This document shows, in pieces, positions 1 through 64,000 of a DNA stretch of 64,000 nt; position 1 is the stretch's first letter, and each line of letters starts with the position of its first letter. The DNA is from Methylotenera sp. G11 (GTDB lineage: Bacteria > Pseudomonadota > Gammaproteobacteria > Burkholderiales > Methylophilaceae). The notes beneath the pieces were generated by a model that did no database searches, was not told where the DNA came from, and saw only the letters and a list, made by a program, of their open reading frames with translations. A program made the position numbers and the translations under genes. The DNA is taken from assembly GCF_000799735.1 (NCBI RefSeq), contig NZ_JUHH01000001.1:868001-932000 (forward strand). Reading direction: 5' to 3'.

Positions 1-470
1 TGCGCCCGGCTCAACAGCGCGCTGTTCACTTCAAACGACGGATTCTCGGTAGTCGCTCCGATAAAGGTAATCAGGCCGCTTTCAACAAACGGCAGAAAAG
101 CATCCTGCTGGCCTTTATTGAAACGGTGAACTTCATCCACGAACAGAATGGTCTTGCGACCGTGCTGCTGCAAGGTAAGTTCTGCACGCTCCACAGCTTC
201 GCGGATATCCTTAATGCCGGACAGCACCGCTGAGAGCGGGATGAATTCAGCATCCGCCGTATTGGCAATCAACCGCGCCAGCGTGGTTTTACCCACGCCA
301 GGCGGCCCCCACAGTATCATCGAGGGCAGCTTGCCGGATTGAAACGCCAGGCGCAATGGCTTGCCGGCACCAAGCAGGTGCGATTGTCCGACTACTTCAT
401 CCAGCGTTTTCGGGCGTAACCGTTCAGCAAGAGGCGCTTCCGGCGTGTTGGGAGCAAACAGGCTATTCAA
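1..470 (-). CDS. rarA: Replication-associated recombination protein A, N-terminal part
   Basis: AAA+ clamp-loader-like ATPase (RarA/MgsA family) that acts at stalled replication forks. Only about the first 156 codons are present; the gene continues beyond base 1. The visible part has the Walker A motif GPPGVGKTT, the segment [20 protein letters not shown] holding Walker B, and the sensor-like stretch [22 protein letters not shown], all close to E. coli RarA. No ATG is in frame: the likely start is TTG at 470, giving [20 protein letters not shown]. An ATT or GTA codon a little upstream cannot be excluded, and there is no clear ribosome binding site. It lies downstream of ftsK and lolA, the conserved proteobacterial order. 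Confidence 0.93.
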
Positions 471-493
471 AATATGCGATACATTTCATTAAA

Positions 494-559
494 ATTCAGC
501 GTTCTATAACATTCAGCGCTCTATAAAGCCCGCTGTTCTTATATTCGGTGTTCTGTAGT
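494..559. repeat. Short degenerate tandem repeat, unit about 17 bp
   Basis: The lolA-rarA gap holds copies of ATTCAGCGTTCTATAAC at 494-510 and 511-527 (two mismatches), then a poorly matching unit at about 528-542, then ATTCGGTGTTCTGTAGT at 543-559. It sits immediately upstream of the rarA start on the minus strand. Seen directly; function unknown. Confidence 0.5.
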
Positions 560-612
560 GCAACCGTCACTCCCGCATGTGTCCTTGCAGCGCTTCAGCG
601 TTCAGCAACCAT

Positions 613-1257
613 TTAGTCGCCGACGACATCCACCCCTTTAGGTGTTTTGAAAAGAAAGTTTTTCTCTTCAAGTGCGGCATTCACCTCAACCCCGGTAAAT
701 ACAATCTTCGTCGTGTGTCCAAAACTGTCGATCAAAGACATTTCCTGGATTTTATTACCGCTGAAACCCATCAGTATCTTGTCAAAACCGGACTCTTTAT
801 CATTTGGCGTTGCACTTACCCATTCCAGGTTGTCTTTACGAGGTGCGTTCGCCAACCTGAAAGTTTTGTCGATTGCCGCACCGCCCGCCAATAACGCAGC
901 CGGGCTGGAACCGATGGATTTATCCAGGGACCGCACCGTCACCTGCGCCAGCTCAGTATCATACAGCCAGACCTGATTACCGTCGCTGATGATCTGCTGC
1001 TCATAAGGCTTGTGGTAATCCCACCTGAATTTATTAGGCCGCAGCAGCTGCATCTCGCCGTCAACTTCCTGCACCTTGCGTCCTTGCTTATCTGTCACCA
1101 CCTGATGAAAATTGGCACGCACGGACCTGGTCTGTTCATAAAATGCCTTGACGCTCGCCATGCCATCGGCAGATGCCGTTTGCGCTGCCAGCAGCAGCGG
1201 CAGCAATAGCAAAGGCACTATACTTTTAAAAGGCATTATGTTTTTAATACGTATCAT
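613..1257 (-). CDS. lolA: Outer-membrane lipoprotein carrier protein
   Basis: Periplasmic chaperone that takes lipoproteins from LolCDE at the inner membrane and hands them to LolB at the outer membrane. 214 aa, with an N-terminal signal peptide (hydrophobic run SIVPLLLLPLLLAAQTASA) and then the LolA beta-sheet fold: SVRANFHQ, the GEMQLLRPNKFRWDY segment and ISDGNQVWLYD are typical family stretches. The start at 1257 has AGGA eight bases upstream; an internal ATG seven codons later is a weaker alternative. The gene is 37 bases downstream of ftsK and probably co-transcribed with it. Confidence 0.95.
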   Translation of the reverse strand: MIRIKNIMPFKSIVPLLLLPLLLAAQTASADGMASVKAFYEQTRSVRANFHQVVTDKQGRKVQEVDGEMQLLRPNKFRWDYHKPYEQQIISDGNQVWLYDTELAQVTVRSLDKSIGSSPAALLAGGAAIDKTFRLANAPRKDNLEWVSATPNDKESGFDKILMGFSGNKIQEMSLIDSFGHTTKIVFTGVEVNAALEEKNFLFKTPKGVDVVGD

Positions 1258-1294
1258 TTAATTCCTAAAAATCTATTCAGTCTTCACAGACGCA

Positions 1295-3607
1295 TCAAGC
1301 TTCATGATGAGGTGCGAGCACCTCTCGATTGCCGTTGCTTTGCATGGCTGACACCAGACCCGCGCGCTCCATGTCTTCGATCAGCCGCGCTGCACGGTTA
1401 TAACCGATGCGCAGCTGTCGCTGCACAGATGAAATACTGGCCCGGCGCGTTTTCAGCACGATACCGACGGCTTCATCATAAAGCGGATCCACTTCAGCAC
1501 CGCCATCACTTGCGCTGCCGCCGGCAAAATCAGCGCCACCCTCTTCTGCCTCATTCGTCAGAATACCTTCGATGTAATTTGGTTCACCCTGTGCTTTAAG
1601 ATAGTTAACGACCTTATGTACTTCCTGGTCTGACACAAAAGCGCCATGGATACGCACCGGATAGCCTGTTCCCGGCGGCAGGTACAGCATATCCCCCTGC
1701 CCTAACAGCGCCTCGGCACCCATCTGATCCAGTATGGTGCGTGAGTCGATCTTGCTGGATACCTGAAACGCAATGCGCGTTGGGATATTGGCTTTGATCA
1801 GGCCGGTAATCACATCCACTGATGGCCGCTGCGTTGCCAGCACCAGGTGAATGCCGGATGCACGCGCTTTTTGTGCCAGTCGCGCAATCAGTTCTTCCAC
1901 CTTTTTACCGACCACCATCATCAGGTCGGCAAACTCATCGATTACCACCACGATCAATGGCATTTCATCCAATGGCTCGGGTTCATCCGGCGTCAGGCTG
2001 AATGGATGCGGAATCGGGTTGCCTTCTTTTTTCGCTTCCTTGATCTTCTGGTTATAACCGGCCAGATTACGCACGCCCAGCATGGACATCAGTTTATAAC
2101 GGCGCTCCATTTCGGCCACACACCAGTTCAGGGCGTTGCCGGCCTGGCGCATGTCAGTCACCACAGGTGCCAGCAGATGCGGAATGCCTTCATACACCGA
2201 AAGCTCAAGCATTTTCGGGTCGATCAGGATCATGCGCACCTGGCTGGCGTCAGATTTGTAAAGCATGCTTAAAATCAGCGCATTCACCGCTACCGACTTA
2301 CCGGAACCGGTGGTACCGGCAACCAGCACATGCGGCATCTTGGCAAGATCAGCCACGGCTGGTTTGCCTGAAATATCCTTACCCAGTGAGATCGCAAGCG
2401 GGGAATGCACATCGGCATAAGCCTGGCTGCCCATGATTTCCGACAGGTGTACGATCTGGCGTTTCGGGTTCGGGATTTCCAGCCCCATGCAGGTCTTGCC
2501 GGGAATCGTTTCGACCACGCGCACACTGACCACAGATAAAGCACGCGCCAGGTCTTTTACCAGATTGGTGACCTGGCTGCCTTTGACACCGGGAGCAGGC
2601 TCCAGCTCATAGCGCGTAATCACCGGGCCTGGCTGCGCAGTGAGCACTTTCACCTCGATGCCGAAATCCATCAGTTTGCGTTCGATCAGGCGTGAAGTGA
2701 AATCCAGCGTTTCGGCAGACGGCAATTCAACATTGCTGATGGCCTCATCCAGCAGATGTATAGGCGGCAAAGGGGAATCCGGGTGCGCTTCGAATAATGG
2801 TGCCTGTTTTTCTTTCTGCACGCGGACGCTTTTCGGAATTTCCAGCACAGGCGTCTCGATCTGCACAGGTTCGCGGTCTACAGTACGCGCACGTTCGTTC
2901 AGCACGAACTCAGTGCGTTCCTGTTTGACAACCTCGCCGGCTTTCCTGTCCTGCCAATCCTGCCATTTCAGCCTGATAAACTCATAGCCGGCAATCAGGC
3001 CGGCACCGAATTTTTCGATGATCATGATCCATGACCACCCCGTGAACAGGCTGAATCCCACCACGAACATCAACAGCAGGAACATGCTGGAACCGACATA
3101 ACCAAACAGGCTGCGCAGGCCGCCATCAACCGCAGAACCCAGCATGCCGCCAGGCGCAAGCGGCAGGCTCGCCGGCAGCGTCAGCAGGTGGCCTGCTTCA
3201 AGCGCGCTTGAAGCCAGCAACAGCAAGGCGAAGCCGATAAAATTAAACAGCAGGAACGGCTTCTCGCCCTGGTCCACCGCCTCCAGCTCCAGGTATACAA
3301 ACCACATGGCATAGAATGCCAGCACCGCCCACCACCACGCCGAAAAACCGAACACATACAGCAGCAGGTCAGACAGCCAGGCACCGACACTGCCGCCGCT
3401 GTTATTGATAACCGCATTATCCGGGGCCATGTGTGACCAGGAAGAATCATCCGGGTGATAGGTAAAAAGAATGACCGTAATGTAAAGGCCAACCAGCACC
3501 AAACCCAGCCACCAGGCCTCTTTTATAAGCGTTTTGGCCAGTGCGCTTGATTTAGCGGCTTCAGCCTCGCGCCTGGCATTGACCGGTTTGGATTTTTTGA
3601 AAAACAA
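1295..3607 (-). CDS. ftsK: DNA translocase FtsK
   Basis: Septum-anchored DNA pump that clears the chromosome from the division site and activates XerCD at dif. 770 aa. N-terminal region has four or more membrane helices (about residues 30-200), followed by a short charged linker. The motor has Walker A GTTGSGKS at about residues 430-440, Walker B in [12 protein letters not shown], and [20 protein letters not shown]. The C-terminal winged-helix gamma domain (about 705-765, [20 protein letters not shown]) is the KOPS reader. The linker is short compared with E. coli FtsK, as in many betaproteobacteria. The start is TTG at 3607 with AAGG ten bases upstream; no nearby ATG exists. Confidence 0.96.
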
Positions 3608-3722
3608 GATAGCAAAACCTTAGCTTATTTACTGTTGGATTTAATTATAGCAGTATCAAAGTCAGTGCGTAGCGATTAGAATATCAAACTGATTTCAACT
3701 GTAAATATCATGGAGTAACGCA

Positions 3723-4187
3723 ATGGATATCGGTATAAAAGAACAGGATAGAAAAAACATCGCACAGGGTCTGTCACACCTGCTGGCAGACACTTATACA
3801 CTTTATCTTAAAACACATTATTTTCATTGGAACGTGACAGGCCCCATGTTCAACACCTTGCATTTGATGTTTGAGACACAGTACAACGAACTTGCACTTG
3901 CGGTTGACCTCGTTGCTGAACGCATCCGTGCATTGGATGTCTATGCTCCAGGCACTTATCGCGATTTTGCCAGACTGACTTCCATCAAAGAAACCGAGTC
4001 CGTACCAAAAGCACAGGACATGATTGCGGAGCTGGTGGCAGGTCACGAAGCGGTGTGCCGCACAGCGCGCAGCGTATTCCCGAGCGCTGACAATGCATCC
4101 GACGAAGCAACTGCAGACCTGCTCACACAGCGCCTGCAAGTGCATGAAAAAACGGCATGGATGCTGCGCAGCTTGCTTGAAAAATAA
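3723..4187 (+). CDS. dps: Dps-family DNA-binding ferritin-like protein
   Basis: Mini-ferritin that oxidises and stores iron, protecting DNA from peroxide. 154 aa, a normal length for Dps. Ferroxidase-site residues typical of Dps can be placed: H35 in FHWNVTG, H47, E51, D62 and E66, with the helix [14 protein letters not shown]. The N-terminus is short and has only a few basic residues, so DNA binding may be weak. GGAG lies eight bases before the ATG. The gene is divergent from ftsK and separated from trxB by a repeat-bearing spacer. Confidence 0.93.
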
Positions 4188-4204
4188 TACTGATTTTAGT
4201 TTTA

Positions 4205-4415
4205 CGTCATTCCGGCGGAGGCCGGAATCCAGACAAATCACTTAATTGCATAAAACTGAGCATGCGGGAGACAATTTTTTATTCGTTATTTTGAGATTAT
4301 TAATCACTTAAATTACCACTCTATACACCACCTTGCCTAGATTCCGGCCTCCGCACCACAGGCACCCCGATCTGCCAAGTGCTAAAGCACTTGCAAAGTC
4401 GTATGCCGGAATGAC
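4205..4415. repeat. Paired REP-like palindromic elements in inverted orientation
   Basis: 4205-4232 begins CGTCATTCCGGCGG and ends GGAATCCAG, forming a hairpin. About 107 bases later, 4341-4415 begins ATTCCGGCCTCCGC and ends GCCGGAATGACG, the same termini in reverse order. The second copy contains a further hairpin (CAAGTGCT at 4376-4383 against AGCACTTG at 4386-4393). Related palindromes occur at 30544-30573, inside hsdM, and at 53427-53452, so this is a dispersed family. Seen directly; mobility by a RAYT-type transposase is only a possibility. Confidence 0.75.
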
Positions 4416-4438
4416 GGACTTATTGATATTTTTGTTAA

Positions 4439-5410
<972 letters not shown>

Positions 5411-5418
5411 ATGCATGC

Positions 5419-5450
5419 TGCCTTTCCGGGCATTCATACCCGGAAAGGCA
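5419..5450 (+). other. Perfect intercistronic hairpin after trxB
   Basis: TGCCTTTCCGGG (5419-5430) and CCCGGAAAGGCA (5439-5450) are perfect inverted repeats with an 8-base loop. No T-run follows, so it is more likely an mRNA-stabilising or partial-termination structure between trxB and the Smr gene than a classical intrinsic terminator. Confidence 0.6.
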
Positions 5451-5473
5451 AATAGACATAAAGACTTAAAGTG

Positions 5474-6100
5474 ATGAAAACGCTCAGCGAACAGATCAAG
5501 CAAGTCAAAACGCAAATCAAACAAGCTGAACCCGTAAAAATTGCAGCTGCTGTGACTGAACCGGTGCTGGCACCGGAAGAGCTGTTCAAGCTGGCAGTAA
5601 AAGATGCACGCCCATTGCCTGAAGAATTAAAGCATGCCCGCCTGCATCATTCCCCCAAAAAACCTAAACCCATCCCCAAACAGTTCATCCTGGATGAGCG
5701 GCAGGCGCTGGCCGATTCATTATCCGACCACTACATCCCGGCACATGAACTGGAAACCGGTGAAGAGCTGCTATACCTGCGTGACGGACATTCGCCGGAT
5801 ATTTTAAGCAAGCTGCGGCGCGGGCACTGGGTGGTTCAGGCCGCCATAGACCTGCATGGACTGATCTCTGACGAAGCGCGCGCTTATGTCGCCAGCTTTC
5901 TCAACGACTGTAAAAAACGCGGTCTGCGCTGCGTGCGCATCGTGCATGGCAAAGGCCTGGGCTCTCGCAACAAGGAACCTGTACTTAAGCACAAGCTGCG
6001 CGGCTGGCTCATGCAGCGTGACGAGGTGATTGCCTACGCACAGGCGCGAAAAACCGATGGCGGCAGCGGTGCCGTGATCGTGCTGCTCAAATCCCAGTAA
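5474..6100 (+). CDS. Smr-domain protein
   Basis: 208 aa. The C-terminal half is a Smr (MutS2-C-like) domain with the family motifs DLHGLISDEA and RIVHGKGLGS, ending GGSGAVIVLL; such domains in stand-alone proteins can be nucleases acting on RNA or DNA. The first 80 residues are charged and Lys/Pro-rich and probably disordered. ATG 5474 is preferred over GTG 5471; neither has a strong ribosome binding site. It follows trxB by about 60 bases. The substrate in this organism is unknown. Confidence 0.88.
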   Translation: MKTLSEQIKQVKTQIKQAEPVKIAAAVTEPVLAPEELFKLAVKDARPLPEELKHARLHHSPKKPKPIPKQFILDERQALADSLSDHYIPAHELETGEELLYLRDGHSPDILSKLRRGHWVVQAAIDLHGLISDEARAYVASFLNDCKKRGLRCVRIVHGKGLGSRNKEPVLKHKLRGWLMQRDEVIAYAQARKTDGGSGAVIVLLKSQ

Positions 6101-6108
6101 GCATTTCG

Positions 6109-6588
6109 CTACAAGCCAAGCTCGCTCAGGCTGGCGTGATCATCCGGCCGACGCCCCAGTGGCCAGAAGAATTTGCGTTCCGATTCCTTGATCGGCAAGT
6201 CGTTGATACTGGCATAACGCAGCTCCATCAGGCCATTCGCATCGAACTGCCAGTTTTCATTGCCATACGAGCGGTACCATTGGCCGGAATCATCATGCCA
6301 TTCATAAGCGAACCTGACCGCAATACGATTCAGGTCAAATGCCCATAACTCTTTAATCAGCCGGTAATCCAGCTCTTTTGCCCACTTGCGGGTTAAAAAC
6401 TCAACGATCTGCGCCCTGCCGGCCGGAAATTCCGCGCGATTGCGCCACTGGCTATCAGGCGTATAAACCAGCGAGACCCGCTGCGGGTCACGGCTGTTCC
6501 AGCCATCTTCAGCCAGCCGCACTTTAAGCTCTGCGGTTTCACGGGTAAATGGCGGCAATGGTGGCCGTGCATCTGTACTAGCATTCAT
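6109..6588 (-). CDS. DUF1348 family NTF2-like protein
   Basis: 159 aa, a member of the SnoaL/NTF2-like fold family DUF1348, recognised by the segments [21 protein letters not shown] and [20 protein letters not shown]. Function is unknown in the family. The start is set by AAGGAG six bases before ATG 6588; a second ATG at 6591 is too close to it. It is the last gene of a minus-strand run ispD-ispF-ABC exporter-DUF1348, 59 bases after the exporter. Confidence 0.85.
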
Positions 6589-6647
6589 CATGAACTCCTT
6601 GTGCAAATAAACCAGGTTCGTCAGCCGGCCCAAGACCCGGCCGGGCT

Positions 6648-8474
6648 TTAGTTTTCTACCAGGAAGCCGCCGCTCTGGCGTTTCCAGAACTGTGAATATA
6701 AACCGCCTTTAGACAGCAGTGCGTTATGGTCGCCCTCTTCAATAATAACGCCTTCGTCGAGTATCACCAGCCTGTCCATAGCGGCGATTGTAGACAACCG
6801 GTGCGCGATGGCAATCACGGTCTTGCCCTGCATCAGCTCGTACAGGCTGCTCTGGATGACGGCTTCCACCTCGGAATCCAGCGCGCTGGTGGCTTCATCC
6901 AGCACCAGTATCGGCGCATCCTTAAGCATGACGCGTGCAATCGCAATACGCTGGCGCTGGCCGCCGGAGAGTTTCACGCCGCGTTCGCCCACATGGGCAT
7001 CATAGCCGGTACGCCCTTTTGCATCGCGCAGGTTTAAAATGAAGTCATGTGCTTCGGCACGCCTGGCGGCGGCAATCATCTCGGCTTCAGTAGCATCCGG
7101 CCGGCCGTAAAGAATATTGTCTCGCACGCTGCGGTGCAGCAGGGAAGTATCCTGCGTCACCATGCCGATATGCGCCCGCAGGCTATTCTGCGTCACGGAT
7201 TTGATATCCTGTCCGTCGATCAGGATACGCCCGGACTCGATTTCATAAAAGCGCAGCAGCAGGTTCACAATCGTGGATTTACCGGCACCGGAACGCCCCA
7301 CCAGCCCGACTTTTTCACCCGGCCTGATATTAAGCTCAAACTTATTCAGCAGCAGGCTGCGGTTATTGTAAGCAAAGTCAATCTGGCTGAAATGCACATG
7401 CCCGCTGCTGACCTGCAAAGGCTGGGCATCAGGCATATCCACTACCCGGTGTGGCAATGAAAGCGTATTGATGCCATCCTGCACCGTACCTACCTGCTCA
7501 TACAGCGAAGTCATCTCCCACATCACCCAGTGTGAGATGCCGTTGAGCCTTAATGCCATCGCAGTGACCGCTGCAACGCCGCCGACACCTACCTGCCCTT
7601 GGCTCCAGAGCCAGAGCGCCACGCTGCCGCAGCTTAGAATCAGCAGCATGTTCAATAGGTGGTTGATGGTTTCGATGCTGCTCACCATGCGCATCTGCTT
7701 GTGCACCGTACCCAGAAACTCATGCATGGCAGTCTGTGCGTAGCCGGCCTCGCGTCCCGCATGGGAAAACAGTTTTACGGTACTGATGTTGGTATAGGCA
7801 TCGGTAATGCGGCCGGTCATGAGCGAACGCGCATCCGCCTGCTGCTGGGAAACCTTGCTTAATTTGGGTATAAAGTAAATCAGCGCACTGGCATAGAGTA
7901 CCAGCCAACCCAGAAACGGCCAGATGATCAGCACATTGAAACTGCCGACAACGGCCACCATGGTGGCAAAATAGATCATGACGAATACCAGGATATCCGC
8001 AACGATAAACCATACATCACGCACCGCCAGCGCGGTCTGCATGACTTTGGCTGAAACGCGGCCGGCAAACTCATCCTGATAGAAACTCATGCTCTGGTTA
8101 AGCATCAGGCGATGGAAGTTCCAGCGCAGGCGCATCGGGAAATTACCCGCGAGCGTCTGGTGTTTCAGCAATGACTGCAAACCGATGAATACGGTGCTGA
8201 ATATCAGCACGCCGGCCAGTAGTAGCAAATGGCTTTTTTCCTGCGCCCATAACTGATCCGGCTGCACTTTGCTGAGCCAGTCCACCACTTTACCCATCAT
8301 GGCGAATAACAAAGCCTCAAATGCCCCGATCAAGGCAGTCAGCAGGGTCATCACCAGGATATAGGGACGCATGCCCTCGGTACAGCCCCAGGCAAACCGC
8401 CAAAAACTCTTTGAGGTAGCCTGGATGGACTGGCTAGGAAAGGGATTGACTAGATTTTCAAACCAGCGAAACAT
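6648..8474 (-). CDS. ABC exporter, fused membrane and ATPase domains
   Basis: 608 aa half-transporter of the MsbA/multidrug type that would work as a homodimer in the inner membrane. Residues about 30-330 carry six predicted membrane helices; the ATPase has Walker [10 protein letters not shown], signature LSGGQRQR, Walker [15 protein letters not shown] and the H-loop IAIAHRLS. The substrate cannot be read from sequence. MsbA-like lipid export is possible, but there is no lipid A gene nearby, and the N-terminal extension points to the general multidrug group. It starts only nine bases after the ispF stop, so co-transcription with ispDF is likely. Confidence 0.9.
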
Positions 8475-8483
8475 AATGTCCGA

Positions 8484-8957
8484 TCAAAATGGCTTAATAA
8501 TACAGACCGCCTCAGCCGCAATACCTTCGCCGCGCCCGGTGAAACCCAGCTTTTCTGTAGTGGTGGCCTTAACGTTCACCTGCGATAGCGCAATTTCACA
8601 ATCAGCGGCGATATTGGCGCACATCTGCGCAGTATGCGGGCTTAATTTAGGCGCCTCACAGATGACGGTAGCATCGATATTGCCCACGCCGAACTGACGT
8701 TCTTTAAGCAGCGTCACCACATGCCGCAACAGCTGGCGCGAATCGATGCCTTTGTAACGCATGTCACTCGGCGGAAAGTGCTTGCCGATATCCCCCAATG
8801 CCGCAGCGCCCAGCAGGGCATCGCAAATGGCATGCAGCAGCACGTCTGCATCCGAATGCCCATCCAGCCCCTTCTCATGCGGGATCTCCACGCCGCCGAT
8901 AATGCATTTACGTCCTGCAACCAGTGCGTGCACATCAAAACCGTGCCCTATTCTCAT
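8484..8957 (-). CDS. ispF: 2-C-methyl-D-erythritol 2,4-cyclodiphosphate synthase
   Basis: MEP-pathway enzyme forming the cyclic diphosphate from CDP-ME 2-phosphate. 157 aa. Metal ligands D8, H10 (GHGFDVH) and H42 (HSDADVLLH) match the E. coli enzyme, and the C-terminal [14 protein letters not shown] loop is standard. Its ATG overlaps the ispD TGA as ATGA, indicating translational coupling. Confidence 0.97.
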
Positions 8958-9646
8958 GACGATATTTCCTTTTGCATCAGCACTTCCATCAAAGCCAGGT
9001 CCTGCGGGTAAGTGATTTTCATATTACGCATGGAGCCTACCACCAGTTTGGGCTGCAAACCCAAAGCCTCTACTGCCTGCGCTTCATCCGTAGGCACGCC
9101 ATCAAAGCCGGCCAAAGCTTGATGAAGCAGATCGAAACGGAACATCTGCGGGGTCTGCGCCTGCCATAAACCGTCTCTCGGGATGGTCTTTTCTACCCGC
9201 GAGTCCGCATTAGACTGCTTCAGGGTATCCGCCAGCGGTAATGCCAGCAGGCCGCCGACATCATCATGCTCCAGCGCATCCAGCAACTGGTTCAATAATG
9301 CAACCGTCAACCCGGGGCGCGCCGCATCATGCACCAGTATCCAGTCATCCGCAGCTACATTCGGCCGCATCGCCTCCAGCGTATTCAGCACCGTCTGCGC
9401 ACGCGTATCGCCGCCCGTGTAATGCAGGTTCAGGCGGCTATGGCTGTCCAGCGTCAGGCTGCGCCAGAAAAAATCATCTGCGCTCAAGGCAAGGTTGATA
9501 CTTGAAATGCGGGGGCATGCGAAAAATGTCTGAATGCTATGTGAAACGACGGGCTTGCCGCACAAAGGCAGGTATTGCTTGGGAATGGCGGTAGCCATGC
9601 GGTTACCGGCACCGGCGGCCGGGATGATAATGTGAAAACGCGCCAT
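8954..9646 (-). CDS. ispD: 2-C-methyl-D-erythritol 4-phosphate cytidylyltransferase
   Basis: MEP-pathway enzyme that makes CDP-ME from MEP and CTP for isoprenoid synthesis. 230 aa. The nucleotide-binding [20 protein letters not shown] is at the N-terminus, and [14 protein letters not shown] and the [10 protein letters not shown] segment follow the family pattern. First gene of the ispD-ispF-exporter run. Confidence 0.97.
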
Positions 9647-9786
9647 ATTGAAAATCTGAACATGTTGGAATGATGGCTAAATTCTAACATGGCGCCCCGC
9701 ACTCTCCCCATTCCGCAGCAACTAAAATACCGGCCAGAAAGCGCCGCCTGAGTTTAACGGGTCAGCTGACATGCGGCACGGCACAT

Positions 9787-10692
9787 TTATTCTCGATCCC
9801 AGTATGGCTCCGCACCGAAGCGCTCTACCAGGAAATCGACAAAAGCGCGGATCTTGATCGGCAGGTTGCGTTTTGGCATATACAGCGCATAAACCTGCTG
9901 CTTTGTCGGGATATATTCAGACAGGACCGATCTCAGGCGCTTGGCCTGCAGATCCTTACCGATAATGAACGTAGGCAGCAGCGCGATACCAAACCCACTC
10001 AGCACCACTTGCGACAGCGCCTCGTCATCGTTAATCCTCAGCTTACCCGAAACCGATACGGAAACCTCGCCGGCAGGGCCGGTAAAACGCCATAAACCGC
10101 GCTCACCGGAATGGATATAATCCAGGCAGTTATGCTTAACCAGTTCGTCCGGAGATTGCGGGATACCGAACTCCTCAAAGTAAGCCGGCGTTGCACAAAG
10201 TCGGCGGCGTATGGGCGCGAGTTTCCTGGCTACAAGCGCCTGCGGCAAGTCGCTCGTTACCGAGATCGCAACGTCATAACCCTCTTCAGCCAGGTCAACC
10301 ACCCTGTCCGTGATCGTCATGTCGATGTCCAGCTCAGGATAACGGCGCAGGAAATCACCGACGGCCGGGGCAATATGCAGCGTTCCGAAAGCAACGCTCG
10401 CAACGATCTTGAGTACGCCGCGCGGCTGGGTGTTCAGGTTATCAATCATCTTATGGGCTTCATCCGCCTCATAACCGATACGCGTGCAGTAATCAAAAAA
10501 AGCAGCCCCGACCTCAGTCAGGCTAAGATGCCGCGTGTTGCGGTTGAGCAGGCTGGCGCCTAGAGCCTGCTCCAATTTAGCTACAGATTTACTGACGGAA
10601 GACCTGGAAACATTAAGCTTTCTGGCCGCGCCAGAAAAGCTTTGCTCATTGACGACGTGCGCAAAAATGATCATCAGATTCAAATCATACAT
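9787..10692 (-). CDS. LysR-family transcriptional regulator
   Basis: 301 aa. The N-terminal winged HTH (about residues 1-60, FSGAARKLNVSRSSVSKSVAKLE) is followed by a periplasmic-binding-like effector domain (about 90-290). The pattern GVLKIVASVAFGTLHIAP and the C-terminal PIKIRAFVDFLVERF put it in the large DmlR/CrgA-like group whose ligands are mostly unknown. It is divergent from rnk; whether it controls rnk is not shown. Confidence 0.9.
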   Translation of the reverse strand: MYDLNLMIIFAHVVNEQSFSGAARKLNVSRSSVSKSVAKLEQALGASLLNRNTRHLSLTEVGAAFFDYCTRIGYEADEAHKMIDNLNTQPRGVLKIVASVAFGTLHIAPAVGDFLRRYPELDIDMTITDRVVDLAEEGYDVAISVTSDLPQALVARKLAPIRRRLCATPAYFEEFGIPQSPDELVKHNCLDYIHSGERGLWRFTGPAGEVSVSVSGKLRINDDEALSQVVLSGFGIALLPTFIIGKDLQAKRLRSVLSEYIPTKQQVYALYMPKRNLPIKIRAFVDFLVERFGAEPYWDRE

Positions 10693-10780
10693 GCGCCTAT
10701 TGTAGCGTGATAAGAAACAGTGATGTGCATTTATGAGTACTTATTTATTTTGCATGAGCCCATTATCATTCAAGCCTGCC

Positions 10781-10807
10781 CAGCATGCATGCTGAGCATT
10801 TTTTTTT
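10781..10807 (+). terminator. Terminator-like palindrome in the rnk leader
   Basis: A perfect 14-bp palindrome CAGCATGCATGCTG (10781-10794), extendable by three pairs beyond a mismatch, is followed within five bases by nine T residues (10799-10807). This is the signature of an intrinsic terminator, yet it lies 18 bases upstream of the rnk ATG on the same strand and behind a divergent gene. Attenuation of rnk is the simplest reading. Confidence 0.6.
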
Positions 10808-10824
10808 GAAGTTATGGAATCAAT

Positions 10825-11184
10825 ATGGAATTAGAAAAGTTAATCATTTCAGATCAGGACTATGCGCGCTTATCCAAACTCAGAGATAGCCAAATACTGG
10901 AAGATGAGCTAAGCAGGGCTGTATTAGTGCCTTCCGACCAGGTACCGCCCAATGTCGTAAAAATGAACGCACGCGTCACCTACCTGGACGAAAGCAACGG
11001 CACCACCAGGGAAGTCGAGCTGGTCTACCCGGAGGAAGCCGATTCCAGCAACGGAAAGATTTCCGTGCTGACACCAGTAGGCTCCGCTCTGTTAGGCCTG
11101 GAAGTAGGCCAGACGATCGAGTGGCTATTCCCAAACCAGCAATCAAGACTGCTGAGGGTCATAAGCGTCATACATACGGCTTAA
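10825..11184 (+). CDS. rnk: Rnk-like GreA/GreB C-terminal domain protein
   Basis: 119 aa, similar in layout to Rnk (regulator of nucleoside diphosphate kinase): a short N-terminal helical arm (about 1-45) and a C-terminal FKBP-like GreA/B domain (VTYLDESNGTTREVELVYPE, ISVLTPVGSALLGLEVGQ). Rnk binds RNA polymerase near the secondary channel and competes with GreA/GreB-type factors. The next gene starts four bases after its stop, so the two form one unit. Confidence 0.85.
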   Translation: MELEKLIISDQDYARLSKLRDSQILEDELSRAVLVPSDQVPPNVVKMNARVTYLDESNGTTREVELVYPEEADSSNGKISVLTPVGSALLGLEVGQTIEWLFPNQQSRLLRVISVIHTA

Positions 11185-11188
11185 CGAT

Positions 11189-11608
11189 ATGCTTGATTTT
11201 AAACACACCGAATTAAAGAACAAGACCCTGGTCATTTCTGAGAACGGGTCTTTGTCAGATCACATTGAAAATCTGTTCGCAGACCGTGACTGGCTTGTCG
11301 AAAGCATGTCTACGCATTTGATGATCTGGCAAGGGGCCTCATCGGCCATCGATTACCGTTGCGTGATATTTGTGATAGACCAGCATTTCCGCAAGCGTTT
11401 CAGCGGGCTTATTACTGAAATGAGTGCAGTGATCAGAAACGCTTCTATGCACACGCCTGTTTATTTACTATTGGAGAATGACGATGACACCATGTTCTCC
11501 GCATGGCTCAATCACGTTAAAAAGACATTCAAATTGGCCACTGGCCAGCATGGCCTGCATGAAGCGATACGGAGCATCGTCAGCACGGAAGCGCCATGCG
11601 CCTCATAA
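11189..11608 (+). CDS. Unknown protein, possibly a degenerate receiver-like domain
   Basis: 139 aa, not recognised. The pattern of hydrophobic strands (KTLVISENGS, CVIFVIDQHF, TPVYLLLEND) alternating with helices suggests a Rossmann/CheY-like alpha-beta fold, but no convincing phospho-acceptor triad is visible. Only four bases separate it from rnk, so a role linked to Rnk is likely by position. Stretches like VISENGSLSDHIENLF also resemble the N-terminal pseudo-receiver segment of some PLP decarboxylases; this is weak. No signal peptide or membrane segment. Confidence 0.7.
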   Translation: MLDFKHTELKNKTLVISENGSLSDHIENLFADRDWLVESMSTHLMIWQGASSAIDYRCVIFVIDQHFRKRFSGLITEMSAVIRNASMHTPVYLLLENDDDTMFSAWLNHVKKTFKLATGQHGLHEAIRSIVSTEAPCAS

Positions 11609-11637
11609 GCCTTTGCACCTCAAGCGCCGGCACATAT

Positions 11638-11676
11638 CCCTGGCGTTCATATTTTAAAAAAACTTGAACGCCAGGG
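11638..11676. other. Strong hairpin downstream of the rnk unit
   Basis: CCCTGGCGTTCA (11638-11649) and TGAACGCCAGGG (11665-11676) are perfect 12-bp inverted repeats with an AT-rich 15-base loop. No T-run follows. It probably marks the 3' end of the rnk transcript, with the remainder of the 249-base gap to the next gene showing nothing recognisable. Confidence 0.6.
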
Positions 11677-11857
11677 TCTGCCTGCGCTTATTAAAACCCA
11701 ATCACATTCCAGATACTACAAGTGCACAGGCAAGTATTCACCAGCTTGCGGCAATGCATGGCCTGCATGCATTGCCGGGCTGATGCCGACGGCGTCACCC
11801 GGTGTGCACCGCCACCGGCAACGCTGTTAAAAACCGATCGCACGCAGGGGTTAACTC

Positions 11858-12793
11858 GTGAAATTAATGAAAAACATTCTGATCGCAGTCGATCTCTCAG
11901 ACCAGCCCTGCCATGCCGTATCGCGAGGGCTTGACCTGGCAAAAGGCTGCAATGCACATTTCAGCGTTATCCACACACCAGGGATGAACATGTTTCTGCT
12001 TTCGTTACGGCATGCCCTGGGCCATAGAACCGATAAGCTGACCCGCAAAGCGTTATGTGAACAGATGACGGCACTACGGAACATTGCAGACCTGCCTGCA
12101 AAAAATCCTGACAACGGATCCAGCCTTCAATTGGCACAAGGCATGGCGTTATCGGCCATTCCCAGGTTTGCAGATTCCACCGATGCCGACATGATAGTGA
12201 TAGCGCTCCGCAGGTCATCGCCTGTGCAGCGCATGGTTATCGGCGTTACGGCCACGCACATTCTGCGTAAAAGAAAAGCGCCGTTACTGATCGTAAAAAA
12301 CCCCTGTAAAGGCGCCTACCAGAACCTGCTGATTTATGTAGATTTTTCGCCCATTACGGAGTTATCCATCAGAATGGCAAGAGAAATAGCCCCGGAAGCA
12401 GACATCGTCCTGTTGAATGTTTTTGGCGTGCCGTTTGAGGGCATGCTGCGGCATGCAGGCGTTGCAGAAGAACTCATCTACCGCCACAGGATCGAGGCCA
12501 GGGAACGCGCAACACGCCAGATCTGCGCGCTTGCAAACAAGGCGGGATTGGATTCGCATGAGTTCTCAGTCGTCATAGAGCATGGTGATGCTGCAGAAAT
12601 CATTCTGGAACAGGCACGCTACAACGCCAGCGACCTCGTGGTGATGGGAAAGCACAGCACCCATATTACAGAGTACATCCTGCCCGGCAGTGTTGCAAAA
12701 AAAGTGATGGGCGGGGCTATTGCCGATGTGCTGCTCGTTGCCGACAAGCAGCGCTTTATCTTAAGCCAGCAGCAAAAGCCGCTCGAGGATTAA
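11858..12793 (+). CDS. Universal stress protein with two Usp domains
   Basis: 311 aa, tandem UspA fold. Domain 1 (about 5-145) starts MKNILIAVDLSDQP and ends APLLIVKN; domain 2 (about 150-300) starts QNLLIYVDFSP and contains SDLVVMGKHSTHITEYILPGSVAKKVM. The ATP-binding G-x2-G-x9-G motif is incomplete in both halves, so nucleotide binding is uncertain. GTG 11858 is preferred because AGGGG lies seven bases upstream; ATG 11867 is the alternative. It is convergent with the LysR gene that follows. Confidence 0.88.
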   Translation: MKLMKNILIAVDLSDQPCHAVSRGLDLAKGCNAHFSVIHTPGMNMFLLSLRHALGHRTDKLTRKALCEQMTALRNIADLPAKNPDNGSSLQLAQGMALSAIPRFADSTDADMIVIALRRSSPVQRMVIGVTATHILRKRKAPLLIVKNPCKGAYQNLLIYVDFSPITELSIRMAREIAPEADIVLLNVFGVPFEGMLRHAGVAEELIYRHRIEARERATRQICALANKAGLDSHEFSVVIEHGDAAEIILEQARYNASDLVVMGKHSTHITEYILPGSVAKKVMGGAIADVLLVADKQRFILSQQQKPLED

Positions 12794-12803
12794 ATGAGCG
12801 GCG

Positions 12804-13721
12804 CTACCTGATAACGTCGCGCCAGAGCCTTTCCATCAGATCGGGGGCTTTCATTTTTTCAATCCACCATTTCAAACCCGCGCCCACTTCCCCGCTGCGC
12901 CAGGCCAGGTAAAGCGGCTCCGGCTGCCTTGGCTCTTCCACCTGTTTTTCAACCAGCAGGCCTTTTTCAATAGCATTGCGTGCCAGCGGTTCAGGCAGAA
13001 AGCCAAACCCGACGCCAGCCAGCTGGAACTCGTATTTATTACGCATATCAGGCAGCGTCAGCGTATCCTGCCCAAAAATCAGGCCTACGGTACGCGGCTG
13101 CATTTTACGTACGCTATCACTGACTGCAATCGCCTTGTATTGATACAGCTCGGCCTTGCCAAGCGGTTTGTCGATCGCAGCGAGCGGATGCTGCGGCGAA
13201 ACCGCAAATACAAACTTGGTGGCGCCGATGATCTCGGCGCTATATCCCCCGCCGGATGGCCCTGCCCCGGCTGCGGCCACGAGCAGGTCCACCCTTCTAT
13301 CCATCAAAGCCTCCCAGCTGCCGGACAGCGCCTCCTCCGAGAATCTCAGCCGTGTCAGGTTGGCTACTTTGTAAAACTCCGTTATTTCTGCTATCAGCGC
13401 TGTCGGGGAAAAAATCGAATCCATGCCGATAGCGAGCTCCGTCTCCCAGCCGCAGGCAACCCTGCGCACCCTGTGTTCAAGGTCTTCTGCCGCCTTCAAC
13501 AGGTAACGCCCTTCTTTCAGCAACTCTTTTCCGGCGCCGGTCAGCGTGACTTTCGGACCCTGCCGCTCAAACACCTGCACGCCCAGATCCTGTTCCAGCT
13601 TACCGACTGTGTACGAAATTGTCGACGGTACTTTGTGCAGCTCTACTCCGGCGCCGGCAAAGGTGCCGCAGCGGTCAATGGCATCAAGTATCAGCAGTGA
13701 ATCCAGGCTTATTCTAAACAT
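12804..13721 (-). CDS. LysR-family regulator divergent from pirin
   Basis: 305 aa. HTH at residues 1-60 (GTFAGAGVELHKVPSTISYTV), then a substrate-binding domain with a Gly-rich VAAAGAGPSGGG loop. It is divergent from the pirin/NmrA/b561/YceI genes with a 177-base shared control region, the classical LysR arrangement, so it most likely regulates that set. The effector is unknown. Confidence 0.9.
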   Translation of the reverse strand: MFRISLDSLLILDAIDRCGTFAGAGVELHKVPSTISYTVGKLEQDLGVQVFERQGPKVTLTGAGKELLKEGRYLLKAAEDLEHRVRRVACGWETELAIGMDSIFSPTALIAEITEFYKVANLTRLRFSEEALSGSWEALMDRRVDLLVAAAGAGPSGGGYSAEIIGATKFVFAVSPQHPLAAIDKPLGKAELYQYKAIAVSDSVRKMQPRTVGLIFGQDTLTLPDMRNKYEFQLAGVGFGFLPEPLARNAIEKGLLVEKQVEEPRQPEPLYLAWRSGEVGAGLKWWIEKMKAPDLMERLWRDVIR

Positions 13722-13734
13722 TCGAAATTTTCGA
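13722..13734. promoter_or_regulatory. Candidate LysR operator in the LysR/pirin divergent region
   Basis: TCGAAA-T-TTTCGA is a perfect palindrome abutting the LysR start codon, followed by AT-rich GATTGATAATC of the T-N11-A type. Position fits LysR autoregulation and control of the pirin gene. Inference from symmetry only. Confidence 0.35.
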
Positions 13735-13898
13735 TCATAGATTGATAATCTTTCCGTTTTTCATACGGGAACGAGCAGTTCATAATACACATCACATTAA
13801 CGGGTGGCGATATATTTAAACAATATCGTGTTTCAAATTATCGCATATAGATTAATGAAGATTCAAACAAATAGATCGGCAGACAGGAGTCATAAATC

Positions 13899-14600
13899 AT
13901 GTTACAGGTTCTAAGAAACAGCCAGCGCGGCACCGCAGACCATGGCTGGCTGCAATCTAACCATTCATTTTCATTCGGCCATTATTACAACCCGGATGAA
14001 ATGGGGTTCGGGCCGCTGCTGGTGATTAACGAAGACCGCGTGCAGCCGTCACGTGGCTTCGGCACGCATGGCCATGACAACATGGAGATCATCAGCTATG
14101 TGCTGAGCGGCGCATTGGAGCACAAAGACAGCATGGGCAACGGCTCCGTGATCCGATACGGCAATGTACAGAGGATGAGCGCCGGCACCGGTGTGCAGCA
14201 CAGTGAGTTCAACCACTCCGGTACCGATCTGGTGCACTTTTTACAGATATGGATCAAACCTGATGTCACCGGCATTGAACCGGGCTATGAAGAAAAGTAT
14301 TTTGACACGGCATCAAAAGCCGGAAGCCTGCGCCTGATTGCCTCGCCTGATGGCCGTGATGGCTCCGTACTGATTCACCAGGACGCGCATATATTTGCAT
14401 CCATATTGAGCGCTGGTGATCACGTGAAATATGGCCTGGCACCCGGACGCACAGCATATGTGCACCTGATACGCGGCCATGCTGAAGTGAACGGCATTGA
14501 ATTAAACAGCGGGGATGCATTAAAGATCAGCGAAGAAACCCTGATTGATTTTAAAAACGCCGCGGATGCGGAGTTGCTGCTGTTCGATCTGCCTTATTAA
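13899..14600 (+). CDS. Pirin family protein (YhaK-like bicupin)
   Basis: 233 aa cupin-fold protein. Metal ligands of the pirin N-terminal cupin are in place: H57 and H59 (GTHGHDNMEI), H101 and E103 (GVQHSEFN). Family members are quercetinase-like or redox sensors; the true substrate here is unknown. AGGAG lies nine bases before the ATG. It heads the plus-strand cluster pirin-NmrA-b561-YceI-YceI divergent from a LysR regulator, suggesting a response to quinone or oxidative stress. Confidence 0.92.
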   Translation: MLQVLRNSQRGTADHGWLQSNHSFSFGHYYNPDEMGFGPLLVINEDRVQPSRGFGTHGHDNMEIISYVLSGALEHKDSMGNGSVIRYGNVQRMSAGTGVQHSEFNHSGTDLVHFLQIWIKPDVTGIEPGYEEKYFDTASKAGSLRLIASPDGRDGSVLIHQDAHIFASILSAGDHVKYGLAPGRTAYVHLIRGHAEVNGIELNSGDALKISEETLIDFKNAADAELLLFDLPY

Positions 14601-14649
14601 CTTATTCATCAATTTTTAATTCATTATCTTTAGACTCAGGAGTCATGCA

Positions 14650-15528
14650 ATGAACCAGGAAACAATACTTATCGTAGGTGCAGCAGGCAATAACGGCACG
14701 GCGGCCATTGAGGCGCTTGTGAATAGAAACGGCAGCCATATCAAGGTGCGTGCAGGTGTCAGGAGTGCAGATAAAGCGGCACAGCTTAAAACACGCTTTC
14801 CCGCGATTGAGGCCGTACTTTTCAACCTCGATGAGCCAGCGACGCTGAAGGCCGCTTTTGCAGGCGTGTCCAAGGTGTATATCATCCCAGGTAACGTCGA
14901 GAATCGCGCCCAGCATGCCAAGAACGCAATCGATGCGGCAGTTGCAGCAGGCACCGTCAGGCAAGTGGTGCTGTTATCCGTAGTCGGCGCCGAGTGGGAA
15001 GCCATCCTGTTTGCGAAACAGTTCCGTGAGGCGGAAAAATACCTGGAAGCCTCAGGCCTGCCCTGGACACACCTGCGCACGATCTGGTTCCAAGATAACT
15101 TCTTCGGCTGGGCTGATGGCATTAAAAACGGCACACTGTATTTTGGCATCAGGGATGGCAAACTCGCACCGTTGAATGTTAAGGATATCGGTGAAGCCGC
15201 ATCTGTGATCCTGACCACAGACGGCCACACCGGCAAGGCATATAACCTGACAGGCCCGGAACTACTGTCGGGCAATGATATTGCGGCGATATTTGCACGC
15301 GTCACCGGCCATGCCGTTGATTATGTATCACCGGATGAAAACTCAACCTATGAGTCACTGACAAGCGCAGGCTGGCCAGTGTGGCAGGCCAAAGGCTTGC
15401 TTGAACTGTTTGAAGTGTTTGCATCCAACCAGGCGGCAGTGGTCACCCCTGATGGTGAAGCGCTGCTTGGCAGGCCATTGACCAGGCTTGAGGACTATAT
15501 AAATGCCAACAAAGAGGCGTTTATTTAA
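14650..15528 (+). CDS. NmrA-like NAD(P)-binding protein
   Basis: 292 aa atypical short-chain dehydrogenase of the NmrA/QOR2 type. The dinucleotide-binding loop ILIVGAAGNNGTAAIEAL is at the N-terminus; the catalytic YxxxK of classical SDRs is not evident, as in NmrA and NAD(P)H:quinone oxidoreductase 2 proteins. It follows pirin by 49 bases. A redox-sensor or quinone reductase role fits the neighbourhood but is inference. Confidence 0.85.
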   Translation: MNQETILIVGAAGNNGTAAIEALVNRNGSHIKVRAGVRSADKAAQLKTRFPAIEAVLFNLDEPATLKAAFAGVSKVYIIPGNVENRAQHAKNAIDAAVAAGTVRQVVLLSVVGAEWEAILFAKQFREAEKYLEASGLPWTHLRTIWFQDNFFGWADGIKNGTLYFGIRDGKLAPLNVKDIGEAASVILTTDGHTGKAYNLTGPELLSGNDIAAIFARVTGHAVDYVSPDENSTYESLTSAGWPVWQAKGLLELFEVFASNQAAVVTPDGEALLGRPLTRLEDYINANKEAFI

Positions 15529-15551
15529 CCCTTCACTATATTTAAGCGGCG

Positions 15552-15576
15552 AATCCGGGGAACTATTACCCGGATT
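15552..15576. other. Hairpin between the NmrA-like gene and b561
   Basis: AATCCGGG (15552-15559) and CCCGGATT (15569-15576) pair with a 9-base loop. It has no T-run, so it is at most a partial transcript boundary within the cluster. Confidence 0.45.
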
Positions 15577-15611
15577 TGCATTCAGTAATCAATTACACCG
15601 GAGCCCCATGC

Positions 15612-16172
15612 ATGCAATATCAGCAACAACTTGACCTGAGTAACCGTTACACCAGAACTGCCATGAGCCTGCATTGGTTCATGGCCGTACTATTGCTTGG
15701 ACTGTTTGCCGTTGGCATATACATGCATGAACTGCCATTATCCCCCTGGAAACTGCAGGTTTACTCCTGGCATAAATGGGCAGGTGTAACCGCATTCATA
15801 CTGGTATTGGCAAGGCTGGCCTGGCGGTTTACGCACCGCCCGCCGCCATTGCCGATCAATATGTCCAGGTCGGCGGAATTAGCAGCCCATGCCGGGCACG
15901 CCCTGCTTTATGTGCTGATGATCGCGATTCCATTGACAGGCTGGCTAATGAGTTCAGCCAAGGGGTTTCAGACCGTGTATTTCGGCATTATCCCGATCCC
16001 TGATTTGCTGGCTAAGAACAAAGAACTCGGCAACCTGCTGCGTGAAGTGCATGAGGTCCTGAATTTCATACTTGCCGCAGTTGTCATCGGACACATTGCG
16101 GCGGCCATCAAGCACCATCTAATCAACAAAGATGATGTGCTGACGCGTATGTTGCCGCGCAGCAGAAGCTAA
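15612..16172 (+). CDS. Cytochrome b561 (CybB-like)
   Basis: 186 aa di-heme membrane cytochrome with four helices. Candidate heme-ligand histidines lie in SLHWFMAV, YSWHKWAG, ELAAHAGHALLY and VVIGHIAAAIKHH. CybB-type proteins oxidise ubiquinol and pass electrons to oxygen or periplasmic partners. ATG 15612 is chosen because GGAG lies eight bases upstream; an in-frame TTG at 15576 lies inside the hairpin. The two downstream YceI genes are frequent partners of b561 genes. Confidence 0.92.
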   Translation: MQYQQQLDLSNRYTRTAMSLHWFMAVLLLGLFAVGIYMHELPLSPWKLQVYSWHKWAGVTAFILVLARLAWRFTHRPPPLPINMSRSAELAAHAGHALLYVLMIAIPLTGWLMSSAKGFQTVYFGIIPIPDLLAKNKELGNLLREVHEVLNFILAAVVIGHIAAAIKHHLINKDDVLTRMLPRSRS

Positions 16173-16213
16173 CACCGACTCAACATGAAATTGAATAAAC
16201 AGAGACATTGATA

Positions 16214-16774
16214 ATGAAGAAGATTACTGCAATCGTGGCGGGCAGCCTGGCATTCGCCGCCCAGGCACAAGCCATTGAGTTCAACCACATCCAGGCAGAG
16301 AAAAGCACGCTGGGTTTTGTATACAAACAGATGGGGGTGCCCGTTGACGGGAGTTTCAAAAAGTTCAGCGCGCAGCTCAGTTTTGATGCCGCAAAGATCA
16401 GCACCGCAAAAGCGGCGCTGGATCTGGATGTCAGCAGCATTGACGCCGGCTCCGATGAAGCCAACGACGCGGTAGCCGCCAAGGAGTGGTTTAATGCCAA
16501 AGCTTTTCCGCGTGCAAGATTCGAGTCCACCGGTTTCAAGGCATTGGGCGGCAACCGCTATGAGGTCAGCGGAAAAATGACAATCAAAGGCCGCACGCAA
16601 ACCGTTACGGCACCGTTTACCCTGAACCAGCAAGGCAACAATGCCCTTGTGGATGGGGTCTTTGTTCTGAAACGCGCAGATTACGCGATTGGCGAGGGAT
16701 CATGGTCTGACTTCGGCACTGTCGCCAATGAAATCCAGATCAAATTTCACTTTATCGCAAATGCAGGAAAATAA
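16214..16774 (+). CDS. YceI family periplasmic protein 1
   Basis: 186 aa with a signal peptide (MKKITAIVAGSLAFAAQAQA). Lipocalin-like YceI fold that binds isoprenoid chains such as polyprenyl compounds. The family pattern is seen in STLGFVYKQMGVPVDGSFKKF, FESTGFK and MTIKGRTQTVTAPF. ATG 16214 is chosen over an upstream TTG. It follows cytochrome b561 by 41 bases and precedes a second YceI gene by 36 bases. The two YceI proteins are clearly different in sequence, so this is not a recent duplication. Confidence 0.92.
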   Translation: MKKITAIVAGSLAFAAQAQAIEFNHIQAEKSTLGFVYKQMGVPVDGSFKKFSAQLSFDAAKISTAKAALDLDVSSIDAGSDEANDAVAAKEWFNAKAFPRARFESTGFKALGGNRYEVSGKMTIKGRTQTVTAPFTLNQQGNNALVDGVFVLKRADYAIGEGSWSDFGTVANEIQIKFHFIANAGK

Positions 16775-16810
16775 GCAGCATTTTTATTGATCATTTAACA
16801 GGAGACATGA

Positions 16811-17377
16811 ATGAAACGTTTTACATTATTAGCAATTGCAGCAACATTTTCTACGGCGGCACTGGCCGCACCTGAAACCTACGTAATCGATGGCTCGCAT
16901 ACCCTGCCGCGCTTCTCTTACGACCACCACGGCTACTCAACCCAGTTGAGCCGCTTCGATAAAACCACAGGCAAGATCACGCTCGACCGCGCCGCGAAAA
17001 CCGGATCCGTAGACATCACCATTGACACGACATCCGTCAACACCGGCTACCCATTATTCAATGAGCATATCCAAGGTGAAGATTTTCTCTACACGGCCAA
17101 ATACCCGAAAGCCACATTCACTTCAAACAGCGTGAAGTTCGATGGCGACAGAATTGCCAGCATCGATGGCACGCTGACACTGAAAGGCATCAGCAAACCG
17201 GTAACACTGACAGTCACATCGACACTGTGCAAACCGCATCCTATGGTTAAAAAAGAAGCCTGCGGCGCCAATGCAACCACAATCGTAAAACGCTCGGACT
17301 TCAATATGGCGAAATACGTTCCTTACGTGAGCGATGAAGTCACGATCACGATTCCGGTAGAAGCGATTAAAGAATAA
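16811..17377 (+). CDS. YceI family periplasmic protein 2
   Basis: 188 aa with a signal peptide ending TAALA. Classic YceI signatures: IDGSHTLPRFSYDHHG at the mature N-terminus, KYPKATFTSNSVKF, and LTLKGISKPVTLTV. Predicted isoprenoid-binding, periplasmic. GGAG lies six bases before the ATG. Last gene of the cluster; a strong terminator follows at 17396. Confidence 0.94.
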   Translation: MKRFTLLAIAATFSTAALAAPETYVIDGSHTLPRFSYDHHGYSTQLSRFDKTTGKITLDRAAKTGSVDITIDTTSVNTGYPLFNEHIQGEDFLYTAKYPKATFTSNSVKFDGDRIASIDGTLTLKGISKPVTLTVTSTLCKPHPMVKKEACGANATTIVKRSDFNMAKYVPYVSDEVTITIPVEAIKE

Positions 17378-17395
17378 TCAGCAGTCTTTTAAATG

Positions 17396-17436
17396 AAAAA
17401 GCGCCAGTGGCAATTCCTGCCTCTGGCGCTTTTTTT
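17396..17436 (+). terminator. Intrinsic terminator of the pirin-YceI cluster
   Basis: AAAAAGCGCCAG (17396-17407) pairs with CTGGCGCTTTTT starting at 17423, with a 15-base loop and seven T residues at 17430-17436. The A-run upstream makes it usable on both strands, serving the convergent b561 gene as well. Confidence 0.9.
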
Positions 17437-17492
17437 ACGATCACCTCGCATGAATGTCTTTGCTGCATCCGTGCGTTTACCAAGCCACGGCA

Positions 17493-18008
17493 TCAGCCCT
17501 TGATCATGGCCTTGATCAGGTTCCTGCGCTGCAGCCTGGACATCAGCAATACCGCCAGCAGATGCAAGACAACCATGGCCTGCAGCAGGCTGGATAATAT
17601 TTCATGGATCTGCACCGGCAGATCCTCGCCCCAGTATAAATCAGTGCGGCTGATCCAGCCGGTAAAGCCAAGCAGCACGATCAACAGCCACATCACATAA
17701 ACAGCCAGCTGACCCAGCGGGTTGTGGCCGTGGTGGTCAGCCACCTGCCCGGTTCTGATCCCGTGCAGGTGCAGCCTGATGTCTACAAATCTCGGCACAA
17801 AAAACCTTGAAGCAGCCGAACGCGCCAGCCAGAAGCCATCAACCAGGCGCAGCAGCACAAATACGATGCAGGCATAGCCCAGCAGGCGATGCCAGTAGCC
17901 GGAGTCATTGAAGAAATTCACCATCACGCCTGTAGCCACTGCCCAATGCGTCAACCTGACGGTCAGGCTCCAGGCACTGTCAGCGGATTGGGAAAGATTC
18001 GCTTTCAT
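17493..18008 (-). CDS. Cytochrome b561-domain membrane protein
   Basis: 171 aa with four membrane helices. Candidate heme histidines are in VRLTHWAVATG, SGYWHRLLGYA, PVQIHEILS and AMVVLHLLAV. It is a Ni/Fe-hydrogenase-type or b561-type electron carrier, distinct from the gene at 15612. ATG 18008 is chosen over TTG 18017. It begins 18 bases after a PepSY-like gene, a pairing often seen in bacteria, which suggests a shared envelope redox task. Confidence 0.85.
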   Translation of the reverse strand: MKANLSQSADSAWSLTVRLTHWAVATGVMVNFFNDSGYWHRLLGYACIVFVLLRLVDGFWLARSAASRFFVPRFVDIRLHLHGIRTGQVADHHGHNPLGQLAVYVMWLLIVLLGFTGWISRTDLYWGEDLPVQIHEILSSLLQAMVVLHLLAVLLMSRLQRRNLIKAMIKG

Positions 18009-18026
18009 GACTTGCAAGCTGCCAGC

Positions 18027-18287
18027 CTATTTTTCCACTTCAGCTTTGATGATGGCTAGGGTCTTGGTGTCAAAATAGATCTCTACCTTTTTACCCTGCT
18101 TGTTGCGGCCGTAAATCTCATAGCAGTTAGCGTCCACCTTGAATTTCTTGATGGTGTAACCCTCTTCATTCAACGCTTGCTTTAAGGTATCTTCAGAAGC
18201 CCACTCCGATTTCGGGTATACCGGGCAATCAGCTCCGGCAAGCGCCTGCAATGGCAGCAGGGAAAATAACGCGAATAATAATTTCAT
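18027..18287 (-). CDS. Small exported PepSY-like protein
   Basis: 86 aa with a signal peptide (MKLLFALFSLLPLQALAGA). The mature part has one PepSY-like unit: EDTLKQALNEEGYTIKKFKV, then YEIYGRNKQGKKVEIYFDTK and AIIKAEVEK. Two cysteines (in DCPVYP and NCYEIY) could form a disulfide. ATG 18287 has AAAGG upstream. Likely operon with the b561 gene. Confidence 0.85.
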   Translation of the reverse strand: MKLLFALFSLLPLQALAGADCPVYPKSEWASEDTLKQALNEEGYTIKKFKVDANCYEIYGRNKQGKKVEIYFDTKTLAIIKAEVEK

Positions 18288-18381
18288 TTCATAGCCTTTC
18301 AAAAAATCAATCAAAAATAGAATCATTAAATACCGGGGCAGTCAATTCCTAGCGCCGGTAAACACCTGGCCCTGATAAATG

Positions 18382-19458
18382 TCAGGCCTGGTACACATAT
18401 GTGCCGCTCCTGATCGCGGTCAGGTCTTTGGCGCCGGATAATGCCATCGTCATCTCCAGTTCATCGCGCATCAGCCGTATTACATGGGCAACGCCAAGCG
18501 CCCCGCCTGAAGCAAGCCCCCAGATATACGGTCGCCCGACCATGACCGCATCGGCGCCCAGTGCAAGTGCCTTGAACACATCCTGGCCATTACGGACACC
18601 GCTATCAAACAGGACTTTTGCCTTGCCGGAAATTGCGCGGCTTATGTCCGGCAGCAATTGCAGGCTACCCGGCACGCCATCCAGCACGCGGCCGCCATGG
18701 TTGGAAACCACAACGGCATCACAGCCCAGGCTTACCGCATGCTCCGCATCTGCAGGATGCAGGATGCCTTTAATGATCAAGGGCACCGTAATCTGGTCCC
18801 TAAGCCACATCAGGTCATCCCAGCCCGGAGCCTGTTTCATCCAACCATCGAAGACGACGCTTGCGCCCGTTGCATCGGCCAAGGCGATCGGCGCCTCAAG
18901 ATTGACGGCGCTCACGTCTTTAGGCAAGGCAATTGCAGCCTGCTTGACCGGCGCATCTACCGTAAACATGACCGCACTATAACCGGCGCTTAACGCCTTT
19001 TTCACCAGCCGCAATGTAGTTTCGCGGTCAGCCTGCCAATACAGCTGAAACCACAGCGGCTGGCCTGCGGCCTCGATAATCGTCTCCAAAAGCTGGCTTG
19101 CCAGTGAGCTGACCACCATCTGCCCGCCTTGCGCTACGCCGGCCATCGCGCTTGCCGTCTCGCCGTCAGGGTGGAATAAGCGCTGGTAAGCCAGCGGCGC
19201 CAGAATGACCGGGTGGCTGAAAGACTGCCCGAACAGTTCAACGCGGGTATTGCCTCCCCTCACATCCGCGAGAGGCCTCGGCATCAGGCTGACATCTTCA
19301 AACACCTTGCGGTTCCTGGCCGAAGTCAGGCCCTGGCCGGAGCCGGACTGCAGGTACTGCCAGACTTCCTTGCGCAGGCGCTCTTCGGCATGGGGTAAAT
19401 AATCAATCGCGGTCTGGATATCGGCAGCAGGCGACTTTAAATAGGCGCGATGCATCAT
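18382..19458 (-). CDS. FMN-dependent alpha-hydroxy-acid oxidase/dehydrogenase
   Basis: 358 aa TIM-barrel flavoprotein of the lactate oxidase/glycolate oxidase/LldD family. Visible hallmarks: FQLYWQADRE, AVMFTVDAPV, IIKGILHPADAEHAV, the catalytic SNHGGRVLDG (His and Arg), and the FMN phosphate site LFDSGVRNGQDVFKALALGADAVMVGRP. The N-terminal helix and loop deviate from typical LldD, so the exact 2-hydroxy acid is unclear. Its ATG overlaps the piuC stop (ATGA), so it is translated as part of the iron-uptake operon, an unusual place for this enzyme. It may be membrane-associated or soluble. Confidence 0.9.
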   Translation of the reverse strand: MMHRAYLKSPAADIQTAIDYLPHAEERLRKEVWQYLQSGSGQGLTSARNRKVFEDVSLMPRPLADVRGGNTRVELFGQSFSHPVILAPLAYQRLFHPDGETASAMAGVAQGGQMVVSSLASQLLETIIEAAGQPLWFQLYWQADRETTLRLVKKALSAGYSAVMFTVDAPVKQAAIALPKDVSAVNLEAPIALADATGASVVFDGWMKQAPGWDDLMWLRDQITVPLIIKGILHPADAEHAVSLGCDAVVVSNHGGRVLDGVPGSLQLLPDISRAISGKAKVLFDSGVRNGQDVFKALALGADAVMVGRPYIWGLASGGALGVAHVIRLMRDELEMTMALSGAKDLTAIRSGTYVYQA

Positions 19459-20135
19459 TCTGTCCAGCGCCTCAACAGATTATGATAGCTGCCCGTCAGC
19501 TGAATCACCGGCGCGACTTCACCAATGTTCGCGCGCAGGTCAACCAGCGCCATGTCCATGTCGTACAGCAGGCGGCGCTTGACCGGGTCGCGCACCATGC
19601 TCTGGATAAACATGAAGCAGGCGACGCGCTGGCCGCGCGTTACCGGCGTTACCTGGTGAACGGAAGAAGATGGATAAACCACGATACTGCCCGCCGGCAA
19701 TTTAATGCCATGGGTACCGAACGTATCATCAATCACCAGTTCACCGCCGTCATATTCGTCCGGCTCAGACAGGAACAAGGTTGCAGAAACATCGGCACGC
19801 ACATAGCCGCTGCCGTCAGGCATCATGCGCATCGCATTATCCACATGAAAGCCATAGGCATTGGCATCGCCTGCATAACGGTTAAAAAACGGCGGCAGTA
19901 TCTTTAGCGGTAGTGCCGCAGAGAAAAACAGGGGATTGCGGTTCAATGCAGTCAATACGATCTTACGTAATGCGCCCATTTGCGCGGCTTGTTCAGACAA
20001 CTGCTGGTTATTCTTGACCGCAGCGGCCTGCAGCCCGGCCGTCACCCGGCCATCAACCCAATCAGCGCCAGCCAGCAAGGCCTGCGCCTGCTCGAGCTCC
20101 TCCCTGTTCAATACCTGTGGTATCTGCAATAACAT
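19455..20135 (-). CDS. piuC: Fe(II)/2-oxoglutarate-dependent PKHD-type hydroxylase
   Basis: 226 aa double-stranded beta-helix dioxygenase, PiuC/YbiX family. Iron ligands H97 and D99 (GFHVDN) and H160 (SSVHQVTPV), with R170 for 2-oxoglutarate. piuC genes normally sit beside TonB-dependent siderophore receptors and are iron-regulated, as here. The substrate is not established. GAGGAG precedes the ATG. Spacing of 127 bases from the receptor gene contains a hairpin. Confidence 0.94.
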   Translation of the reverse strand: MLLQIPQVLNREELEQAQALLAGADWVDGRVTAGLQAAAVKNNQQLSEQAAQMGALRKIVLTALNRNPLFFSAALPLKILPPFFNRYAGDANAYGFHVDNAMRMMPDGSGYVRADVSATLFLSEPDEYDGGELVIDDTFGTHGIKLPAGSIVVYPSSSVHQVTPVTRGQRVACFMFIQSMVRDPVKRRLLYDMDMALVDLRANIGEVAPVIQLTGSYHNLLRRWTE

Positions 20136-20213
20136 CGCATCTCCTCTTTATCTATCAAAACTTCTGCCGGGCGGTACGCTTAACCTGGTCGCAGCATGCA
20201 ATCACAACATGCG

Positions 20214-20244
20214 ATAAAGCCATGCTGAAACAGCATGACTTTAT
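20214..20244 (-). terminator. Hairpin between the receptor gene and piuC
   Basis: ATAAAGCCATGCTG (20214-20227) pairs with CAGCATGACTTTAT (20231-20244), 12 of 14 positions, with a 3-base loop, 18 bases after the receptor stop. There is no long T-run, so partial termination or mRNA processing between receptor and piuC is more likely than a full stop. Confidence 0.55.
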
Positions 20245-20262
20245 CGTGATTGCTAACCGTGA

Positions 20263-22458
20263 TTAGAATTTAAACTCAGTGGTGAGTATCGCGGTACGGC
20301 TATTGCCCGGAACGCTGAAACCGCCATTGTCATAAATTGCGTCGTAATAGGTTTTGTCCAGCAGGTTCTTGACGTTCAGCTTGACTGCCCATTTCTTTTC
20401 TTCATAACTTAACATGGCGTCTACACGTGCATAACCCGGCAGTTTATTCGGGTCAAACTTGCCATCCGTAAAGTTATTTCCCGGGGTCGCACCCTGTGGG
20501 CTGTATCCAAGACGTTCAGCTTTGGCTTCCAGACCCATGCCGAATTTCCATTTCTCGGCAAACTTGTACGTACTCCAGATATTGAAAGTAGCCGGCGGCG
20601 TGTTTCTTGGGCGCTGTCCCTGGTAACCGCTGTAAGACTTTGTGATCACACCGGTATTCGCGTTCACGTTTTCTGCCACTTCCACGATCTCGGCATCCAT
20701 GAATGCCAGGCCGCTGAACACTTCCCAGTTTTCTGTAATACGGCCGGCCAGCTCAAACTCCAGGCCATTGGTACGACGCTTTTTCGTCAGGATCGCCGCG
20801 GTTGATTCCAGGTCTGTGTTGCGCTCCCAGTCTTTTTCAGTGCTATACAGCGCAGCCCTGAAAGCCAGATCGCCATCAAGGAACAGCCATTTACTGCCCA
20901 GCTCGATGGTTTTGCTTCTTTCAGGCGGCTGCGGTTTCACGGTCAGCTGGTACAAGTCAGCCGTCGGGCTGAAAGAATCGCTGTAACTTACGTAGTAATG
21001 CGCTTCCGGGGTGTGGTGGTACGATAAAGCCGTACGATAGCTGTTTTCACCGTAACTTAACTTGGGTGAAGTCGCGCTGGAGTAATCCGCACGCAGCTCA
21101 TCGCGGCGCATGCCGAACAGCACATCCCATTTTGGCGCAATGGTCACCGTATCCTGGAAGTACACGGCATAGTTATCCGCATCGAACTTGGTCGGATTGG
21201 CAGTATCCTCGGTACCTGCATTGTAGTATTTCTCGGCACCAGGCGCGAGATCAATCAAAGTACTGCGATAATTCTTCTCTTTGAGATATTCAACCCCAGA
21301 CAGGAACTGGTGCTTTAACCCGGCCAATTCAAATTTAGTGCTGAAATCAGACTGCAGGGTCTGCGTCTGGTAATGCATTTGCCGCGTAACGGCACCGGTG
21401 CTGCTGAAATCTGCCGTTGGCAGCACGGTTGAACTTGGCTTCTGTGCCCAATAGGCACGCACATAGTCGGCATCCCTGAATTGTGTACGCAATTGCGTAT
21501 CTTCACTGAACTTATGCGTGAAGATGGCGGTAGTAATTGACGTGTTGCTGCTATCAAAGTTCTTGCTGCCGCCGTAATACACGGAGTCGTCGATTTTTCC
21601 GCCTGCGGTATTGACATTGACAGGCCGCTTGTTGAAGAACGAAACGCCGAAATCCGGATCATCATCGGTTTTGGTCGTGACATGGTTCAGGAAGAACTCG
21701 TTATCTGTCCCGATACCGGTACCAAAGCTAAGCGCGATACCCTGACGGTCAAGCCTTGGCCTGTCGCCATTGGTTGGATTCTTACGGTAGTTCTCTTCCG
21801 CACGGTCCATCACGTTGAGGCGGATTGCCGTGGTATCGCCCAGTTTTTGATTGAAATCGCCGGTAAACTGATGATAGTTGTAGCTGCCCAATGAGCCGCT
21901 CACCGTGTTTTCATCAGTAAGCTTTGCCATTTTTGACACCTGGTTGATGACGCCGCCCGCCTGACCACGGCCAAACAGCATGGCCGCTGAACCACGTAAC
22001 ACATCCACCTGCTCCAGGTTGAAAAGCTCACGGTTGTATTGCGCAGTATCACGCACGCCATCAAGGTAAATATCGCCGAATGTATAAAAACCGCGCAGCA
22101 TCATGTTGTCGCCGGCACGGCCGCCTTCAGCCGCATTGAATGTCAAGCCAGCCACATTTGACAGCGCTTCTTTCAGTGATGCAAGCTGCTGGTCCTTCAT
22201 CAGGCTGTTCGTCACGGTAGTGACCGCCTGCGGGATGTCATGCGGATCCTGCAGCACTTTGCCGACACGCGTTTTGGTTGCCTGATAGCCATCTGCAACC
22301 GGTATTGCGCTGGCCTTGACATTCACCTCCTCAAGCTCCTGCTGTTCAGCAGCTTTTTCCACTTTCTCCTCGGCGATTGCAGTCATGGACTGCACCGCAA
22401 GGATCACCGCCAGGTACAGCGATTTCTGTGCAGATTTTTTTTGTTGATACAATTTCAT
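20263..22458 (-). CDS. TonB-dependent siderophore receptor (catecholate/Fiu-like)
   Basis: 731 aa outer-membrane receptor. Signal peptide ending TAIA; plug domain at about 55-170 with DIPQAVTTVTNSLMKDQ, MMLRGFYTFGDIYLDGVRDTAQ and VLRGSAAMLFGRGQAGGVINQ; beta-barrel to the C-terminal Phe (TTEFKF). The companion piuC is typical of catecholate receptors of the Fiu/PiuA kind, so ferric catecholates are the best substrate guess. A clear TonB box is not assigned, but ELEEVNVKAS near the mature N-terminus is a candidate. It is preceded by exbD on the same strand. Confidence 0.93.
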   Translation of the reverse strand: MKLYQQKKSAQKSLYLAVILAVQSMTAIAEEKVEKAAEQQELEEVNVKASAIPVADGYQATKTRVGKVLQDPHDIPQAVTTVTNSLMKDQQLASLKEALSNVAGLTFNAAEGGRAGDNMMLRGFYTFGDIYLDGVRDTAQYNRELFNLEQVDVLRGSAAMLFGRGQAGGVINQVSKMAKLTDENTVSGSLGSYNYHQFTGDFNQKLGDTTAIRLNVMDRAEENYRKNPTNGDRPRLDRQGIALSFGTGIGTDNEFFLNHVTTKTDDDPDFGVSFFNKRPVNVNTAGGKIDDSVYYGGSKNFDSSNTSITTAIFTHKFSEDTQLRTQFRDADYVRAYWAQKPSSTVLPTADFSSTGAVTRQMHYQTQTLQSDFSTKFELAGLKHQFLSGVEYLKEKNYRSTLIDLAPGAEKYYNAGTEDTANPTKFDADNYAVYFQDTVTIAPKWDVLFGMRRDELRADYSSATSPKLSYGENSYRTALSYHHTPEAHYYVSYSDSFSPTADLYQLTVKPQPPERSKTIELGSKWLFLDGDLAFRAALYSTEKDWERNTDLESTAAILTKKRRTNGLEFELAGRITENWEVFSGLAFMDAEIVEVAENVNANTGVITKSYSGYQGQRPRNTPPATFNIWSTYKFAEKWKFGMGLEAKAERLGYSPQGATPGNNFTDGKFDPNKLPGYARVDAMLSYEEKKWAVKLNVKNLLDKTYYDAIYDNGGFSVPGNSRTAILTTEFKF

Positions 22459-22589
22459 AGTATTGCGTCCTAGTTCCCGATAGGCACGGATAAAGGTGCC
22501 CTAATGTCATTGGCTGGCTAACTAAGTAGGTTGTATCAACAATACTCACTGGCTGGCTGAATTTTGATTGCGACCTGCGTCGCGGTTAA

Positions 22590-23015
22590 TTATTTTTTTG
22601 CGGGCTCGCTTACAAACCCTAATTTACTGATACCGACGTTCTGTGCATCTGCCATCACTTCGGCCAGAACCTGATAGCGCGTTTCTTTGTCGGCGCGTAT
22701 ATTCAATTCCGGCTGTGGCTTCTTCACGGCGATTTCCTGCAGCCTGGTTTTTAATTCCCCCTGCACGATCACCTGGTCATTCCAGTACATCTTGCCGGAG
22801 CCATCAATGGATACCGAAATCACTTCCGGCTTCTCGGGCAAAGGCTGGCTGCTTGCCTGCGGCAGGTCGATTTTTACCGCATGCGTCAGCAATGGCGCAG
22901 TGATGATAAAGATCACCAGCAATACCAGCATCACATCCACTAATGGTGTGGTATTGATCTCTGACATAGGTGCGGTATGTGATGTCACACCTGCACCGCT
23001 CCCTGAACCTATCAT
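22590..23015 (-). CDS. exbD: Biopolymer transport protein ExbD
   Basis: 141 aa, single membrane helix (LVDVMLVLLVIFIITAPLL) with the essential Asp in NTTPLVDVML, and a periplasmic domain. Works with ExbB and TonB to use the proton gradient. Start overlaps the exbB stop (ATGA). Downstream 131 bases to the receptor hold a small hairpin (GCGAC/GTCGC near 22570) but no clear terminator, so read-through is plausible. Confidence 0.95.
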   Translation of the reverse strand: MIGSGSGAGVTSHTAPMSEINTTPLVDVMLVLLVIFIITAPLLTHAVKIDLPQASSQPLPEKPEVISVSIDGSGKMYWNDQVIVQGELKTRLQEIAVKKPQPELNIRADKETRYQVLAEVMADAQNVGISKLGFVSEPAKK

Positions 23016-23752
23016 GCCGGCACCTCTGCAATATGAATGTGTTCTTTGGCTGAAGCCAGTTTCGCCTCATCATGCGCCGATTTAATCACGGCACCTGTCG
23101 TTAACAGTGTATGCAGGCTGTAGCCAAACTTTTCCAGCTCGCCGGAAAGCGCACGATTGCTGCGCACCAATGCGTTGTAAGCCAATACGGCAGGAATCGC
23201 CACTGCCAGACCCAGCGCAGTCATGATCAAGGCTTCGCCGACTGGCCCGGCGACTTTATCCAGCGTGGCCTGGCCGCTTGCACTGATACTTGCCAGCGCA
23301 TGATAAATGCCCCACACCGTGCCAAACAAGCCCACGAACGGCGATACGCTGCCGACTGAGGCCAGCACGGTCAACCCGCTTTCCATCTTCGCACTCTCTT
23401 CTGCAATGCTGCGATTCATTGCACGTGCAACAAATTCATCCTGCGTGACCTGCTCCGAATTTCTGGATGCATGCAGCTTATGATGCTCAGCCGCTGCCAC
23501 TGCTTCTTTTGCGAGCACAGATAAAGCGGTCTCCTGGTCTATTTTTAATGCTGCATTCAAGTTGGGCGCATTCCAGAACTGCTGTTTATAGCTTTTATAG
23601 GCTGCACGTAAACGCCATGCCGCTATGCTTTTTGTGATAATCAGATACCAGCTTGCCACTGACATGATCAACAACGTAGCCGCCACCAGGAAAGACACCA
23701 CACCACCGGCGGCGATAAACTCCCAGGCATTAAATTCATAACCATTCTGCAT
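23012..23752 (-). CDS. exbB: Biopolymer transport protein ExbB (MotA/TolQ/ExbB family)
   Basis: 246 aa, three membrane helices: about 15-40, and the conserved pair in LASVGSVSPFVGLFGTVWGI and EALIMTALGLAVAIPAVLAYN, the proton-channel core. AGGAG lies seven bases before the ATG. Translationally coupled to exbD. Confidence 0.96.
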   Translation of the reverse strand: MQNGYEFNAWEFIAAGGVVSFLVAATLLIMSVASWYLIITKSIAAWRLRAAYKSYKQQFWNAPNLNAALKIDQETALSVLAKEAVAAAEHHKLHASRNSEQVTQDEFVARAMNRSIAEESAKMESGLTVLASVGSVSPFVGLFGTVWGIYHALASISASGQATLDKVAGPVGEALIMTALGLAVAIPAVLAYNALVRSNRALSGELEKFGYSLHTLLTTGAVIKSAHDEAKLASAKEHIHIAEVPA

Positions 23753-23783
23753 ACTTACTCCTTGATTGATATTAGCTGTCAGC

Positions 23784-24593
23784 TTAGCTGTTCAGTGAAA
23801 ACTTCACCGGCACCAGCACATAGGCACTGACAGGCTGATTACTGCGTTTAGCAGGAATAAAACTCCACTTTTTCACAGCCTCGATTGCCGCCCGGTCAAG
23901 CTTTTCATAGCCGCTGCTGGAATCAAGCTGTACCGTTTCCGCCAAACCTTTTTCCGACACCAGCACCTTAAGCAGCACGCGCCCCTGCTCACCCGCCCTG
24001 CGTGAAATAGAGGGATACGCCGGTGCTGGGTTATTCAGATAAGCGGCACCAAACCGCGGTGGCTCAACCACCGGCTCAGCCTCAGCTTTATCCTTGGCGG
24101 GCGCTTCTACCGGCTGGGCAGCTTCTTCAGACTTAACCGGGCTTTCTGAAGACGCAGCTTCAGTCACCGCCGGCATTGCAGATGGCTCACTTCTGGCCGG
24201 CAATGTAGACTCCACTTCTTTTGCAGGCAACTCAACCGGCTTTTGTATTGGCTTTACTTCCGACTTCTGTTTTTTAGGTACGGTGACCACCTCAGGCGGC
24301 TGCTCCGTTACCTGCGGCTCTTCTGCAGATGGGGCGTTGACCAGGCTGACTGTCATCGGCGTAATCAGCTGCTCCTTTACCTCAACATCGGTACTGGCGA
24401 TTAACATTCCGGCCAGGATCAGCATGTGCACCGACAGCACGGCTGCCAGCATCTTATAAGACGGCGCTGTGTCTTCAGCTTCACTTGCAGCCGAAGCGGA
24501 TGCCAGCGGCAAGTCACGTACGCCGGGTTCATCAATTGCCGCATCCGACTGGAACCAGCTTGAATTTGCCACCAACTTCAGATTAGCCACCAT
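23784..24593 (-). CDS. tonB: TonB energy-transducing protein
   Basis: 269 aa. Cytoplasmic N-terminus of about 45 residues, one membrane helix (MLAAVLSVHMLILAGMLIAS, with the conserved SxxxH-type Ser/His), a long Pro/Glu/Lys-rich spacer (about 90-175), and the C-terminal TonB domain starting NPAPAYPSISRRAGEQGRVL. It spans the periplasm to energise the receptors at 20263 and 44982. The cytoplasmic tail is longer than in E. coli TonB. Confidence 0.95.
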   Translation of the reverse strand: MVANLKLVANSSWFQSDAAIDEPGVRDLPLASASAASEAEDTAPSYKMLAAVLSVHMLILAGMLIASTDVEVKEQLITPMTVSLVNAPSAEEPQVTEQPPEVVTVPKKQKSEVKPIQKPVELPAKEVESTLPARSEPSAMPAVTEAASSESPVKSEEAAQPVEAPAKDKAEAEPVVEPPRFGAAYLNNPAPAYPSISRRAGEQGRVLLKVLVSEKGLAETVQLDSSSGYEKLDRAAIEAVKKWSFIPAKRSNQPVSAYVLVPVKFSLNS

Positions 24594-24668
24594 AATTCTC
24601 TCCTGCTCCGTTAAGTGTCACCATCACCGGATCACTTTTTCCATCTTCACGAAATCCCACTGACCTGC

Positions 24669-24878
24669 CTACTTGGTAAGAATGAGTTTGCCCTGATTGG
24701 TAATACGCAAACGGTAACTTTCATTCGCATGCTTGATCAGCAGCTCACGCGCACCGTTAAATAAAACTTCACTGGTAATAACATAGGGATTGGACGAATC
24801 GACAGCCCTGCTGCTAAGCACTTTGCTATCTTCCATCAGGCTTTTATCCATTTCGCTTTTTATCAAATTACCACTCAT
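24669..24878 (-). CDS. hemP: Hemin uptake protein HemP
   Basis: 69 aa. The C-terminal half has the HemP signature: SEVLFNGARELLIKHANESYRLRITNQGKLILTK region with GARELLI and YRLRIT...GKLILTK. HemP/HmuP proteins are small, and some act as activators of heme receptor transcription. First gene behind the Fur-box promoter at 24885-24915. The inferred transcription start falls almost on ATG 24878, so either the mRNA is leaderless or translation starts at an internal ATG (24851 or 24836). No heme receptor is adjacent. Confidence 0.88.
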   Translation of the reverse strand: MSGNLIKSEMDKSLMEDSKVLSSRAVDSSNPYVITSEVLFNGARELLIKHANESYRLRITNQGKLILTK

Positions 24879-24884
24879 GAATAC

Positions 24885-24915
24885 AAATGATAATGATTCT
24901 CATTTGTTTGGTCAA
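24885..24915 (-). promoter_or_regulatory. Fur-box promoter of the hemP-tonB-exbBD set
   Basis: On the minus strand: -35 TTGACC (24915-24910), a 17-bp spacer, -10 TATCAT (24892-24887). The Fur-like box AAATGATAATGATTCTCATTT covers 24885-24905, overlapping the -10 and spacer. This predicts repression of the operon by Fur when iron is plentiful. Confidence 0.8.
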
Positions 24916-25235
24916 CAAAAATTTATCCAATTGCAATAATTCAGTAAACTTTGTTCGGAAAACAGGCAAATATCGCTTTCAAATCAAGCCGGTCAAGGGT
25001 TTTGTATCGGCTAGACAGTGACTGGAACAAACAGCTTAAGTGCGGCATTTAAAGCGTGAGGACTTAAAGTGTGGCGCAGTAATGAAATACACAGGATATA
25101 CATCAGGATGATGATGATGTTATATGGATATAACGGCAAGAAACAGAAAGCGATACATAGAGCACTGCCCCGTCATTGGCGACAGGCGGCATGGCAAACG
25201 TGAATGATACGCAGCTGATGGGCGCTGCTGAAAGA
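24916..25235. other. Gap without recognisable gene
   Basis: About 320 bases between the hemP promoter and the end of the nuclease gene. No open frame with a plausible protein, no tRNA-like fold and no strong terminator was seen. It is presumably upstream regulatory sequence for hemP plus the nuclease 3' end. Confidence 0.5.
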
Positions 25236-25724
25236 TTACGGGTTTAACCTGCCTTGTTTCCTGAATTCCCATGGCGGGGTCGGGTTCTTGTCAGCCCACA
25301 AGCCGATGCGCTTATTTTCGGCTACATTCTGGGCCTGCATATATTTTTCAGAGTCCTCGGTTGGATGTTCGTTCTGGTAATGCCTGAAAAACCAGGCCAT
25401 GCCGCGCTCGATCTGCACTAGGTTCACATCAAGCCCATATACAAGCACCCTGCCCACCACGTGTGGGTAATAATCACGCCTGATCAGGTCGACCGTCACT
25501 TCTTTACCGGAAACCAGGCTGGAAAGAGATTTTTTTGCAGCGGCTCCAAATGGTTGAGCCTTTTCAGGGGCATCGATGCCAGAAAGCCTGACCTTGTAGT
25601 CCTTATGCGCAGCATCGCGTACCGTAATGGTGTCGCCATCAGCCACGGCGACCACGCGCCCGGTAATCACATCGGCATGAGCCGGCAACGCGAGCAATAA
25701 GCCTGCTAACAAAAGTTTTTTCAT
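25236..25724 (-). CDS. Secreted thermonuclease-like (SNase) nuclease
   Basis: 162 aa with a signal peptide (MKKLLLAGLLLALPAHA). SNase OB-fold domain: VVAVADGDTITVRD, YKVRLSGIDAPEKAQPFG and GRVLVYGLDVNLVQIERGMAW, containing the expected acidic and Arg residues of the nuclease site (R in VRLSGIDAPE, E, and R in VGRVLV). Predicted to cut DNA/RNA in the periplasm or outside the cell. It stands alone, with no clear operon partner. Confidence 0.93.
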   Translation of the reverse strand: MKKLLLAGLLLALPAHADVITGRVVAVADGDTITVRDAAHKDYKVRLSGIDAPEKAQPFGAAAKKSLSSLVSGKEVTVDLIRRDYYPHVVGRVLVYGLDVNLVQIERGMAWFFRHYQNEHPTEDSEKYMQAQNVAENKRIGLWADKNPTPPWEFRKQGRLNP

Positions 25725-25791
25725 AAAAATTCGGTAATAATCAAACAGTCAATAAAATCACACTACCATACAAATCAGGCAGCAGTAAAAA

Positions 25792-26763
25792 TCAAACAGT
25801 CAGCACAGTGGCACCGGTTGTTTTTCTCGCTTCAAGGTCACGATGCGCGATCGCGGCATCCTTAAGCGGGTAGGTCTGGTTCACATGAACTTTTACCTTG
25901 CCTGAAGTCACCACCTGTATCAGGTCATTCGCATTTGCTTCAAGCTGAGGCCTGTCGGCAATAAAGGTAGCCAGTATCGGCCGGGTGATCAATAGCGAGC
26001 CCTTCTGCGCCAGAACAGATAAATCCACAGGCGGAACCGCACCAGACGACGCACCGAACAGCACCATGAGCCCACGCGGCCGCAAACAATCCAGAGACTT
26101 CATAAAAGTATCTTTGCCTACCGAGTCATAGACCACAGCCAATTTCTGCCCGCCGGTAATTTCCAGCACCCGCGACTGGAAATCCTCGCGCGCGTAAACA
26201 ATCGGGTAATGACAGCCATTGGCTTTCGCCAATGCGGCCTTTTCATCTGTAGACACTGTGCCGATCACCGTTGCACCCAGGGCTGCCGCCCACTGGCAGA
26301 CAATCAAACCGACACCGCCGGCGGCCGCATGCACGAGAATAGTATCGCCGGGGCCAACCTTGTAAATATCCCGGATCAGATAACGCGCCGTCATCCCTTG
26401 CAGCATCATTGCTGCTGCCGTTACATCGCTGATCGTGTCAGGCAGTTTGATTAAACGGTCAGCGGCGATAAGCCTTTCTTCCGCATAAGCACCCATCACC
26501 GAGGCGTAAGCCACCCTGTCGCCAACTTTCAAGTGGGTCACGCCTGCACCAACAGCGTCAACGATGCCCGCCGCTTCCATCCCCGGAGTAAAAGGAAGCG
26601 CTACCGGATATAGTCCCGTACGGTGGTAAACATCGATATAATTCAGTCCGACAGCTGTTTGTTTCAGCCTTGCCTGCCCAGGGCCGGGAGCGCCGACATC
26701 AGTCTCCTCCCATTGCAGCACATCCGGGCCGCCAACCTGATGAATTCGAATAGCTTTAGACAT
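25792..26763 (-). CDS. qor: NADPH:quinone oxidoreductase
   Basis: 323 aa zinc-independent medium-chain dehydrogenase/reductase. N-terminal GroES-like domain, FTPGMEAAGIVDAVGAGVTHLKVGD, and the NADPH-binding HAAAGGVGLIVCQWAAALGA. Reduces quinones by one or two electrons in the cytosol. ATG 26763 (MSKAIRIHQVGG) is chosen, since family members start there, rather than an upstream in-frame ATG. Divergent from the small metal-binding gene. Confidence 0.93.
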   Translation of the reverse strand: MSKAIRIHQVGGPDVLQWEETDVGAPGPGQARLKQTAVGLNYIDVYHRTGLYPVALPFTPGMEAAGIVDAVGAGVTHLKVGDRVAYASVMGAYAEERLIAADRLIKLPDTISDVTAAAMMLQGMTARYLIRDIYKVGPGDTILVHAAAGGVGLIVCQWAAALGATVIGTVSTDEKAALAKANGCHYPIVYAREDFQSRVLEITGGQKLAVVYDSVGKDTFMKSLDCLRPRGLMVLFGASSGAVPPVDLSVLAQKGSLLITRPILATFIADRPQLEANANDLIQVVTSGKVKVHVNQTYPLKDAAIAHRDLEARKTTGATVLTV

Positions 26764-26918
26764 CGTGACAATTTCTCCGGCATGATATAAATTTTTCAAC
26801 ACAAAATAATATCATCAAAAAATATAGCGTTAGAATATAGTCAGCGTAACATCGTAGCTTAAGAAGCGATTCTTTGTGTGACAAGCCGTGATCACACCAT
26901 TCAAACAGGAAAAACATC

Positions 26919-27131
26919 ATGCAAACTGAACATTTAAAAGTAACAGGCTTAACCTGCGGAGGCTGTATTAACAGTTTAACGAATGCCTTGAAAGCTGTCG
27001 CTGGCGTAAGTGATGTCAAAGTGATACTGGCAACCGGTGAAACCTCTGTGCAATACGACGAACATGCAACCTCGCCAGCACAGTTGCGGTCAGCCATAGA
27101 CAACGCAGGTTTCGCAGCCGAGCCAGGCTAA
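26919..27131 (+). CDS. Heavy-metal-associated (CopZ-like) small protein
   Basis: 70 aa, a single HMA domain with metal-binding GLTCGGC (C13, C16). Typical copper chaperone size. No P-type ATPase or MerR regulator is adjacent, though a MocR-type gene starts 29 bases later and the two may be co-transcribed. The metal is most likely Cu(I), which would link it to the copper-type genes at 60.7-64 kb, but this is inference. Confidence 0.9.
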   Translation: MQTEHLKVTGLTCGGCINSLTNALKAVAGVSDVKVILATGETSVQYDEHATSPAQLRSAIDNAGFAAEPG

Positions 27132-27160
27132 ACGGCACCAATGATTGAAACCTGCCAATC

Positions 27161-28582
27161 ATGAAACTTTACGAACAGCTTGCCGATTCCATTGCCAAAT
27201 CCATTCAACAAGGCACGCTCTGCCGGGGCGATAAATTGCCCTCAGTTCGCCACACCAGCTTCAGCCGCAAGGTAAGCACATCGACAGTACTGGAAGCCTA
27301 CTACCTGCTGGAGGCACGGGGGCTGATCACTGCCCGCGAGCGCTCCGGCTACTTTGTAACCAGTGGCGGCATCAGCATCCCCTCCTCCCCGGAACCTGCG
27401 ATGCAGGCAGACCCGGAATTAACGCGGGTTGATGTCAGCGAACTCGTGTTCCAGGTGCTGCAATCGATCCGGGTTAAAAACATTGTGCCGTTAGGCTCTG
27501 CATTTCCCAGCCCGCTTTTATTCCCGCGTGCCAGCCTGGCCAGAACCATGGCTTCCAGCATACAGACTATGGATCCCTGGTCCAGTGTGGATACCCTGAG
27601 TACCGGTGATGCCAATCTGCGGCGCCAGATTGCATTGCGCTACATGATTGATGGTTTGCACATAGCCGCTGACGAAATCATCGTCACCAATGGAGCGCTG
27701 GAGGCCTTGAATCTATGCCTGATGGCTGTAACCAGACCCGGCGACACGGTGTTGATCGAATCCCCGACCTTTTACGCCGCCCTTCAATCCATAGAACGTA
27801 TCGGCCTGCGTGCAGTAGAAGTGCCGAGCCACCCCAAAGACGGCATAGACCTTGAGGCGATGGAAAGGGCAATAGAACGCCACCGGCCGCAGGCATGCTG
27901 GCTAATGACCAATTTTCAGAACCCGCTAGGCAGCTTGCTTTCCGCTGAAAAGAAGCAAGCATTGGTCGCCCTCATCACCAAACATCAAGTGCCGCTGATA
28001 GAAGACGATGTTTACAGCGAACTCTACTTTGGTGAAAAAAGACCGATGCCGGCCAAAGCTTTCGATACAGAAGGCCTGGTCATGCATTGCTCTTCATTTT
28101 CAAAATGCCTGGCGCCCGGTTACCGTGTGGGCTGGGTAGCTCCCGGCCGCTATGCACAGTCAGTGGAGCGGCTTAAACTCACCACCACAATCTCAGCTTC
28201 TGCGCCTGCCCAGATCACTTTAGGCAGGTATCTGCAAAAAGGCGGTTATGACAAACACCTGCGCAATCTCCGTCACACATTGCTCGTGAACCAGATCAAG
28301 TTCGTTGAGGCCATCGAACGCTATTTCCCTCAAGGCACTTGCCTGACAGCGCCACAGGGCGGGTATTTCCTGTGGATCAAACTTCCGGACGGCGTGGATG
28401 CGCTGAAGCTGCACCAGCTGGCTGCGGCCCAAGGCATCAGCATTGCACCTGGGCCGATTTTTTCTGCCCAGAGAAGCTTCACCGACTATATCAGGCTGAA
28501 TTACGGCCATCTCTGGGATGCGAGAATTGAGGCTTCCCTGGCAACACTAGGTAAACTGGTCAGCAACCTCATGCCGCAATAA
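27161..28582 (+). CDS. MocR-type regulator (GntR HTH plus aminotransferase domain)
   Basis: 473 aa. N-terminal GntR winged helix (about 1-75, GDKLPSVRHTSFSRKVSTSTVLEAY) fused to a fold-type I PLP domain (about 100-470). The PLP lysine is K315 in SSFSKCLAPGYRVGW, with the NPLGS and DDVYSEL segments nearby. These proteins regulate transcription, often of PLP, amino acid or transporter genes. Its target is unknown; the upstream HMA gene is the closest candidate. The HTH region 'RHTSFSRKV' is shorter than usual. Confidence 0.9.
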   Translation: MKLYEQLADSIAKSIQQGTLCRGDKLPSVRHTSFSRKVSTSTVLEAYYLLEARGLITARERSGYFVTSGGISIPSSPEPAMQADPELTRVDVSELVFQVLQSIRVKNIVPLGSAFPSPLLFPRASLARTMASSIQTMDPWSSVDTLSTGDANLRRQIALRYMIDGLHIAADEIIVTNGALEALNLCLMAVTRPGDTVLIESPTFYAALQSIERIGLRAVEVPSHPKDGIDLEAMERAIERHRPQACWLMTNFQNPLGSLLSAEKKQALVALITKHQVPLIEDDVYSELYFGEKRPMPAKAFDTEGLVMHCSSFSKCLAPGYRVGWVAPGRYAQSVERLKLTTTISASAPAQITLGRYLQKGGYDKHLRNLRHTLLVNQIKFVEAIERYFPQGTCLTAPQGGYFLWIKLPDGVDALKLHQLAAAQGISIAPGPIFSAQRSFTDYIRLNYGHLWDARIEASLATLGKLVSNLMPQ

Positions 28583-28788
28583 AGAACCAGGCAGGCAATC
28601 TATCATGCTGCATGCGCATGCCATCGTGATTGCTCCCCCGCCCAAAACCTGATGCTTTGCCACGGATTCATGCACGCTTGCCCTCCAGACAGGCTTCAAG
28701 TTTCTTGCTGTCTGCTGACGCTTAACCTATAGTGAATGAATGAGTGCATTGAATAGCAAGCGCATTAAAATAACAATGGAGAACCAAT

Positions 28789-29043
28789 ATGAAAAGACTG
28801 CAAGTAACAATCAACCTGGATATGGATATTCCGGATGAATGGACGCTGATAGACCATCCGGATGGTGTTCCTGTGTTAACCCTGGCGGATGGGCGCTATA
28901 TGTACATGAGCTTTTTACCTATGTTTACCAAGGAACTGCAGCCTGAATCAAACTGGACCAGCGAGTGTTCTGCCAAATTCGCAGAGGAAGTTGTTGACAT
29001 GGTGCAAGATGAAGAAGTCGAGATGAAGATCATCAGCAACTAG
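28789..29043 (+). CDS. Small unknown acidic protein
   Basis: 84 aa, unrecognised. GGAG lies seven bases before the ATG, and the product has a regular beta-rich N-terminus (RLQVTINLDMDIPDEWTLID) and an acidic C-terminal helix (AEEVVDMVQDEEVEMKI). No signal peptide or cysteine pair. It is the last gene before the restriction-modification locus, with about 200 bases of non-coding DNA on each side. Confidence 0.65.
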   Translation: MKRLQVTINLDMDIPDEWTLIDHPDGVPVLTLADGRYMYMSFLPMFTKELQPESNWTSECSAKFAEEVVDMVQDEEVEMKIISN

Positions 29044-29226
29044 AAACCGCCAGAAACCAGCCTGGGATTATGCCAAGATGCAGGAATTTAATCCTGCGCT
29101 TAATAGTCAGCCACTTAAAATATTGTACAAGTCACTCACACAAAGCAGGATTTATCTATTCAAGATTCTTCCCTAGAAGTTATGATGCAATAAAATACAT
29201 ATACAAAAAATAATTCAGGGAAATAA

Positions 29227-30837
29227 ATGGCTGCACGAAATAAAAAACAAACAACTTCAGAACCATTAGAGAAACAACTTTGGAAAGCAGCCGATAAACT
29301 CCGCAAAAATATCGATGCGGCTGAATACAAACACATCGTTTTAGGTTTAATTTTTCTTAAATATATTTCAGACTCCTTCGAACAGCAGTTTGCCAAATTA
29401 TCAGAAGGCAAAGGCGAATACGCAGGTGCAGATCCGGAAGACAAAGACGAATACGCAGCTGAAAACGTGTTCTTTGTGCCACAGGATGCTCGTTGGAGCT
29501 ACTTGCAGTCACAGGCCAAGCAGCCAGATATCGGCAAACTGGTGGATGCCGCAATGGATGCCATTGAAGCCGAAAACGCCTCACTTAAAGGCGTGTTGCC
29601 CAAAGTGTTCGCACGCGATAATTTAGACCCAGCCAGCTTAGGTCAACTCATTGATTTAGTCGGCAATATTGCTTTGGGTGATGCCAAATCACGCAGCGCA
29701 GATGTACTTGGCCATGTGTTTGAATATTTTCTAGGTGAATTTGCGCTTGCAGAAGGCAAACAAGGCGGGCAGTTCTACACCCCGCGCTCAGTGGTTGAGT
29801 TATTGGTTGAAATGCTGGAGCCATACAACGGCCGCGTGTTCGACCCCTGCTGCGGCTCTGGGGGTATGTTCGTACAATCCGAAAAGTTTGTGGCAGACCA
29901 CCAGGGCCGTGTGAATGATATTGCCATCTACGGGCAAGAGAGCAACCAAACCACATGGCGCCTGGCTAAAATGAACCTTGCCATTCGCGGCATTGAAGCC
30001 AGCCAGGTGAAATGGAACAACGAAGGCAGTTTTTTAAACGATGCGCATAAAGACCTGAAAGCCGATTACATCATTGCCAACCCGCCTTTCAACGTGAGCG
30101 ACTGGTCAGGCGAACTACTGCGTAACGATGGCCGCTGGCAATATGGCGTGCCGCCCGCAGGCAATGCCAATTTTGCATGGCTGCAACACTTTATTTATCA
30201 TCTTTCACCACAAGGTCAAGCAGGCGTAGTGCTGGCTAAAGGCGCACTTACCAGCAAAACCAGTGGTGAAGGGGAAATACGCAAAGCACTAATTGAACAA
30301 GGCAACGTGATTGACTGCATCGTCAACCTGCCAGCCAAGCTTTTCCTCAATACGCAAATCCCCGCTGCGTTGTGGTTTATGAGCCGAAACCGTACTAATG
30401 GCAAATTTAGAAACCGCAGCAACGAGATGCTGTTTATTGATGCCCGCAACTTAGGGCACCTCATCAACCGCCGCACCAAAGAACTGAGCCACGAAGATAT
30501 TCGCAAAATCGCAGATACCTATCACGCATGGCGTAACCTACCCCGTCATTCCGCACTTGATGCGGAATCCAGCGAAAACAATCAAGCGCTGAGTGAAACT
30601 CAACCGCACACCTACCAAGACATCCCCGGTTTCTGTGCCTCCGTTAGTCTGGAACGCGTTAAAGAACTGGATTACGTGCTCACCCCAGGCCGTTATGTAG
30701 GCTTGCCAGATGATGAAGATGACTTTAACTTTGCTGAGCGCTTTAATGCCCTAAAAGCAGAATTTGAAGCGCAGTTGTTTGAGGAAGAAAAACTCAATAA
30801 AGCGATTGCAGAGAATTTGACGAGGGTGAAGCTGTGA
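29227..30837 (+). CDS. hsdM: Type I restriction-modification system, methyltransferase subunit
   Basis: 536 aa. HsdM N-terminal helical domain ([30 protein letters not shown]), SAM-binding motif [10 protein letters not shown] near residue 205, and the adenine-N6 catalytic NPPF at residues 285-288. With two HsdM and one HsdS it methylates the target site and, with HsdR, restricts unmodified DNA. Residues 440-449 ([10 protein letters not shown]) are encoded by a palindromic repeat inserted in frame in a C-terminal linker. Its GTGA end overlaps the hsdS start. Confidence 0.97.
30544..30573 (+). repeat. REP-like palindrome translated within hsdM
   Basis: CGTCATTCCGCACTTGATGC followed by GGAATCCAGC. 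ATTCCGCA (30548-30555) and TGCGGAAT (30561-30568) form the stem. Termini CGTCATTCC and GGAATCCAG match the intergenic element at 4205-4232, and the 30 bases keep the hsdM frame open. Confidence 0.8.
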
Positions 30838-32009
30838 GTGAGTGGCAGAAACTAACGCTCAGTCAAATTACTGAGCCAGTTAAAAACACTTACTTACCAA
30901 AAGGTGATGAACAACTGGCTTATATTGGACTTGAGCATATTGAACAAGAAACTCTTAGACTTACTGGAGTTGGCACATCATCAGATGTCACAAGTAATAA
31001 ATTCAAGTTTGAAGCTAATGATGTGCTTTTTGGAAAATTAAGGCCATATTTCAGAAAAGTCTACAAACCAAAATTCTCAGGTATTTGTTCTACTGACATT
31101 TGGGTCTTCAGAGCAAAAAATGGATTCATACAAGATTATTTATTTTATTTTTTAGCCTGTTGGGATTTTGTAGACACGGCAAACAGCGGTGAAGGTGGCA
31201 CTCGTATGCCACGCGCCGACTGGAACTTCCTTAAAACAACAAGCTGGCTTGTTCCCTGCGGAAAAGAACAAAAAGCCATTGCCTCAATCCTCAGCAGTTT
31301 GGATGACAAAATCGACCTGCTCCATCGTCAAAACACCACCATAGAACGCATGGCCGAAACGCTGTTCAGACAGTGGTTTGTAGAAGAAGCACAGGATGAC
31401 TGGGAATTTGTAGTACTAGGAAAATATATAGAATGTTTTAATGGCGTTTCGTACAAAAGCTCAGAGCTTAACCCATCAAAAGTGGCAATGGTTACATTAA
31501 AGAGCTTTGATAGAAATGGTGGCTTTAGATTAGACGGGTTTAAAGAATTCACTGGCAAGTTCAAAGAACAACATATTGTTACTCAAGGTGATTTGGTCGT
31601 GGCACATACAGATATTACTCAAGATGCAGAGGTTATAGGTAACCCTGTATTAGTCGTCAATAATGCAAGGTATGAGCTTATGGTTATTTCAATGGACTTG
31701 GTAAAAGTTAAGTCCAAACATGAATGGCTTTCAAACGAGTTTTTATATCGGATGATGCGAACCAGAGAGTTTAAAGAGCATTGCTTAGGTTATTCAAATG
31801 GATCAACGGTTCTACATTTAAGCAAACAAGCAATTCCAGCGTTTGAATTTTCCATGCCTCCAAAAGAGAAAATTGAAAGCTACACAAAGCTTACGAAAGA
31901 TTTATTTAATAAAAAATTTAAGAATATTGAACAAATCCAAACCCTAGAAAAACTCCGTGATACATTGCTCCCCAAGCTAATGAGCGGTGAAGTACGGGTA
32001 ACTATTTAA
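30834..32009 (+). CDS. hsdS: Type I restriction-modification system, specificity subunit
   Basis: 391 aa. Two target-recognition domains, each followed by a conserved coiled-coil: the central one around [20 protein letters not shown] and the C-terminal one around [20 protein letters not shown]. The TRDs determine the two halves of a bipartite DNA site, which cannot be predicted here. The starting codon is GTG, overlapping the hsdM stop. The second TRD region (about 31400-31950) is visibly AT-richer than hsdM, consistent with domain exchange. Confidence 0.95.
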
Positions 32010-32097
32010 GTATTAAATTATAAATAACTTATAAAATTATTTGCTTTTTTGTACATTTTATTCATAATTAACTTTTATTTTCAATTAAACACCTATT

Positions 32098-33363
32098 ATG
32101 TTGCTAGAATTCCGAGTTGGTAATTATCGCTCTATTCGTGATGAGGTGGTTTTTAGTTTTGTGGCATCAAGCGATAAAAAATTGCCGAATCATGTGATGG
32201 TTACCGGTTTGAAAGGTTTGCCAAGTGCGGTGCGTAGTGCTGCGATTTATGGTCCGAATGCGAGCGGTAAATCCACGTTGTTGTACGCATTTAACTACAT
32301 GCGTGCGGTGGTGGCTGAATCGGCAACTGCCATGCAGTTGGGGCAGGTTTTTAATGTTCAACCTTTTAAGTTAGATGCAGATTTTGCCAAGCGGCCGTCA
32401 ACATTTGAGTTGAGTTTTATTTTGGGTGGCATTCGTCATCAGTACGGGTTTGCCATTACGGCTGAACGTATTGTTGAAGAGTGGCTACTGGTTTATAAAA
32501 CAGCAAAGCCACAGCAGTGGTTCCGCAGAGTGTTTGACGATAAATCTCAGCATTACACATACAACTTCAGTAGCCATCTGGCCGGGCCGCGTAAGCTTTG
32601 GCAGGAGGCAACGCGACCTAATGCGTTATTTTTATCAACAGCGGCACAATTAAATAGTGAATTGTTGGGACCTGTGTTTCGCTGGCTGGTTGAGCAGCCT
32701 GTATATTTTGGTGCGGGTTTGGTGCCTTTGCCGGATTACACGACCGCACTTTTACAAAATGAAGCAGGTAAGAGCGCTGTGCGGGATTTTCTGATTGCGG
32801 CAGATATTAGTATTGCTGAAATATTGACTATACCGCGTCAGGGGTTTCATCAAAATATTGTGTTTAGCCCTGAGGGCACTCAGGTGACGCGTGAAGAAAA
32901 AGAATTGCTGATTCCACAGTTTGTGCATAAAACAGATAAAGGCGTTGCCAGTTTTGAGTTGCATGAAGAGTCAGAGGGTACGCAACGTTTATATGCGCTC
33001 GCAGCCCCCATACTGGATGTGCTGGAGCATGGGCGGATTTTAATTGTGGATGAACTTGATAGTAGTTTGCATCCCTTGTTAGTTCGTCAGCTAATTAGGC
33101 TGTTTAACAGCCTTGCGACTAACCCGAATGGCGCTCAGCTTTTGTTTACGACGCATGACACTTCGTTGCTGGATAAATCGCTGTTTAGAAGGGATCAAAT
33201 CTGGTTTACTGAAAAAAACCGTGATCAGGCGACATGTTTATATCCTCTTTTAGATTTTAGCCCACGTGAAACCGAGGCTTGGGAAAAGGGATATTTAATC
33301 GGGCGCTATGGTGCTGTACCGTTTTTTGATGTGCCTGATGTGGCATCGAATGCGTTGGGTTGA
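32098..33363 (+). CDS. RloA/AbiLi-like AAA ATPase
   Basis: 421 aa ABC/SMC-type ATPase. Starts with the typical LEFRVGNYRSIRDEVVFSF, Walker A YGPNASGKSTLL at about residues 51-62, Walker B ILIVDELDSSLHP and the H-loop LFTTHDTSLLD. Such AAA_21-type proteins pair with RloB-like TOPRIM proteins in phage defence (AbiL-type) and are found as R-linked ORFs in Campylobacter hsd loci. Here the partner starts five bases after its stop. The coiled-coil arms expected between the ATPase halves are short. Lower GC than flanking core genes. Confidence 0.88.
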   Translation: MLLEFRVGNYRSIRDEVVFSFVASSDKKLPNHVMVTGLKGLPSAVRSAAIYGPNASGKSTLLYAFNYMRAVVAESATAMQLGQVFNVQPFKLDADFAKRPSTFELSFILGGIRHQYGFAITAERIVEEWLLVYKTAKPQQWFRRVFDDKSQHYTYNFSSHLAGPRKLWQEATRPNALFLSTAAQLNSELLGPVFRWLVEQPVYFGAGLVPLPDYTTALLQNEAGKSAVRDFLIAADISIAEILTIPRQGFHQNIVFSPEGTQVTREEKELLIPQFVHKTDKGVASFELHEESEGTQRLYALAAPILDVLEHGRILIVDELDSSLHPLLVRQLIRLFNSLATNPNGAQLLFTTHDTSLLDKSLFRRDQIWFTEKNRDQATCLYPLLDFSPRETEAWEKGYLIGRYGAVPFFDVPDVASNALG

Positions 33364-33367
33364 CCAT

Positions 33368-34042
33368 ATGGGTAAGGATAATCAACCCAAAGTACGTCAG
33401 GCTGCACAGTTGGTACGTAAAAAAGGGCGAAGAGCCACTTATGACCGCGTGCTGATTGTTACAGAAGGTTCAAAAACTGAGCCCAATTATTTAGGCGAGA
33501 TACGCCGTGAACATAAGTTGCATACAGCTAATGTGCAGGTTGAGCCAAGTGCGTATGGAACATCGCCATTGCAGGTGGTTGTGTATGCAGAGCATCTTTT
33601 GATTCATGGTCATGAATCAAAACATATCGAGCCAAAAGCGTTTGAGTGTGTATGCGTAGTGTTTGATCGTGATGATCATGACAGCTATCACAATGCTTTG
33701 GCTAAAATAAGCGCAATCAATGGTAAGTATCTTAATGACAACAGAAAAAAGGTTGAATTTATAGCGATACCCTCCGTGCCATGTTTCGAGGTCTGGCTGT
33801 TGCTGCATTTTGAAGACATTCAAGCACCGATTCATAGAGATGAAGTTTATGAGCGGCTACGTACCTATCTTCCGGATTATGAAAAGGGGCGAGATGGCTA
33901 CTATGCAATGACTCAATCATCTCTGGATGTTGCAATAACAAGGGCAAATGCCTTAAGTCAAGTGAACAATGAGTATGATGGGGTTAATCCATATACGGCG
34001 ATGCATCAATTGGTGATGAAGTTAAAATCTTTAAAAAGTTAA
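33368..34042 (+). CDS. RloB/AbiLii-like TOPRIM protein
   Basis: 224 aa. RloB family signature: RVLIVTEGSKTEPNYLGEI (TOPRIM Glu), VCVVFDRDDHD (DxD), and IPSVPCFEVWLLLHFED. TOPRIM-type metal-binding residues suggest a nuclease held in check by the RloA-like ATPase. ATG 33368 is chosen, since an earlier in-frame ATG lies inside the upstream gene and gives a non-homologous tail. The basic N-terminus (KVRQAAQLVRKKGRRATYD) is a plausible nucleic-acid contact. Confidence 0.88.
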   Translation: MGKDNQPKVRQAAQLVRKKGRRATYDRVLIVTEGSKTEPNYLGEIRREHKLHTANVQVEPSAYGTSPLQVVVYAEHLLIHGHESKHIEPKAFECVCVVFDRDDHDSYHNALAKISAINGKYLNDNRKKVEFIAIPSVPCFEVWLLLHFEDIQAPIHRDEVYERLRTYLPDYEKGRDGYYAMTQSSLDVAITRANALSQVNNEYDGVNPYTAMHQLVMKLKSLKS

Positions 34043-34051
34043 GTGCATTTA

Positions 34052-35071
34052 ATGAAATTAAATAGTGAAATCGTGATTTACCAAAGCGATGATGGGCGCA
34101 TACGCCTAGAAACTCGCCTACAAAATGAAACGCTATGGATGACGCAAAGCCAAATGGCTGAGTTGTTTGGTTGCTCCGTCGACAATATTTCATTGCACCT
34201 TAAAAACATCTTTGAGGAAAACGAGCTGGTTGAGACGGCAACTTCCGAGGATTTCTCGGTAGTTCGTTTAGAGGGTGAGCGGCAGGTTTCACGTAATATC
34301 AAACACTATAACTTGGATGCAATTATCAGCGTTGGTTATCGCGTTAAAAGCGTGATTGCGACCCGCTTTAGAATCTGGGCAACGCAGCAGTTAAAAGAGT
34401 TCATCATTAAAGGGTTTGTGATGGATGATGAGCGGCTTAAAAATCCACCTGTTGGTAAGTCCGTTACCCCTGATTACTTTGCTGAGATGCTGGCGCGCGT
34501 ACGTGATATACGTGCAAGTGAGCGGCGTATGTATTTGCGGGTGCGTGAAATTTTTGCATTAGCCGCAGACTATGAGCCGACGCTGGCTGAAACTACCAGA
34601 TTTTTTAGCGTGATTCAAAATAAGCTGCATTTCGCTGCTACAGGTATGACCGCGGCTGAGCTAATTGCAAGCCGTGCAGATCATGCAAAACCCAATATGG
34701 GCTTAAGCACTTGGCAAAAAGATGCGGTACGCAAAACCGATGTGGTAATTGCCAAAAACTATCTCGCTGAAAATGAAGTGACTGAACTCAACCGTATTGT
34801 GACCATGTGGCTGGATTTTGCTGAAGACCAAGCCACAAGACGCAAGCAGGTGTTTATGAAAGATTGGGCAAACAAGCTGGATGATTTCTTAAAGTTTAAC
34901 GATAGAGCCGTGCTTAATAATGCAGGCAGTGTGAGCAAAAAACAGGCTGACGCAAAAGCGGGTGCAGAGTTTGAGAAGTTTGCTGAAACAAGGCGGGCTT
35001 TGAAAGAAAAGCAAGCTGAGGCTGATTACTTTAACCAGCTTTCGCAATTGGCAAAAGAAGACAAGAAGTAG
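34052..35071 (+). CDS. RhuM-family protein
   Basis: 339 aa. Family name from Salmonella RhuM; the N-terminal domain IVIYQSDDGRIRLETRLQNE, LWMTQSQMAELFGCSVDNIS (HTH-like) and LKNIFEENELVE are conserved, as is SVGYRVKSVIATRFRIWATQ. The C-terminus is a charged helical tail (KADAKAGAEFEKFAETRRALKEKQ-type sequence). The biochemical role is unknown; the family recurs inside hsd loci. ATG 34052 is chosen over GTG 34043. Placed nine bases after the RloB-like gene and seven bases before hsdR. Confidence 0.88.
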   Translation: MKLNSEIVIYQSDDGRIRLETRLQNETLWMTQSQMAELFGCSVDNISLHLKNIFEENELVETATSEDFSVVRLEGERQVSRNIKHYNLDAIISVGYRVKSVIATRFRIWATQQLKEFIIKGFVMDDERLKNPPVGKSVTPDYFAEMLARVRDIRASERRMYLRVREIFALAADYEPTLAETTRFFSVIQNKLHFAATGMTAAELIASRADHAKPNMGLSTWQKDAVRKTDVVIAKNYLAENEVTELNRIVTMWLDFAEDQATRRKQVFMKDWANKLDDFLKFNDRAVLNNAGSVSKKQADAKAGAEFEKFAETRRALKEKQAEADYFNQLSQLAKEDKK

Positions 35072-35078
35072 ATTAGGC

Positions 35079-38000
35079 ATGCAAAAGCTCACAGAATCCG
35101 CTATAGAAACCCTCGCAATTGAACGATTGCAAGCCCTTGGCTATGGCTATGTGTACGCCCCTGACATTGCACCCGATGCTGCAAACCCAGAGCGTGAGAA
35201 TTTTACCGATGTAATTTTAGATGAGCGTTTGCGTAAAGCGATTACCCGCATTAACCCCACCCTGCCCGCTGCCGCTTTAGATGAGGCTATTAAAACCATA
35301 CAACGCATCAACTCACCTGAGCTGCTGGCGAATAATGAGGCGTTCCACCGATTACTCACGGAGGGCGTGAATGTCAGCTACCAAAAAGATGGCAACACAC
35401 GTGGTGATTTAGTTTGGCTGATCGATTTTGCCAACCCGGACAATAATGAGTTTATGGTCGCGAACCAGTTCACCATTATTGAAAACAACCAGAATAAACG
35501 CCCGGATTTGATTCTGTTTGTAAACGGTTTGCCGCTGGTGGTGATTGAGCTTAAAAACGCAGCGGATGAAAACGCTACGGTTAAAACTGCTTATGAGCAG
35601 ATTCGCACGTATAAAACCAGTATCCCCGGTTTATTTACCTACAATGGTTTTGTGGTGGTGTCAGATGGTTTGGAAGCGCGAGCCGGAACCATATCGGCAG
35701 ACCTCAGCCGTTATATGGCTTGGAAAAGTGCCGATGGCAAAGCAGAAGCATCGCACCTTATCAGCCAGCTGGAAACACTGATTAACGGTATGCTGAACAA
35801 AGTCACGCTGCTGGATTTGATTCGCCACTTTATCGTGTTTGAAAAATCCTCCAAAGAAGACGCCAAAACCGGGCAGATCAGCATCAGTACGGTTAAAAAG
35901 CTGGCAGCCTATCACCAATATTACGCAGTGAATGCGGCGGTGATTTCCACCTTGAGGGCATCCGCAGAAGCAAATGGCGTGGCGCAAGACCCTGCCAGCT
36001 ATGGTTTGCCAGATGTGCGCACCCAGCCCAAGGGCGACCGCAAGGCCGGTGTGGTATGGCATACGCAAGGCAGCGGCAAGTCGCTGAGCATGGTGTTCTA
36101 CACGGGCAAGATCGTTTTAGCCCTGAATAACCCGACCGTGGTGGTGATTACCGACCGCAATGATCTGGATGACCAGCTGTTTGATACCTTTGCCGCATCC
36201 AGCCAATTGCTGCGCCAGGAGCCCAAGCAGGTGGAAGATCGCCAGCAGTTAAAAGATCTGCTCAAAGTGGCCTCTGGTGGCGTGATTTTTACCACCATAC
36301 AGAAATTTCAGCCAGAAGAAGGCAATGTGTATGAAACGCTATCCGAGCGTCGTAACATTGTGGTGATTGCCGATGAGGCGCACCGCACCCAATATGGCTT
36401 TAAGGCCAAAACCGTAGAGGATAAAAATGCAGCCGGTGAAGTCATCGGCCAAAAGATTGTGTATGGTTTTGCCAAATACATGCGCGATGCCCTGCCCAAT
36501 GCTACATACCTGGGCTTTACCGGCACGCCAATTGAAAGCACCGATGTGAATACGCCGGCGGTATTTGGCAATTATGTGGATATTTACGATATTGCCCAAG
36601 CCGTGGAAGATGGCGCAACAGTACGCATCTATTACGAAAGCCGTTTGGCCAAAGTGCAGCTTTCCGAAGAGGGCAAAAAACTGGTTGCGGAGTTGGATGA
36701 AGAACTGGAGCAGGACGAGCTCAGCGAAACACAAAAGGCCAAAAATCGCTGGACGCAAATTGAGGCACTGATTGGCAGTGAAAAGCGCATTCAGAATATC
36801 GCGCAGGATATCGTCACCCACTTTGAGCAGCGTCAGGAAGTGTTTACCGGCAAAGGCATGATTGTGAGCATGTCGCGCCGCATTGCCGCTGCGCTGCATG
36901 CTGAAATCATTAAAATCAAACCTGAGTGGCATTCAGATGACTTAAACAAAGGTGTAATCAAAGTGGTGATGACCGCTTCATCCAGCGATGGCCCGGAACT
37001 TGCCAGGCACCACACTACCAAACAGCAGCGCCGCAATCTTGCCGAGCGCATGAAAGACCCGGACGACGAACTAAAACTGGTAATTGTGCGTGATATGTGG
37101 CTAACCGGTTTTGATGCGCCAAGCATGCATACGCTCTACATCGACAAGCCTATGAAAGGCCATAATCTGATGCAGGCGATTGCTCGTGTGAACCGTGTCT
37201 ATGGTGACAAGCCCGGTGGCTTGGTGGTGGATTATCTAGGTATTGCTGCCGATCTCAAGCAAGCCTTATCGTTCTATTCCGACGCCGGCGGCAAGGGTGA
37301 CCCAGCCGAAACGCAAGAACAGGCCGTGAACCTGATGCTGGAGAAACTGGAAGTCGTCGCCAATATGTTTCATGGCTTTGATTACAAGGCTTACTTCACG
37401 ACAGATACCTCTAAAAAGCTCTCGCTGATCTTGGCGGCTGAAGAGCATATCCTGAATATTGAAGATGGCAAAAAACGCTACATTAACGAAGTCACCTTGC
37501 TATCCCAAGCATTTGCCATTGCAATTCCCCATGAACAAGCCATGGATGTGAAAGATGAAGTGGCTTTCTTCCAGGCGGTGAAGGCGCGGCTGGCTAAATT
37601 TGACAGCACAGGCGAAGGCAAAACCAACGAAGAAATTGAAACCACGATTCGTCAGGTGATTGATAAAGCCCTGGTTTCGGAACAAGTGATTGATGTGTTT
37701 GATGCCGCAGGTATTAAAAAGCCGGATATCTCTATTTTGAGTGACGAGTTTCTGCTTGAACTTAAAAACCACGAGCATAAAAATATTGCGTTGGAAGTGC
37801 TAAAAAAACTGCTCAATGAAGAAATCAAAATACGCGAACGGCTGAATGTGGTGCAAGGCCGCAGCCTGATGGAAATGCTGCAGAACTCGATCAAGCGTTA
37901 TCAGAATAAAATCATCACTGCCGCTGAACTGATGGATGAGCTGATTAAAGTCAGCAAAGAAATTGTGCATGGCGACACTGAAGCTGAACGCCTGAAACTC

Positions 38001-38282
38001 AACCCGCTGGAGTTTGCTTTTTATACCGCCGTAGCCAATAACAATAGCGCAAGGGAGTTGATGCAGCAGGATAAGCTGCGTGAACTGGCTGTGGTGTTGC
38101 TGCAAAAAGTACGTGAAAATGCAAGCATCGACTGGACGATCAAGGAAAACGTAAAAGCGAAACTAAAAGTTATCGTAAAGCGCACACTCCGGCAGTTTGG
38201 CTATCCGCCTGATATGGAGATACTGGCAACGGAGACTGTGCTGAAACAGGCTGAGATGATTGCGGCTGAACTTCAACACTAA
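35079..38282 (+). CDS. hsdR: Type I restriction-modification system, restriction/translocase subunit
   Basis: 1067 aa. N-terminal PD-(D/E)xK nuclease (RPDLILFVNGLPLVVIELKNA), followed by a SF2 translocase: Walker A HTQGSGKSLSM, DEAH-like VIADEAHRTQYG, and motif III GFTGTPIESTD; motif VI lies in MQAIARVNRVYG. The C-terminal helical domain (about 780-1060) docks on HsdM. It pumps DNA through the complex and cuts it far from the site. Full length with no frameshift seen, so the system appears intact. The stop is at the end of the defence block. Confidence 0.96.
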   Translation: MQKLTESAIETLAIERLQALGYGYVYAPDIAPDAANPERENFTDVILDERLRKAITRINPTLPAAALDEAIKTIQRINSPELLANNEAFHRLLTEGVNVSYQKDGNTRGDLVWLIDFANPDNNEFMVANQFTIIENNQNKRPDLILFVNGLPLVVIELKNAADENATVKTAYEQIRTYKTSIPGLFTYNGFVVVSDGLEARAGTISADLSRYMAWKSADGKAEASHLISQLETLINGMLNKVTLLDLIRHFIVFEKSSKEDAKTGQISISTVKKLAAYHQYYAVNAAVISTLRASAEANGVAQDPASYGLPDVRTQPKGDRKAGVVWHTQGSGKSLSMVFYTGKIVLALNNPTVVVITDRNDLDDQLFDTFAASSQLLRQEPKQVEDRQQLKDLLKVASGGVIFTTIQKFQPEEGNVYETLSERRNIVVIADEAHRTQYGFKAKTVEDKNAAGEVIGQKIVYGFAKYMRDALPNATYLGFTGTPIESTDVNTPAVFGNYVDIYDIAQAVEDGATVRIYYESRLAKVQLSEEGKKLVAELDEELEQDELSETQKAKNRWTQIEALIGSEKRIQNIAQDIVTHFEQRQEVFTGKGMIVSMSRRIAAALHAEIIKIKPEWHSDDLNKGVIKVVMTASSSDGPELARHHTTKQQRRNLAERMKDPDDELKLVIVRDMWLTGFDAPSMHTLYIDKPMKGHNLMQAIARVNRVYGDKPGGLVVDYLGIAADLKQALSFYSDAGGKGDPAETQEQAVNLMLEKLEVVANMFHGFDYKAYFTTDTSKKLSLILAAEEHILNIEDGKKRYINEVTLLSQAFAIAIPHEQAMDVKDEVAFFQAVKARLAKFDSTGEGKTNEEIETTIRQVIDKALVSEQVIDVFDAAGIKKPDISILSDEFLLELKNHEHKNIALEVLKKLLNEEIKIRERLNVVQGRSLMEMLQNSIKRYQNKIITAAELMDELIKVSKEIVHGDTEAERLKLNPLEFAFYTAVANNNSARELMQQDKLRELAVVLLQKVRENASIDWTIKENVKAKLKVIVKRTLRQFGYPPDMEILATETVLKQAEMIAAELQH

Positions 38283-38376
38283 ATAAATAATTACTTTTGA
38301 TCAACAATAAAGCCATGATTTTTCAGGAATTTTTAAATTATCTGTTCAGGCAGCCTTCACTATCTTCTGCCTGACT

Positions 38377-39324
38377 TTATTCATTAGCATTGACCGGCTT
38401 TGGGGAACAGGTCATGATATATTCAGCAAGAATACAAAACATCGCTAGAAGCGCAAATAGCCAACCAATATTAACAGACACATTGCCATGACCTGCAGGA
38501 GGCAACTTCTCTAAACTCGTTGTTAGATTTTTTTGCGTATCTGCTCTTGTATAGCTTGCGCCAATCTCATTGGCTAGCTCTTTTAAATAACCTTCACGTA
38601 AAGCTGATAAGTAATATTCATTAGGATCAGAGGCAATGGAGTCATCACGTTTCCCAACCGAGTCTTCATTCACTATCTGGCTGGGCTCTATCTTAATCGC
38701 ATAATGCGACCAGTATCCTATTACTTCATCTTTGCTGTTAAATTTGGGCACTGGTGAAGGCTTATCTGAGCCTACACCCGCTAATAGCCAACTGCTACTT
38801 CCTTGCATGGGAGTCAAATCAACTTTGGTAATCGCATTCAGTGGGGCGGCCTCATCGCCATCGGTAAAAAAAATAATCTGGGTAGGTTCCGGCATCAATA
38901 GCAGTACACTTGTCGCGTTCAGCAAAGCCAAACGCAGGTGACTACTTCCCCGCCAAGCCATACGCCACTCGATGTGACTTAATGTGTCATCCAGAATGTC
39001 AAAGTTCGAACAAACTTCGATCGGGATATATAGCGGTACAATTTCTGCGTTGGAAAATAAGGCGATACTGACTTTAGTACCGCATGACAGGTCTTTAATC
39101 GTGCTCCTCAAGAGCTGTAAGGTGTAATTTAACCTGCTGACAGATACGTTATTAAATTGCATGTCTTCCACATTCATGCTTTGCGTGATATCCACCACAA
39201 ACATGTAATGCCGAAAGTCTCTGGGTAAATCTACTTTGGGATTCCATATGGCTATGGCCAGCCCTATCAGGGCCAGCCATAAATATGTACCGTTACTTAC
39301 CAAACGTAAGTGCAGTGGGCTCAT
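38377..39324 (-). CDS. Membrane-anchored VWA-domain protein (MxaL-like)
   Basis: 315 aa from ATG 39324 (25 upstream in-frame codons overlap the preceding gene and were rejected). Membrane helices at about 12-28 (NGTYLWLALIGLAIAIW) and at the C-terminus (IGWLFALLAMFCILAEYIM) flank a von Willebrand A domain. The MIDAS motif is D45-x-T47-x-S49 (VVDITQSMN), with IIFFTDGDEA later. Segments LSCGTKVSIALFS, PIEVCSNF and EWRMAWRGSS resemble MxaL of methanol-dehydrogenase clusters as I remember it, but no mxa gene is near. Role: assembly or metal loading is only a guess. Downstream 95 bases to hsdR are convergent. Confidence 0.75.
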   Translation of the reverse strand: MSPLHLRLVSNGTYLWLALIGLAIAIWNPKVDLPRDFRHYMFVVDITQSMNVEDMQFNNVSVSRLNYTLQLLRSTIKDLSCGTKVSIALFSNAEIVPLYIPIEVCSNFDILDDTLSHIEWRMAWRGSSHLRLALLNATSVLLLMPEPTQIIFFTDGDEAAPLNAITKVDLTPMQGSSSWLLAGVGSDKPSPVPKFNSKDEVIGYWSHYAIKIEPSQIVNEDSVGKRDDSIASDPNEYYLSALREGYLKELANEIGASYTRADTQKNLTTSLEKLPPAGHGNVSVNIGWLFALLAMFCILAEYIMTCSPKPVNANE

Positions 39325-39343
39325 TAAAATTCTGCGATCAAAA

Positions 39344-39784
39344 TTAAGCTCTATTGAAGGTTGATCGCAGAACGTAAACAGCCGCCTTACCGAAACCATA
39401 GCTGGTGATCAGAATACTGGCAAATAAGTAAAACTTAAACCATTCTGGCGGCGGTATTGTTGGGCTATCCAATCCGGGGAAGACAGCCATCAATAGAAAC
39501 AAGCTGGAGTTGGTAAATGCCCCCACAACCATTGCCCAACGCACATGCCAAGGCAATGGCACTTTGGTTGCATATACCCCTAGAATCAGTGCCGTCATTA
39601 ACAGAAAATCAATATGTGCCTGCAATAAACGTGTGAACTTGCCAGCAAAGATCGACTGGAGCGGTTCTACCCCAAAATTCAAACCGACCATGCACCAGGC
39701 TAATAACAACGCCATGAGTAACCACAGTGCGGCACCGCGAATCAGAACAACATTTCCAGCATACTTTCGGTCTTCTTGTAACAT
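39344..39784 (-). CDS. Small four-helix membrane protein, possibly SOI-fold
   Basis: 146 aa with four predicted membrane helices: about 12-36, 56-74, 82-102 and 118-140. Not firmly recognised. The order of features (RKYAG at the N-terminus, RLLQAHIDFLLM with H57 in helix 2, TNSSLFLL in helix 3) is reminiscent of the styrene oxide isomerase family, where a helix-2 His binds heme. This is from memory and weak. The VWA gene follows after 19 bases, and the AraC gene is divergent. Confidence 0.6.
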   Translation of the reverse strand: MLQEDRKYAGNVVLIRGAALWLLMALLLAWCMVGLNFGVEPLQSIFAGKFTRLLQAHIDFLLMTALILGVYATKVPLPWHVRWAMVVGAFTNSSLFLLMAVFPGLDSPTIPPPEWFKFYLFASILITSYGFGKAAVYVLRSTFNRA

Positions 39785-39953
39785 GCATCCTCCTTATTTA
39801 TCTAATAAAAAAACATCCGTTAGATTAACAAGAATGATTTTAAAAACTTGTTCAAAAAGGCTGTAATAATTGACTTAAACGGTGTTCTGTCGATTTACAC
39901 AAGCAATGCAATGCGGCTAATATGGCTGGTGTCGAACAATTAGGAATAATTGA

Positions 39954-40931
39954 ATGGGACAGCAAGACTTGAATTCAGAACAGCTTAATCGACCACTTCG
40001 ACTTTCAACAGAGGATATTCCTGCCTGGTGCAGACAGGAATGGTTGCGTGAGGTCATCGGACGCGAGTATGCGAATGTCGATATAACGCCACCTCGAAGC
40101 GAGAGGCTGTTCAATGAAATGGCTATCTATTCGGGTAAGCTGATGCGTTTGTCTGTCATTCATTCAAATAGCATTACTATTACGCGACTGCCTAAAGAAC
40201 CCAGTCTGATTAGCCAAGATGCCTATTTTGGCGTGATTCTGCTTGCAGGAGAATATCTGCTTGAACAAAACAACCGTGAAGTATTCTTAAAACCTGGTGA
40301 CATGACGATCTATGATGCAACACGTCCACATCGTATCCATTGCCCTGAGAGCTTCTCTAAACTCATCATATCGATCCCCAGAAAGCTTATGCGGGAAAGA
40401 CTTGCTGGCGTAGAACACTGCACCGCTTTACATATTAAAAGCGAACAAGGCGCGGGGAGCATTGCCTCACACTTCATTCAATCAATGGCCAGGGAAGCGG
40501 ACAGAATCTCGCGTAATACATTTGATGCCTTGTCTGAGAATTCTTTAGATTTATTTACTTTAGCACTCAATGGCATTCGACCACAAAGTCACAATCTATC
40601 AAGAAGTCGCTCTCTTTCTTTATTCAGAGTAAAAGAGTTTATAGAGCGCAACATTACCAACCCTTTGTTAGATACAGCTGCAATTGAGTCTGGTACAGGA
40701 TTGTCAGCAAGATATATCAATGAATTACTTCAATACGAAGGTACATCTCTCATGCGCTACGTTTGGAATTCCAGGTTAACGCATTGTCACAAAGAACTAT
40801 CCAGCCCAGATTGTTTTCCAAACAGAATATCTGATGTTGCACTGCAATGGGGATTTAATGACTTCTCGCATTTTAGCCGGGCATACAAGAAAAAATACGG
40901 CATGAGTCCAAGAGATGCTAGAAACCATTAA
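39954..40931 (+). CDS. AraC-family transcriptional regulator
   Basis: 325 aa. Cupin-like sensing domain (AraC-binding-like, about 30-190; LKPGDMTIYDATRPHRIHCP) and a C-terminal double HTH (about 225-320), ending DVALQWGFNDFSHFSRAYKKKYGMSP. The layout is FeaR-like. Divergent from the membrane-protein/VWA pair with a 169-base gap, so it probably activates that pair in response to a small molecule. Terminator at 41015. Confidence 0.9.
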   Translation: MGQQDLNSEQLNRPLRLSTEDIPAWCRQEWLREVIGREYANVDITPPRSERLFNEMAIYSGKLMRLSVIHSNSITITRLPKEPSLISQDAYFGVILLAGEYLLEQNNREVFLKPGDMTIYDATRPHRIHCPESFSKLIISIPRKLMRERLAGVEHCTALHIKSEQGAGSIASHFIQSMAREADRISRNTFDALSENSLDLFTLALNGIRPQSHNLSRSRSLSLFRVKEFIERNITNPLLDTAAIESGTGLSARYINELLQYEGTSLMRYVWNSRLTHCHKELSSPDCFPNRISDVALQWGFNDFSHFSRAYKKKYGMSPRDARNH

Positions 40932-41014
40932 GCGCTGCGACTGAAGCGCAGCTAATTGACTAGAAATCTTAAGATAGCTGCAACCGGAAATGGCCTAATT
41001 ACAGGCTAGAAATG

Positions 41015-41059
41015 AAAAATCCCTTGAGGCATTGTAATTTCCAAGGGATTTTTCTTTTT
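41015..41059. terminator. Bidirectional intrinsic terminator
   Basis: AAAAATCCCTTG (41015-41026) pairs perfectly with CAAGGGATTTTT (41042-41053), flanked by A- and T-runs. It serves the AraC gene and the convergent amt gene. Confidence 0.9.
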
Positions 41060-41112
41060 CTTACTGCTTAGTCTTGGCAGGCTTGATTTATTTATATCAA
41101 AAGCATTCAGGC

Positions 41113-42303
41113 TCAATCATCCGCCATCGAGTTGATTTTATGAATGCTCAGGTCCGCACCGTCAAACTCTTCTTCCGCACTCAGGCGAATGCCGACTATC
41201 TTTTTAAGCGTGCCATACACAATAAAGCTGCCAGTAACCGCAACTGCAACCCCCAACCCGGTGCCGATGAGCTGTGACATCAAACTCACGCCGCCCAGCC
41301 CGCCCAGCGATTTTGCGCCAAAAATACCGGCGGCGATACCGCCCCATGCACCGCACAGCCCGTGCAAAGGCCAGACACCGAGTACATCATCGATTTTCCA
41401 GCGGTTCTGGGTCAAGGTAAATGTAAGCACGAATATCACGCCAGCCACAGCCCCGGTCACCAGAGCACCCAGCGGATGCATGATATCGGAGCCGGCACAG
41501 ACAGCAACCAGGCCTGCCAACGGTCCATTGTGTACAAATCCGGGGTCGTTCTTACCCAGCACCAGTGCCGCCAAAGTACCGCCGACCAGCGCCATGAGTG
41601 AATTGACCGCAACCAGCCCGGAAATCCCCTGGATAGACTGCGCGGACATCACATTGAAACCGAACCAGCCTACGGTCAGTATCCATGCACCCAAAGCCAG
41701 AAACGGAATATTTGAAGGCGGATAGGCATGCAGGCGACCATCCTTGCTGTAACGGCCACGACGTGCGCCAAGCAGCACAACGGCGACAACGGCAATCCAG
41801 CCCCCCATCGCATGCACGACCACCGAGCCGGCAAAATCACGGAACGGTGCACCGAAAGTAAGTTTCAGCCAATCCTGGATGCCATAATGGCCGCTCCATG
41901 CAATACCTTCAAAGAATGGGTACACCAACCCCACCAGTATGAAAGTTGCAGCCATTTGCGGGTTGAATTTTGCACGCTCCGCAATACCACCGGAGATAAT
42001 TGCCGGAATTGCCGCCGCAAAAGTAAGTAAAAAGAAAAACTTAACCAGCTCGACGCCATTTTTAGCCGCCAGCACATCTGCACCGCTGAAAAAACTGATG
42101 CCGTGGGCAATGCTGTAACCGATAAAAAAATAAGCGATTGTCGATACGGAAAAATCCACCATGATTTTCACCAGCGCATTGGTCTGGTTTTTCTTACGCA
42201 CAGTGCCGACTTCCAAAAATGCAAAGCCGGCATGCATTGCCAGCACCATAATGGCACCAAGCAATACAAATAGCACATCATTTGCTGTTACTAACGCTTC
42301 CAT
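41113..42303 (-). CDS. amt: Ammonium transporter
   Basis: 396 aa, eleven membrane helices. The twin histidines of the pore, H164 (VVHAMGG) and H314 (PLHGLCG), and the signatures NDVLFVLLGAIMVL near the N-terminus and SGGIAERAKF are present. It moves ammonium across the inner membrane. No glnK lies beside it, unlike the usual glnK-amt pair. GAGGTGA precedes the ATG. An imperfectly understood palindrome lies 116-144 bases upstream. Confidence 0.95.
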   Translation of the reverse strand: MEALVTANDVLFVLLGAIMVLAMHAGFAFLEVGTVRKKNQTNALVKIMVDFSVSTIAYFFIGYSIAHGISFFSGADVLAAKNGVELVKFFFLLTFAAAIPAIISGGIAERAKFNPQMAATFILVGLVYPFFEGIAWSGHYGIQDWLKLTFGAPFRDFAGSVVVHAMGGWIAVVAVVLLGARRGRYSKDGRLHAYPPSNIPFLALGAWILTVGWFGFNVMSAQSIQGISGLVAVNSLMALVGGTLAALVLGKNDPGFVHNGPLAGLVAVCAGSDIMHPLGALVTGAVAGVIFVLTFTLTQNRWKIDDVLGVWPLHGLCGAWGGIAAGIFGAKSLGGLGGVSLMSQLIGTGLGVAVAVTGSFIVYGTLKKIVGIRLSAEEEFDGADLSIHKINSMADD

Positions 42304-42418
42304 TTATATGTCACCTCTTAACATTTAAGCCGATGAATACAAGCAAAGAATAAGCCAAAAGTTAACCTTTTGTTTTATATGGATATTAGTATTACACAAA
42401 ACATGGCAACGCACCGAG

Positions 42419-42447
42419 AAAGTGCATGCAAGGATGCAATGCACTTT
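42419..42447. promoter_or_regulatory. Palindrome upstream of amt
   Basis: AAAGTGCAT (42419-42427) and ATGCACTTT (42439-42447) are a perfect 9-bp inverted repeat separated by 11 bases. TGCAC half-sites resemble the NtrC enhancer core, and the position upstream of amt fits, but no convincing sigma-54 -24/-12 element was found. Candidate only. Confidence 0.35.
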
Positions 42448-42576
42448 ATTTGTGCAAACCTGAATTTATGCAAATTGGAACTGGTACAAATTTGACGTAC
42501 ATACCGGAAGGTGCATTTTTAATCAGGGCCAAATGATGCGATCAGCAGTAAAAAGCGGCTAACTCAAACCCCGCAA

Positions 42577-43251
42577 TTACAGCAGCATGCTGCCGGAACC
42601 ATCTTTGAGCACCATGCTTGCAGCATCCGGGTTACCCGACCAGAAATGATAAAACTCCCTGACCACAACCAGGAACAGCCTTCTGTTCTGCTTGATGGTG
42701 AATAACGGCAAAGTCAGGTCAACAGCGGTTCTGTACATGGCACCGCTCTTTTCCGGCGCACTTCTTAAACGGATCAGGATGATCTTTGCCAGCTTGACCC
42801 GGGTATCCACCAGTGCCTGCTCTGCGCCCTCCTGGCGCAAAGCCTGTGTGTAAGCCTTTAACGGCCAGTTTTCAGAAGTGTCGAACTTTTCGGTTTCCAG
42901 ACTATCCGTCAATGCTTTCAATGAAACGAAATCCGGCTTCCAATCAACGGGCGGAACCTCAAAGCCGGGGTTCTTGTTGAGCGCGGCAATCGCCTTGATG
43001 TCTTTCAGCCAGAACGGGTAAAACTCGCGTGCAGCGGTAAGATTCTCATGCCAGTGATCTGCCGGAACGGATTCCATTATATTTTCAATGGCGACCCGAT
43101 ACGCAGCGCCATCAAGCGCCAGGTCCTGCAGGCTGACACTCAGCTTATCCAAAAACAATGAACGCTTATGCAGCAGGGAACTTGTTGCCCCTTTTGATTG
43201 CAGCAATTTCAAATAGGCATTGATTGCTTCTTTTTCACGGATCATATTCAT
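42577..43251 (-). CDS. Unknown protein with two internal repeats
   Basis: 224 aa, function unknown. The two halves align: residues about 9-90 and about 130-212 share the pattern YLKLL..KGA...L..R...LDKL and YR.A, each ending in REFYPFW or REFYHFW. This indicates an ancient duplication of an all-helical unit. No signal peptide or membrane segment, so cytoplasmic. The next gene on the same strand is amt, 274 bases away, so it is probably its own unit. Confidence 0.75.
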   Translation of the reverse strand: MNMIREKEAINAYLKLLQSKGATSSLLHKRSLFLDKLSVSLQDLALDGAAYRVAIENIMESVPADHWHENLTAAREFYPFWLKDIKAIAALNKNPGFEVPPVDWKPDFVSLKALTDSLETEKFDTSENWPLKAYTQALRQEGAEQALVDTRVKLAKIILIRLRSAPEKSGAMYRTAVDLTLPLFTIKQNRRLFLVVVREFYHFWSGNPDAASMVLKDGSGSMLL

Positions 43252-43597
43252 TGATTATTATTTCGATTCAACAACCAGGAAAACCATTATTCAGAAAGGA
43301 TACTGGTTTGCACTTGCAATTTAATTATAGAAATTTGTTTATTATGTGTATTGGATCGTCAGTTTTTAGAACTGCCGTCGATTTTTCTATAAGTATTATA
43401 TATAAAAACCCAGCGCTAGTTTTATATATGCAACACATAATCACACTATCAGCAAAAATCAGATACAGATGGATTCCATACTTATATTTTTAAGGTTTTA
43501 CCAGTAAGATGCCGCCAGCTGGGTAGAATGGACACGTGCCCTCAATACTGATCGGCAATCCAAATTTTTTACCGGAATTTTATTACCAGGGTTTTTT
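43252..43597. other. AT-rich gap without recognisable gene
   Basis: About 346 bases, strongly AT-rich (for example around 43320-43500, with TATATATAAAAAC). Only short low-quality frames are present. It may be the control region of the flanking divergent genes. Nothing else was identified. Confidence 0.5.
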
Positions 43598-43909
43598 ATG
43601 GAAATAGCATTAATCGTGATATTACTAGCCATTGCATGGTTCTGGATTGACAGCCTTGACAAGCGCGAAAGGGCAATCCTGCTGGGGGGAGAACTCGCTT
43701 CCAGATTCAACCTGCAACTACTTGATGAGTCAGTGGTCTGCAGCCGCATATGGTTAGGACGCAACCGTAAAGGTCATATGCAGCTGCTGCGCACTTATGA
43801 GTTCGATGTAAGCGCCAGCGGCGATGACCGCCTGCACTGCCACCTGATGCTGCTGGGCAACCAACTAGGCTCCTGGCATATCCCGCCTTACCTGCAACCT
43901 GTAAATTAA
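43598..43909 (+). CDS. DUF3301 family membrane-anchored protein
   Basis: 103 aa. N-terminal membrane helix (LIVILLAIAWFWIDS) followed by a soluble domain matching DUF3301, with SRFNLQLLDESVVCSRIWLG and LRTYEFDVS. Function unknown. The gluQ gene begins 13 bases after its stop, so they form a unit. Confidence 0.85.
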   Translation: MEIALIVILLAIAWFWIDSLDKRERAILLGGELASRFNLQLLDESVVCSRIWLGRNRKGHMQLLRTYEFDVSASGDDRLHCHLMLLGNQLGSWHIPPYLQPVN

Positions 43910-43921
43910 GCCGCCTGCCAG

Positions 43922-44818
43922 ATGTATATCGGTCGCTTTGCCCCCTCACCTACCGGTCCGCTGCATTTTGGCTCTCTGGTAGCCGCAGTTGCCAGCTATT
44001 GCGATGCCAGGAAAAACGGGGGACGATGGCTGCTGCGTATGGAAGACCTGGATAAACCACGCACCGCCAAAGGTGCTGCGGAAACTATCCTGCGCCAGCT
44101 GGAAGCCTTTGCATTCGAGTGGGATGGACCTGTGCTGTATCAAAGCATGCGCGACCGTTTCTATAACGAGGCGCTTGAAGCATTAAAGGCCAAGCAGCTG
44201 ATCTACCCTTGCACCTGTACCCGTAAAGAGATCAACGATTCAAGCACCAGCTTTGGTATTGAAGGGGTCATTTATCCGGGAACCTGCCTGCAGAACCCGA
44301 TCAAGCACGATGCGGCAATTGCCTGGCGCATTAGAACCGATGCTGTCAATATCCGCTTCCAGGATGCGGTTCAAGGCGAGGTCAGCCAATCCTTGAATAC
44401 AGATATCGGTGATTTTATTCTAAAGCGCGCAGATGGCTTGTTTGCTTACCAGCTGGCAGTCGTCGTGGACGATGCCGCACAAGGCATCACGCATATAGTG
44501 CGCGGCGCCGACCTGCTGGATTCTACGCCGCGCCAGATTTACCTGCAGCAAATGCTGAATTTCACCACCCCTTGTTATGCGCATGTGCCTGTTGCCTGCA
44601 ACAATGCCGGCGAGAAACTCAGCAAACAGACGCTAGCCTCGCCCCTGGATATCGCCAACACTTCATTGCATTTAATCCGGGCACTGGATTTTCTTGGCCA
44701 GACACCGCCGGCAGCTTTAATACATGAAGATAAAAGCACTGTCTGGCAATGGGCTTTCAGCCATTGGCAGCTTTCCAAAGTCCCGGCCTTGAAAACACTT
44801 AAACTTGATGCAGCCTGA
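43922..44818 (+). CDS. gluQ: Glutamyl-Q tRNA(Asp) synthetase
   Basis: 298 aa catalytic-domain homologue of GluRS that attaches glutamate to queuosine in tRNA(Asp). HIGH-like FAPSPTGPLHFGS near the N-terminus, zinc-site cysteines in YPCTCTRKEI, and the KMSKS-like GEKLSKQ. It lacks the anticodon-binding domain of GluRS, as expected. Confidence 0.95.
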   Translation: MYIGRFAPSPTGPLHFGSLVAAVASYCDARKNGGRWLLRMEDLDKPRTAKGAAETILRQLEAFAFEWDGPVLYQSMRDRFYNEALEALKAKQLIYPCTCTRKEINDSSTSFGIEGVIYPGTCLQNPIKHDAAIAWRIRTDAVNIRFQDAVQGEVSQSLNTDIGDFILKRADGLFAYQLAVVVDDAAQGITHIVRGADLLDSTPRQIYLQQMLNFTTPCYAHVPVACNNAGEKLSKQTLASPLDIANTSLHLIRALDFLGQTPPAALIHEDKSTVWQWAFSHWQLSKVPALKTLKLDAA

Positions 44819-44918
44819 GCCGACTCCAACCCAGCCCGTCAAACATGGATCCGCACGGATGTTGATGATTTATCAGTATTTCTTATCGTAACTTTCCGAC
44901 ATACTACTTAAGTTGTAT

Positions 44919-44947
44919 TTGATAACCATTCTCATTTGCATTATCAT
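44919..44947 (+). promoter_or_regulatory. Fur-box promoter of the second receptor gene
   Basis: -35 TTGATA (44919-44924), 17-bp spacer, -10 TATCAT (44942-44947). The spacer holds the Fur-like sequence GATAACCATTCTCATTTGC, with a second half-site CATTATC overlapping the -10. Same design as the hemP promoter. Confidence 0.75.
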
Positions 44948-44981
44948 GGATGCAACTTAACATCCGCTCTCAGGACCCGTA

Positions 44982-47228
44982 ATGAAAACGACGCAAGCCA
45001 GGCTATCACTCAATCAGAATGCATCCGCATTTCCATATGAAAACTCAAGGCTGAAATCAGCGATTCAGCTTGCAATCCTCGGGCTTGGCCTGGCAGCCGG
45101 TGCGTCACACGGCACGGCATATGCCGAAGCACCAGCTAAAAATGCCATCGAATTGAAAGAAGTTGAAGTGGTCGGAAAAGCGGAAAGCGACACAAAACCG
45201 GTCAAGGGCTACAACGCAAAAAGCAGCCGCTCCGCCACCAAGACCGATACCGATTTAAAAGATACGCCTCAGTCGGTCACTGTAGTCACGCAGGATGTAA
45301 TGAAAGACCAATCCATCCAGAGCATCAGCGAAGCTGTGCGTTATGTGCCGGGTGTTACCGCGTCGCAGGGTGAAGGCAACCGCGATGCCTTGAACTTCCG
45401 TGGTGCAGGCGTGACCACAGGTGACTTTTATCTGGATGGTGTTCGCGATGATATTCAAACTTACCGTGACTTGTACAACACTGACCGCATCGAAGTGCTG
45501 AGAGGCTCCAATGCGATGATTTTCGGCCGCGGCGGTTCCGGTGGCGTGATCAACCGCGTGAGCAAGGAAGCTGGCTGGGATCCGGTACGCGAGCTGTCGC
45601 TCACCTATGGCGCTTATGACCAGAAACGTGCCACCATCGATGTTGGTAATGGTATTAACGATGTTGCGGCATTCCGCCTGAACACAGTCTACGAGGATGC
45701 CAACAGTTATCGTGACGGGGTTAACCTGGAGCGTTACGGCATCACACCTACCTTGACCATCAAGCCTACCGATAGCACCAAGATTGTATTGAGTGCCGAG
45801 TACTTCATGGATAAAAGAATTGGTGACCGCGGCATGCCGTCTATCGGCACCGGTTTGAAAAACCGCGCCTATGATATTGGCGACCACAGCACTTTCTTTG
45901 GCAGCGCAAGACTCAGCCCCAACGAAACGGAAACAAAAGCATTCAATGCCTTGATCGAACATGCTTTCGATAACGGCCTGACTGTACGCAACCGCACCCG
46001 CTATGCAGATTACGACAAGTTTTACCAGAACGTATATGCAAGGGGCGCGGTAAAAGCAGACGGTACCGTAGATTTAGGCGCATACCATGAAGGAACCGAC
46101 CGCCAGAACCTGATCAACCAGACCGACCTCACTTACAACCTGAAAGCCGGAGGTTTTGAACACCGGCTGCTCGCGGGCATGGAACTCGGCAGGCAGGACA
46201 CCAAGAACTTCAGGCTCTCCCCTAACGGCTCCAACGACAATCTCCCCGGCGCAACAGGTAACGTAAATGCAGAAGACCCGGCATTTACCGGCACATTAAA
46301 CCTTAACAATTTAAGGATCCACCGGAAAAGTGAAGCAAACATCACGGCTTTCTACCTGCAAGACCAGATCATCCTGTCACCCAAATGGGAAATGGTGCTG
46401 GGCGTCAGGCATGACAAATTCGAACTTGACTATACCGACTTGCCAACAACTGCCGACCCGACCAGGAATGTCAAGTTAAGCGTAACGGATAACAAAGTTT
46501 CACCACGTGCAGGTCTGATATACAAACCGATGGAAAACCTGTCGCTGTATGCCAGCTATAGCCAATCTTTCGTACCGCGTGCGGGGGATCAGCTAACCGG
46601 CTTGAGCGCCAGCACGACCAGCCTGTCGCCTGAAAAATTCACCAACCATGAAATCGGCGCCAAGTTCGATGTCAATCCTGACCTGGCCCTGACCGCGGCC
46701 ATCTACAAACTTGTGCGCGAGAATATCGCCGCAGCGTCAGACATCCCTGGGCAGACCATCCTGGTTGACGGTCAGGAAACCAAAGGCCTCGAATTAGGCA
46801 TTTCAGGCAAGCTGACTGACAAATGGAGCATATTTGGCGGCTACGCTTACCAGCACGGCGAAATCACCAAAGACCAGAACATCAGCGGCAGCCAGTACAC
46901 CAGCGGCACCGACCTGGGACAAACCCCGAAACATACATTCTCATTGTGGAATCGCTACGACTTCAACGAGGTCTGGGGCGCTGCAATCGGTATGGTAAGC
47001 CGCTCAGACATGTACGCACTGACACCGACCACGACGACCAGCACCTTGCTGCCGGGCTACACCCGCTTTGATGCAGCCGTTTATGGCAAATTCAGCAAAA
47101 ACCTGCGCTTGCAGGTTAATCTGGAAAACCTGACCAACAAAGAGTATGCCTTGAGCGCACACAACAATAACAACATCGTGCCCGGTGCCCCGCTCACAGG
47201 CCGTGCAACACTGATCTACAATTTCTAA
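44982..47228 (+). CDS. TonB-dependent siderophore receptor (FhuE/FhuA-like)
   Basis: 748 aa outer-membrane receptor with a long signal region ending GTAYA. Candidate TonB box KEVEVVGKA. Plug domain (about 70-195): DTPQSVTVVTQDVMKDQS, LNFRGAG, DFYLDGVRDD and VLRGSNAMIFGRGGSGGVIN. The barrel ends in Phe (LIYNF). The closest type is the ferric hydroxamate/coprogen group, but ligand assignment is uncertain. It has its own Fur promoter and terminator and relies on the TonB system at 22.6-24.6 kb or another. Confidence 0.93.
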   Translation: MKTTQARLSLNQNASAFPYENSRLKSAIQLAILGLGLAAGASHGTAYAEAPAKNAIELKEVEVVGKAESDTKPVKGYNAKSSRSATKTDTDLKDTPQSVTVVTQDVMKDQSIQSISEAVRYVPGVTASQGEGNRDALNFRGAGVTTGDFYLDGVRDDIQTYRDLYNTDRIEVLRGSNAMIFGRGGSGGVINRVSKEAGWDPVRELSLTYGAYDQKRATIDVGNGINDVAAFRLNTVYEDANSYRDGVNLERYGITPTLTIKPTDSTKIVLSAEYFMDKRIGDRGMPSIGTGLKNRAYDIGDHSTFFGSARLSPNETETKAFNALIEHAFDNGLTVRNRTRYADYDKFYQNVYARGAVKADGTVDLGAYHEGTDRQNLINQTDLTYNLKAGGFEHRLLAGMELGRQDTKNFRLSPNGSNDNLPGATGNVNAEDPAFTGTLNLNNLRIHRKSEANITAFYLQDQIILSPKWEMVLGVRHDKFELDYTDLPTTADPTRNVKLSVTDNKVSPRAGLIYKPMENLSLYASYSQSFVPRAGDQLTGLSASTTSLSPEKFTNHEIGAKFDVNPDLALTAAIYKLVRENIAAASDIPGQTILVDGQETKGLELGISGKLTDKWSIFGGYAYQHGEITKDQNISGSQYTSGTDLGQTPKHTFSLWNRYDFNEVWGAAIGMVSRSDMYALTPTTTTSTLLPGYTRFDAAVYGKFSKNLRLQVNLENLTNKEYALSAHNNNNIVPGAPLTGRATLIYNF

Positions 47229-47253
47229 ACGACGGGTTGAAACCAGCCTGACC

Positions 47254-47283
47254 AGCCCCGGCAAACCTTGCCGGGGCTTTTTT
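47254..47283 (+). terminator. Intrinsic terminator of the second receptor gene
   Basis: AGCCCCGGCAA (47254-47264) and TTGCCGGGGCT (47268-47278) pair perfectly with a 3-base gap, followed by a T-run to 47283. Confidence 0.92.
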
Positions 47284-47349
47284 ATTGACGAATGCAGATA
47301 TAAAGAAGGCGCCACCATCTAAAAATGCATGCTATGTTAAAATCACGGC

Positions 47350-48261
47350 ATGGATAAAGCTAATGACACTCTCAACCGTTTTCTATTTGAAAACACGCCG
47401 GTTCGCGGCAACATCGTGAACCTGACCAATACCTTTCAGCTCGCACTGAACAAACAGCATCTGCCGGCCGGCCTGAAACGCGCGCTGGGCGAACTCATGG
47501 CCGCAAGCGCCCTGCTGACTGCCACACTGAAGATGAATGGCTCTTTAGTCTTGCAGATTCAAAGCACGGGCAAGCTGAAATTACTGGTTGTAGAATGCAC
47601 TTCCGACTTTGGCATTCGCGCCACAGCAAAATGGAACGGCGACATCGGCGACGAGCAGAACCTGTTTGACCTGATCGAGCATGGCCAGTTTGTGATCACC
47701 CTGGACCCCAAAGACGGCGGGCAGACTTACCAGGGTATCGTCCCGATCGAAAGCAGTGACATCAGCACCATTCTTGAAAATTACATGCTGCGCTCCGAAC
47801 AGATCGACACCAGGATCTGGTTATGCTGCGACGGCAACTCCGCTGCAGGCATGCTGCTGCAGAAACTGCCTGAAGTCATGAACCAGGTAACGCAAAGCGA
47901 AGAATCCATTGCACATGACCTCGATGCATGGAACCGCGTTGGCCACCTGGCAGACACGGTGACTGATGATGAGCTGCTGCACCTGCCGACAGAAACCCTT
48001 CTGCACCGCTTATTCCATGAAGAAGACGTAAGGCTGTTTGAGGCGAGCAACACAAAATTCTTTTGCAGCTGCACCAGGTCCAGCGTTGCCAACATGCTAC
48101 GCATGCTGGGCAATGATGAAATTACCGGTATTCTTGAGGAACAAGGCAAGATCGAAGTGAACTGTGACTTCTGCAATACGCACTACCAGTTCGATAAAGT
48201 GGATGCGGCGCAATTAATGGTGAGCGATGTTGCTGCGCAAGGCAGCAAAGAAGTACATTAA
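47350..48261 (+). CDS. hslO: Redox-regulated chaperone Hsp33
   Basis: 303 aa. The zinc-binding switch has CxC at C239/C241 (FFCSCTRSS) and CxxC at C272/C275 (NCDFCNTHY), spaced 30 residues, as in the family. When oxidised the zinc is released and the protein holds unfolding clients. Stand-alone gene. Confidence 0.96.
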   Translation: MDKANDTLNRFLFENTPVRGNIVNLTNTFQLALNKQHLPAGLKRALGELMAASALLTATLKMNGSLVLQIQSTGKLKLLVVECTSDFGIRATAKWNGDIGDEQNLFDLIEHGQFVITLDPKDGGQTYQGIVPIESSDISTILENYMLRSEQIDTRIWLCCDGNSAAGMLLQKLPEVMNQVTQSEESIAHDLDAWNRVGHLADTVTDDELLHLPTETLLHRLFHEEDVRLFEASNTKFFCSCTRSSVANMLRMLGNDEITGILEEQGKIEVNCDFCNTHYQFDKVDAAQLMVSDVAAQGSKEVH

Positions 48262-48289
48262 ATACGATACAAGAGACTGATCAAACGCT

Positions 48290-48841
48290 CTATTTGCAGA
48301 TATACGGCAAATACTCGGGCGCAATATCCGTCTTATTGGCGCCCATAACCGTCATTTGTTCCGGCGCTTTTGCGTTGCCGCAAACCCAGGTCACCGGAAC
48401 AATGGGCGAGTCCTCAATCACGGCCGGGCGCATTGATAGCGTTTTGCCTTTGATTATCGGATGAGCCTTGTTACCGAAAGTCATATGAATTGCACCATTT
48501 TCCACAAGCACGCCGCTGACATAATTATTCACAATCTTATTATGCGCAGGCAGGCCTGCCGCTTCATTATCGGCCAGTAAGGTTTTTTCCAGCTTCCAGC
48601 TCGCCGCAACCGGTGCTTTTGCAATATCGGCCAGCGGCATTGCGGTCACGACCTGTTCTTTGACGATGCGCGCCATGCCTGAAGGAATGGCGATGGTTGC
48701 CAGAATGGCAAGAATCGCTATGACAACCATCATTTCGATCGCAGTGAATCCGGTTATATTTTTACCGAAAGCATCGCCAGGCCATTCTGGCTGATGGCGC
48801 ATATAGGCACTTAACCGCTTCTGCATAAAGTCAACCTGCAT
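48290..48841 (-). CDS. Type IV pilin-like protein
   Basis: 183 aa. The prepilin peptidase site and N-terminal helix read GFTAIEMMVVIAILAILATIAIP, with Glu at mature position 5, after a long charged leader of about 31 residues. The globular part is not assigned; two cysteines (WVCG and YICK) near the C-terminus could form the pilin D-loop disulfide. No other pilus gene is nearby. The start overlaps the preceding methyltransferase stop as TAATG. An internal ATG at 48826 would shorten the leader. Confidence 0.82.
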   Translation of the reverse strand: MQVDFMQKRLSAYMRHQPEWPGDAFGKNITGFTAIEMMVVIAILAILATIAIPSGMARIVKEQVVTAMPLADIAKAPVAASWKLEKTLLADNEAAGLPAHNKIVNNYVSGVLVENGAIHMTFGNKAHPIIKGKTLSMRPAVIEDSPIVPVTWVCGNAKAPEQMTVMGANKTDIAPEYLPYICK

Positions 48842-49617
48842 TACAGCACCTGGCGTTTGCGCTCAAACAGGCAGACGGCTGCCGCAGCACCTGCATTAAG
48901 GGATTCTACGGAATGATCCGCCATCGGAATCGTGATGGCTTTCGTCGCCGCTGCAATGGTCTGCTTGCGCAGGCCGGCGCCCTCATTACCGATGACAAAA
49001 GCGGTGGGCTGGGTCAAGTCCTGCGCATAGACAGACTCGCCTGTCATTGTCGCTGCATAACTGTCGCCCCGGAAATTTCCTAGTTCCGCAATCAAGTCGG
49101 CACGCTCGACGATAGGCAGCACAAACTGCGCGCCCTGCCCCCCTCTTAACGCTTTTGGCGACCAGGCATCGGTACAGCTGGTGCTTAGATAAGCCACTTC
49201 GACCCCGGCTGCAGCTGCGGTACGCAGCATGCTGCCAAGGTTGCCCGGGTCCTGGATATCTTCCAGCATCAATACAAACTGTGGCGCTTCAGGCACAGGC
49301 AGCTGTGGCAGCTTAACCAGTGCCAATATGCCTGTAGCGCTGGCAACCGGCGTCAGCTCCGCGAACATCAGGGTCGGCAGCATGACCGTAGAAACATCAG
49401 CCAGCTCCTGAATCAGGCCAGTGGCCTCTACTGTGCTTTTACCTTCAGGGATGATGACAACATCGGGCAATCCGAATGTTGCCATATAAGCTTCGATGAG
49501 ATGCACGCCATCCAGCAGGGTCTTGCCTTCGCTGCGCCGCTCGCGTGCATTATCGGCAAATTTCTTGAGCTGCTTGAAAATAGGGTTGTCGCGCGAAGTG
49601 ATGTGTTTAAAAGACAT
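48841..49617 (-). CDS. TrmH/SpoU-family RNA 2'-O-methyltransferase (RlmB-like)
   Basis: 258 aa SPOUT methyltransferase. N-terminal substrate-binding domain (about 1-95), then the knot: LEDIQDPGNLGSMLRTAAAAG, FVIGNEGAGLRKQTI and IPMADHSVESLNAGAAAAVCL. These are the three SpoU motifs. Target is likely 23S rRNA, but the paralogue cannot be fixed. Confidence 0.93.
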   Translation of the reverse strand: MSFKHITSRDNPIFKQLKKFADNARERRSEGKTLLDGVHLIEAYMATFGLPDVVIIPEGKSTVEATGLIQELADVSTVMLPTLMFAELTPVASATGILALVKLPQLPVPEAPQFVLMLEDIQDPGNLGSMLRTAAAAGVEVAYLSTSCTDAWSPKALRGGQGAQFVLPIVERADLIAELGNFRGDSYAATMTGESVYAQDLTQPTAFVIGNEGAGLRKQTIAAATKAITIPMADHSVESLNAGAAAAVCLFERKRQVL

Positions 49618-49748
49618 ATAACGATTGTTTACAGACTAAATGGCTAGTTTAACCGAACTTGTCTTGTGAGCGTAACAGGATTGCAGTAAATTACCGCTGT
49701 AGCAGACGTTGGCCTTTATCAAAAATTCAACAATCACGGGGGTTATCT

Positions 49749-50441
49749 ATGTCATTAACAAAACGTTCATTAGCAGAGTTGATCGGTACGTTCTGGCTGG
49801 TTTTAGGCGGCTGCGGCAGCGCAGTATTAGCCGCAGGCATACCAGACCTGGGCCTGGGATACTTAGGCGTATCACTTGCTTTCGGTTTAACGGTGGTCAC
49901 CATGGCCTATGCCATCGGCCATATTTCGGGCTGCCACCTGAACCCTGCCGTTTCTGTGGGTCTGGTTGCCGGTGGCCGTTTCAGTGCAAAAGACTTGCCT
50001 TTTTACGTTGTGGCGCAGGTGCTGGGCGCAGTGCTCGCCGCCATGGTGATTTACGTCATTGCCAGTGGACAGGAAGGATTCATCGTCGGCGGTTTCGCAG
50101 CCAATGGCTATGCAGAACTATCACCGCATAAATTCTCGCTGCAGGCCGCATTTGTCTGTGAAGTTGTCATGACCGCCGTGTTCCTGTTCATCATCATGGG
50201 GGCAACAGACAAACGCGCACCTGCCGGCCTTGCCCCGCTCGCCATCGGCCTGACGCTTGCACTCATTCACATGATCAGCATCCCGGTGACCAACACTTCC
50301 GTCAACCCGGCACGCAGCACAAGCCAGGCGCTGTTTGCAGGCACCGCCTACATTGACCAGCTCTGGCTGTTCTGGCTGGCACCGATTGTCGGCGGCATCA
50401 TAGGTGCGCTGGTTTATAACTTCATAGCAGCCGATGATTAA
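49749..50441 (+). CDS. aqpZ: Aquaporin Z
   Basis: 230 aa water channel with six helices and the two NPA loops HLNPAVSVG and SVNPARSTS. The residue pattern at the constriction is as in AqpZ rather than GlpF. ATG 49749 is chosen, with GGGGG about six bases upstream; an upstream in-frame codon gives a non-homologous N-terminus. Confidence 0.96.
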
Positions 50442-50473
50442 ACCTGCCGCCATGCAGACTGCCTGACTAAAAA

Positions 50474-50498
50474 AACGCCCGCATGATGTGGGCGTTTC
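50474..50498. terminator. Terminator-like hairpin after aqpZ
   Basis: AAACGCCC (50474-50481) pairs with GGGCGTTT (50491-50498), 9-base loop. The T-run is short on the plus strand, but an A-run precedes it, so it would work better on the minus strand. Confidence 0.6.
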
Positions 50499-50522
50499 TG
50501 CTGAGACGGCTATAATACAGCC

Positions 50523-51257
50523 ATGGCTAAGAAACTCTCTATAGAACGCATTTTGCATAATCAGGGCTTTGGCTCGCGCAAACTATGCCGCATTTTAATC
50601 ATCAACGAAGAAGTCACCGTGAACGGCGAACTTTGCGATGATCCCGATGCCGCATTCGACACCGACAAACTCAGTTACACCATCAAAGGCGAACCATGGG
50701 TTTACCATGAAAAGTCCTACCTGATGCTGCACAAGCCGGGCAATTACGAATGCTCGCACAAAACCCAGCATCACCCTACCATCTACAGCCTGCTGCCGCA
50801 TCCGCTGGTGGAGCGCGGCGTACAGTGCATAGGCCGGCTGGATGAAGATACGACCGGGCTGATCCTGATTTCGGACGATGGCCAGTTCATTCACAAAATG
50901 AGCTCGCCAAAATGGAAAGTGCCCAAGATATATGAAGTGACCTGTAAACATCCGGTGAGCGATGAGCAGATTGCGCATATACTGAAAGGCGTGCAGCTCA
51001 TTGATGAAGATGCGCCGATTGCAGCATTATCCTGCGAAAAGATCAGCGACCATGTCATCCACATGACGCTGGCAGAAGGTAAATACCACCAGGTAAAACG
51101 CATGGTGGCAGCCATCAGCAACCGTGTCGAAGGCTTGAAACGTATCCAGATCGGGCAGCTGAAACTGCCCGATGACTTGAAAGTTGGCGAATGGCGCTGG
51201 CTAAGTGAAGAAGACCTGCTTAAGCTGAAGCCGCAGGAAAACCAGGCCACAGCATAA
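50523..51257 (+). CDS. rsuA: 16S rRNA pseudouridine synthase (RsuA family)
   Basis: 244 aa. S4-like N-terminal domain (about 1-60), then the catalytic core with GRLDEDTTGLILISDDGQF, where the Asp is the nucleophile, and EGKYHQVKRMVAA. Modifies a uridine in the small subunit rRNA, probably position 516 by homology to E. coli RsuA; a different RsuA-group target is possible. Confidence 0.9.
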   Translation: MAKKLSIERILHNQGFGSRKLCRILIINEEVTVNGELCDDPDAAFDTDKLSYTIKGEPWVYHEKSYLMLHKPGNYECSHKTQHHPTIYSLLPHPLVERGVQCIGRLDEDTTGLILISDDGQFIHKMSSPKWKVPKIYEVTCKHPVSDEQIAHILKGVQLIDEDAPIAALSCEKISDHVIHMTLAEGKYHQVKRMVAAISNRVEGLKRIQIGQLKLPDDLKVGEWRWLSEEDLLKLKPQENQATA

Positions 51258-51271
51258 ACAGGGGACACTTA

Positions 51272-51874
51272 ATGATGCAAGCGGCCAAAGCCATGATAAC
51301 GATACGAAACCAGCTGTTGATGCTGTGCACGCTGATGCTGACATCCTGCATGGGCGTCCCGGACGGCATTAAAGTGGTGAATGGCATTGATGCCAGCCAG
51401 TATCTGGGCACCTGGTATGAAATCGCACGCCTGGATCACAGCTTTGAGCGCGGCCTGGTCAATGTCACCGCGACTTACAGCCTGCGTGATGACGGCGGGA
51501 TCAAAGTCGTCAACCGGGGCTTCAACCCTGAAACTAAAAAATGGAAAGAAGCCGAAGGCAAAGCCTATTTTGTCGACCCTGAAAATGCAGATGGCAGCTA
51601 TACCGGCAAGCTCAAAGTATCTTTCTTCGGCCCATTCTATGGCGCGTACAACATCATCGAACTGGACAAGCCTTACTATAACTACGTGATGCTGTGCGGC
51701 CCGGATAAGTCCTACTTCTGGATACTGTCACGCACACCGCAGCTGCCTTATCCGATCAAACAGCACCTGATCGCCAAAGCCAAAGAGCTGGGTTTTGCGA
51801 CTGACCAGTTGATCTATGTGTCACAGTCTGCTGATAGTGTAGATTACGAAGCCGGCCGCCACGTAAGGCATTAA
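51272..51874 (+). CDS. blc: Outer-membrane lipocalin (Blc-like lipoprotein)
   Basis: 200 aa. Lipoprotein signal with lipobox LTSC, then the lipocalin signature YLGTWYEIARLDHSFERGL and AYNIIELDKPYYNYVML. Binds lysophospholipids or fatty acids in the family. Starts 14 bases after rsuA, so co-transcribed; GGGGAC lies upstream of the first of two adjacent ATGs. Confidence 0.93.
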   Translation: MMQAAKAMITIRNQLLMLCTLMLTSCMGVPDGIKVVNGIDASQYLGTWYEIARLDHSFERGLVNVTATYSLRDDGGIKVVNRGFNPETKKWKEAEGKAYFVDPENADGSYTGKLKVSFFGPFYGAYNIIELDKPYYNYVMLCGPDKSYFWILSRTPQLPYPIKQHLIAKAKELGFATDQLIYVSQSADSVDYEAGRHVRH

Positions 51875-51904
51875 TCATGCAAGCTGATCAGGCATAAGTT
51901 AAAA

Positions 51905-52378
51905 ATGACACTGGAAACCTGGGAATTACTGAGCTATATCGTGACCGTTTTCGGCTTTCCCCTGGCCATATTCGCTTTCATGGTCGAGCAGCGCAAAGAA
52001 CGGGAGAACGAAGACGAAGAAGTGTACCAGTTACTTACCGCCGACTACACGGATTTCCTGAAACTGGTCATGCAGCATCCTGACCTCCAGCTACGCTCAA
52101 GCTGCGAAATTACCAACCTCACTGAAGAACAGCAGGAGCGCCAGCTTGTGATATTCGAGATCCTGATCTCACTGTTTGAGCGCGCTTACCTGCTGAGCTA
52201 CGATGAAAAAATGTCCAGCAAGCAATTGCGGCGCTGGCGCTCGTGGGAAGACTTCATGAGCGAATGGTGCGAGCGCGAGGATTTCCGCAGACTCCTGCCC
52301 AGGCTGCTTCACGGTGAAGATCCGGATTTTGCGGACCACATCAGGAAGCTGGCCGAAAAACACGCATTCAAACAATAA
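51905..52378 (+). CDS. Unknown membrane-anchored acidic protein
   Basis: 157 aa, not recognised. An N-terminal membrane helix (LLSYIVTVFGFPLAIFAFMV) is followed by a charged, mostly helical soluble part (VEQRKERENEDEEVYQLLT; RRWRSWEDFMSEWCEREDF). Reminiscent of small proteins described only as membrane-associated of unknown function. The last gene of the rsuA-blc run, 30 bases after blc. Confidence 0.75.
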   Translation: MTLETWELLSYIVTVFGFPLAIFAFMVEQRKERENEDEEVYQLLTADYTDFLKLVMQHPDLQLRSSCEITNLTEEQQERQLVIFEILISLFERAYLLSYDEKMSSKQLRRWRSWEDFMSEWCEREDFRRLLPRLLHGEDPDFADHIRKLAEKHAFKQ

Positions 52379-52407
52379 GCGCCTGCATCGTTCGAAACCG
52401 GCGCATG

Positions 52408-53283
52408 CTACTTAAGCCGGCTTAATTTGAAACCAGCCCGTTTCAGGCTGACAATCAAGCCTGTTTCACCAGCCAGGTGAGAAGCACCGACGGCCACAAA
52501 CAGTTTTTTTGATGTTGCAGCTTCGATAATACGCGCTGCCATTAATGCATTTCGCTCATCCAGCAGCTTGTAGCGCATACGCTGCCAGACTTCGGCCGGC
52601 AGCATGCCGCCGGTGATTTTTTCATCCAGCGCAGCCAGTTGATCGCTGTCGCCCGCGAGGTATGTTCTGATCAAATGCTCATAATCATTCAGCTTCTGTT
52701 CATCACTGCGTTTGAGCACGGCACGCAGCAACAGCAGCTGCTCTTCAAGGCTCAGGCTATCCATCGCGTTAAAGTGCTCTGCCGGGGTTTCCAACCCGCG
52801 CACCTCTTTGCCAAAGTCTTCAGCTTTAGCCATCAGCAGGTTATCCTGCGCGAATGGGGTCAGCGGCCTGGGCGAATCAAATATCGCCGCCAGCAGCCAT
52901 GGCTTCATGCGCAGCACTTGAGCCCTATGCATCACATGGAACTCGGTCAGCGCATAGACTTTATCAAGCTCATCCTGGCTCAGCATATCCCTGAGGTTGC
53001 CATCGGACATCATCAACAGCTGGTTGTCCTGCAGCGCCTGGGTTTCCATCATGAAGACATCAATCGACCCAAGTGCCTGCATCACCGCAGGCGGGAACTC
53101 AGTCACGCGATCATCATCGGTATGGATAGTGCCGAACAGGTAGACCGTTTCACCGGCAGGCGATTCCGCTTTCCAGAACAAGCCCGGAGCAGCCCATGTA
53201 TTTGCGCTGCATAAAAAACTGAATAAGGCAAAAAGGCTCAGTAACATCAGCCTCTTTACCGCATTATTGAAATTAGAAATCAT
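52408..53283 (-). CDS. TraB/GumN-family protein
   Basis: 291 aa with an N-terminal signal peptide (about 31 residues, ending TWA). TraB/GumN domain: VYLFGTIHTDDDRV with the GxxH motif, METQAL, and LFVAVGASHLAGETGL. The family is related to Tiki/EreA-type metal-dependent hydrolases; the substrate here is unknown. Convergent with the upstream unknown gene. Confidence 0.9.
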   Translation of the reverse strand: MISNFNNAVKRLMLLSLFALFSFLCSANTWAAPGLFWKAESPAGETVYLFGTIHTDDDRVTEFPPAVMQALGSIDVFMMETQALQDNQLLMMSDGNLRDMLSQDELDKVYALTEFHVMHRAQVLRMKPWLLAAIFDSPRPLTPFAQDNLLMAKAEDFGKEVRGLETPAEHFNAMDSLSLEEQLLLLRAVLKRSDEQKLNDYEHLIRTYLAGDSDQLAALDEKITGGMLPAEVWQRMRYKLLDERNALMAARIIEAATSKKLFVAVGASHLAGETGLIVSLKRAGFKLSRLK

Positions 53284-53426
53284 ATTAAAGTCTTTTAAAG
53301 GCTGCGGTTTACTTCAACAGGTACAAACCTTACTCTTTTCAAGACCTTAAGCACACAAGAAAAGTTTTACGAGAACGCCTATAAATTCAACTTTTGAAAC
53401 TAAAAACAGGAATTTTTGCCTTGACC

Positions 53427-53452
53427 GTCATTCCCGCCTGCGCGGGAATGAC
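53427..53452. repeat. REP-like perfect palindrome
   Basis: GTCATTCCCGC (53427-53437) and GCGGGAATGAC (53442-53452), 11 pairs and a 4-base loop. It shares the GTCATTCC end with the elements at 4205 and 30544. It lies in the gap downstream of ygiQ and upstream of the TraB/GumN gene. Confidence 0.7.
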
Positions 53453-53508
53453 AAAATCAAGAGAGGTTCATAAATAACTCATCATTAAATCAATTGATAA
53501 AAGTACCC

Positions 53509-55641
53509 TTACGAATACTTACGTTTCTTCTCTGTGGAACGCCTTCTTACCGTGCGTTCCAGCTGCTCGCCGCGCACCGTAGTCACAGGCTTACCGGAAA
53601 GCGGCTGCCACGCAGGGATCAGGCAATGCTTGCCGCTGCCGATCAGGTCGGGGCGCCCCATACGGTTTAGCGCCTCGCGCAGCATAGGCCAGTTGTTCGG
53701 GTCATGGTAGCGGATAAACGCCTTGTGCAGCTTGCGCACATTGCCGGCCTTAGGGATTGGCACCCCCTCTGAATCTGCCGTCACCTTGCGCAATGGGTTC
53801 TTGCCGGAATGATACATGGCGGTAGCCATTGCCATTGGCGTTGGGGTAAAGGTCTGCACCTGGTCCAGCTTGAAGTCATATTTCTTTAGCCACAACGCGA
53901 GATTGAGCATGTCTTCATCCGTGGTGCCGGGATGTGCCGCAATAAAATACGGAATCAGATATTGTTTCTTACCGGCTTCAGCACTGAATCTTTCAAACAT
54001 GGCCTTGAAGTCGTCATAGGCATCCATGCCGGGTTTCATCATCTTGCTCAGCACATTATCTTCACTGTGCTCAGGCGCGATTTTCAGGTAACCGCCCACA
54101 TGGTGCTGTACCAGTTCCTTGACATATTCAGGCGATTTCACGGCCAGGTCGTAACGCACGCCGCTGCCGATCAGGATTTTCTTCACGCCTTTAATGGCAC
54201 GCGCCTTGCGGTAAAGCTGGATCAATGCGCTGTGGTCGGTTTGCAGGTTTTCACAGATACCGGGGTAAACGCAGCTCAGTTTGCGGCAGTTCTTTTCAAT
54301 AGACTCGCTCTTGCAGGCAATGCGGTACATATTGGCGGTGGGGCCACCCAGGTCAGAGATCACGCCGGTAAAGCCATCGACCTTATCGCGGATTTCCTCG
54401 ATTTCCTTCAGGATCGAACCTTCTGAACGGCTCTGGATGATACGGCCTTCATGTTCGGTAATGCTGCAGAACGTACAGCCGCCAAAGCAGCCGCGCATGA
54501 TATTCACGCTGAAACGGATCATCTCCCAGGCCGGGATTTTTGCCTCTTTATATGCCGGGTGCGGCTTACGTGCATACGGCATGTCGTAAATATAATCCAT
54601 CTCTTTCGTCGTGAGCGGAATCGGCGGCGGGTTAAGCCAGACCTCGCGGTCGCCATGACGCTGCACCAGCGCACGGGCATTGCCGGGGTTAGCTTCCAGA
54701 TGCAGCACGCGTGAGGCGTGTGCATACAGCACCGGGTCATTCGCCACTTCTTCATAAGCCGGTAACCGAACGACCTGCCGGCTTCTGTCCGCCTTGGGCT
54801 TGCGCACGATCTCGACCACATTAGTGCCGGCAGGCAAGTCTGCCTTTGCACCGCTTTCTGTCGCGCAGCTGGCGTCTGCCTTGCCCATCTTCATTTCATA
54901 TGGGTCTACATGCTTATCTACCGTACCGGGGCGGTCGAGCCTGGTGCTCTCGATCTCGCTCCAGCCTTCGGGGATTTTCTTCCGCAAAAACGCAGTACCG
55001 CGAATATCCTGGATATCCGCCACTTTTTCACCTTTGGCGATACGATGCGTCAGCTCAACCAGCGCCCGCTCTGCATTGCCGTACAATAAAATATCGGCTT
55101 TGGAATCAACAAGAATGCTGCGGCGCACTTTGTCCGACCAGTAATCATAATGCGCGATACGGCGCAAACTGGCCTCAATGCTGCCAATGACCAGCGGTAC
55201 ATCGGAATAAGCCTCACGGCAGCGCTGGCTATACACCAGCACGGCACGGTCCGGGCGCCTGTTTGCTGCGGCATCCGGCGTATAGGCATCATCACTGCGG
55301 ATTTTCCTGTCAGCCGTGTAGCGGTTGACCATGCTATCCATATTGCCGGCTGTCACGCCGAAATACAGGTTCGGCTTGCCCAGCACCTTGAATGCATTAG
55401 CGTTCTGCCAGTCAGGCTGCGCAATGATCCCCACGCGGAAACCCTGCGCTTCGAGCAGGCGGCCGACCAATGCCATGCCGAAACTTGGGTGATCGATATA
55501 GGCATCGCCTGTCACCAGAATAATGTCACAGCTATCCCAGCCCAGCGCATCCATTTCAGCGCGAGACATAGGAAGGATGGGCGCAGGCCCGAACCGCTTC
55601 GCCCAGTAAGGACGATAGCTTTGGACGGGTTTTGCCAGCAT
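53509..55641 (-). CDS. ygiQ: Radical SAM protein YgiQ
   Basis: 710 aa, UPF0313/YgiQ family. The N-terminal B12-binding-like fold ([18 protein letters not shown]) is followed by the radical SAM cluster CxxxCxxC at C391, C395 and C398 ([10 protein letters not shown]) and by the YgiQ C-terminal domain. Very close to E. coli YgiQ from [14 protein letters not shown] on. The reaction is not established. ATG 55641 is preferred; a TTG 18 bases upstream is the alternative. Confidence 0.94.
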
Positions 55642-55829
55642 GGTTGAGTATTGTTCCAAGGTGTATTCGATAAACTATTGAAGACCGCGCATTTTACGCG
55701 CTAATTGTATGATTAAAAAGCTCTTTTACTAATTTTTTACACATTATTAACCATACTGGAAACAAGGCCATGAGCAATGGCGCCATATGCCGCACACCCG
55801 CAGGCAGCCATGATTCATCACAACCTATA

Positions 55830-55855
55830 AGGCAATATTTTTGCTAAGATTGCCT
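55830..55855 (+). other. Hairpin overlapping the translation start of the DUF748 gene
   Basis: AGGCAAT (55830-55836) and ATTGCCT (55849-55855) pair with a 12-base loop and end one base before the ATG at 55857. The 5' arm contains the best AGG candidate, so folding could hide the ribosome binding site. Candidate translational control. Confidence 0.4.
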
Positions 55856-55856
55856 G

Positions 55857-58800
55857 ATGTTAAATAAAATCAAAAATTACCATCTCAATAAACCGCAGAA
55901 GATCGTTGCCGGTTTGACTGTTTTTTACCTGCTGTTCAGCTACTTTGCCGTCAACCCGCTCGCCCAGCGCATCGTGCCATGGGTCGCGAAGAACCATCTG
56001 GCCAGCAATGCCAGCATAGGCAAAATGACGTTTGACCCCTGGCGCCTGAAAACCACGATTGAGGATTTCAGCCTTACGGAAACCAGCGGCGCCCCGCTCG
56101 CAGGTTTTGATAAACTGGTCGTGGATATGGAGGCAAGCGGTTTATTCAGCCGCGCGTGGAAATTCAAGGAAATCAGCATCACCACACCTCGCGCAGACAT
56201 TGCAATATCAAGCACAGGCCAGCTGAACTGGGCAGCGCTGATAGCGAAGCTGAATGAAGACAAAACACCGCCTGACGATACGATCCCGCGCCTGATGATC
56301 GGCCATCTCGCCGTGAAGCAGGGCAATATCCAATACACAGATGCGAACCGCCCCGAACCATTCAAAGCCGGACTGACACCACTGGATTTTGAGCTGGACA
56401 GCCTTTCAACGCTGCCCCAGGATCGCGGCGCTTACTTCATTGCAGCAAAACTGCCGGAACAGGGCGGTTCCCTCGAATGGAAAGGCAACATCGGCGTCAA
56501 CCCGATCGCCTCCAAAGGTGAAGTCGCATTCAAACACATCCAGCTTGCAAAGCTGGTGAAAATCGTAAAAAGCGAAACATTACCCCTGGCAGCTGCGGGC
56601 GGCGACATCCAGGCAAGTTTTGCCTATGATTTTTCAATGCCTGCAGACCAGCCCAGGCTGCTGCTCAGCAATGTACTGCTAGCGCTGGATAATGCGGCGG
56701 CTAAAGTCACGCAAACCGGGGCGCTGTCATTGACGCAGGCCAAGCTGACCGTGCCGGACCTGGAATTTTCGATGCGGGACAGCAAGCCGCAGCTCAGTTT
56801 CCGCGGCCTGGATTTAAAATTAAGCGGCCTGTCCCTGGAAAAAGACGATGGTCACGATAAAGTCCAGCTGCTGTCGCTGCCGCAGGCAGACGTCAGCCAG
56901 CTGACGTTTGACCTAGCCACACGCCAGGTGAAGGTTGCGCAGGTGCTCTTGGCAAACGGCCAGATCAATGCCGTCCGCGGTAAAACGGGTAATATGGACT
57001 GGCAGCAGGCGCTGGCACCCCCGGCCGGTGAGCAAACAGCAGCCCCCGCCGATCAGGCACAGGCCCCTGCATCAGAAACCCCGTTCACGGTAGATATCGA
57101 TGATATTCAGCTGCAACACTGGCATGCAACCTACCATGACCAGAGCCTGATGCACCCGTTACAGCTGAAGGTCAGCGATTTGAACCTGGGCTTCATGCTC
57201 ACCATGCCGCAGGGTAATGTAGAAATCAGCAATTTGCAAAGCCGCATCAACGGGGCTAGCGTTGTGTCGGCTTTATTCAGCAAGCCGGTTGCTACGCTGG
57301 AAAAACTGGACATCACCAGCGGTGGAATAAGCCTGGAAAATCAAAAAGCCGACATACAGTCTATCGTTCTGTCCGGCCTTAAGACTGAAGTCATCAAGCC
57401 TGCGAATGAACCCCTGAACTGGCAGTCAATATTGAAACCCGCCATTGTTGTTTCTACCCAAACAGGTCAGGCAGCTAATAAAAAAGGCAGCAAACCTGAT
57501 TGGGCAGTGTCACTCAAAAAACTGGCGCTGGATAATGCCAGCCTGCATATTGAAGACCGCAGCACGGCAACACCTATGCAGCTGGATATTGAAAAAGCCG
57601 CATTTGAAATACAGGATGCATCACTTGACCTGTCCCGCGCCATCCCGGTTAAAGCCGCGTTCAGGCTTAAACAAGGCGGTCAGTTCAATGCACAAGGCAA
57701 ACTAACCCCCGCTCCCTTTAAAGCCAATGTAGACCTGAAACTGGCACAGCTCGCCATCAAGCCATTCTCGCCATACATTAACCAGCAGGCCATGCTGAAA
57801 CTTAACGATGGCACATTGGATATAGCGGGTAAACTATCCGCCAAAGAAAACAAGCAGCTCGCCCTGGCCTTTAACGGCGGCTTCAGTGTCAACAGGCTCG
57901 CCTTGATTGAAGAAGCTACGAATGCACCATTCCTGCAATGGGAGCGCGTCAGCAGCAAAAACCTGACCGTCACCCTGGCCCCGAACCTGGTCAGTATGTC
58001 AGAACTGCAGGTCATTAAGCCGAAGGGTGAAATCATCATCCACGAAGACGGCAGCATGAACCTGACACGTATCTTGCGCAATCAACCTCCGGCAGCGCTT
58101 TCGCCGACCGACGGCAAAGCTCGAGCCAGCAAACCCGCGGCCTCCACCGCAAAGGCCGCCAATACCTCAGCAGCCCAGGCCGCATTGACATCGGGGGCAG
58201 CCTCACCGCAACCGCAGGCCAGGAATACTGCCGAACTGCCTGTACCGGCAGCGGGCACCAGCCCAGCGCCGGCGTTTCCGGTCAATATAGACACGGTTCG
58301 CATCGAAAATGGCGAACTGGACTTTGCCGACCTGACGCTCACGCCGCAGTTCGGCACGGATATGCACTCGCTTACCGGCGTCATTAACGGGGTATCGACC
58401 AATCCCGCATCGGTGGCACAGGTTGAACTGGACGGCAAGGTCGATGAATATGGCGCAGCGCGTATTCGCGGCTCGATACAGCCTTTCAACGCCACGAACT
58501 TCACCGACCTGAAATTAAGTTTCAAGAACCTTGAAATGAACCGGCTGACGCCCTATTCCGGCAAATTTGCAGGCAGGCACATCGACTCCGGCAAGCTGAG
58601 TGTTGACCTGGAATACAAGATCAAGCAGCGCCAATTATTGGGCGAAAACAAATTCATCATCAACAAATTAAAGCTGGGTGAAAAAGTGAACAGCGCAGAA
58701 GCTGCAAACCTGCCGCTGGACCTGGCCATTGCCATTCTGGAAGACAGTGATGGCGTCATTGATCTCGACTTGCCGATCTCAGGCAGCCTGGATGACCCTC

Positions 58801-59525
58801 AGTTCAGCTATGGCAGTATCGTATGGAAAGCCATCAGGAACGTATTGAGTAAAATCATCACCTCGCCTTTCCGCGCATTGGGCAAGCTGTTTGGCAGCGG
58901 CGCCGAAAAACTGGAAGCGATTGCGTTTGAAGCAGGAACATCGGCACTTGCGCCACCGGAACGGGAAAAGATTAAAACCGTGGCGGAAGCACTCAATAAA
59001 CGACGTGGGCTAGCGCTAGGCATCACCCCTGGCTATGACACCGCTGCGGATACGCGTGCGCTTCAGGAGCTCGCGCTTCGCCGCAAAGTGGCAGAAGAAA
59101 TGGGGCTGGAACTTGAAGCAGGCCAGCAGGCAGGCCCGATTGACTTGTCCAACCCCAAGACACAAAAAGCCATTGATGCCCTGCACGACACGCTGACCAA
59201 AAAAGGTCTGCTCAAAAAACTGGTCTCCAGGTTCGAGAAACCCAAGGAAGGTCACTATGAACAAGCCGTAGAAAAACTGACTGTCAGCATCACGGTCACC
59301 GAATCCGATTTGCAGGCCCTGGCCAGAGCACGCGGCGAAGCCGTACGCAAAGCCTTGATCGATTCAGGCGTAAGCGCAGACCGGCTGCATATAGACAGCA
59401 CGGTTACAAACAAAGCCGAGAACCAGACTGTCGATACCAAACTGACCCTGGACGTCAAAGCAACGCAAAGCGCTGCCGCCCAACCTGAAGTGCCGGCTGG
59501 CAGCGCCCAGCCGGCCGGCCAGTAG
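55857..59525 (+). CDS. DUF748 giant envelope protein
   Basis: 1222 aa. One N-terminal membrane helix (IVAGLTVFYLLFSYFAVNPL) and a very long periplasmic part built from beta-strand repeats typical of DUF748/AsmA-like lipid-transfer proteins. The middle has an Ala/Pro-rich linker (about 745-810) and DUF748 signatures follow (SLTGVINGVSTNPASVAQVEL, RGSIQPFNATNFTDLKLSFK). The C-terminal about 200 residues read ARARGEAVRKALIDSGVSAD-like, close to the OmpA/MotB peptidoglycan-binding pattern. Likely moves or organises lipids between membranes; exact role unknown. Confidence 0.9.
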   Translation: MLNKIKNYHLNKPQKIVAGLTVFYLLFSYFAVNPLAQRIVPWVAKNHLASNASIGKMTFDPWRLKTTIEDFSLTETSGAPLAGFDKLVVDMEASGLFSRAWKFKEISITTPRADIAISSTGQLNWAALIAKLNEDKTPPDDTIPRLMIGHLAVKQGNIQYTDANRPEPFKAGLTPLDFELDSLSTLPQDRGAYFIAAKLPEQGGSLEWKGNIGVNPIASKGEVAFKHIQLAKLVKIVKSETLPLAAAGGDIQASFAYDFSMPADQPRLLLSNVLLALDNAAAKVTQTGALSLTQAKLTVPDLEFSMRDSKPQLSFRGLDLKLSGLSLEKDDGHDKVQLLSLPQADVSQLTFDLATRQVKVAQVLLANGQINAVRGKTGNMDWQQALAPPAGEQTAAPADQAQAPASETPFTVDIDDIQLQHWHATYHDQSLMHPLQLKVSDLNLGFMLTMPQGNVEISNLQSRINGASVVSALFSKPVATLEKLDITSGGISLENQKADIQSIVLSGLKTEVIKPANEPLNWQSILKPAIVVSTQTGQAANKKGSKPDWAVSLKKLALDNASLHIEDRSTATPMQLDIEKAAFEIQDASLDLSRAIPVKAAFRLKQGGQFNAQGKLTPAPFKANVDLKLAQLAIKPFSPYINQQAMLKLNDGTLDIAGKLSAKENKQLALAFNGGFSVNRLALIEEATNAPFLQWERVSSKNLTVTLAPNLVSMSELQVIKPKGEIIIHEDGSMNLTRILRNQPPAALSPTDGKARASKPAASTAKAANTSAAQAALTSGAASPQPQARNTAELPVPAAGTSPAPAFPVNIDTVRIENGELDFADLTLTPQFGTDMHSLTGVINGVSTNPASVAQVELDGKVDEYGAARIRGSIQPFNATNFTDLKLSFKNLEMNRLTPYSGKFAGRHIDSGKLSVDLEYKIKQRQLLGENKFIINKLKLGEKVNSAEAANLPLDLAIAILEDSDGVIDLDLPISGSLDDPQFSYGSIVWKAIRNVLSKIITSPFRALGKLFGSGAEKLEAIAFEAGTSALAPPEREKIKTVAEALNKRRGLALGITPGYDTAADTRALQELALRRKVAEEMGLELEAGQQAGPIDLSNPKTQKAIDALHDTLTKKGLLKKLVSRFEKPKEGHYEQAVEKLTVSITVTESDLQALARARGEAVRKALIDSGVSADRLHIDSTVTNKAENQTVDTKLTLDVKATQSAAAQPEVPAGSAQPAGQ

Positions 59526-59589
59526 CAACCCACCCATGGCTTTGACTGACTGATCCAAAGTTCAAATGGCTGCCTTGAGCACCTGATTC

Positions 59590-60210
59590 TTAATCAATGC
59601 CCTTGCGCAAATAACAATACACAAACTGCTGCTCGGTGCCGGATGGCGTGTGATGCACTTCTTTAATGTGCCTGACCAGATGGAAAGCATTACCAAATTC
59701 AGCATGCAGCGCTTCCGGGGAATACCTCATGACCGGTAAACCACTGCATTTTTCTGGCCCGTCTTCGGCAAATGTGGCGATAATGACATGACCATTGGGA
59801 CGCACAGCACGCATGAGTTGCCGTACATAGGCCTGACGCTCTTCCGGTTCGGTTAAAAAATGAAACACCGCACGGTCATGCCAGATATCAAAACGGTTTT
59901 GCGGGAGTTCAACTTTCGTAATATCCCCCAGCAGCCAGTGAATGGAGCCTGCATCATCACCCAAACGCTGCTTTGCCACCTCCAGCGCAGCCGCCGACAG
60001 ATCAAGCACGGTCAGGTCTTTGAAGCCGGCAGCCACCAGCTCATCCACAAGCACCGACGTCCCGCCGCCCACATCAATGATGGCTGCATTCTGACTTAAG
60101 CCAGTGCCGTGAATAAGCGCCAGGGATTGGCCGGCATGCTTCTGAAACCAGCTCACACTATCCGATGCCCTGCTAGTGTATACCTGTTCCCAATGTTGTT
60201 TTTTATCCAT
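59590..60210 (-). CDS. SAM-dependent methyltransferase, class I
   Basis: 206 aa. Motif I is AAIIDVGGGTSVLVDEL, then LTVLDLSAAALEVAKQRLG and DIWHDRAVFHFLTEPEE. Small-molecule methyltransferase; substrate unknown. ATG 60210 is chosen with GGGGAT upstream over an in-frame start 33 bases earlier. The DUF3147 gene lies upstream on the same strand, 79 bases away. Confidence 0.88.
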   Translation of the reverse strand: MDKKQHWEQVYTSRASDSVSWFQKHAGQSLALIHGTGLSQNAAIIDVGGGTSVLVDELVAAGFKDLTVLDLSAAALEVAKQRLGDDAGSIHWLLGDITKVELPQNRFDIWHDRAVFHFLTEPEERQAYVRQLMRAVRPNGHVIIATFAEDGPEKCSGLPVMRYSPEALHAEFGNAFHLVRHIKEVHHTPSGTEQQFVYCYLRKGID

Positions 60211-60289
60211 ACCTAGATCCCCAATTTTACCTGCCAGAACCATACCCGCTTAAATACAGCGCCGTCATTGAGAATCTTACCCCTTACCT

Positions 60290-60640
60290 TCAGATCAGCT
60301 CTATCCCGAAGCGGCGCACCACCAAGGCAAACAAACCGAAACAAGCCATTGTAATCAGCACACACGCCAATAGCGTAGGCCAGAACCCTATCCTGGGCAG
60401 AAGCACCGGAAAGGCCAGGAACATCGGCAGTGTCGGAATCACATACCAGAATGTATACCAGGCATGATTGGCGATCTTGCCCGCAGGCTGCTGTTCGACA
60501 TAAAGCCATATCAAAGTCAGCACCGTTACCAGCGGCAAGGCCGCAACCAGGCCGCCTAGCCTGTCGCTGCGTTTCGCTAACTCAGACACCAGCACCACAA
60601 CACCGGCAGTCACAAGATATTTAACAATCAGGTATCGCAT
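60290..60640 (-). CDS. DUF3147 membrane protein
   Basis: 116 aa, three to four membrane helices (for example YLVTAGVVVLVSELAKRS, GLVAALPLVTVLTLIWLYV, FWPTLLACVLITMACFGLF). Recognised as DUF3147; function unknown. AAAGGATAGG precedes the ATG. It lies 30 bases after the multicopper oxidase, so it may be part of the copper-type operon. Confidence 0.9.
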   Translation of the reverse strand: MRYLIVKYLVTAGVVVLVSELAKRSDRLGGLVAALPLVTVLTLIWLYVEQQPAGKIANHAWYTFWYVIPTLPMFLAFPVLLPRIGFWPTLLACVLITMACFGLFALVVRRFGIELI

Positions 60641-60670
60641 ATTCCTATCCTTTCACGGTGTTTAGCCACC

Positions 60671-62089
60671 TCAATGCCCGCTGTGTTCGCCATGCCCCTG
60701 CGGCTTACGCACCTGAAGCTCTACCGCAGCCGGCGCATTATTAACCGGCGGCCTTGTTGCCTCCGGCACTTTATCGGTGCCGCTGTATTCGCTCGCTACA
60801 GTGCCTTTGGGGTGCCGGTAAGGCCCCGGGTCCCTGTAATCGTTGCGGGCAAGACCTTCACGCACTTTCAGGGTACTGAACATGCCGCCCATTTCAATCG
60901 CGCCATACTGGCCGGTGCCACTCATCATCGGCAGCGTATTTTCCGGCAGCGGCATATCCATCATCGCCGCCATATCGCTCATTTCCGACATGCCGGTTTC
61001 GCCCATTGCCATGTAATCCGGCACCAGGTTGCTGATTTTTTTCACCAGGTCATCCTGGTTAACATCCAGCAAGGTCGGCACTTCGTGTCCCATGGCGTTC
61101 ATGGTGTGATGGCTCTTGTGGCAGTGCAATGCCCAGTCGCCCGGCTCATCGGCCACAAATTCAATTGCGCGCATCTGGCCAACCGCAATGTCAGTCGTGA
61201 CTTCCGGCCACCTTGCTCCCGGCGGCACCCAGCCGCCATCGGTTCCCGTTACCTGAAACTCATGCCCATGCAGGTGAATCGGGTGATTCGTCATTGTCAG
61301 GTTACCCACACGAATGCGCACGCGGTCATTTTTACGCACGACCAAAGGATCAATCCCGGGAAAGGCGCGGCTATTCCATGTCCATAAATTAAAGTTGAGC
61401 ATGGTATTGGTTTTGGGTTTATAGCTGCCCGGCTCGATATCATAGGCATTCAGCAGGAATACGAAATCCCGGTCTACCGGCATCAATTTGGTATCCTTAA
61501 AATGCGTAACCCAGCTCCCCATCAGCCCCATCGCCATCTGCGTCATTTCATCCGCATGCGGATGGTACATAAACGTGCCCGGACGCTTTGCCACAAATTC
61601 ATAGACAAAGGTCTTACCGGGCATGATGGCCGGCTGCGTAAGGCCACTCACGCCATCCATGCCGTTGGGCAGGCGCTGCCCATGCCAGTGGATGCTGGTT
61701 TTTTCCGGCAGGCGGTTTGTCACGAACATGCGTACGCGGTCACCTTCCACCACTTCAATCGTGGGCCCCGGGCTTTGGCCGTTATAGCCCCATAAGTGCG
61801 CCTTCATGCCGGGGGCTATTTCACGCACTACCGGTTCAGCTACCAGGTGAAACTCCTTCACGCCGTTGTTCATGCGCCACGGCAGGCTCCAGCCATTCAG
61901 CGTGACCACCGGGTTATATGGCCGCCCGGTATCGGGATAAAGCGGCGCCTGCGTGTCGGCTTTTTCGGATGAAACAATCTCGGGCAATGCGGCCATTGCC
62001 GTTTTATTGACTGCGCTTAAAGCGATGCCTGCCCCGGCAACGCCGGCAAGCCTGAAAAAATCGCGCCGATTCAAGTTTGGAGATTCCAT
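60671..62089 (-). CDS. Multicopper oxidase with Tat signal (CopA-like)
   Basis: 472 aa. Tat motif NRRDFFRLAGVAGAG with cleavage about residue 33. Copper-site motifs in order: SIHWHGQRLP, MYHPHADE, HPIHLHGHEF and LHCHKSHHTMN; these supply type 1 and type 2/3 ligands. A Met-rich stretch (about 370-400, MGETGMSEMSDMAAMMDMP) suggests Cu(I) binding. Likely periplasmic Cu(I) oxidation in copper resistance. The start overlaps the TolC-like stop (TAATG), so the two are coupled. Confidence 0.92.
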   Translation of the reverse strand: MESPNLNRRDFFRLAGVAGAGIALSAVNKTAMAALPEIVSSEKADTQAPLYPDTGRPYNPVVTLNGWSLPWRMNNGVKEFHLVAEPVVREIAPGMKAHLWGYNGQSPGPTIEVVEGDRVRMFVTNRLPEKTSIHWHGQRLPNGMDGVSGLTQPAIMPGKTFVYEFVAKRPGTFMYHPHADEMTQMAMGLMGSWVTHFKDTKLMPVDRDFVFLLNAYDIEPGSYKPKTNTMLNFNLWTWNSRAFPGIDPLVVRKNDRVRIRVGNLTMTNHPIHLHGHEFQVTGTDGGWVPPGARWPEVTTDIAVGQMRAIEFVADEPGDWALHCHKSHHTMNAMGHEVPTLLDVNQDDLVKKISNLVPDYMAMGETGMSEMSDMAAMMDMPLPENTLPMMSGTGQYGAIEMGGMFSTLKVREGLARNDYRDPGPYRHPKGTVASEYSGTDKVPEATRPPVNNAPAAVELQVRKPQGHGEHSGH

Positions 62090-63486
62090 TATTCTTTTCC
62101 TTCCAGTGCATTCAGGTTGCCGATACGCGTCATCTGCAGTTCGGTATCGGCCAGCCAGAATTCATTCAGTTTTTCGATATAGGTTTTCACGCTGGCAACT
62201 TGCGCACGCGCATCAGAGAACAGCTCAAACGGGCTGACCAGCATGCCGTTATAACGCAGCAGTTTTTCGTCCAGCATCTTTTTGCGCAAGGGCACGATTT
62301 CATCATGGTAATGCCGGGCAATATCGTAGCTGGTACGGTAACGGCCATGGGCTTCACGGATCTCCGACTGTGCATTGGCTGCGATATAGGCAGCGCGGTT
62401 TACCCCCTGCATATAAGTTGCCTCCGCCCTCGCTACCTTTGCCCCGCCCCAGTCGAACAGCGGCAGCTCGAATGAAATATCAACGCCGTTCTTATAGGTA
62501 TCCCCACGCCGCCCTTCAAGCACACGCGCAGGCCCCAGTTCCAGCACGTTAATCACGCTGGTCGCTTTAGTGAGACCTAACTGTTTGGCCAGCGCCTGCA
62601 CATGGGATCGCGCGGCCTGTATATCAAGCCGCTGCTCGAAAGTTTCCTGCTGGAACTGCGCTGATTCAGCCATGGTATCGGGCAAGTCCGGCAGGCGCTT
62701 CTGTAAGGCAAGCTGATGCACGGGAATACCCAGTAGACGCGACAATGCCTCATGCGAGGCCTGCTGCTTCTGTTTTGCTGCGAGCACATCCTGACTGGCA
62801 TCCGCATAAAACCCCTGCTCACGCACCAGTTCAAGCTGGTTCCAGTTACCGGCTTTGACCATGCGCCTTGCCATCTCGGCGCTGGCTTCCGCCGACTCTT
62901 TCACCTGCATGCTATAGGCAAGCTGCTCATTCGCCGCGACCGCGTTAAAGTACGCCAGCCGTGTCTGGTATGCCAGTTTCACGACCTCAAGCGCAGCCTG
63001 CTGCTTGGCTTTCTCGAAATTAAGGCGCTCGATTTCCAGCATTTTCGGCATGGTCAGCAGTGAGAAAATATTGAAGGTAAGCGCCTGCTCGATTTTGTAA
63101 TCGCCATTATGCCTAGCATACAGCATCGAAAACTTCGGGTTAGGCAACCGGCCAGCCTGCACGACATCCGCTTCGGAAATACCAAGGTTGAATAGTGAAG
63201 CCTGCAAGCCCTTGTTGCTCAGCAATGCAAGCTGCACCGCGCTTTCGACATCCAGCGCATTTTGCAGCAGCGCTTTCACCTGCGTTTCCGCAAGCTGCTG
63301 TTCCGCTGCGGTTTTTGGCCACACAACCTCCTGCCTGATGTGCTTCTGCGTCAGGGATTTCACATCGTTCAAACCACCGTCTTTAGAAAAACCGGCACAC
63401 CCGCTCAACACAAACCCACTGGCCAGCAATAGCGGCAGGCCGCGCAGCAAGCCGTTTCGACCAGGGATTATTTTTACAATACTCAT
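62089..63486 (-). CDS. TolC-family outer-membrane lipoprotein
   Basis: 465 aa. Lipobox LSGC near residue 30 after MSIVKIIPGRNG, then outer-membrane efflux-protein repeats with alternating coiled-coils (ALDVESAVQLALLSNKGLQASL, LARR-type helix 2). Most like the OprM/NodT-type lipoproteins. No RND pump or membrane-fusion gene is within the window; it may lie upstream, beyond 64000. ATG 63486 with GGAGG is chosen over an upstream in-frame ATG. Coupled to the multicopper oxidase. Confidence 0.88.
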   Translation of the reverse strand: MSIVKIIPGRNGLLRGLPLLLASGFVLSGCAGFSKDGGLNDVKSLTQKHIRQEVVWPKTAAEQQLAETQVKALLQNALDVESAVQLALLSNKGLQASLFNLGISEADVVQAGRLPNPKFSMLYARHNGDYKIEQALTFNIFSLLTMPKMLEIERLNFEKAKQQAALEVVKLAYQTRLAYFNAVAANEQLAYSMQVKESAEASAEMARRMVKAGNWNQLELVREQGFYADASQDVLAAKQKQQASHEALSRLLGIPVHQLALQKRLPDLPDTMAESAQFQQETFEQRLDIQAARSHVQALAKQLGLTKATSVINVLELGPARVLEGRRGDTYKNGVDISFELPLFDWGGAKVARAEATYMQGVNRAAYIAANAQSEIREAHGRYRTSYDIARHYHDEIVPLRKKMLDEKLLRYNGMLVSPFELFSDARAQVASVKTYIEKLNEFWLADTELQMTRIGNLNALEGKE

Positions 63487-63607
63487 ACAACCTCCATCTG
63501 TCACTGACTGGGATTGACGCAGCCAGGGCGCATCAATCCCGAAAATATACGGGTGCAATGCGTTTCAGGCTTTTGCAGCCGGTTACGCATGCATCTGTTT
63601 ACAGCCG

Positions 63608-64000
63608 TCAGGCGATGGGTGGTTTGCTTGGTTGGGGATTCACAGGTGCCAGGTAAAGCACCCCGCTGGCAACTGCCAGCACAGGCTGGCCGGAAACAGC
63701 CGCCATGGCTGGCTGGTCGTAAACCATCATTGAAAAACAGGCCATGCAGTGATTGCAATGGCCGTCGCTGTGATGCATTTGCGATGACGGTACAGGCGGA
63801 TGGCCGGCAGGGTGTGCATCAGCGTCATGCTGATGCTCGGATCCGGCCTGGTCATGGCAGTGCCCTGAATTGACATGCGCCGCTGCAAGCGTGGTTTGTG
63901 TGATTTGTGCAGGTTCGCCATGCATACTGCCAAAACTCGCAGATACCATCATGCCGCCGGCATACACAGTGTTCGCGATCAGCACCGTCGTTAGCAGGAC
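63608..64000 (-). CDS. His/Cys-rich exported protein, partial
   Basis: The reading frame is open to the window edge, so the N-terminus (probably a signal peptide, VLLTTVLIANTVYAGG) is incomplete. The visible part has a His-rich stretch (HCHDQAGSEHQHDADAHPAG), a second cluster (MHHSDGHCNHCMACFSMM) and a C-terminal hydrophobic segment. Such composition suggests metal binding, of the DUF2946/CopL kind found near copper resistance genes. It probably heads the TolC-multicopper oxidase-DUF3147 set. Confidence 0.7.
   Translation of the reverse strand, partial: VLLTTVLIANTVYAGGMMVSASFGSMHGEPAQITQTTLAAAHVNSGHCHDQAGSEHQHDADAHPAGHPPVPSSQMHHSDGHCNHCMACFSMMVYDQPAMAAVSGQPVLAVASGVLYLAPVNPQPSKPPIA

What the first reader, a model, noticed from the sequence alone, without database searches (positions are those of the whole stretch)
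29227..38282. Type I RM locus with an ATPase/TOPRIM pair and a RhuM protein nested inside
hsdM and hsdS are split from hsdR by three genes with minimal spacing: RloA-like ATPase, RloB-like TOPRIM protein and RhuM. All frames are intact and same-strand, so one transcript could carry two or more defence functions. RloA/RloB and RhuM were named from or found in hsd loci (Campylobacter R-linked ORFs), so the arrangement has precedents, but how the nested genes act with the RM enzyme is not settled. The region is visibly AT-richer than flanking DNA.
Basis: partly seen in the sequence, partly recalled or inferred. Interest (0 to 1): 0.75.

Follow-up and report, generated by a model that had tools for sequence, protein, structure and literature searches.

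The report
Restriction operon with a swappable slot
A bacterial operon for cutting foreign DNA carries, between its recognition gene and its cutting gene, a slot that in related bacteria holds many different anti-virus gene sets; here it holds an abortive-infection-type gene pair, with a conserved promoter-like element of its own, plus a RhuM gene.

Summary
The six-gene locus is real: hsdM-hsdS-[AAA ATPase-RloB/TOPRIM]-[RhuM]-hsdR, frames open, one strand. The pair matches AbiLi/AbiLii, RhuM matches candidate PDC-S05. The kind is known: defence genes embedded in type I RM, with hsdS-hsdR already called a potential hotspot (PMC12255303, passages). Added here: (1) the slot is conserved, the occupant is not: 48 of 53 examined loci with related HsdR hold same-strand genes between hsdS and hsdR, 23 of 23 where HsdR is at least 70% identical; occupants include Kiwa, AbiE, HicAB, HerA+PDC-S42, Fic. 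(2) Remnants of replaced cargo persist, and one cargo block moved while hsdS specificity differed. (3) The AbiL pair has no RM-type neighbour in 29 of 32 loci with long flanks and carries a conserved upstream element, also when nested. (4) RhuM/Fic genes favour the place next to hsdR (11 of 14 multi-gene slots, 5.7 expected; 13 of 16 after correction). Best reading: a cassette-exchange port holding a semi-autonomous abortive module. A PrrC-like guard is possible, not supported. No function was tested.

The parts
29227..30837 (+). hsdM, type I N6-adenine DNA methyltransferase subunit
   Evidence: PF02384 9e-106, HsdM_N; DPCCGSGG and NPPF visible in the translation
30834..32009 (+). hsdS, specificity subunit (GTG start)
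   Evidence: PF01420; PADLOC Specificity_I 2.3e-80 over 1-390; its central piece and 3' tail align at DNA level with relatives, the recognition regions mostly do not
32010..35078 (+). cargo slot between hsdS and hsdR, 3069 bp here
   Evidence: 48 of 53 related loci hold same-strand ORFs of 75 aa or more here
32033..32080 (+). conserved promoter/operator-like element upstream of the ATPase gene, ending 17 nt before its ATG
   Evidence: profile from relatives (window and L032 left out) scores 40.7 here; best of 977 other 130-nt stretches of the window 3.6
32098..33363 (+). AbiLi/RloA-like AAA_21 ATPase, Walker A GPNASGKST
   Evidence: PF13304 7e-43; PADLOC AbiLi 1.6e-98
33368..34042 (+). AbiLii/RloB-like TOPRIM-type protein
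34052..35071 (+). RhuM family protein (PDC-S05), 7 nt before hsdR
   Evidence: PF13310 9e-112; PDC-S05 2.9e-154; winged-helix-like N-terminal region in a weak AF2 model
35079..38282 (+). hsdR, type I restriction/translocase subunit
   Evidence: HSDR_N, SWI2_SNF2, ResIII, T1RH-like_C; PD...ELK and DEAH visible in the translation

Best explanation
The junction between hsdS and hsdR of this type I RM family is a cassette-exchange port. Recombination between conserved flanks (hsdS 3' tail on one side, hsdR 5' end on the other) replaces the cargo while hsdM and hsdR persist (mosaic and remnants are shown; the recombination mechanism is inferred). Here the port holds an AbiL-type pair that brings its own promoter/operator-like element, and a RhuM gene packed against hsdR. 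Most likely working (inferred): HsdMSR is the first line and cuts unmodified phage DNA; AbiL is a second, abortive line in which the ATPase holds the TOPRIM effector inactive until infection is sensed, then frees it to damage nucleic acid and stop the cell; RhuM is a further toxin-like or regulatory unit co-transcribed with hsdR. Same-strand placement lets hsd transcription add to expression of the pair without being required for it.
For: 48 of 53 loci with same-strand cargo in hsdS-hsdR against 6 of 48 with a gene in hsdM-hsdS (Fisher 2e-16). Slot ORFs of at least 120 aa: 116 same strand, 6 opposite (two of the six only shadow RhuM-type genes); first gene after hsdR 28/22. Different occupants on one backbone. 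Remnants: KwaA N-terminus (26 aa, 85%) right after hsdS in L018 and a RhuM tail there (34 aa, 53%), a c272 tail in L123, truncated RhuM in L118, frameshifted RhuM in L016; antitoxin tail fused to an unrelated protein in L016/L019. L016 against L019: 95% over a 4785-column cargo block while hsdM is 86%, hsdR 92% and most of hsdS does not align. EcoAI-type control: R-M junction 0 of 12, S-R junction 4 of 5. AbiL pair without an RM-type neighbour in 29 of 32 loci with 5 kb on both sides, with the same upstream element. A toxic AbiLii effector is reported (PMC10440598 passages); an ATPase holding a TOPRIM effector is reported for PARIS (PMC12409363 passages).
Against: Loci were chosen for HsdR identity and contig length, not at random; gene calls are mechanical. 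The window and L032 AbiL pairs are sisters (SH-aLRT 99 in a short search, L032 on a long branch), so nesting of AbiL here may be one old event, not repeated swapping of this module. The subclade holding the window pair is richer in RM-type neighbours (window, L032, L035, L036, L039, L040 of 11 members; four of the other five lie on contigs under 5 kb; L036 only by DUF4391), which could mean a specific tie. The RM search used few query types and would miss others. Nothing here shows defence, toxicity or transcription.
Confidence: 0.72

Rival explanations
1. PrrC-like guard: the ATPase/TOPRIM pair (and perhaps RhuM) is bound and silenced by this HsdMSR enzyme and released when a phage anti-restriction protein inhibits it.
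For: PrrC is embedded in the EcoprrI type I locus, silenced by it and activated by T4 Stp (passages of PMC3710099, PMC2610378, PMC12707154). Nesting in one operon; RM-type neighbours in the window's AbiL subclade.
Against: 29 of 32 AbiL loci with long flanks show no RM-type gene within 6 kb (limited query set). The same backbone carries unrelated cargo elsewhere, and cargo persists while hsdS differs (L016/L019). No HEPN-type domain among the Pfam matches of the pair.
Confidence: 0.13
2. PARIS-like trigger: the pair senses anti-restriction proteins directly, without touching HsdMSR, so lying in an RM operon is useful but not mechanistically needed.
For: PARIS, also an ABC ATPase plus TOPRIM pair, senses Ocr and works without EcoKI (PMC9122126 passages; PMC11455837 whole text). 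AbiL pairs lie beside type I, type III and type ISP genes in different genomes.
Against: By family it is AbiLi/AbiLii, not AriB/DUF4435. AbiL triggers are unknown here. 29 of 32 long-flank copies show no RM-type neighbour.
Confidence: 0.22
3. Plain defence-island clustering: the slot is only a place where insertion does little harm; order and strand carry no meaning.
For: Defence genes cluster in general; hsd loci of relatives lie in other genomic places (10 flanking proteins of the window locus tested, one match in one of 12 family loci).
Against: Strand and junction bias with internal controls; RhuM/Fic bias to the hsdR side.
Confidence: 0.12
4. Expression spacer: cargo between modification and restriction genes delays or lowers HsdR, protecting new hosts during transfer; which cargo it is matters little.
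For: Cargo sits between M-S and R in M-S-R order and not between R and M in R-M-S order; RhuM also lies between mod and res of a type III locus (L035).
Against: Many slot genes are defence or toxin-antitoxin families with open frames, more than a spacer needs; L140 and L141 do without cargo.
Confidence: 0.12

Closest known systems
DarTG2 embedded in a type I RM locus of EPEC (RptR island; PMC12255303, passages seen)
   Same: Toxin-type defence module between hsdS and hsdR; the authors note another gene pair at the same place in four genomes and call the site a potential recombination hotspot
   Different: There a dedicated repressor RptR heads the island; here the cargo is AbiL + RhuM with a control element before the cargo. 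I did not search for RptR here
PrrC in EcoprrI (type IC RM; passages of PMC3710099, PMC2610378, PMC12707154)
   Same: Abortive module embedded in a type I locus, ATPase-controlled effector; that prrC lies between hsdS and hsdR is recalled
   Different: PrrC is one protein with a HEPN anticodon nuclease domain, silenced by the RM enzyme; here two proteins, TOPRIM-type effector, no shown contact with HsdMSR
AbiL of Lactococcus (Deng 1999, cited in PMC10440598, not read)
   Same: Bicistronic ATPase + RloB/TOPRIM pair; both window proteins match its PADLOC models
   Different: Plasmid-borne there; nested in an hsd locus here
PARIS (PMC9122126 and PMC12409363 passages, PMC11455837 whole text)
   Same: ABC ATPase sensor plus TOPRIM effector
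   Different: AriB is DUF4435; window RloB matches PF13707 and AbiLii only
Campylobacter rlo genes in hsd loci (Miller 2005, cited in PMC10440598 and PMC2610378, not read)
   Same: Rlo-type genes linked to type I RM loci
   Different: Other organism; the original was not seen, so no closer comparison is made

Membership tests
Type I restriction-modification system | HsdM, HsdS and HsdR all present with open frames and domains | tested here: met
Type I restriction-modification system | methylation and restriction activity | not testable with these tools
   needs a methylome and a restriction assay
AbiL (AbiLi/AbiLii) | adjacent AAA/ABC ATPase and RloB-family (PF13707) genes | tested here: met
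   PADLOC AbiLi 1.6e-98, AbiLii 1.6e-26; PF13304, PF13707
AbiL (AbiLi/AbiLii) | TOPRIM-type acidic residues in the effector | tested here: met
   E39, D106 and D108 (numbering of P0001) invariant in 31 relatives; that these are catalytic is inferred
AbiL (AbiLi/AbiLii) | TOPRIM fold of the effector | tested here: inconclusive
AbiL (AbiLi/AbiLii) | phage-triggered abortive infection | not testable with these tools
   no assay
PARIS | effector of the AriB (DUF4435) family | tested here: not met
   RloB has one Pfam (PF13707) and one PADLOC (AbiLii) match
PrrC/RloC anticodon nucleases | HEPN-type nuclease domain fused to the ATPase | tested here: not met
PrrC/RloC anticodon nucleases | silencing by the linked RM enzyme | not testable with these tools
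   needs co-purification and genetics
RhuM (PF13310) / PADLOC candidate PDC-S05 | profile match over most of the protein | tested here: met
   PF13310 9e-112 over 67-318; PDC-S05 2.9e-154 over 5-340

The most novel reading that the evidence does not exclude
The AbiL pair carries an operator that its own ATPase binds, so the module is autoregulated and DNA-bound at rest; phage DNA mimics that defeat the neighbouring RM enzyme would pull the ATPase off this DNA, inducing the pair and freeing the TOPRIM effector in one step. The modification/restriction junction of RM operons (hsdS-hsdR in type I, mod-res in type III) would then be a general port for modules that respond to loss of restriction.
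Probability: 0.07. Interest if true: 0.88.

Novelty: new member of a known kind. Interest (0 to 1): 0.48.

Why it matters
In the papers seen, embedding of defence genes in type I RM loci appears as examples and as a discovery route. Here one RM backbone is followed through related species: in the close clade the slot is occupied in every locus where it could be seen, with varying cargo and remnants of earlier cargo. That turns 'potential hotspot' into something countable and gives a search rule: unknown same-strand genes between hsdS and hsdR (or mod and res) are good defence candidates (for example c272, c160 and c330 here, without Pfam or PADLOC match). The conserved element before the AbiL genes, kept on rhizobial plasmids at about 46% protein identity, offers a direct handle on how an ATPase/TOPRIM abortive system is controlled.

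Tried and rejected
Palindrome as a co-varying operator or hairpin: in many loci the element looks like TTTTGCA-N7-TGCATAA, but a covariation test over 70 ungapped sequences gave nothing beyond other centres (best pair z 3.2 at this centre, up to 4.4 elsewhere). The element is conserved; the palindrome is not proven.

Empty site or shared flanks for the window locus: none found. Of 10 flanking proteins only one matched, in one (L016) of 12 family loci. Homologues of ORF84, the gene before hsdM, are in 11 of 52 genus genomes; in six stretches fetched around them none lies by hsdM, but in L175 one lies 1.2 kb beyond an hsdR end.

Rfam: no match in the window; tRNA genes none. A generic sigma-70 scan did not list the element on the plus strand; no terminator-like site lies in the 88-nt gap.

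Pattern error: the IUPAC pattern is one base short between its first two boxes, so its single match (32034-32079, 3 mismatches; no other in the own genome, 0 for the reversed control) is shifted in the first box; the profile is the sounder test.

Element not found or weak: absent in Psychrobacter plasmid L185 and Klebsiella phage L187, weak in Variovorax L180 and Spirosoma L186; L007, L009 and L054 do not fit the fixed spacing.

Gene-caller errors found on checking: in L117 and L147 an open RhuM-Fic frame directly before hsdR had been hidden by an over-long hsdR ORF, and L127, counted as without cargo, holds a truncated RhuM-Fic on the same strand. The printed counts are kept; corrected figures are given beside them. 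A 40-nt RhuM-like tail before hsdR in L013 (edge of an alignment) is too short to count.

Literature: ten searches. No listed title or abstract start concerned an element upstream of rloA/abiL; most subscription papers and the Payne 2024 preprint are not held, so this is weak evidence of absence.
Full report
What is there. Six open frames on the plus strand, 29227-38282, encode HsdM, HsdS, an AAA ATPase, an RloB-family TOPRIM-type protein, RhuM and HsdR. hsdM and hsdS overlap by 4 bp; the ATPase-RloB, RloB-RhuM and RhuM-hsdR gaps are 4, 9 and 7 nt; hsdS-ATPase is 88 nt and AT-rich. The ATPase has Walker A GPNASGKST; RloB has EG.KTEP and FDRD motifs invariant in 31 relatives. The pair is AbiL by PADLOC models; RhuM is PADLOC candidate PDC-S05. 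The genome is one 2,545,099-bp contig. It lies in the same family as genomes whose contig lengths are those of Methylophilus aquaticus (92,702 bp) and Methylovorus mays (843,251 bp), hence probably Methylophilaceae; the species is not established.

Is the order conserved? RloB occurs in 7 of 187 family genomes, related HsdR (E up to 1e-30) in 37 of 187. I fetched 14 HsdR loci from the 53 rows, 10 from the 39 and 30 from the 60, favouring high HsdR identity and long contigs; with the window that makes 55 loci with HsdR, 53 with hsdS visible. No other locus has all six genes in this order; L020 (M. aquaticus) has hsdM-hsdS-RloA-RloB-hsdR. Yet 48 of 53 have a same-strand ORF of 75 aa or more between hsdS and hsdR, and all 23 of those with HsdR at least 70% identical. 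The five without are L127, L129, L140, L141 and L143; L140 and L141 are strictly adjacent, and L127 proved to hold a truncated RhuM-Fic.

What fills the slot. By Pfam and PADLOC on single representatives: KwaA and KwaB with a GHKL-type ATPase (L022), DUF3644/PDC-S19, RAYT, HTH and PIN (L013), DUF3800/PDC-M04A with PDC-M04B, DUF6088 and RhuM (L014), HerA-like ATPase, PDC-S42 and RhuM-Fic (L019), SLFN_AlbA_2 (L012), AbiEi and AbiEii (L015), HicA and HicB (L018), PIN and HicB (L021), Abi_C and Fic (L030). The same labels in other loci rest on profiles made from these. c272, c160 and c330 matched no Pfam or PADLOC family. RhuM, RhuM-Fic or Fic is the last gene before hsdR in 11 of 14 multi-gene slots that contain one, 5.7 expected from its share of genes; with L117 and L147 added after checking it is 13 of 16, about 6.5 expected (sum by hand). 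L016 and L019 are not independent.

Junction and strand controls. Genes between hsdM and hsdS occur in 6 of 48 of these loci. Slot ORFs of 120 aa or more are 116 same-strand and 6 opposite, of which two (L127, L147) only shadow RhuM-type genes; the first gene after hsdR is 28/22 and the last before hsdM 32/15. For a second HsdR family (EcoAI type) I fetched 20 of the 64 rows: 12 have order R-M-S with a gene in the R-M junction in 0 of 12 and in M-S in 4 of 12; 5 have order M-S-R with same-strand cargo in S-R in 4 of 5; 3 were not resolved. So the hsdS-hsdR junction is special, and not only in one HsdR family; the second set is small.

How cargo is exchanged. In 15 locus pairs compared, the parts that align at DNA level are hsdM, a central piece of about 140-170 nt of hsdS, the hsdS 3' tail and hsdR, plus shared cargo, remnants and REP-like repeats (two pairs involve loci without visible hsdM and hsdS). 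L016 and L019 share HerA, PDC-S42, c160 and RhuM at 95% over a 4785-column block that starts in the hsdS tail, while hsdM is 86%, hsdR 92% and most of hsdS does not align; L016 has RhuM frameshifted and L019 has one gene more, RhuM-Fic, before hsdR. Remnants: L018 begins its slot with the first 26 residues of KwaA (85% to L022), cut by a REP-like palindrome, and holds a RhuM tail (34 aa, 53%), though its genes now are RAYT-HicA-HicB; L123 keeps a c272 tail (22 aa, 91%) beside its own c272 gene; L118 and L127 hold truncated RhuM. The c160 protein of L019 ends in the last 15-20 codons of the HTH antitoxin of other slots (alignment scores 23-32, shuffles at most 15), a recombination footprint.

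The AbiL pair is a mobile module. Of 80 named-genome loci (the best 80 of 246 confirmed), 10 show an RM-type gene within 6 kb, 3 of the 32 with 5 kb on both sides; L086 is a weak match and L036 has DUF4391 only, and the query set was limited. In a 78-row tree (short search, SH-aLRT only) the window pair and L032 (the same locus as L020) are sisters (99), inside an 11-row clade (99) in which L035, L036, L039 and L040 also have RM-type neighbours. L035 and L039 have helicase, DUF4391, RloA, RloB and a type III mod; in L035 RhuM then lies between mod and res, overlapping res by 4 bp. On three of the five rhizobial plasmids fetched (L181, L182, L184) the pair directly precedes a methyltransferase gene, annotated type ISP in L181, and in a Klebsiella phage of the Peduoviridae it lies beside the portal gene. 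RloB identity of window to L020 is 66% and RloA 71%, against 89% for HsdR.

A conserved control element. Upstream of rloA, 73 loci align on AAAATAA, a weak TTGA, TTTTG, GCATAAT and TATT at near-fixed spacing, 70 of 73 without gaps. The best 20 columns hold 28.2 bits, 6.0-12.7 in five shuffled sets, 39.7 for the first 100 coding nt. A profile made without the window and L032 scores 40.7 in the window, next best 3.6 among 977 stretches, and 46.9 in L020, the same locus as L032. In nine further plasmid or phage records the stretch before rloA is the best of its locus in 7, with 16-17 nt to the start used in the five rhizobial ones (in L181 the annotated start is 60 nt further on; L182 and L184 are near-identical there), and is absent in 2. 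In the rhizobial copies the -10-like CATAAT is lost while AAATARATTG and the two TGC half-sites stay, which a plain sigma-70 promoter would not explain. A covariation test of the inverted repeat was negative. The pair thus travels with its own control element; what binds it is unknown.

Mechanism. AbiL is described as a bicistronic system acting through the toxic TOPRIM effector AbiLii (PMC10440598 passages). In PARIS the ATPase hexamer holds TOPRIM AriB until an anti-restriction protein binds (PMC12409363 passages; PMC11455837 whole text), without needing EcoKI (PMC9122126 passages). PrrC shows that an embedded module can be silenced by its RM enzyme. I take an AbiL-type abortive line as most likely, give a PARIS-like trigger 0.22 and a guard of this HsdMSR 0.13; these are judgements. 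RhuM was proposed as a toxin acting beside RM and PrrC-like proteins, often fused to Doc (PMC3710099 passages); the Fic fusion seen here agrees.

Novelty. Embedding in type I loci, the hsdS-hsdR site as a potential hotspot (PMC12255303 passages), the multi-pronged idea (PMC3710099 passages) and discovery by embedding (Payne 2024, cited in PMC12255303 and PMC12988326, not read) are in print. This locus is a new member of that kind. Not met in the searches made are the counts on one backbone, the remnants and the element before the AbiL genes.

Noticed in passing
window 32033-32080 and about 70 relatives: Conserved promoter/operator-like DNA element upstream of rloA/abiLi, also on rhizobial plasmids; binding factor unknown.
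   Followed up: partly
L018, L021, L023 just after hsdS; RAYT in L013, L018, L021, L023, L120: REP-like palindromes directly after the hsdS stop and RAYT (Y1_Tnp) genes recur in the slot; they may help cargo insertion or loss.
   Followed up: partly
L035 4566-17182; L039 1053-8999; L091; L093: RloA-RloB directly before a type III mod gene; in L035 RhuM lies between mod and res.
   Followed up: partly
L181, L182, L184 (rhizobial plasmids): RloA-RloB directly upstream of a methyltransferase gene, annotated type ISP restriction/modification enzyme in L181.
   Followed up: no
L187 (Klebsiella phage ST13-OXA48phi12.1): An RloA-RloB pair beside portal and terminase genes of a Peduoviridae phage.
   Followed up: no
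L012 10675-11984; L112, L114, L123, L131; L031 11136-12128: Slot proteins c272, c160 and c330 match no Pfam or PADLOC family; candidates for new defence genes.
   Followed up: no
G125 contig 71 (L008/L009, L028): A RloB copy split by an in-frame stop in a same-genus genome; pieces described only.
   Followed up: no
window 38377-39784: VWA-domain protein and neighbour on the minus strand after hsdR, in the same low-GC stretch; related proteins in 49 of 52 genus genomes.
   Followed up: partly
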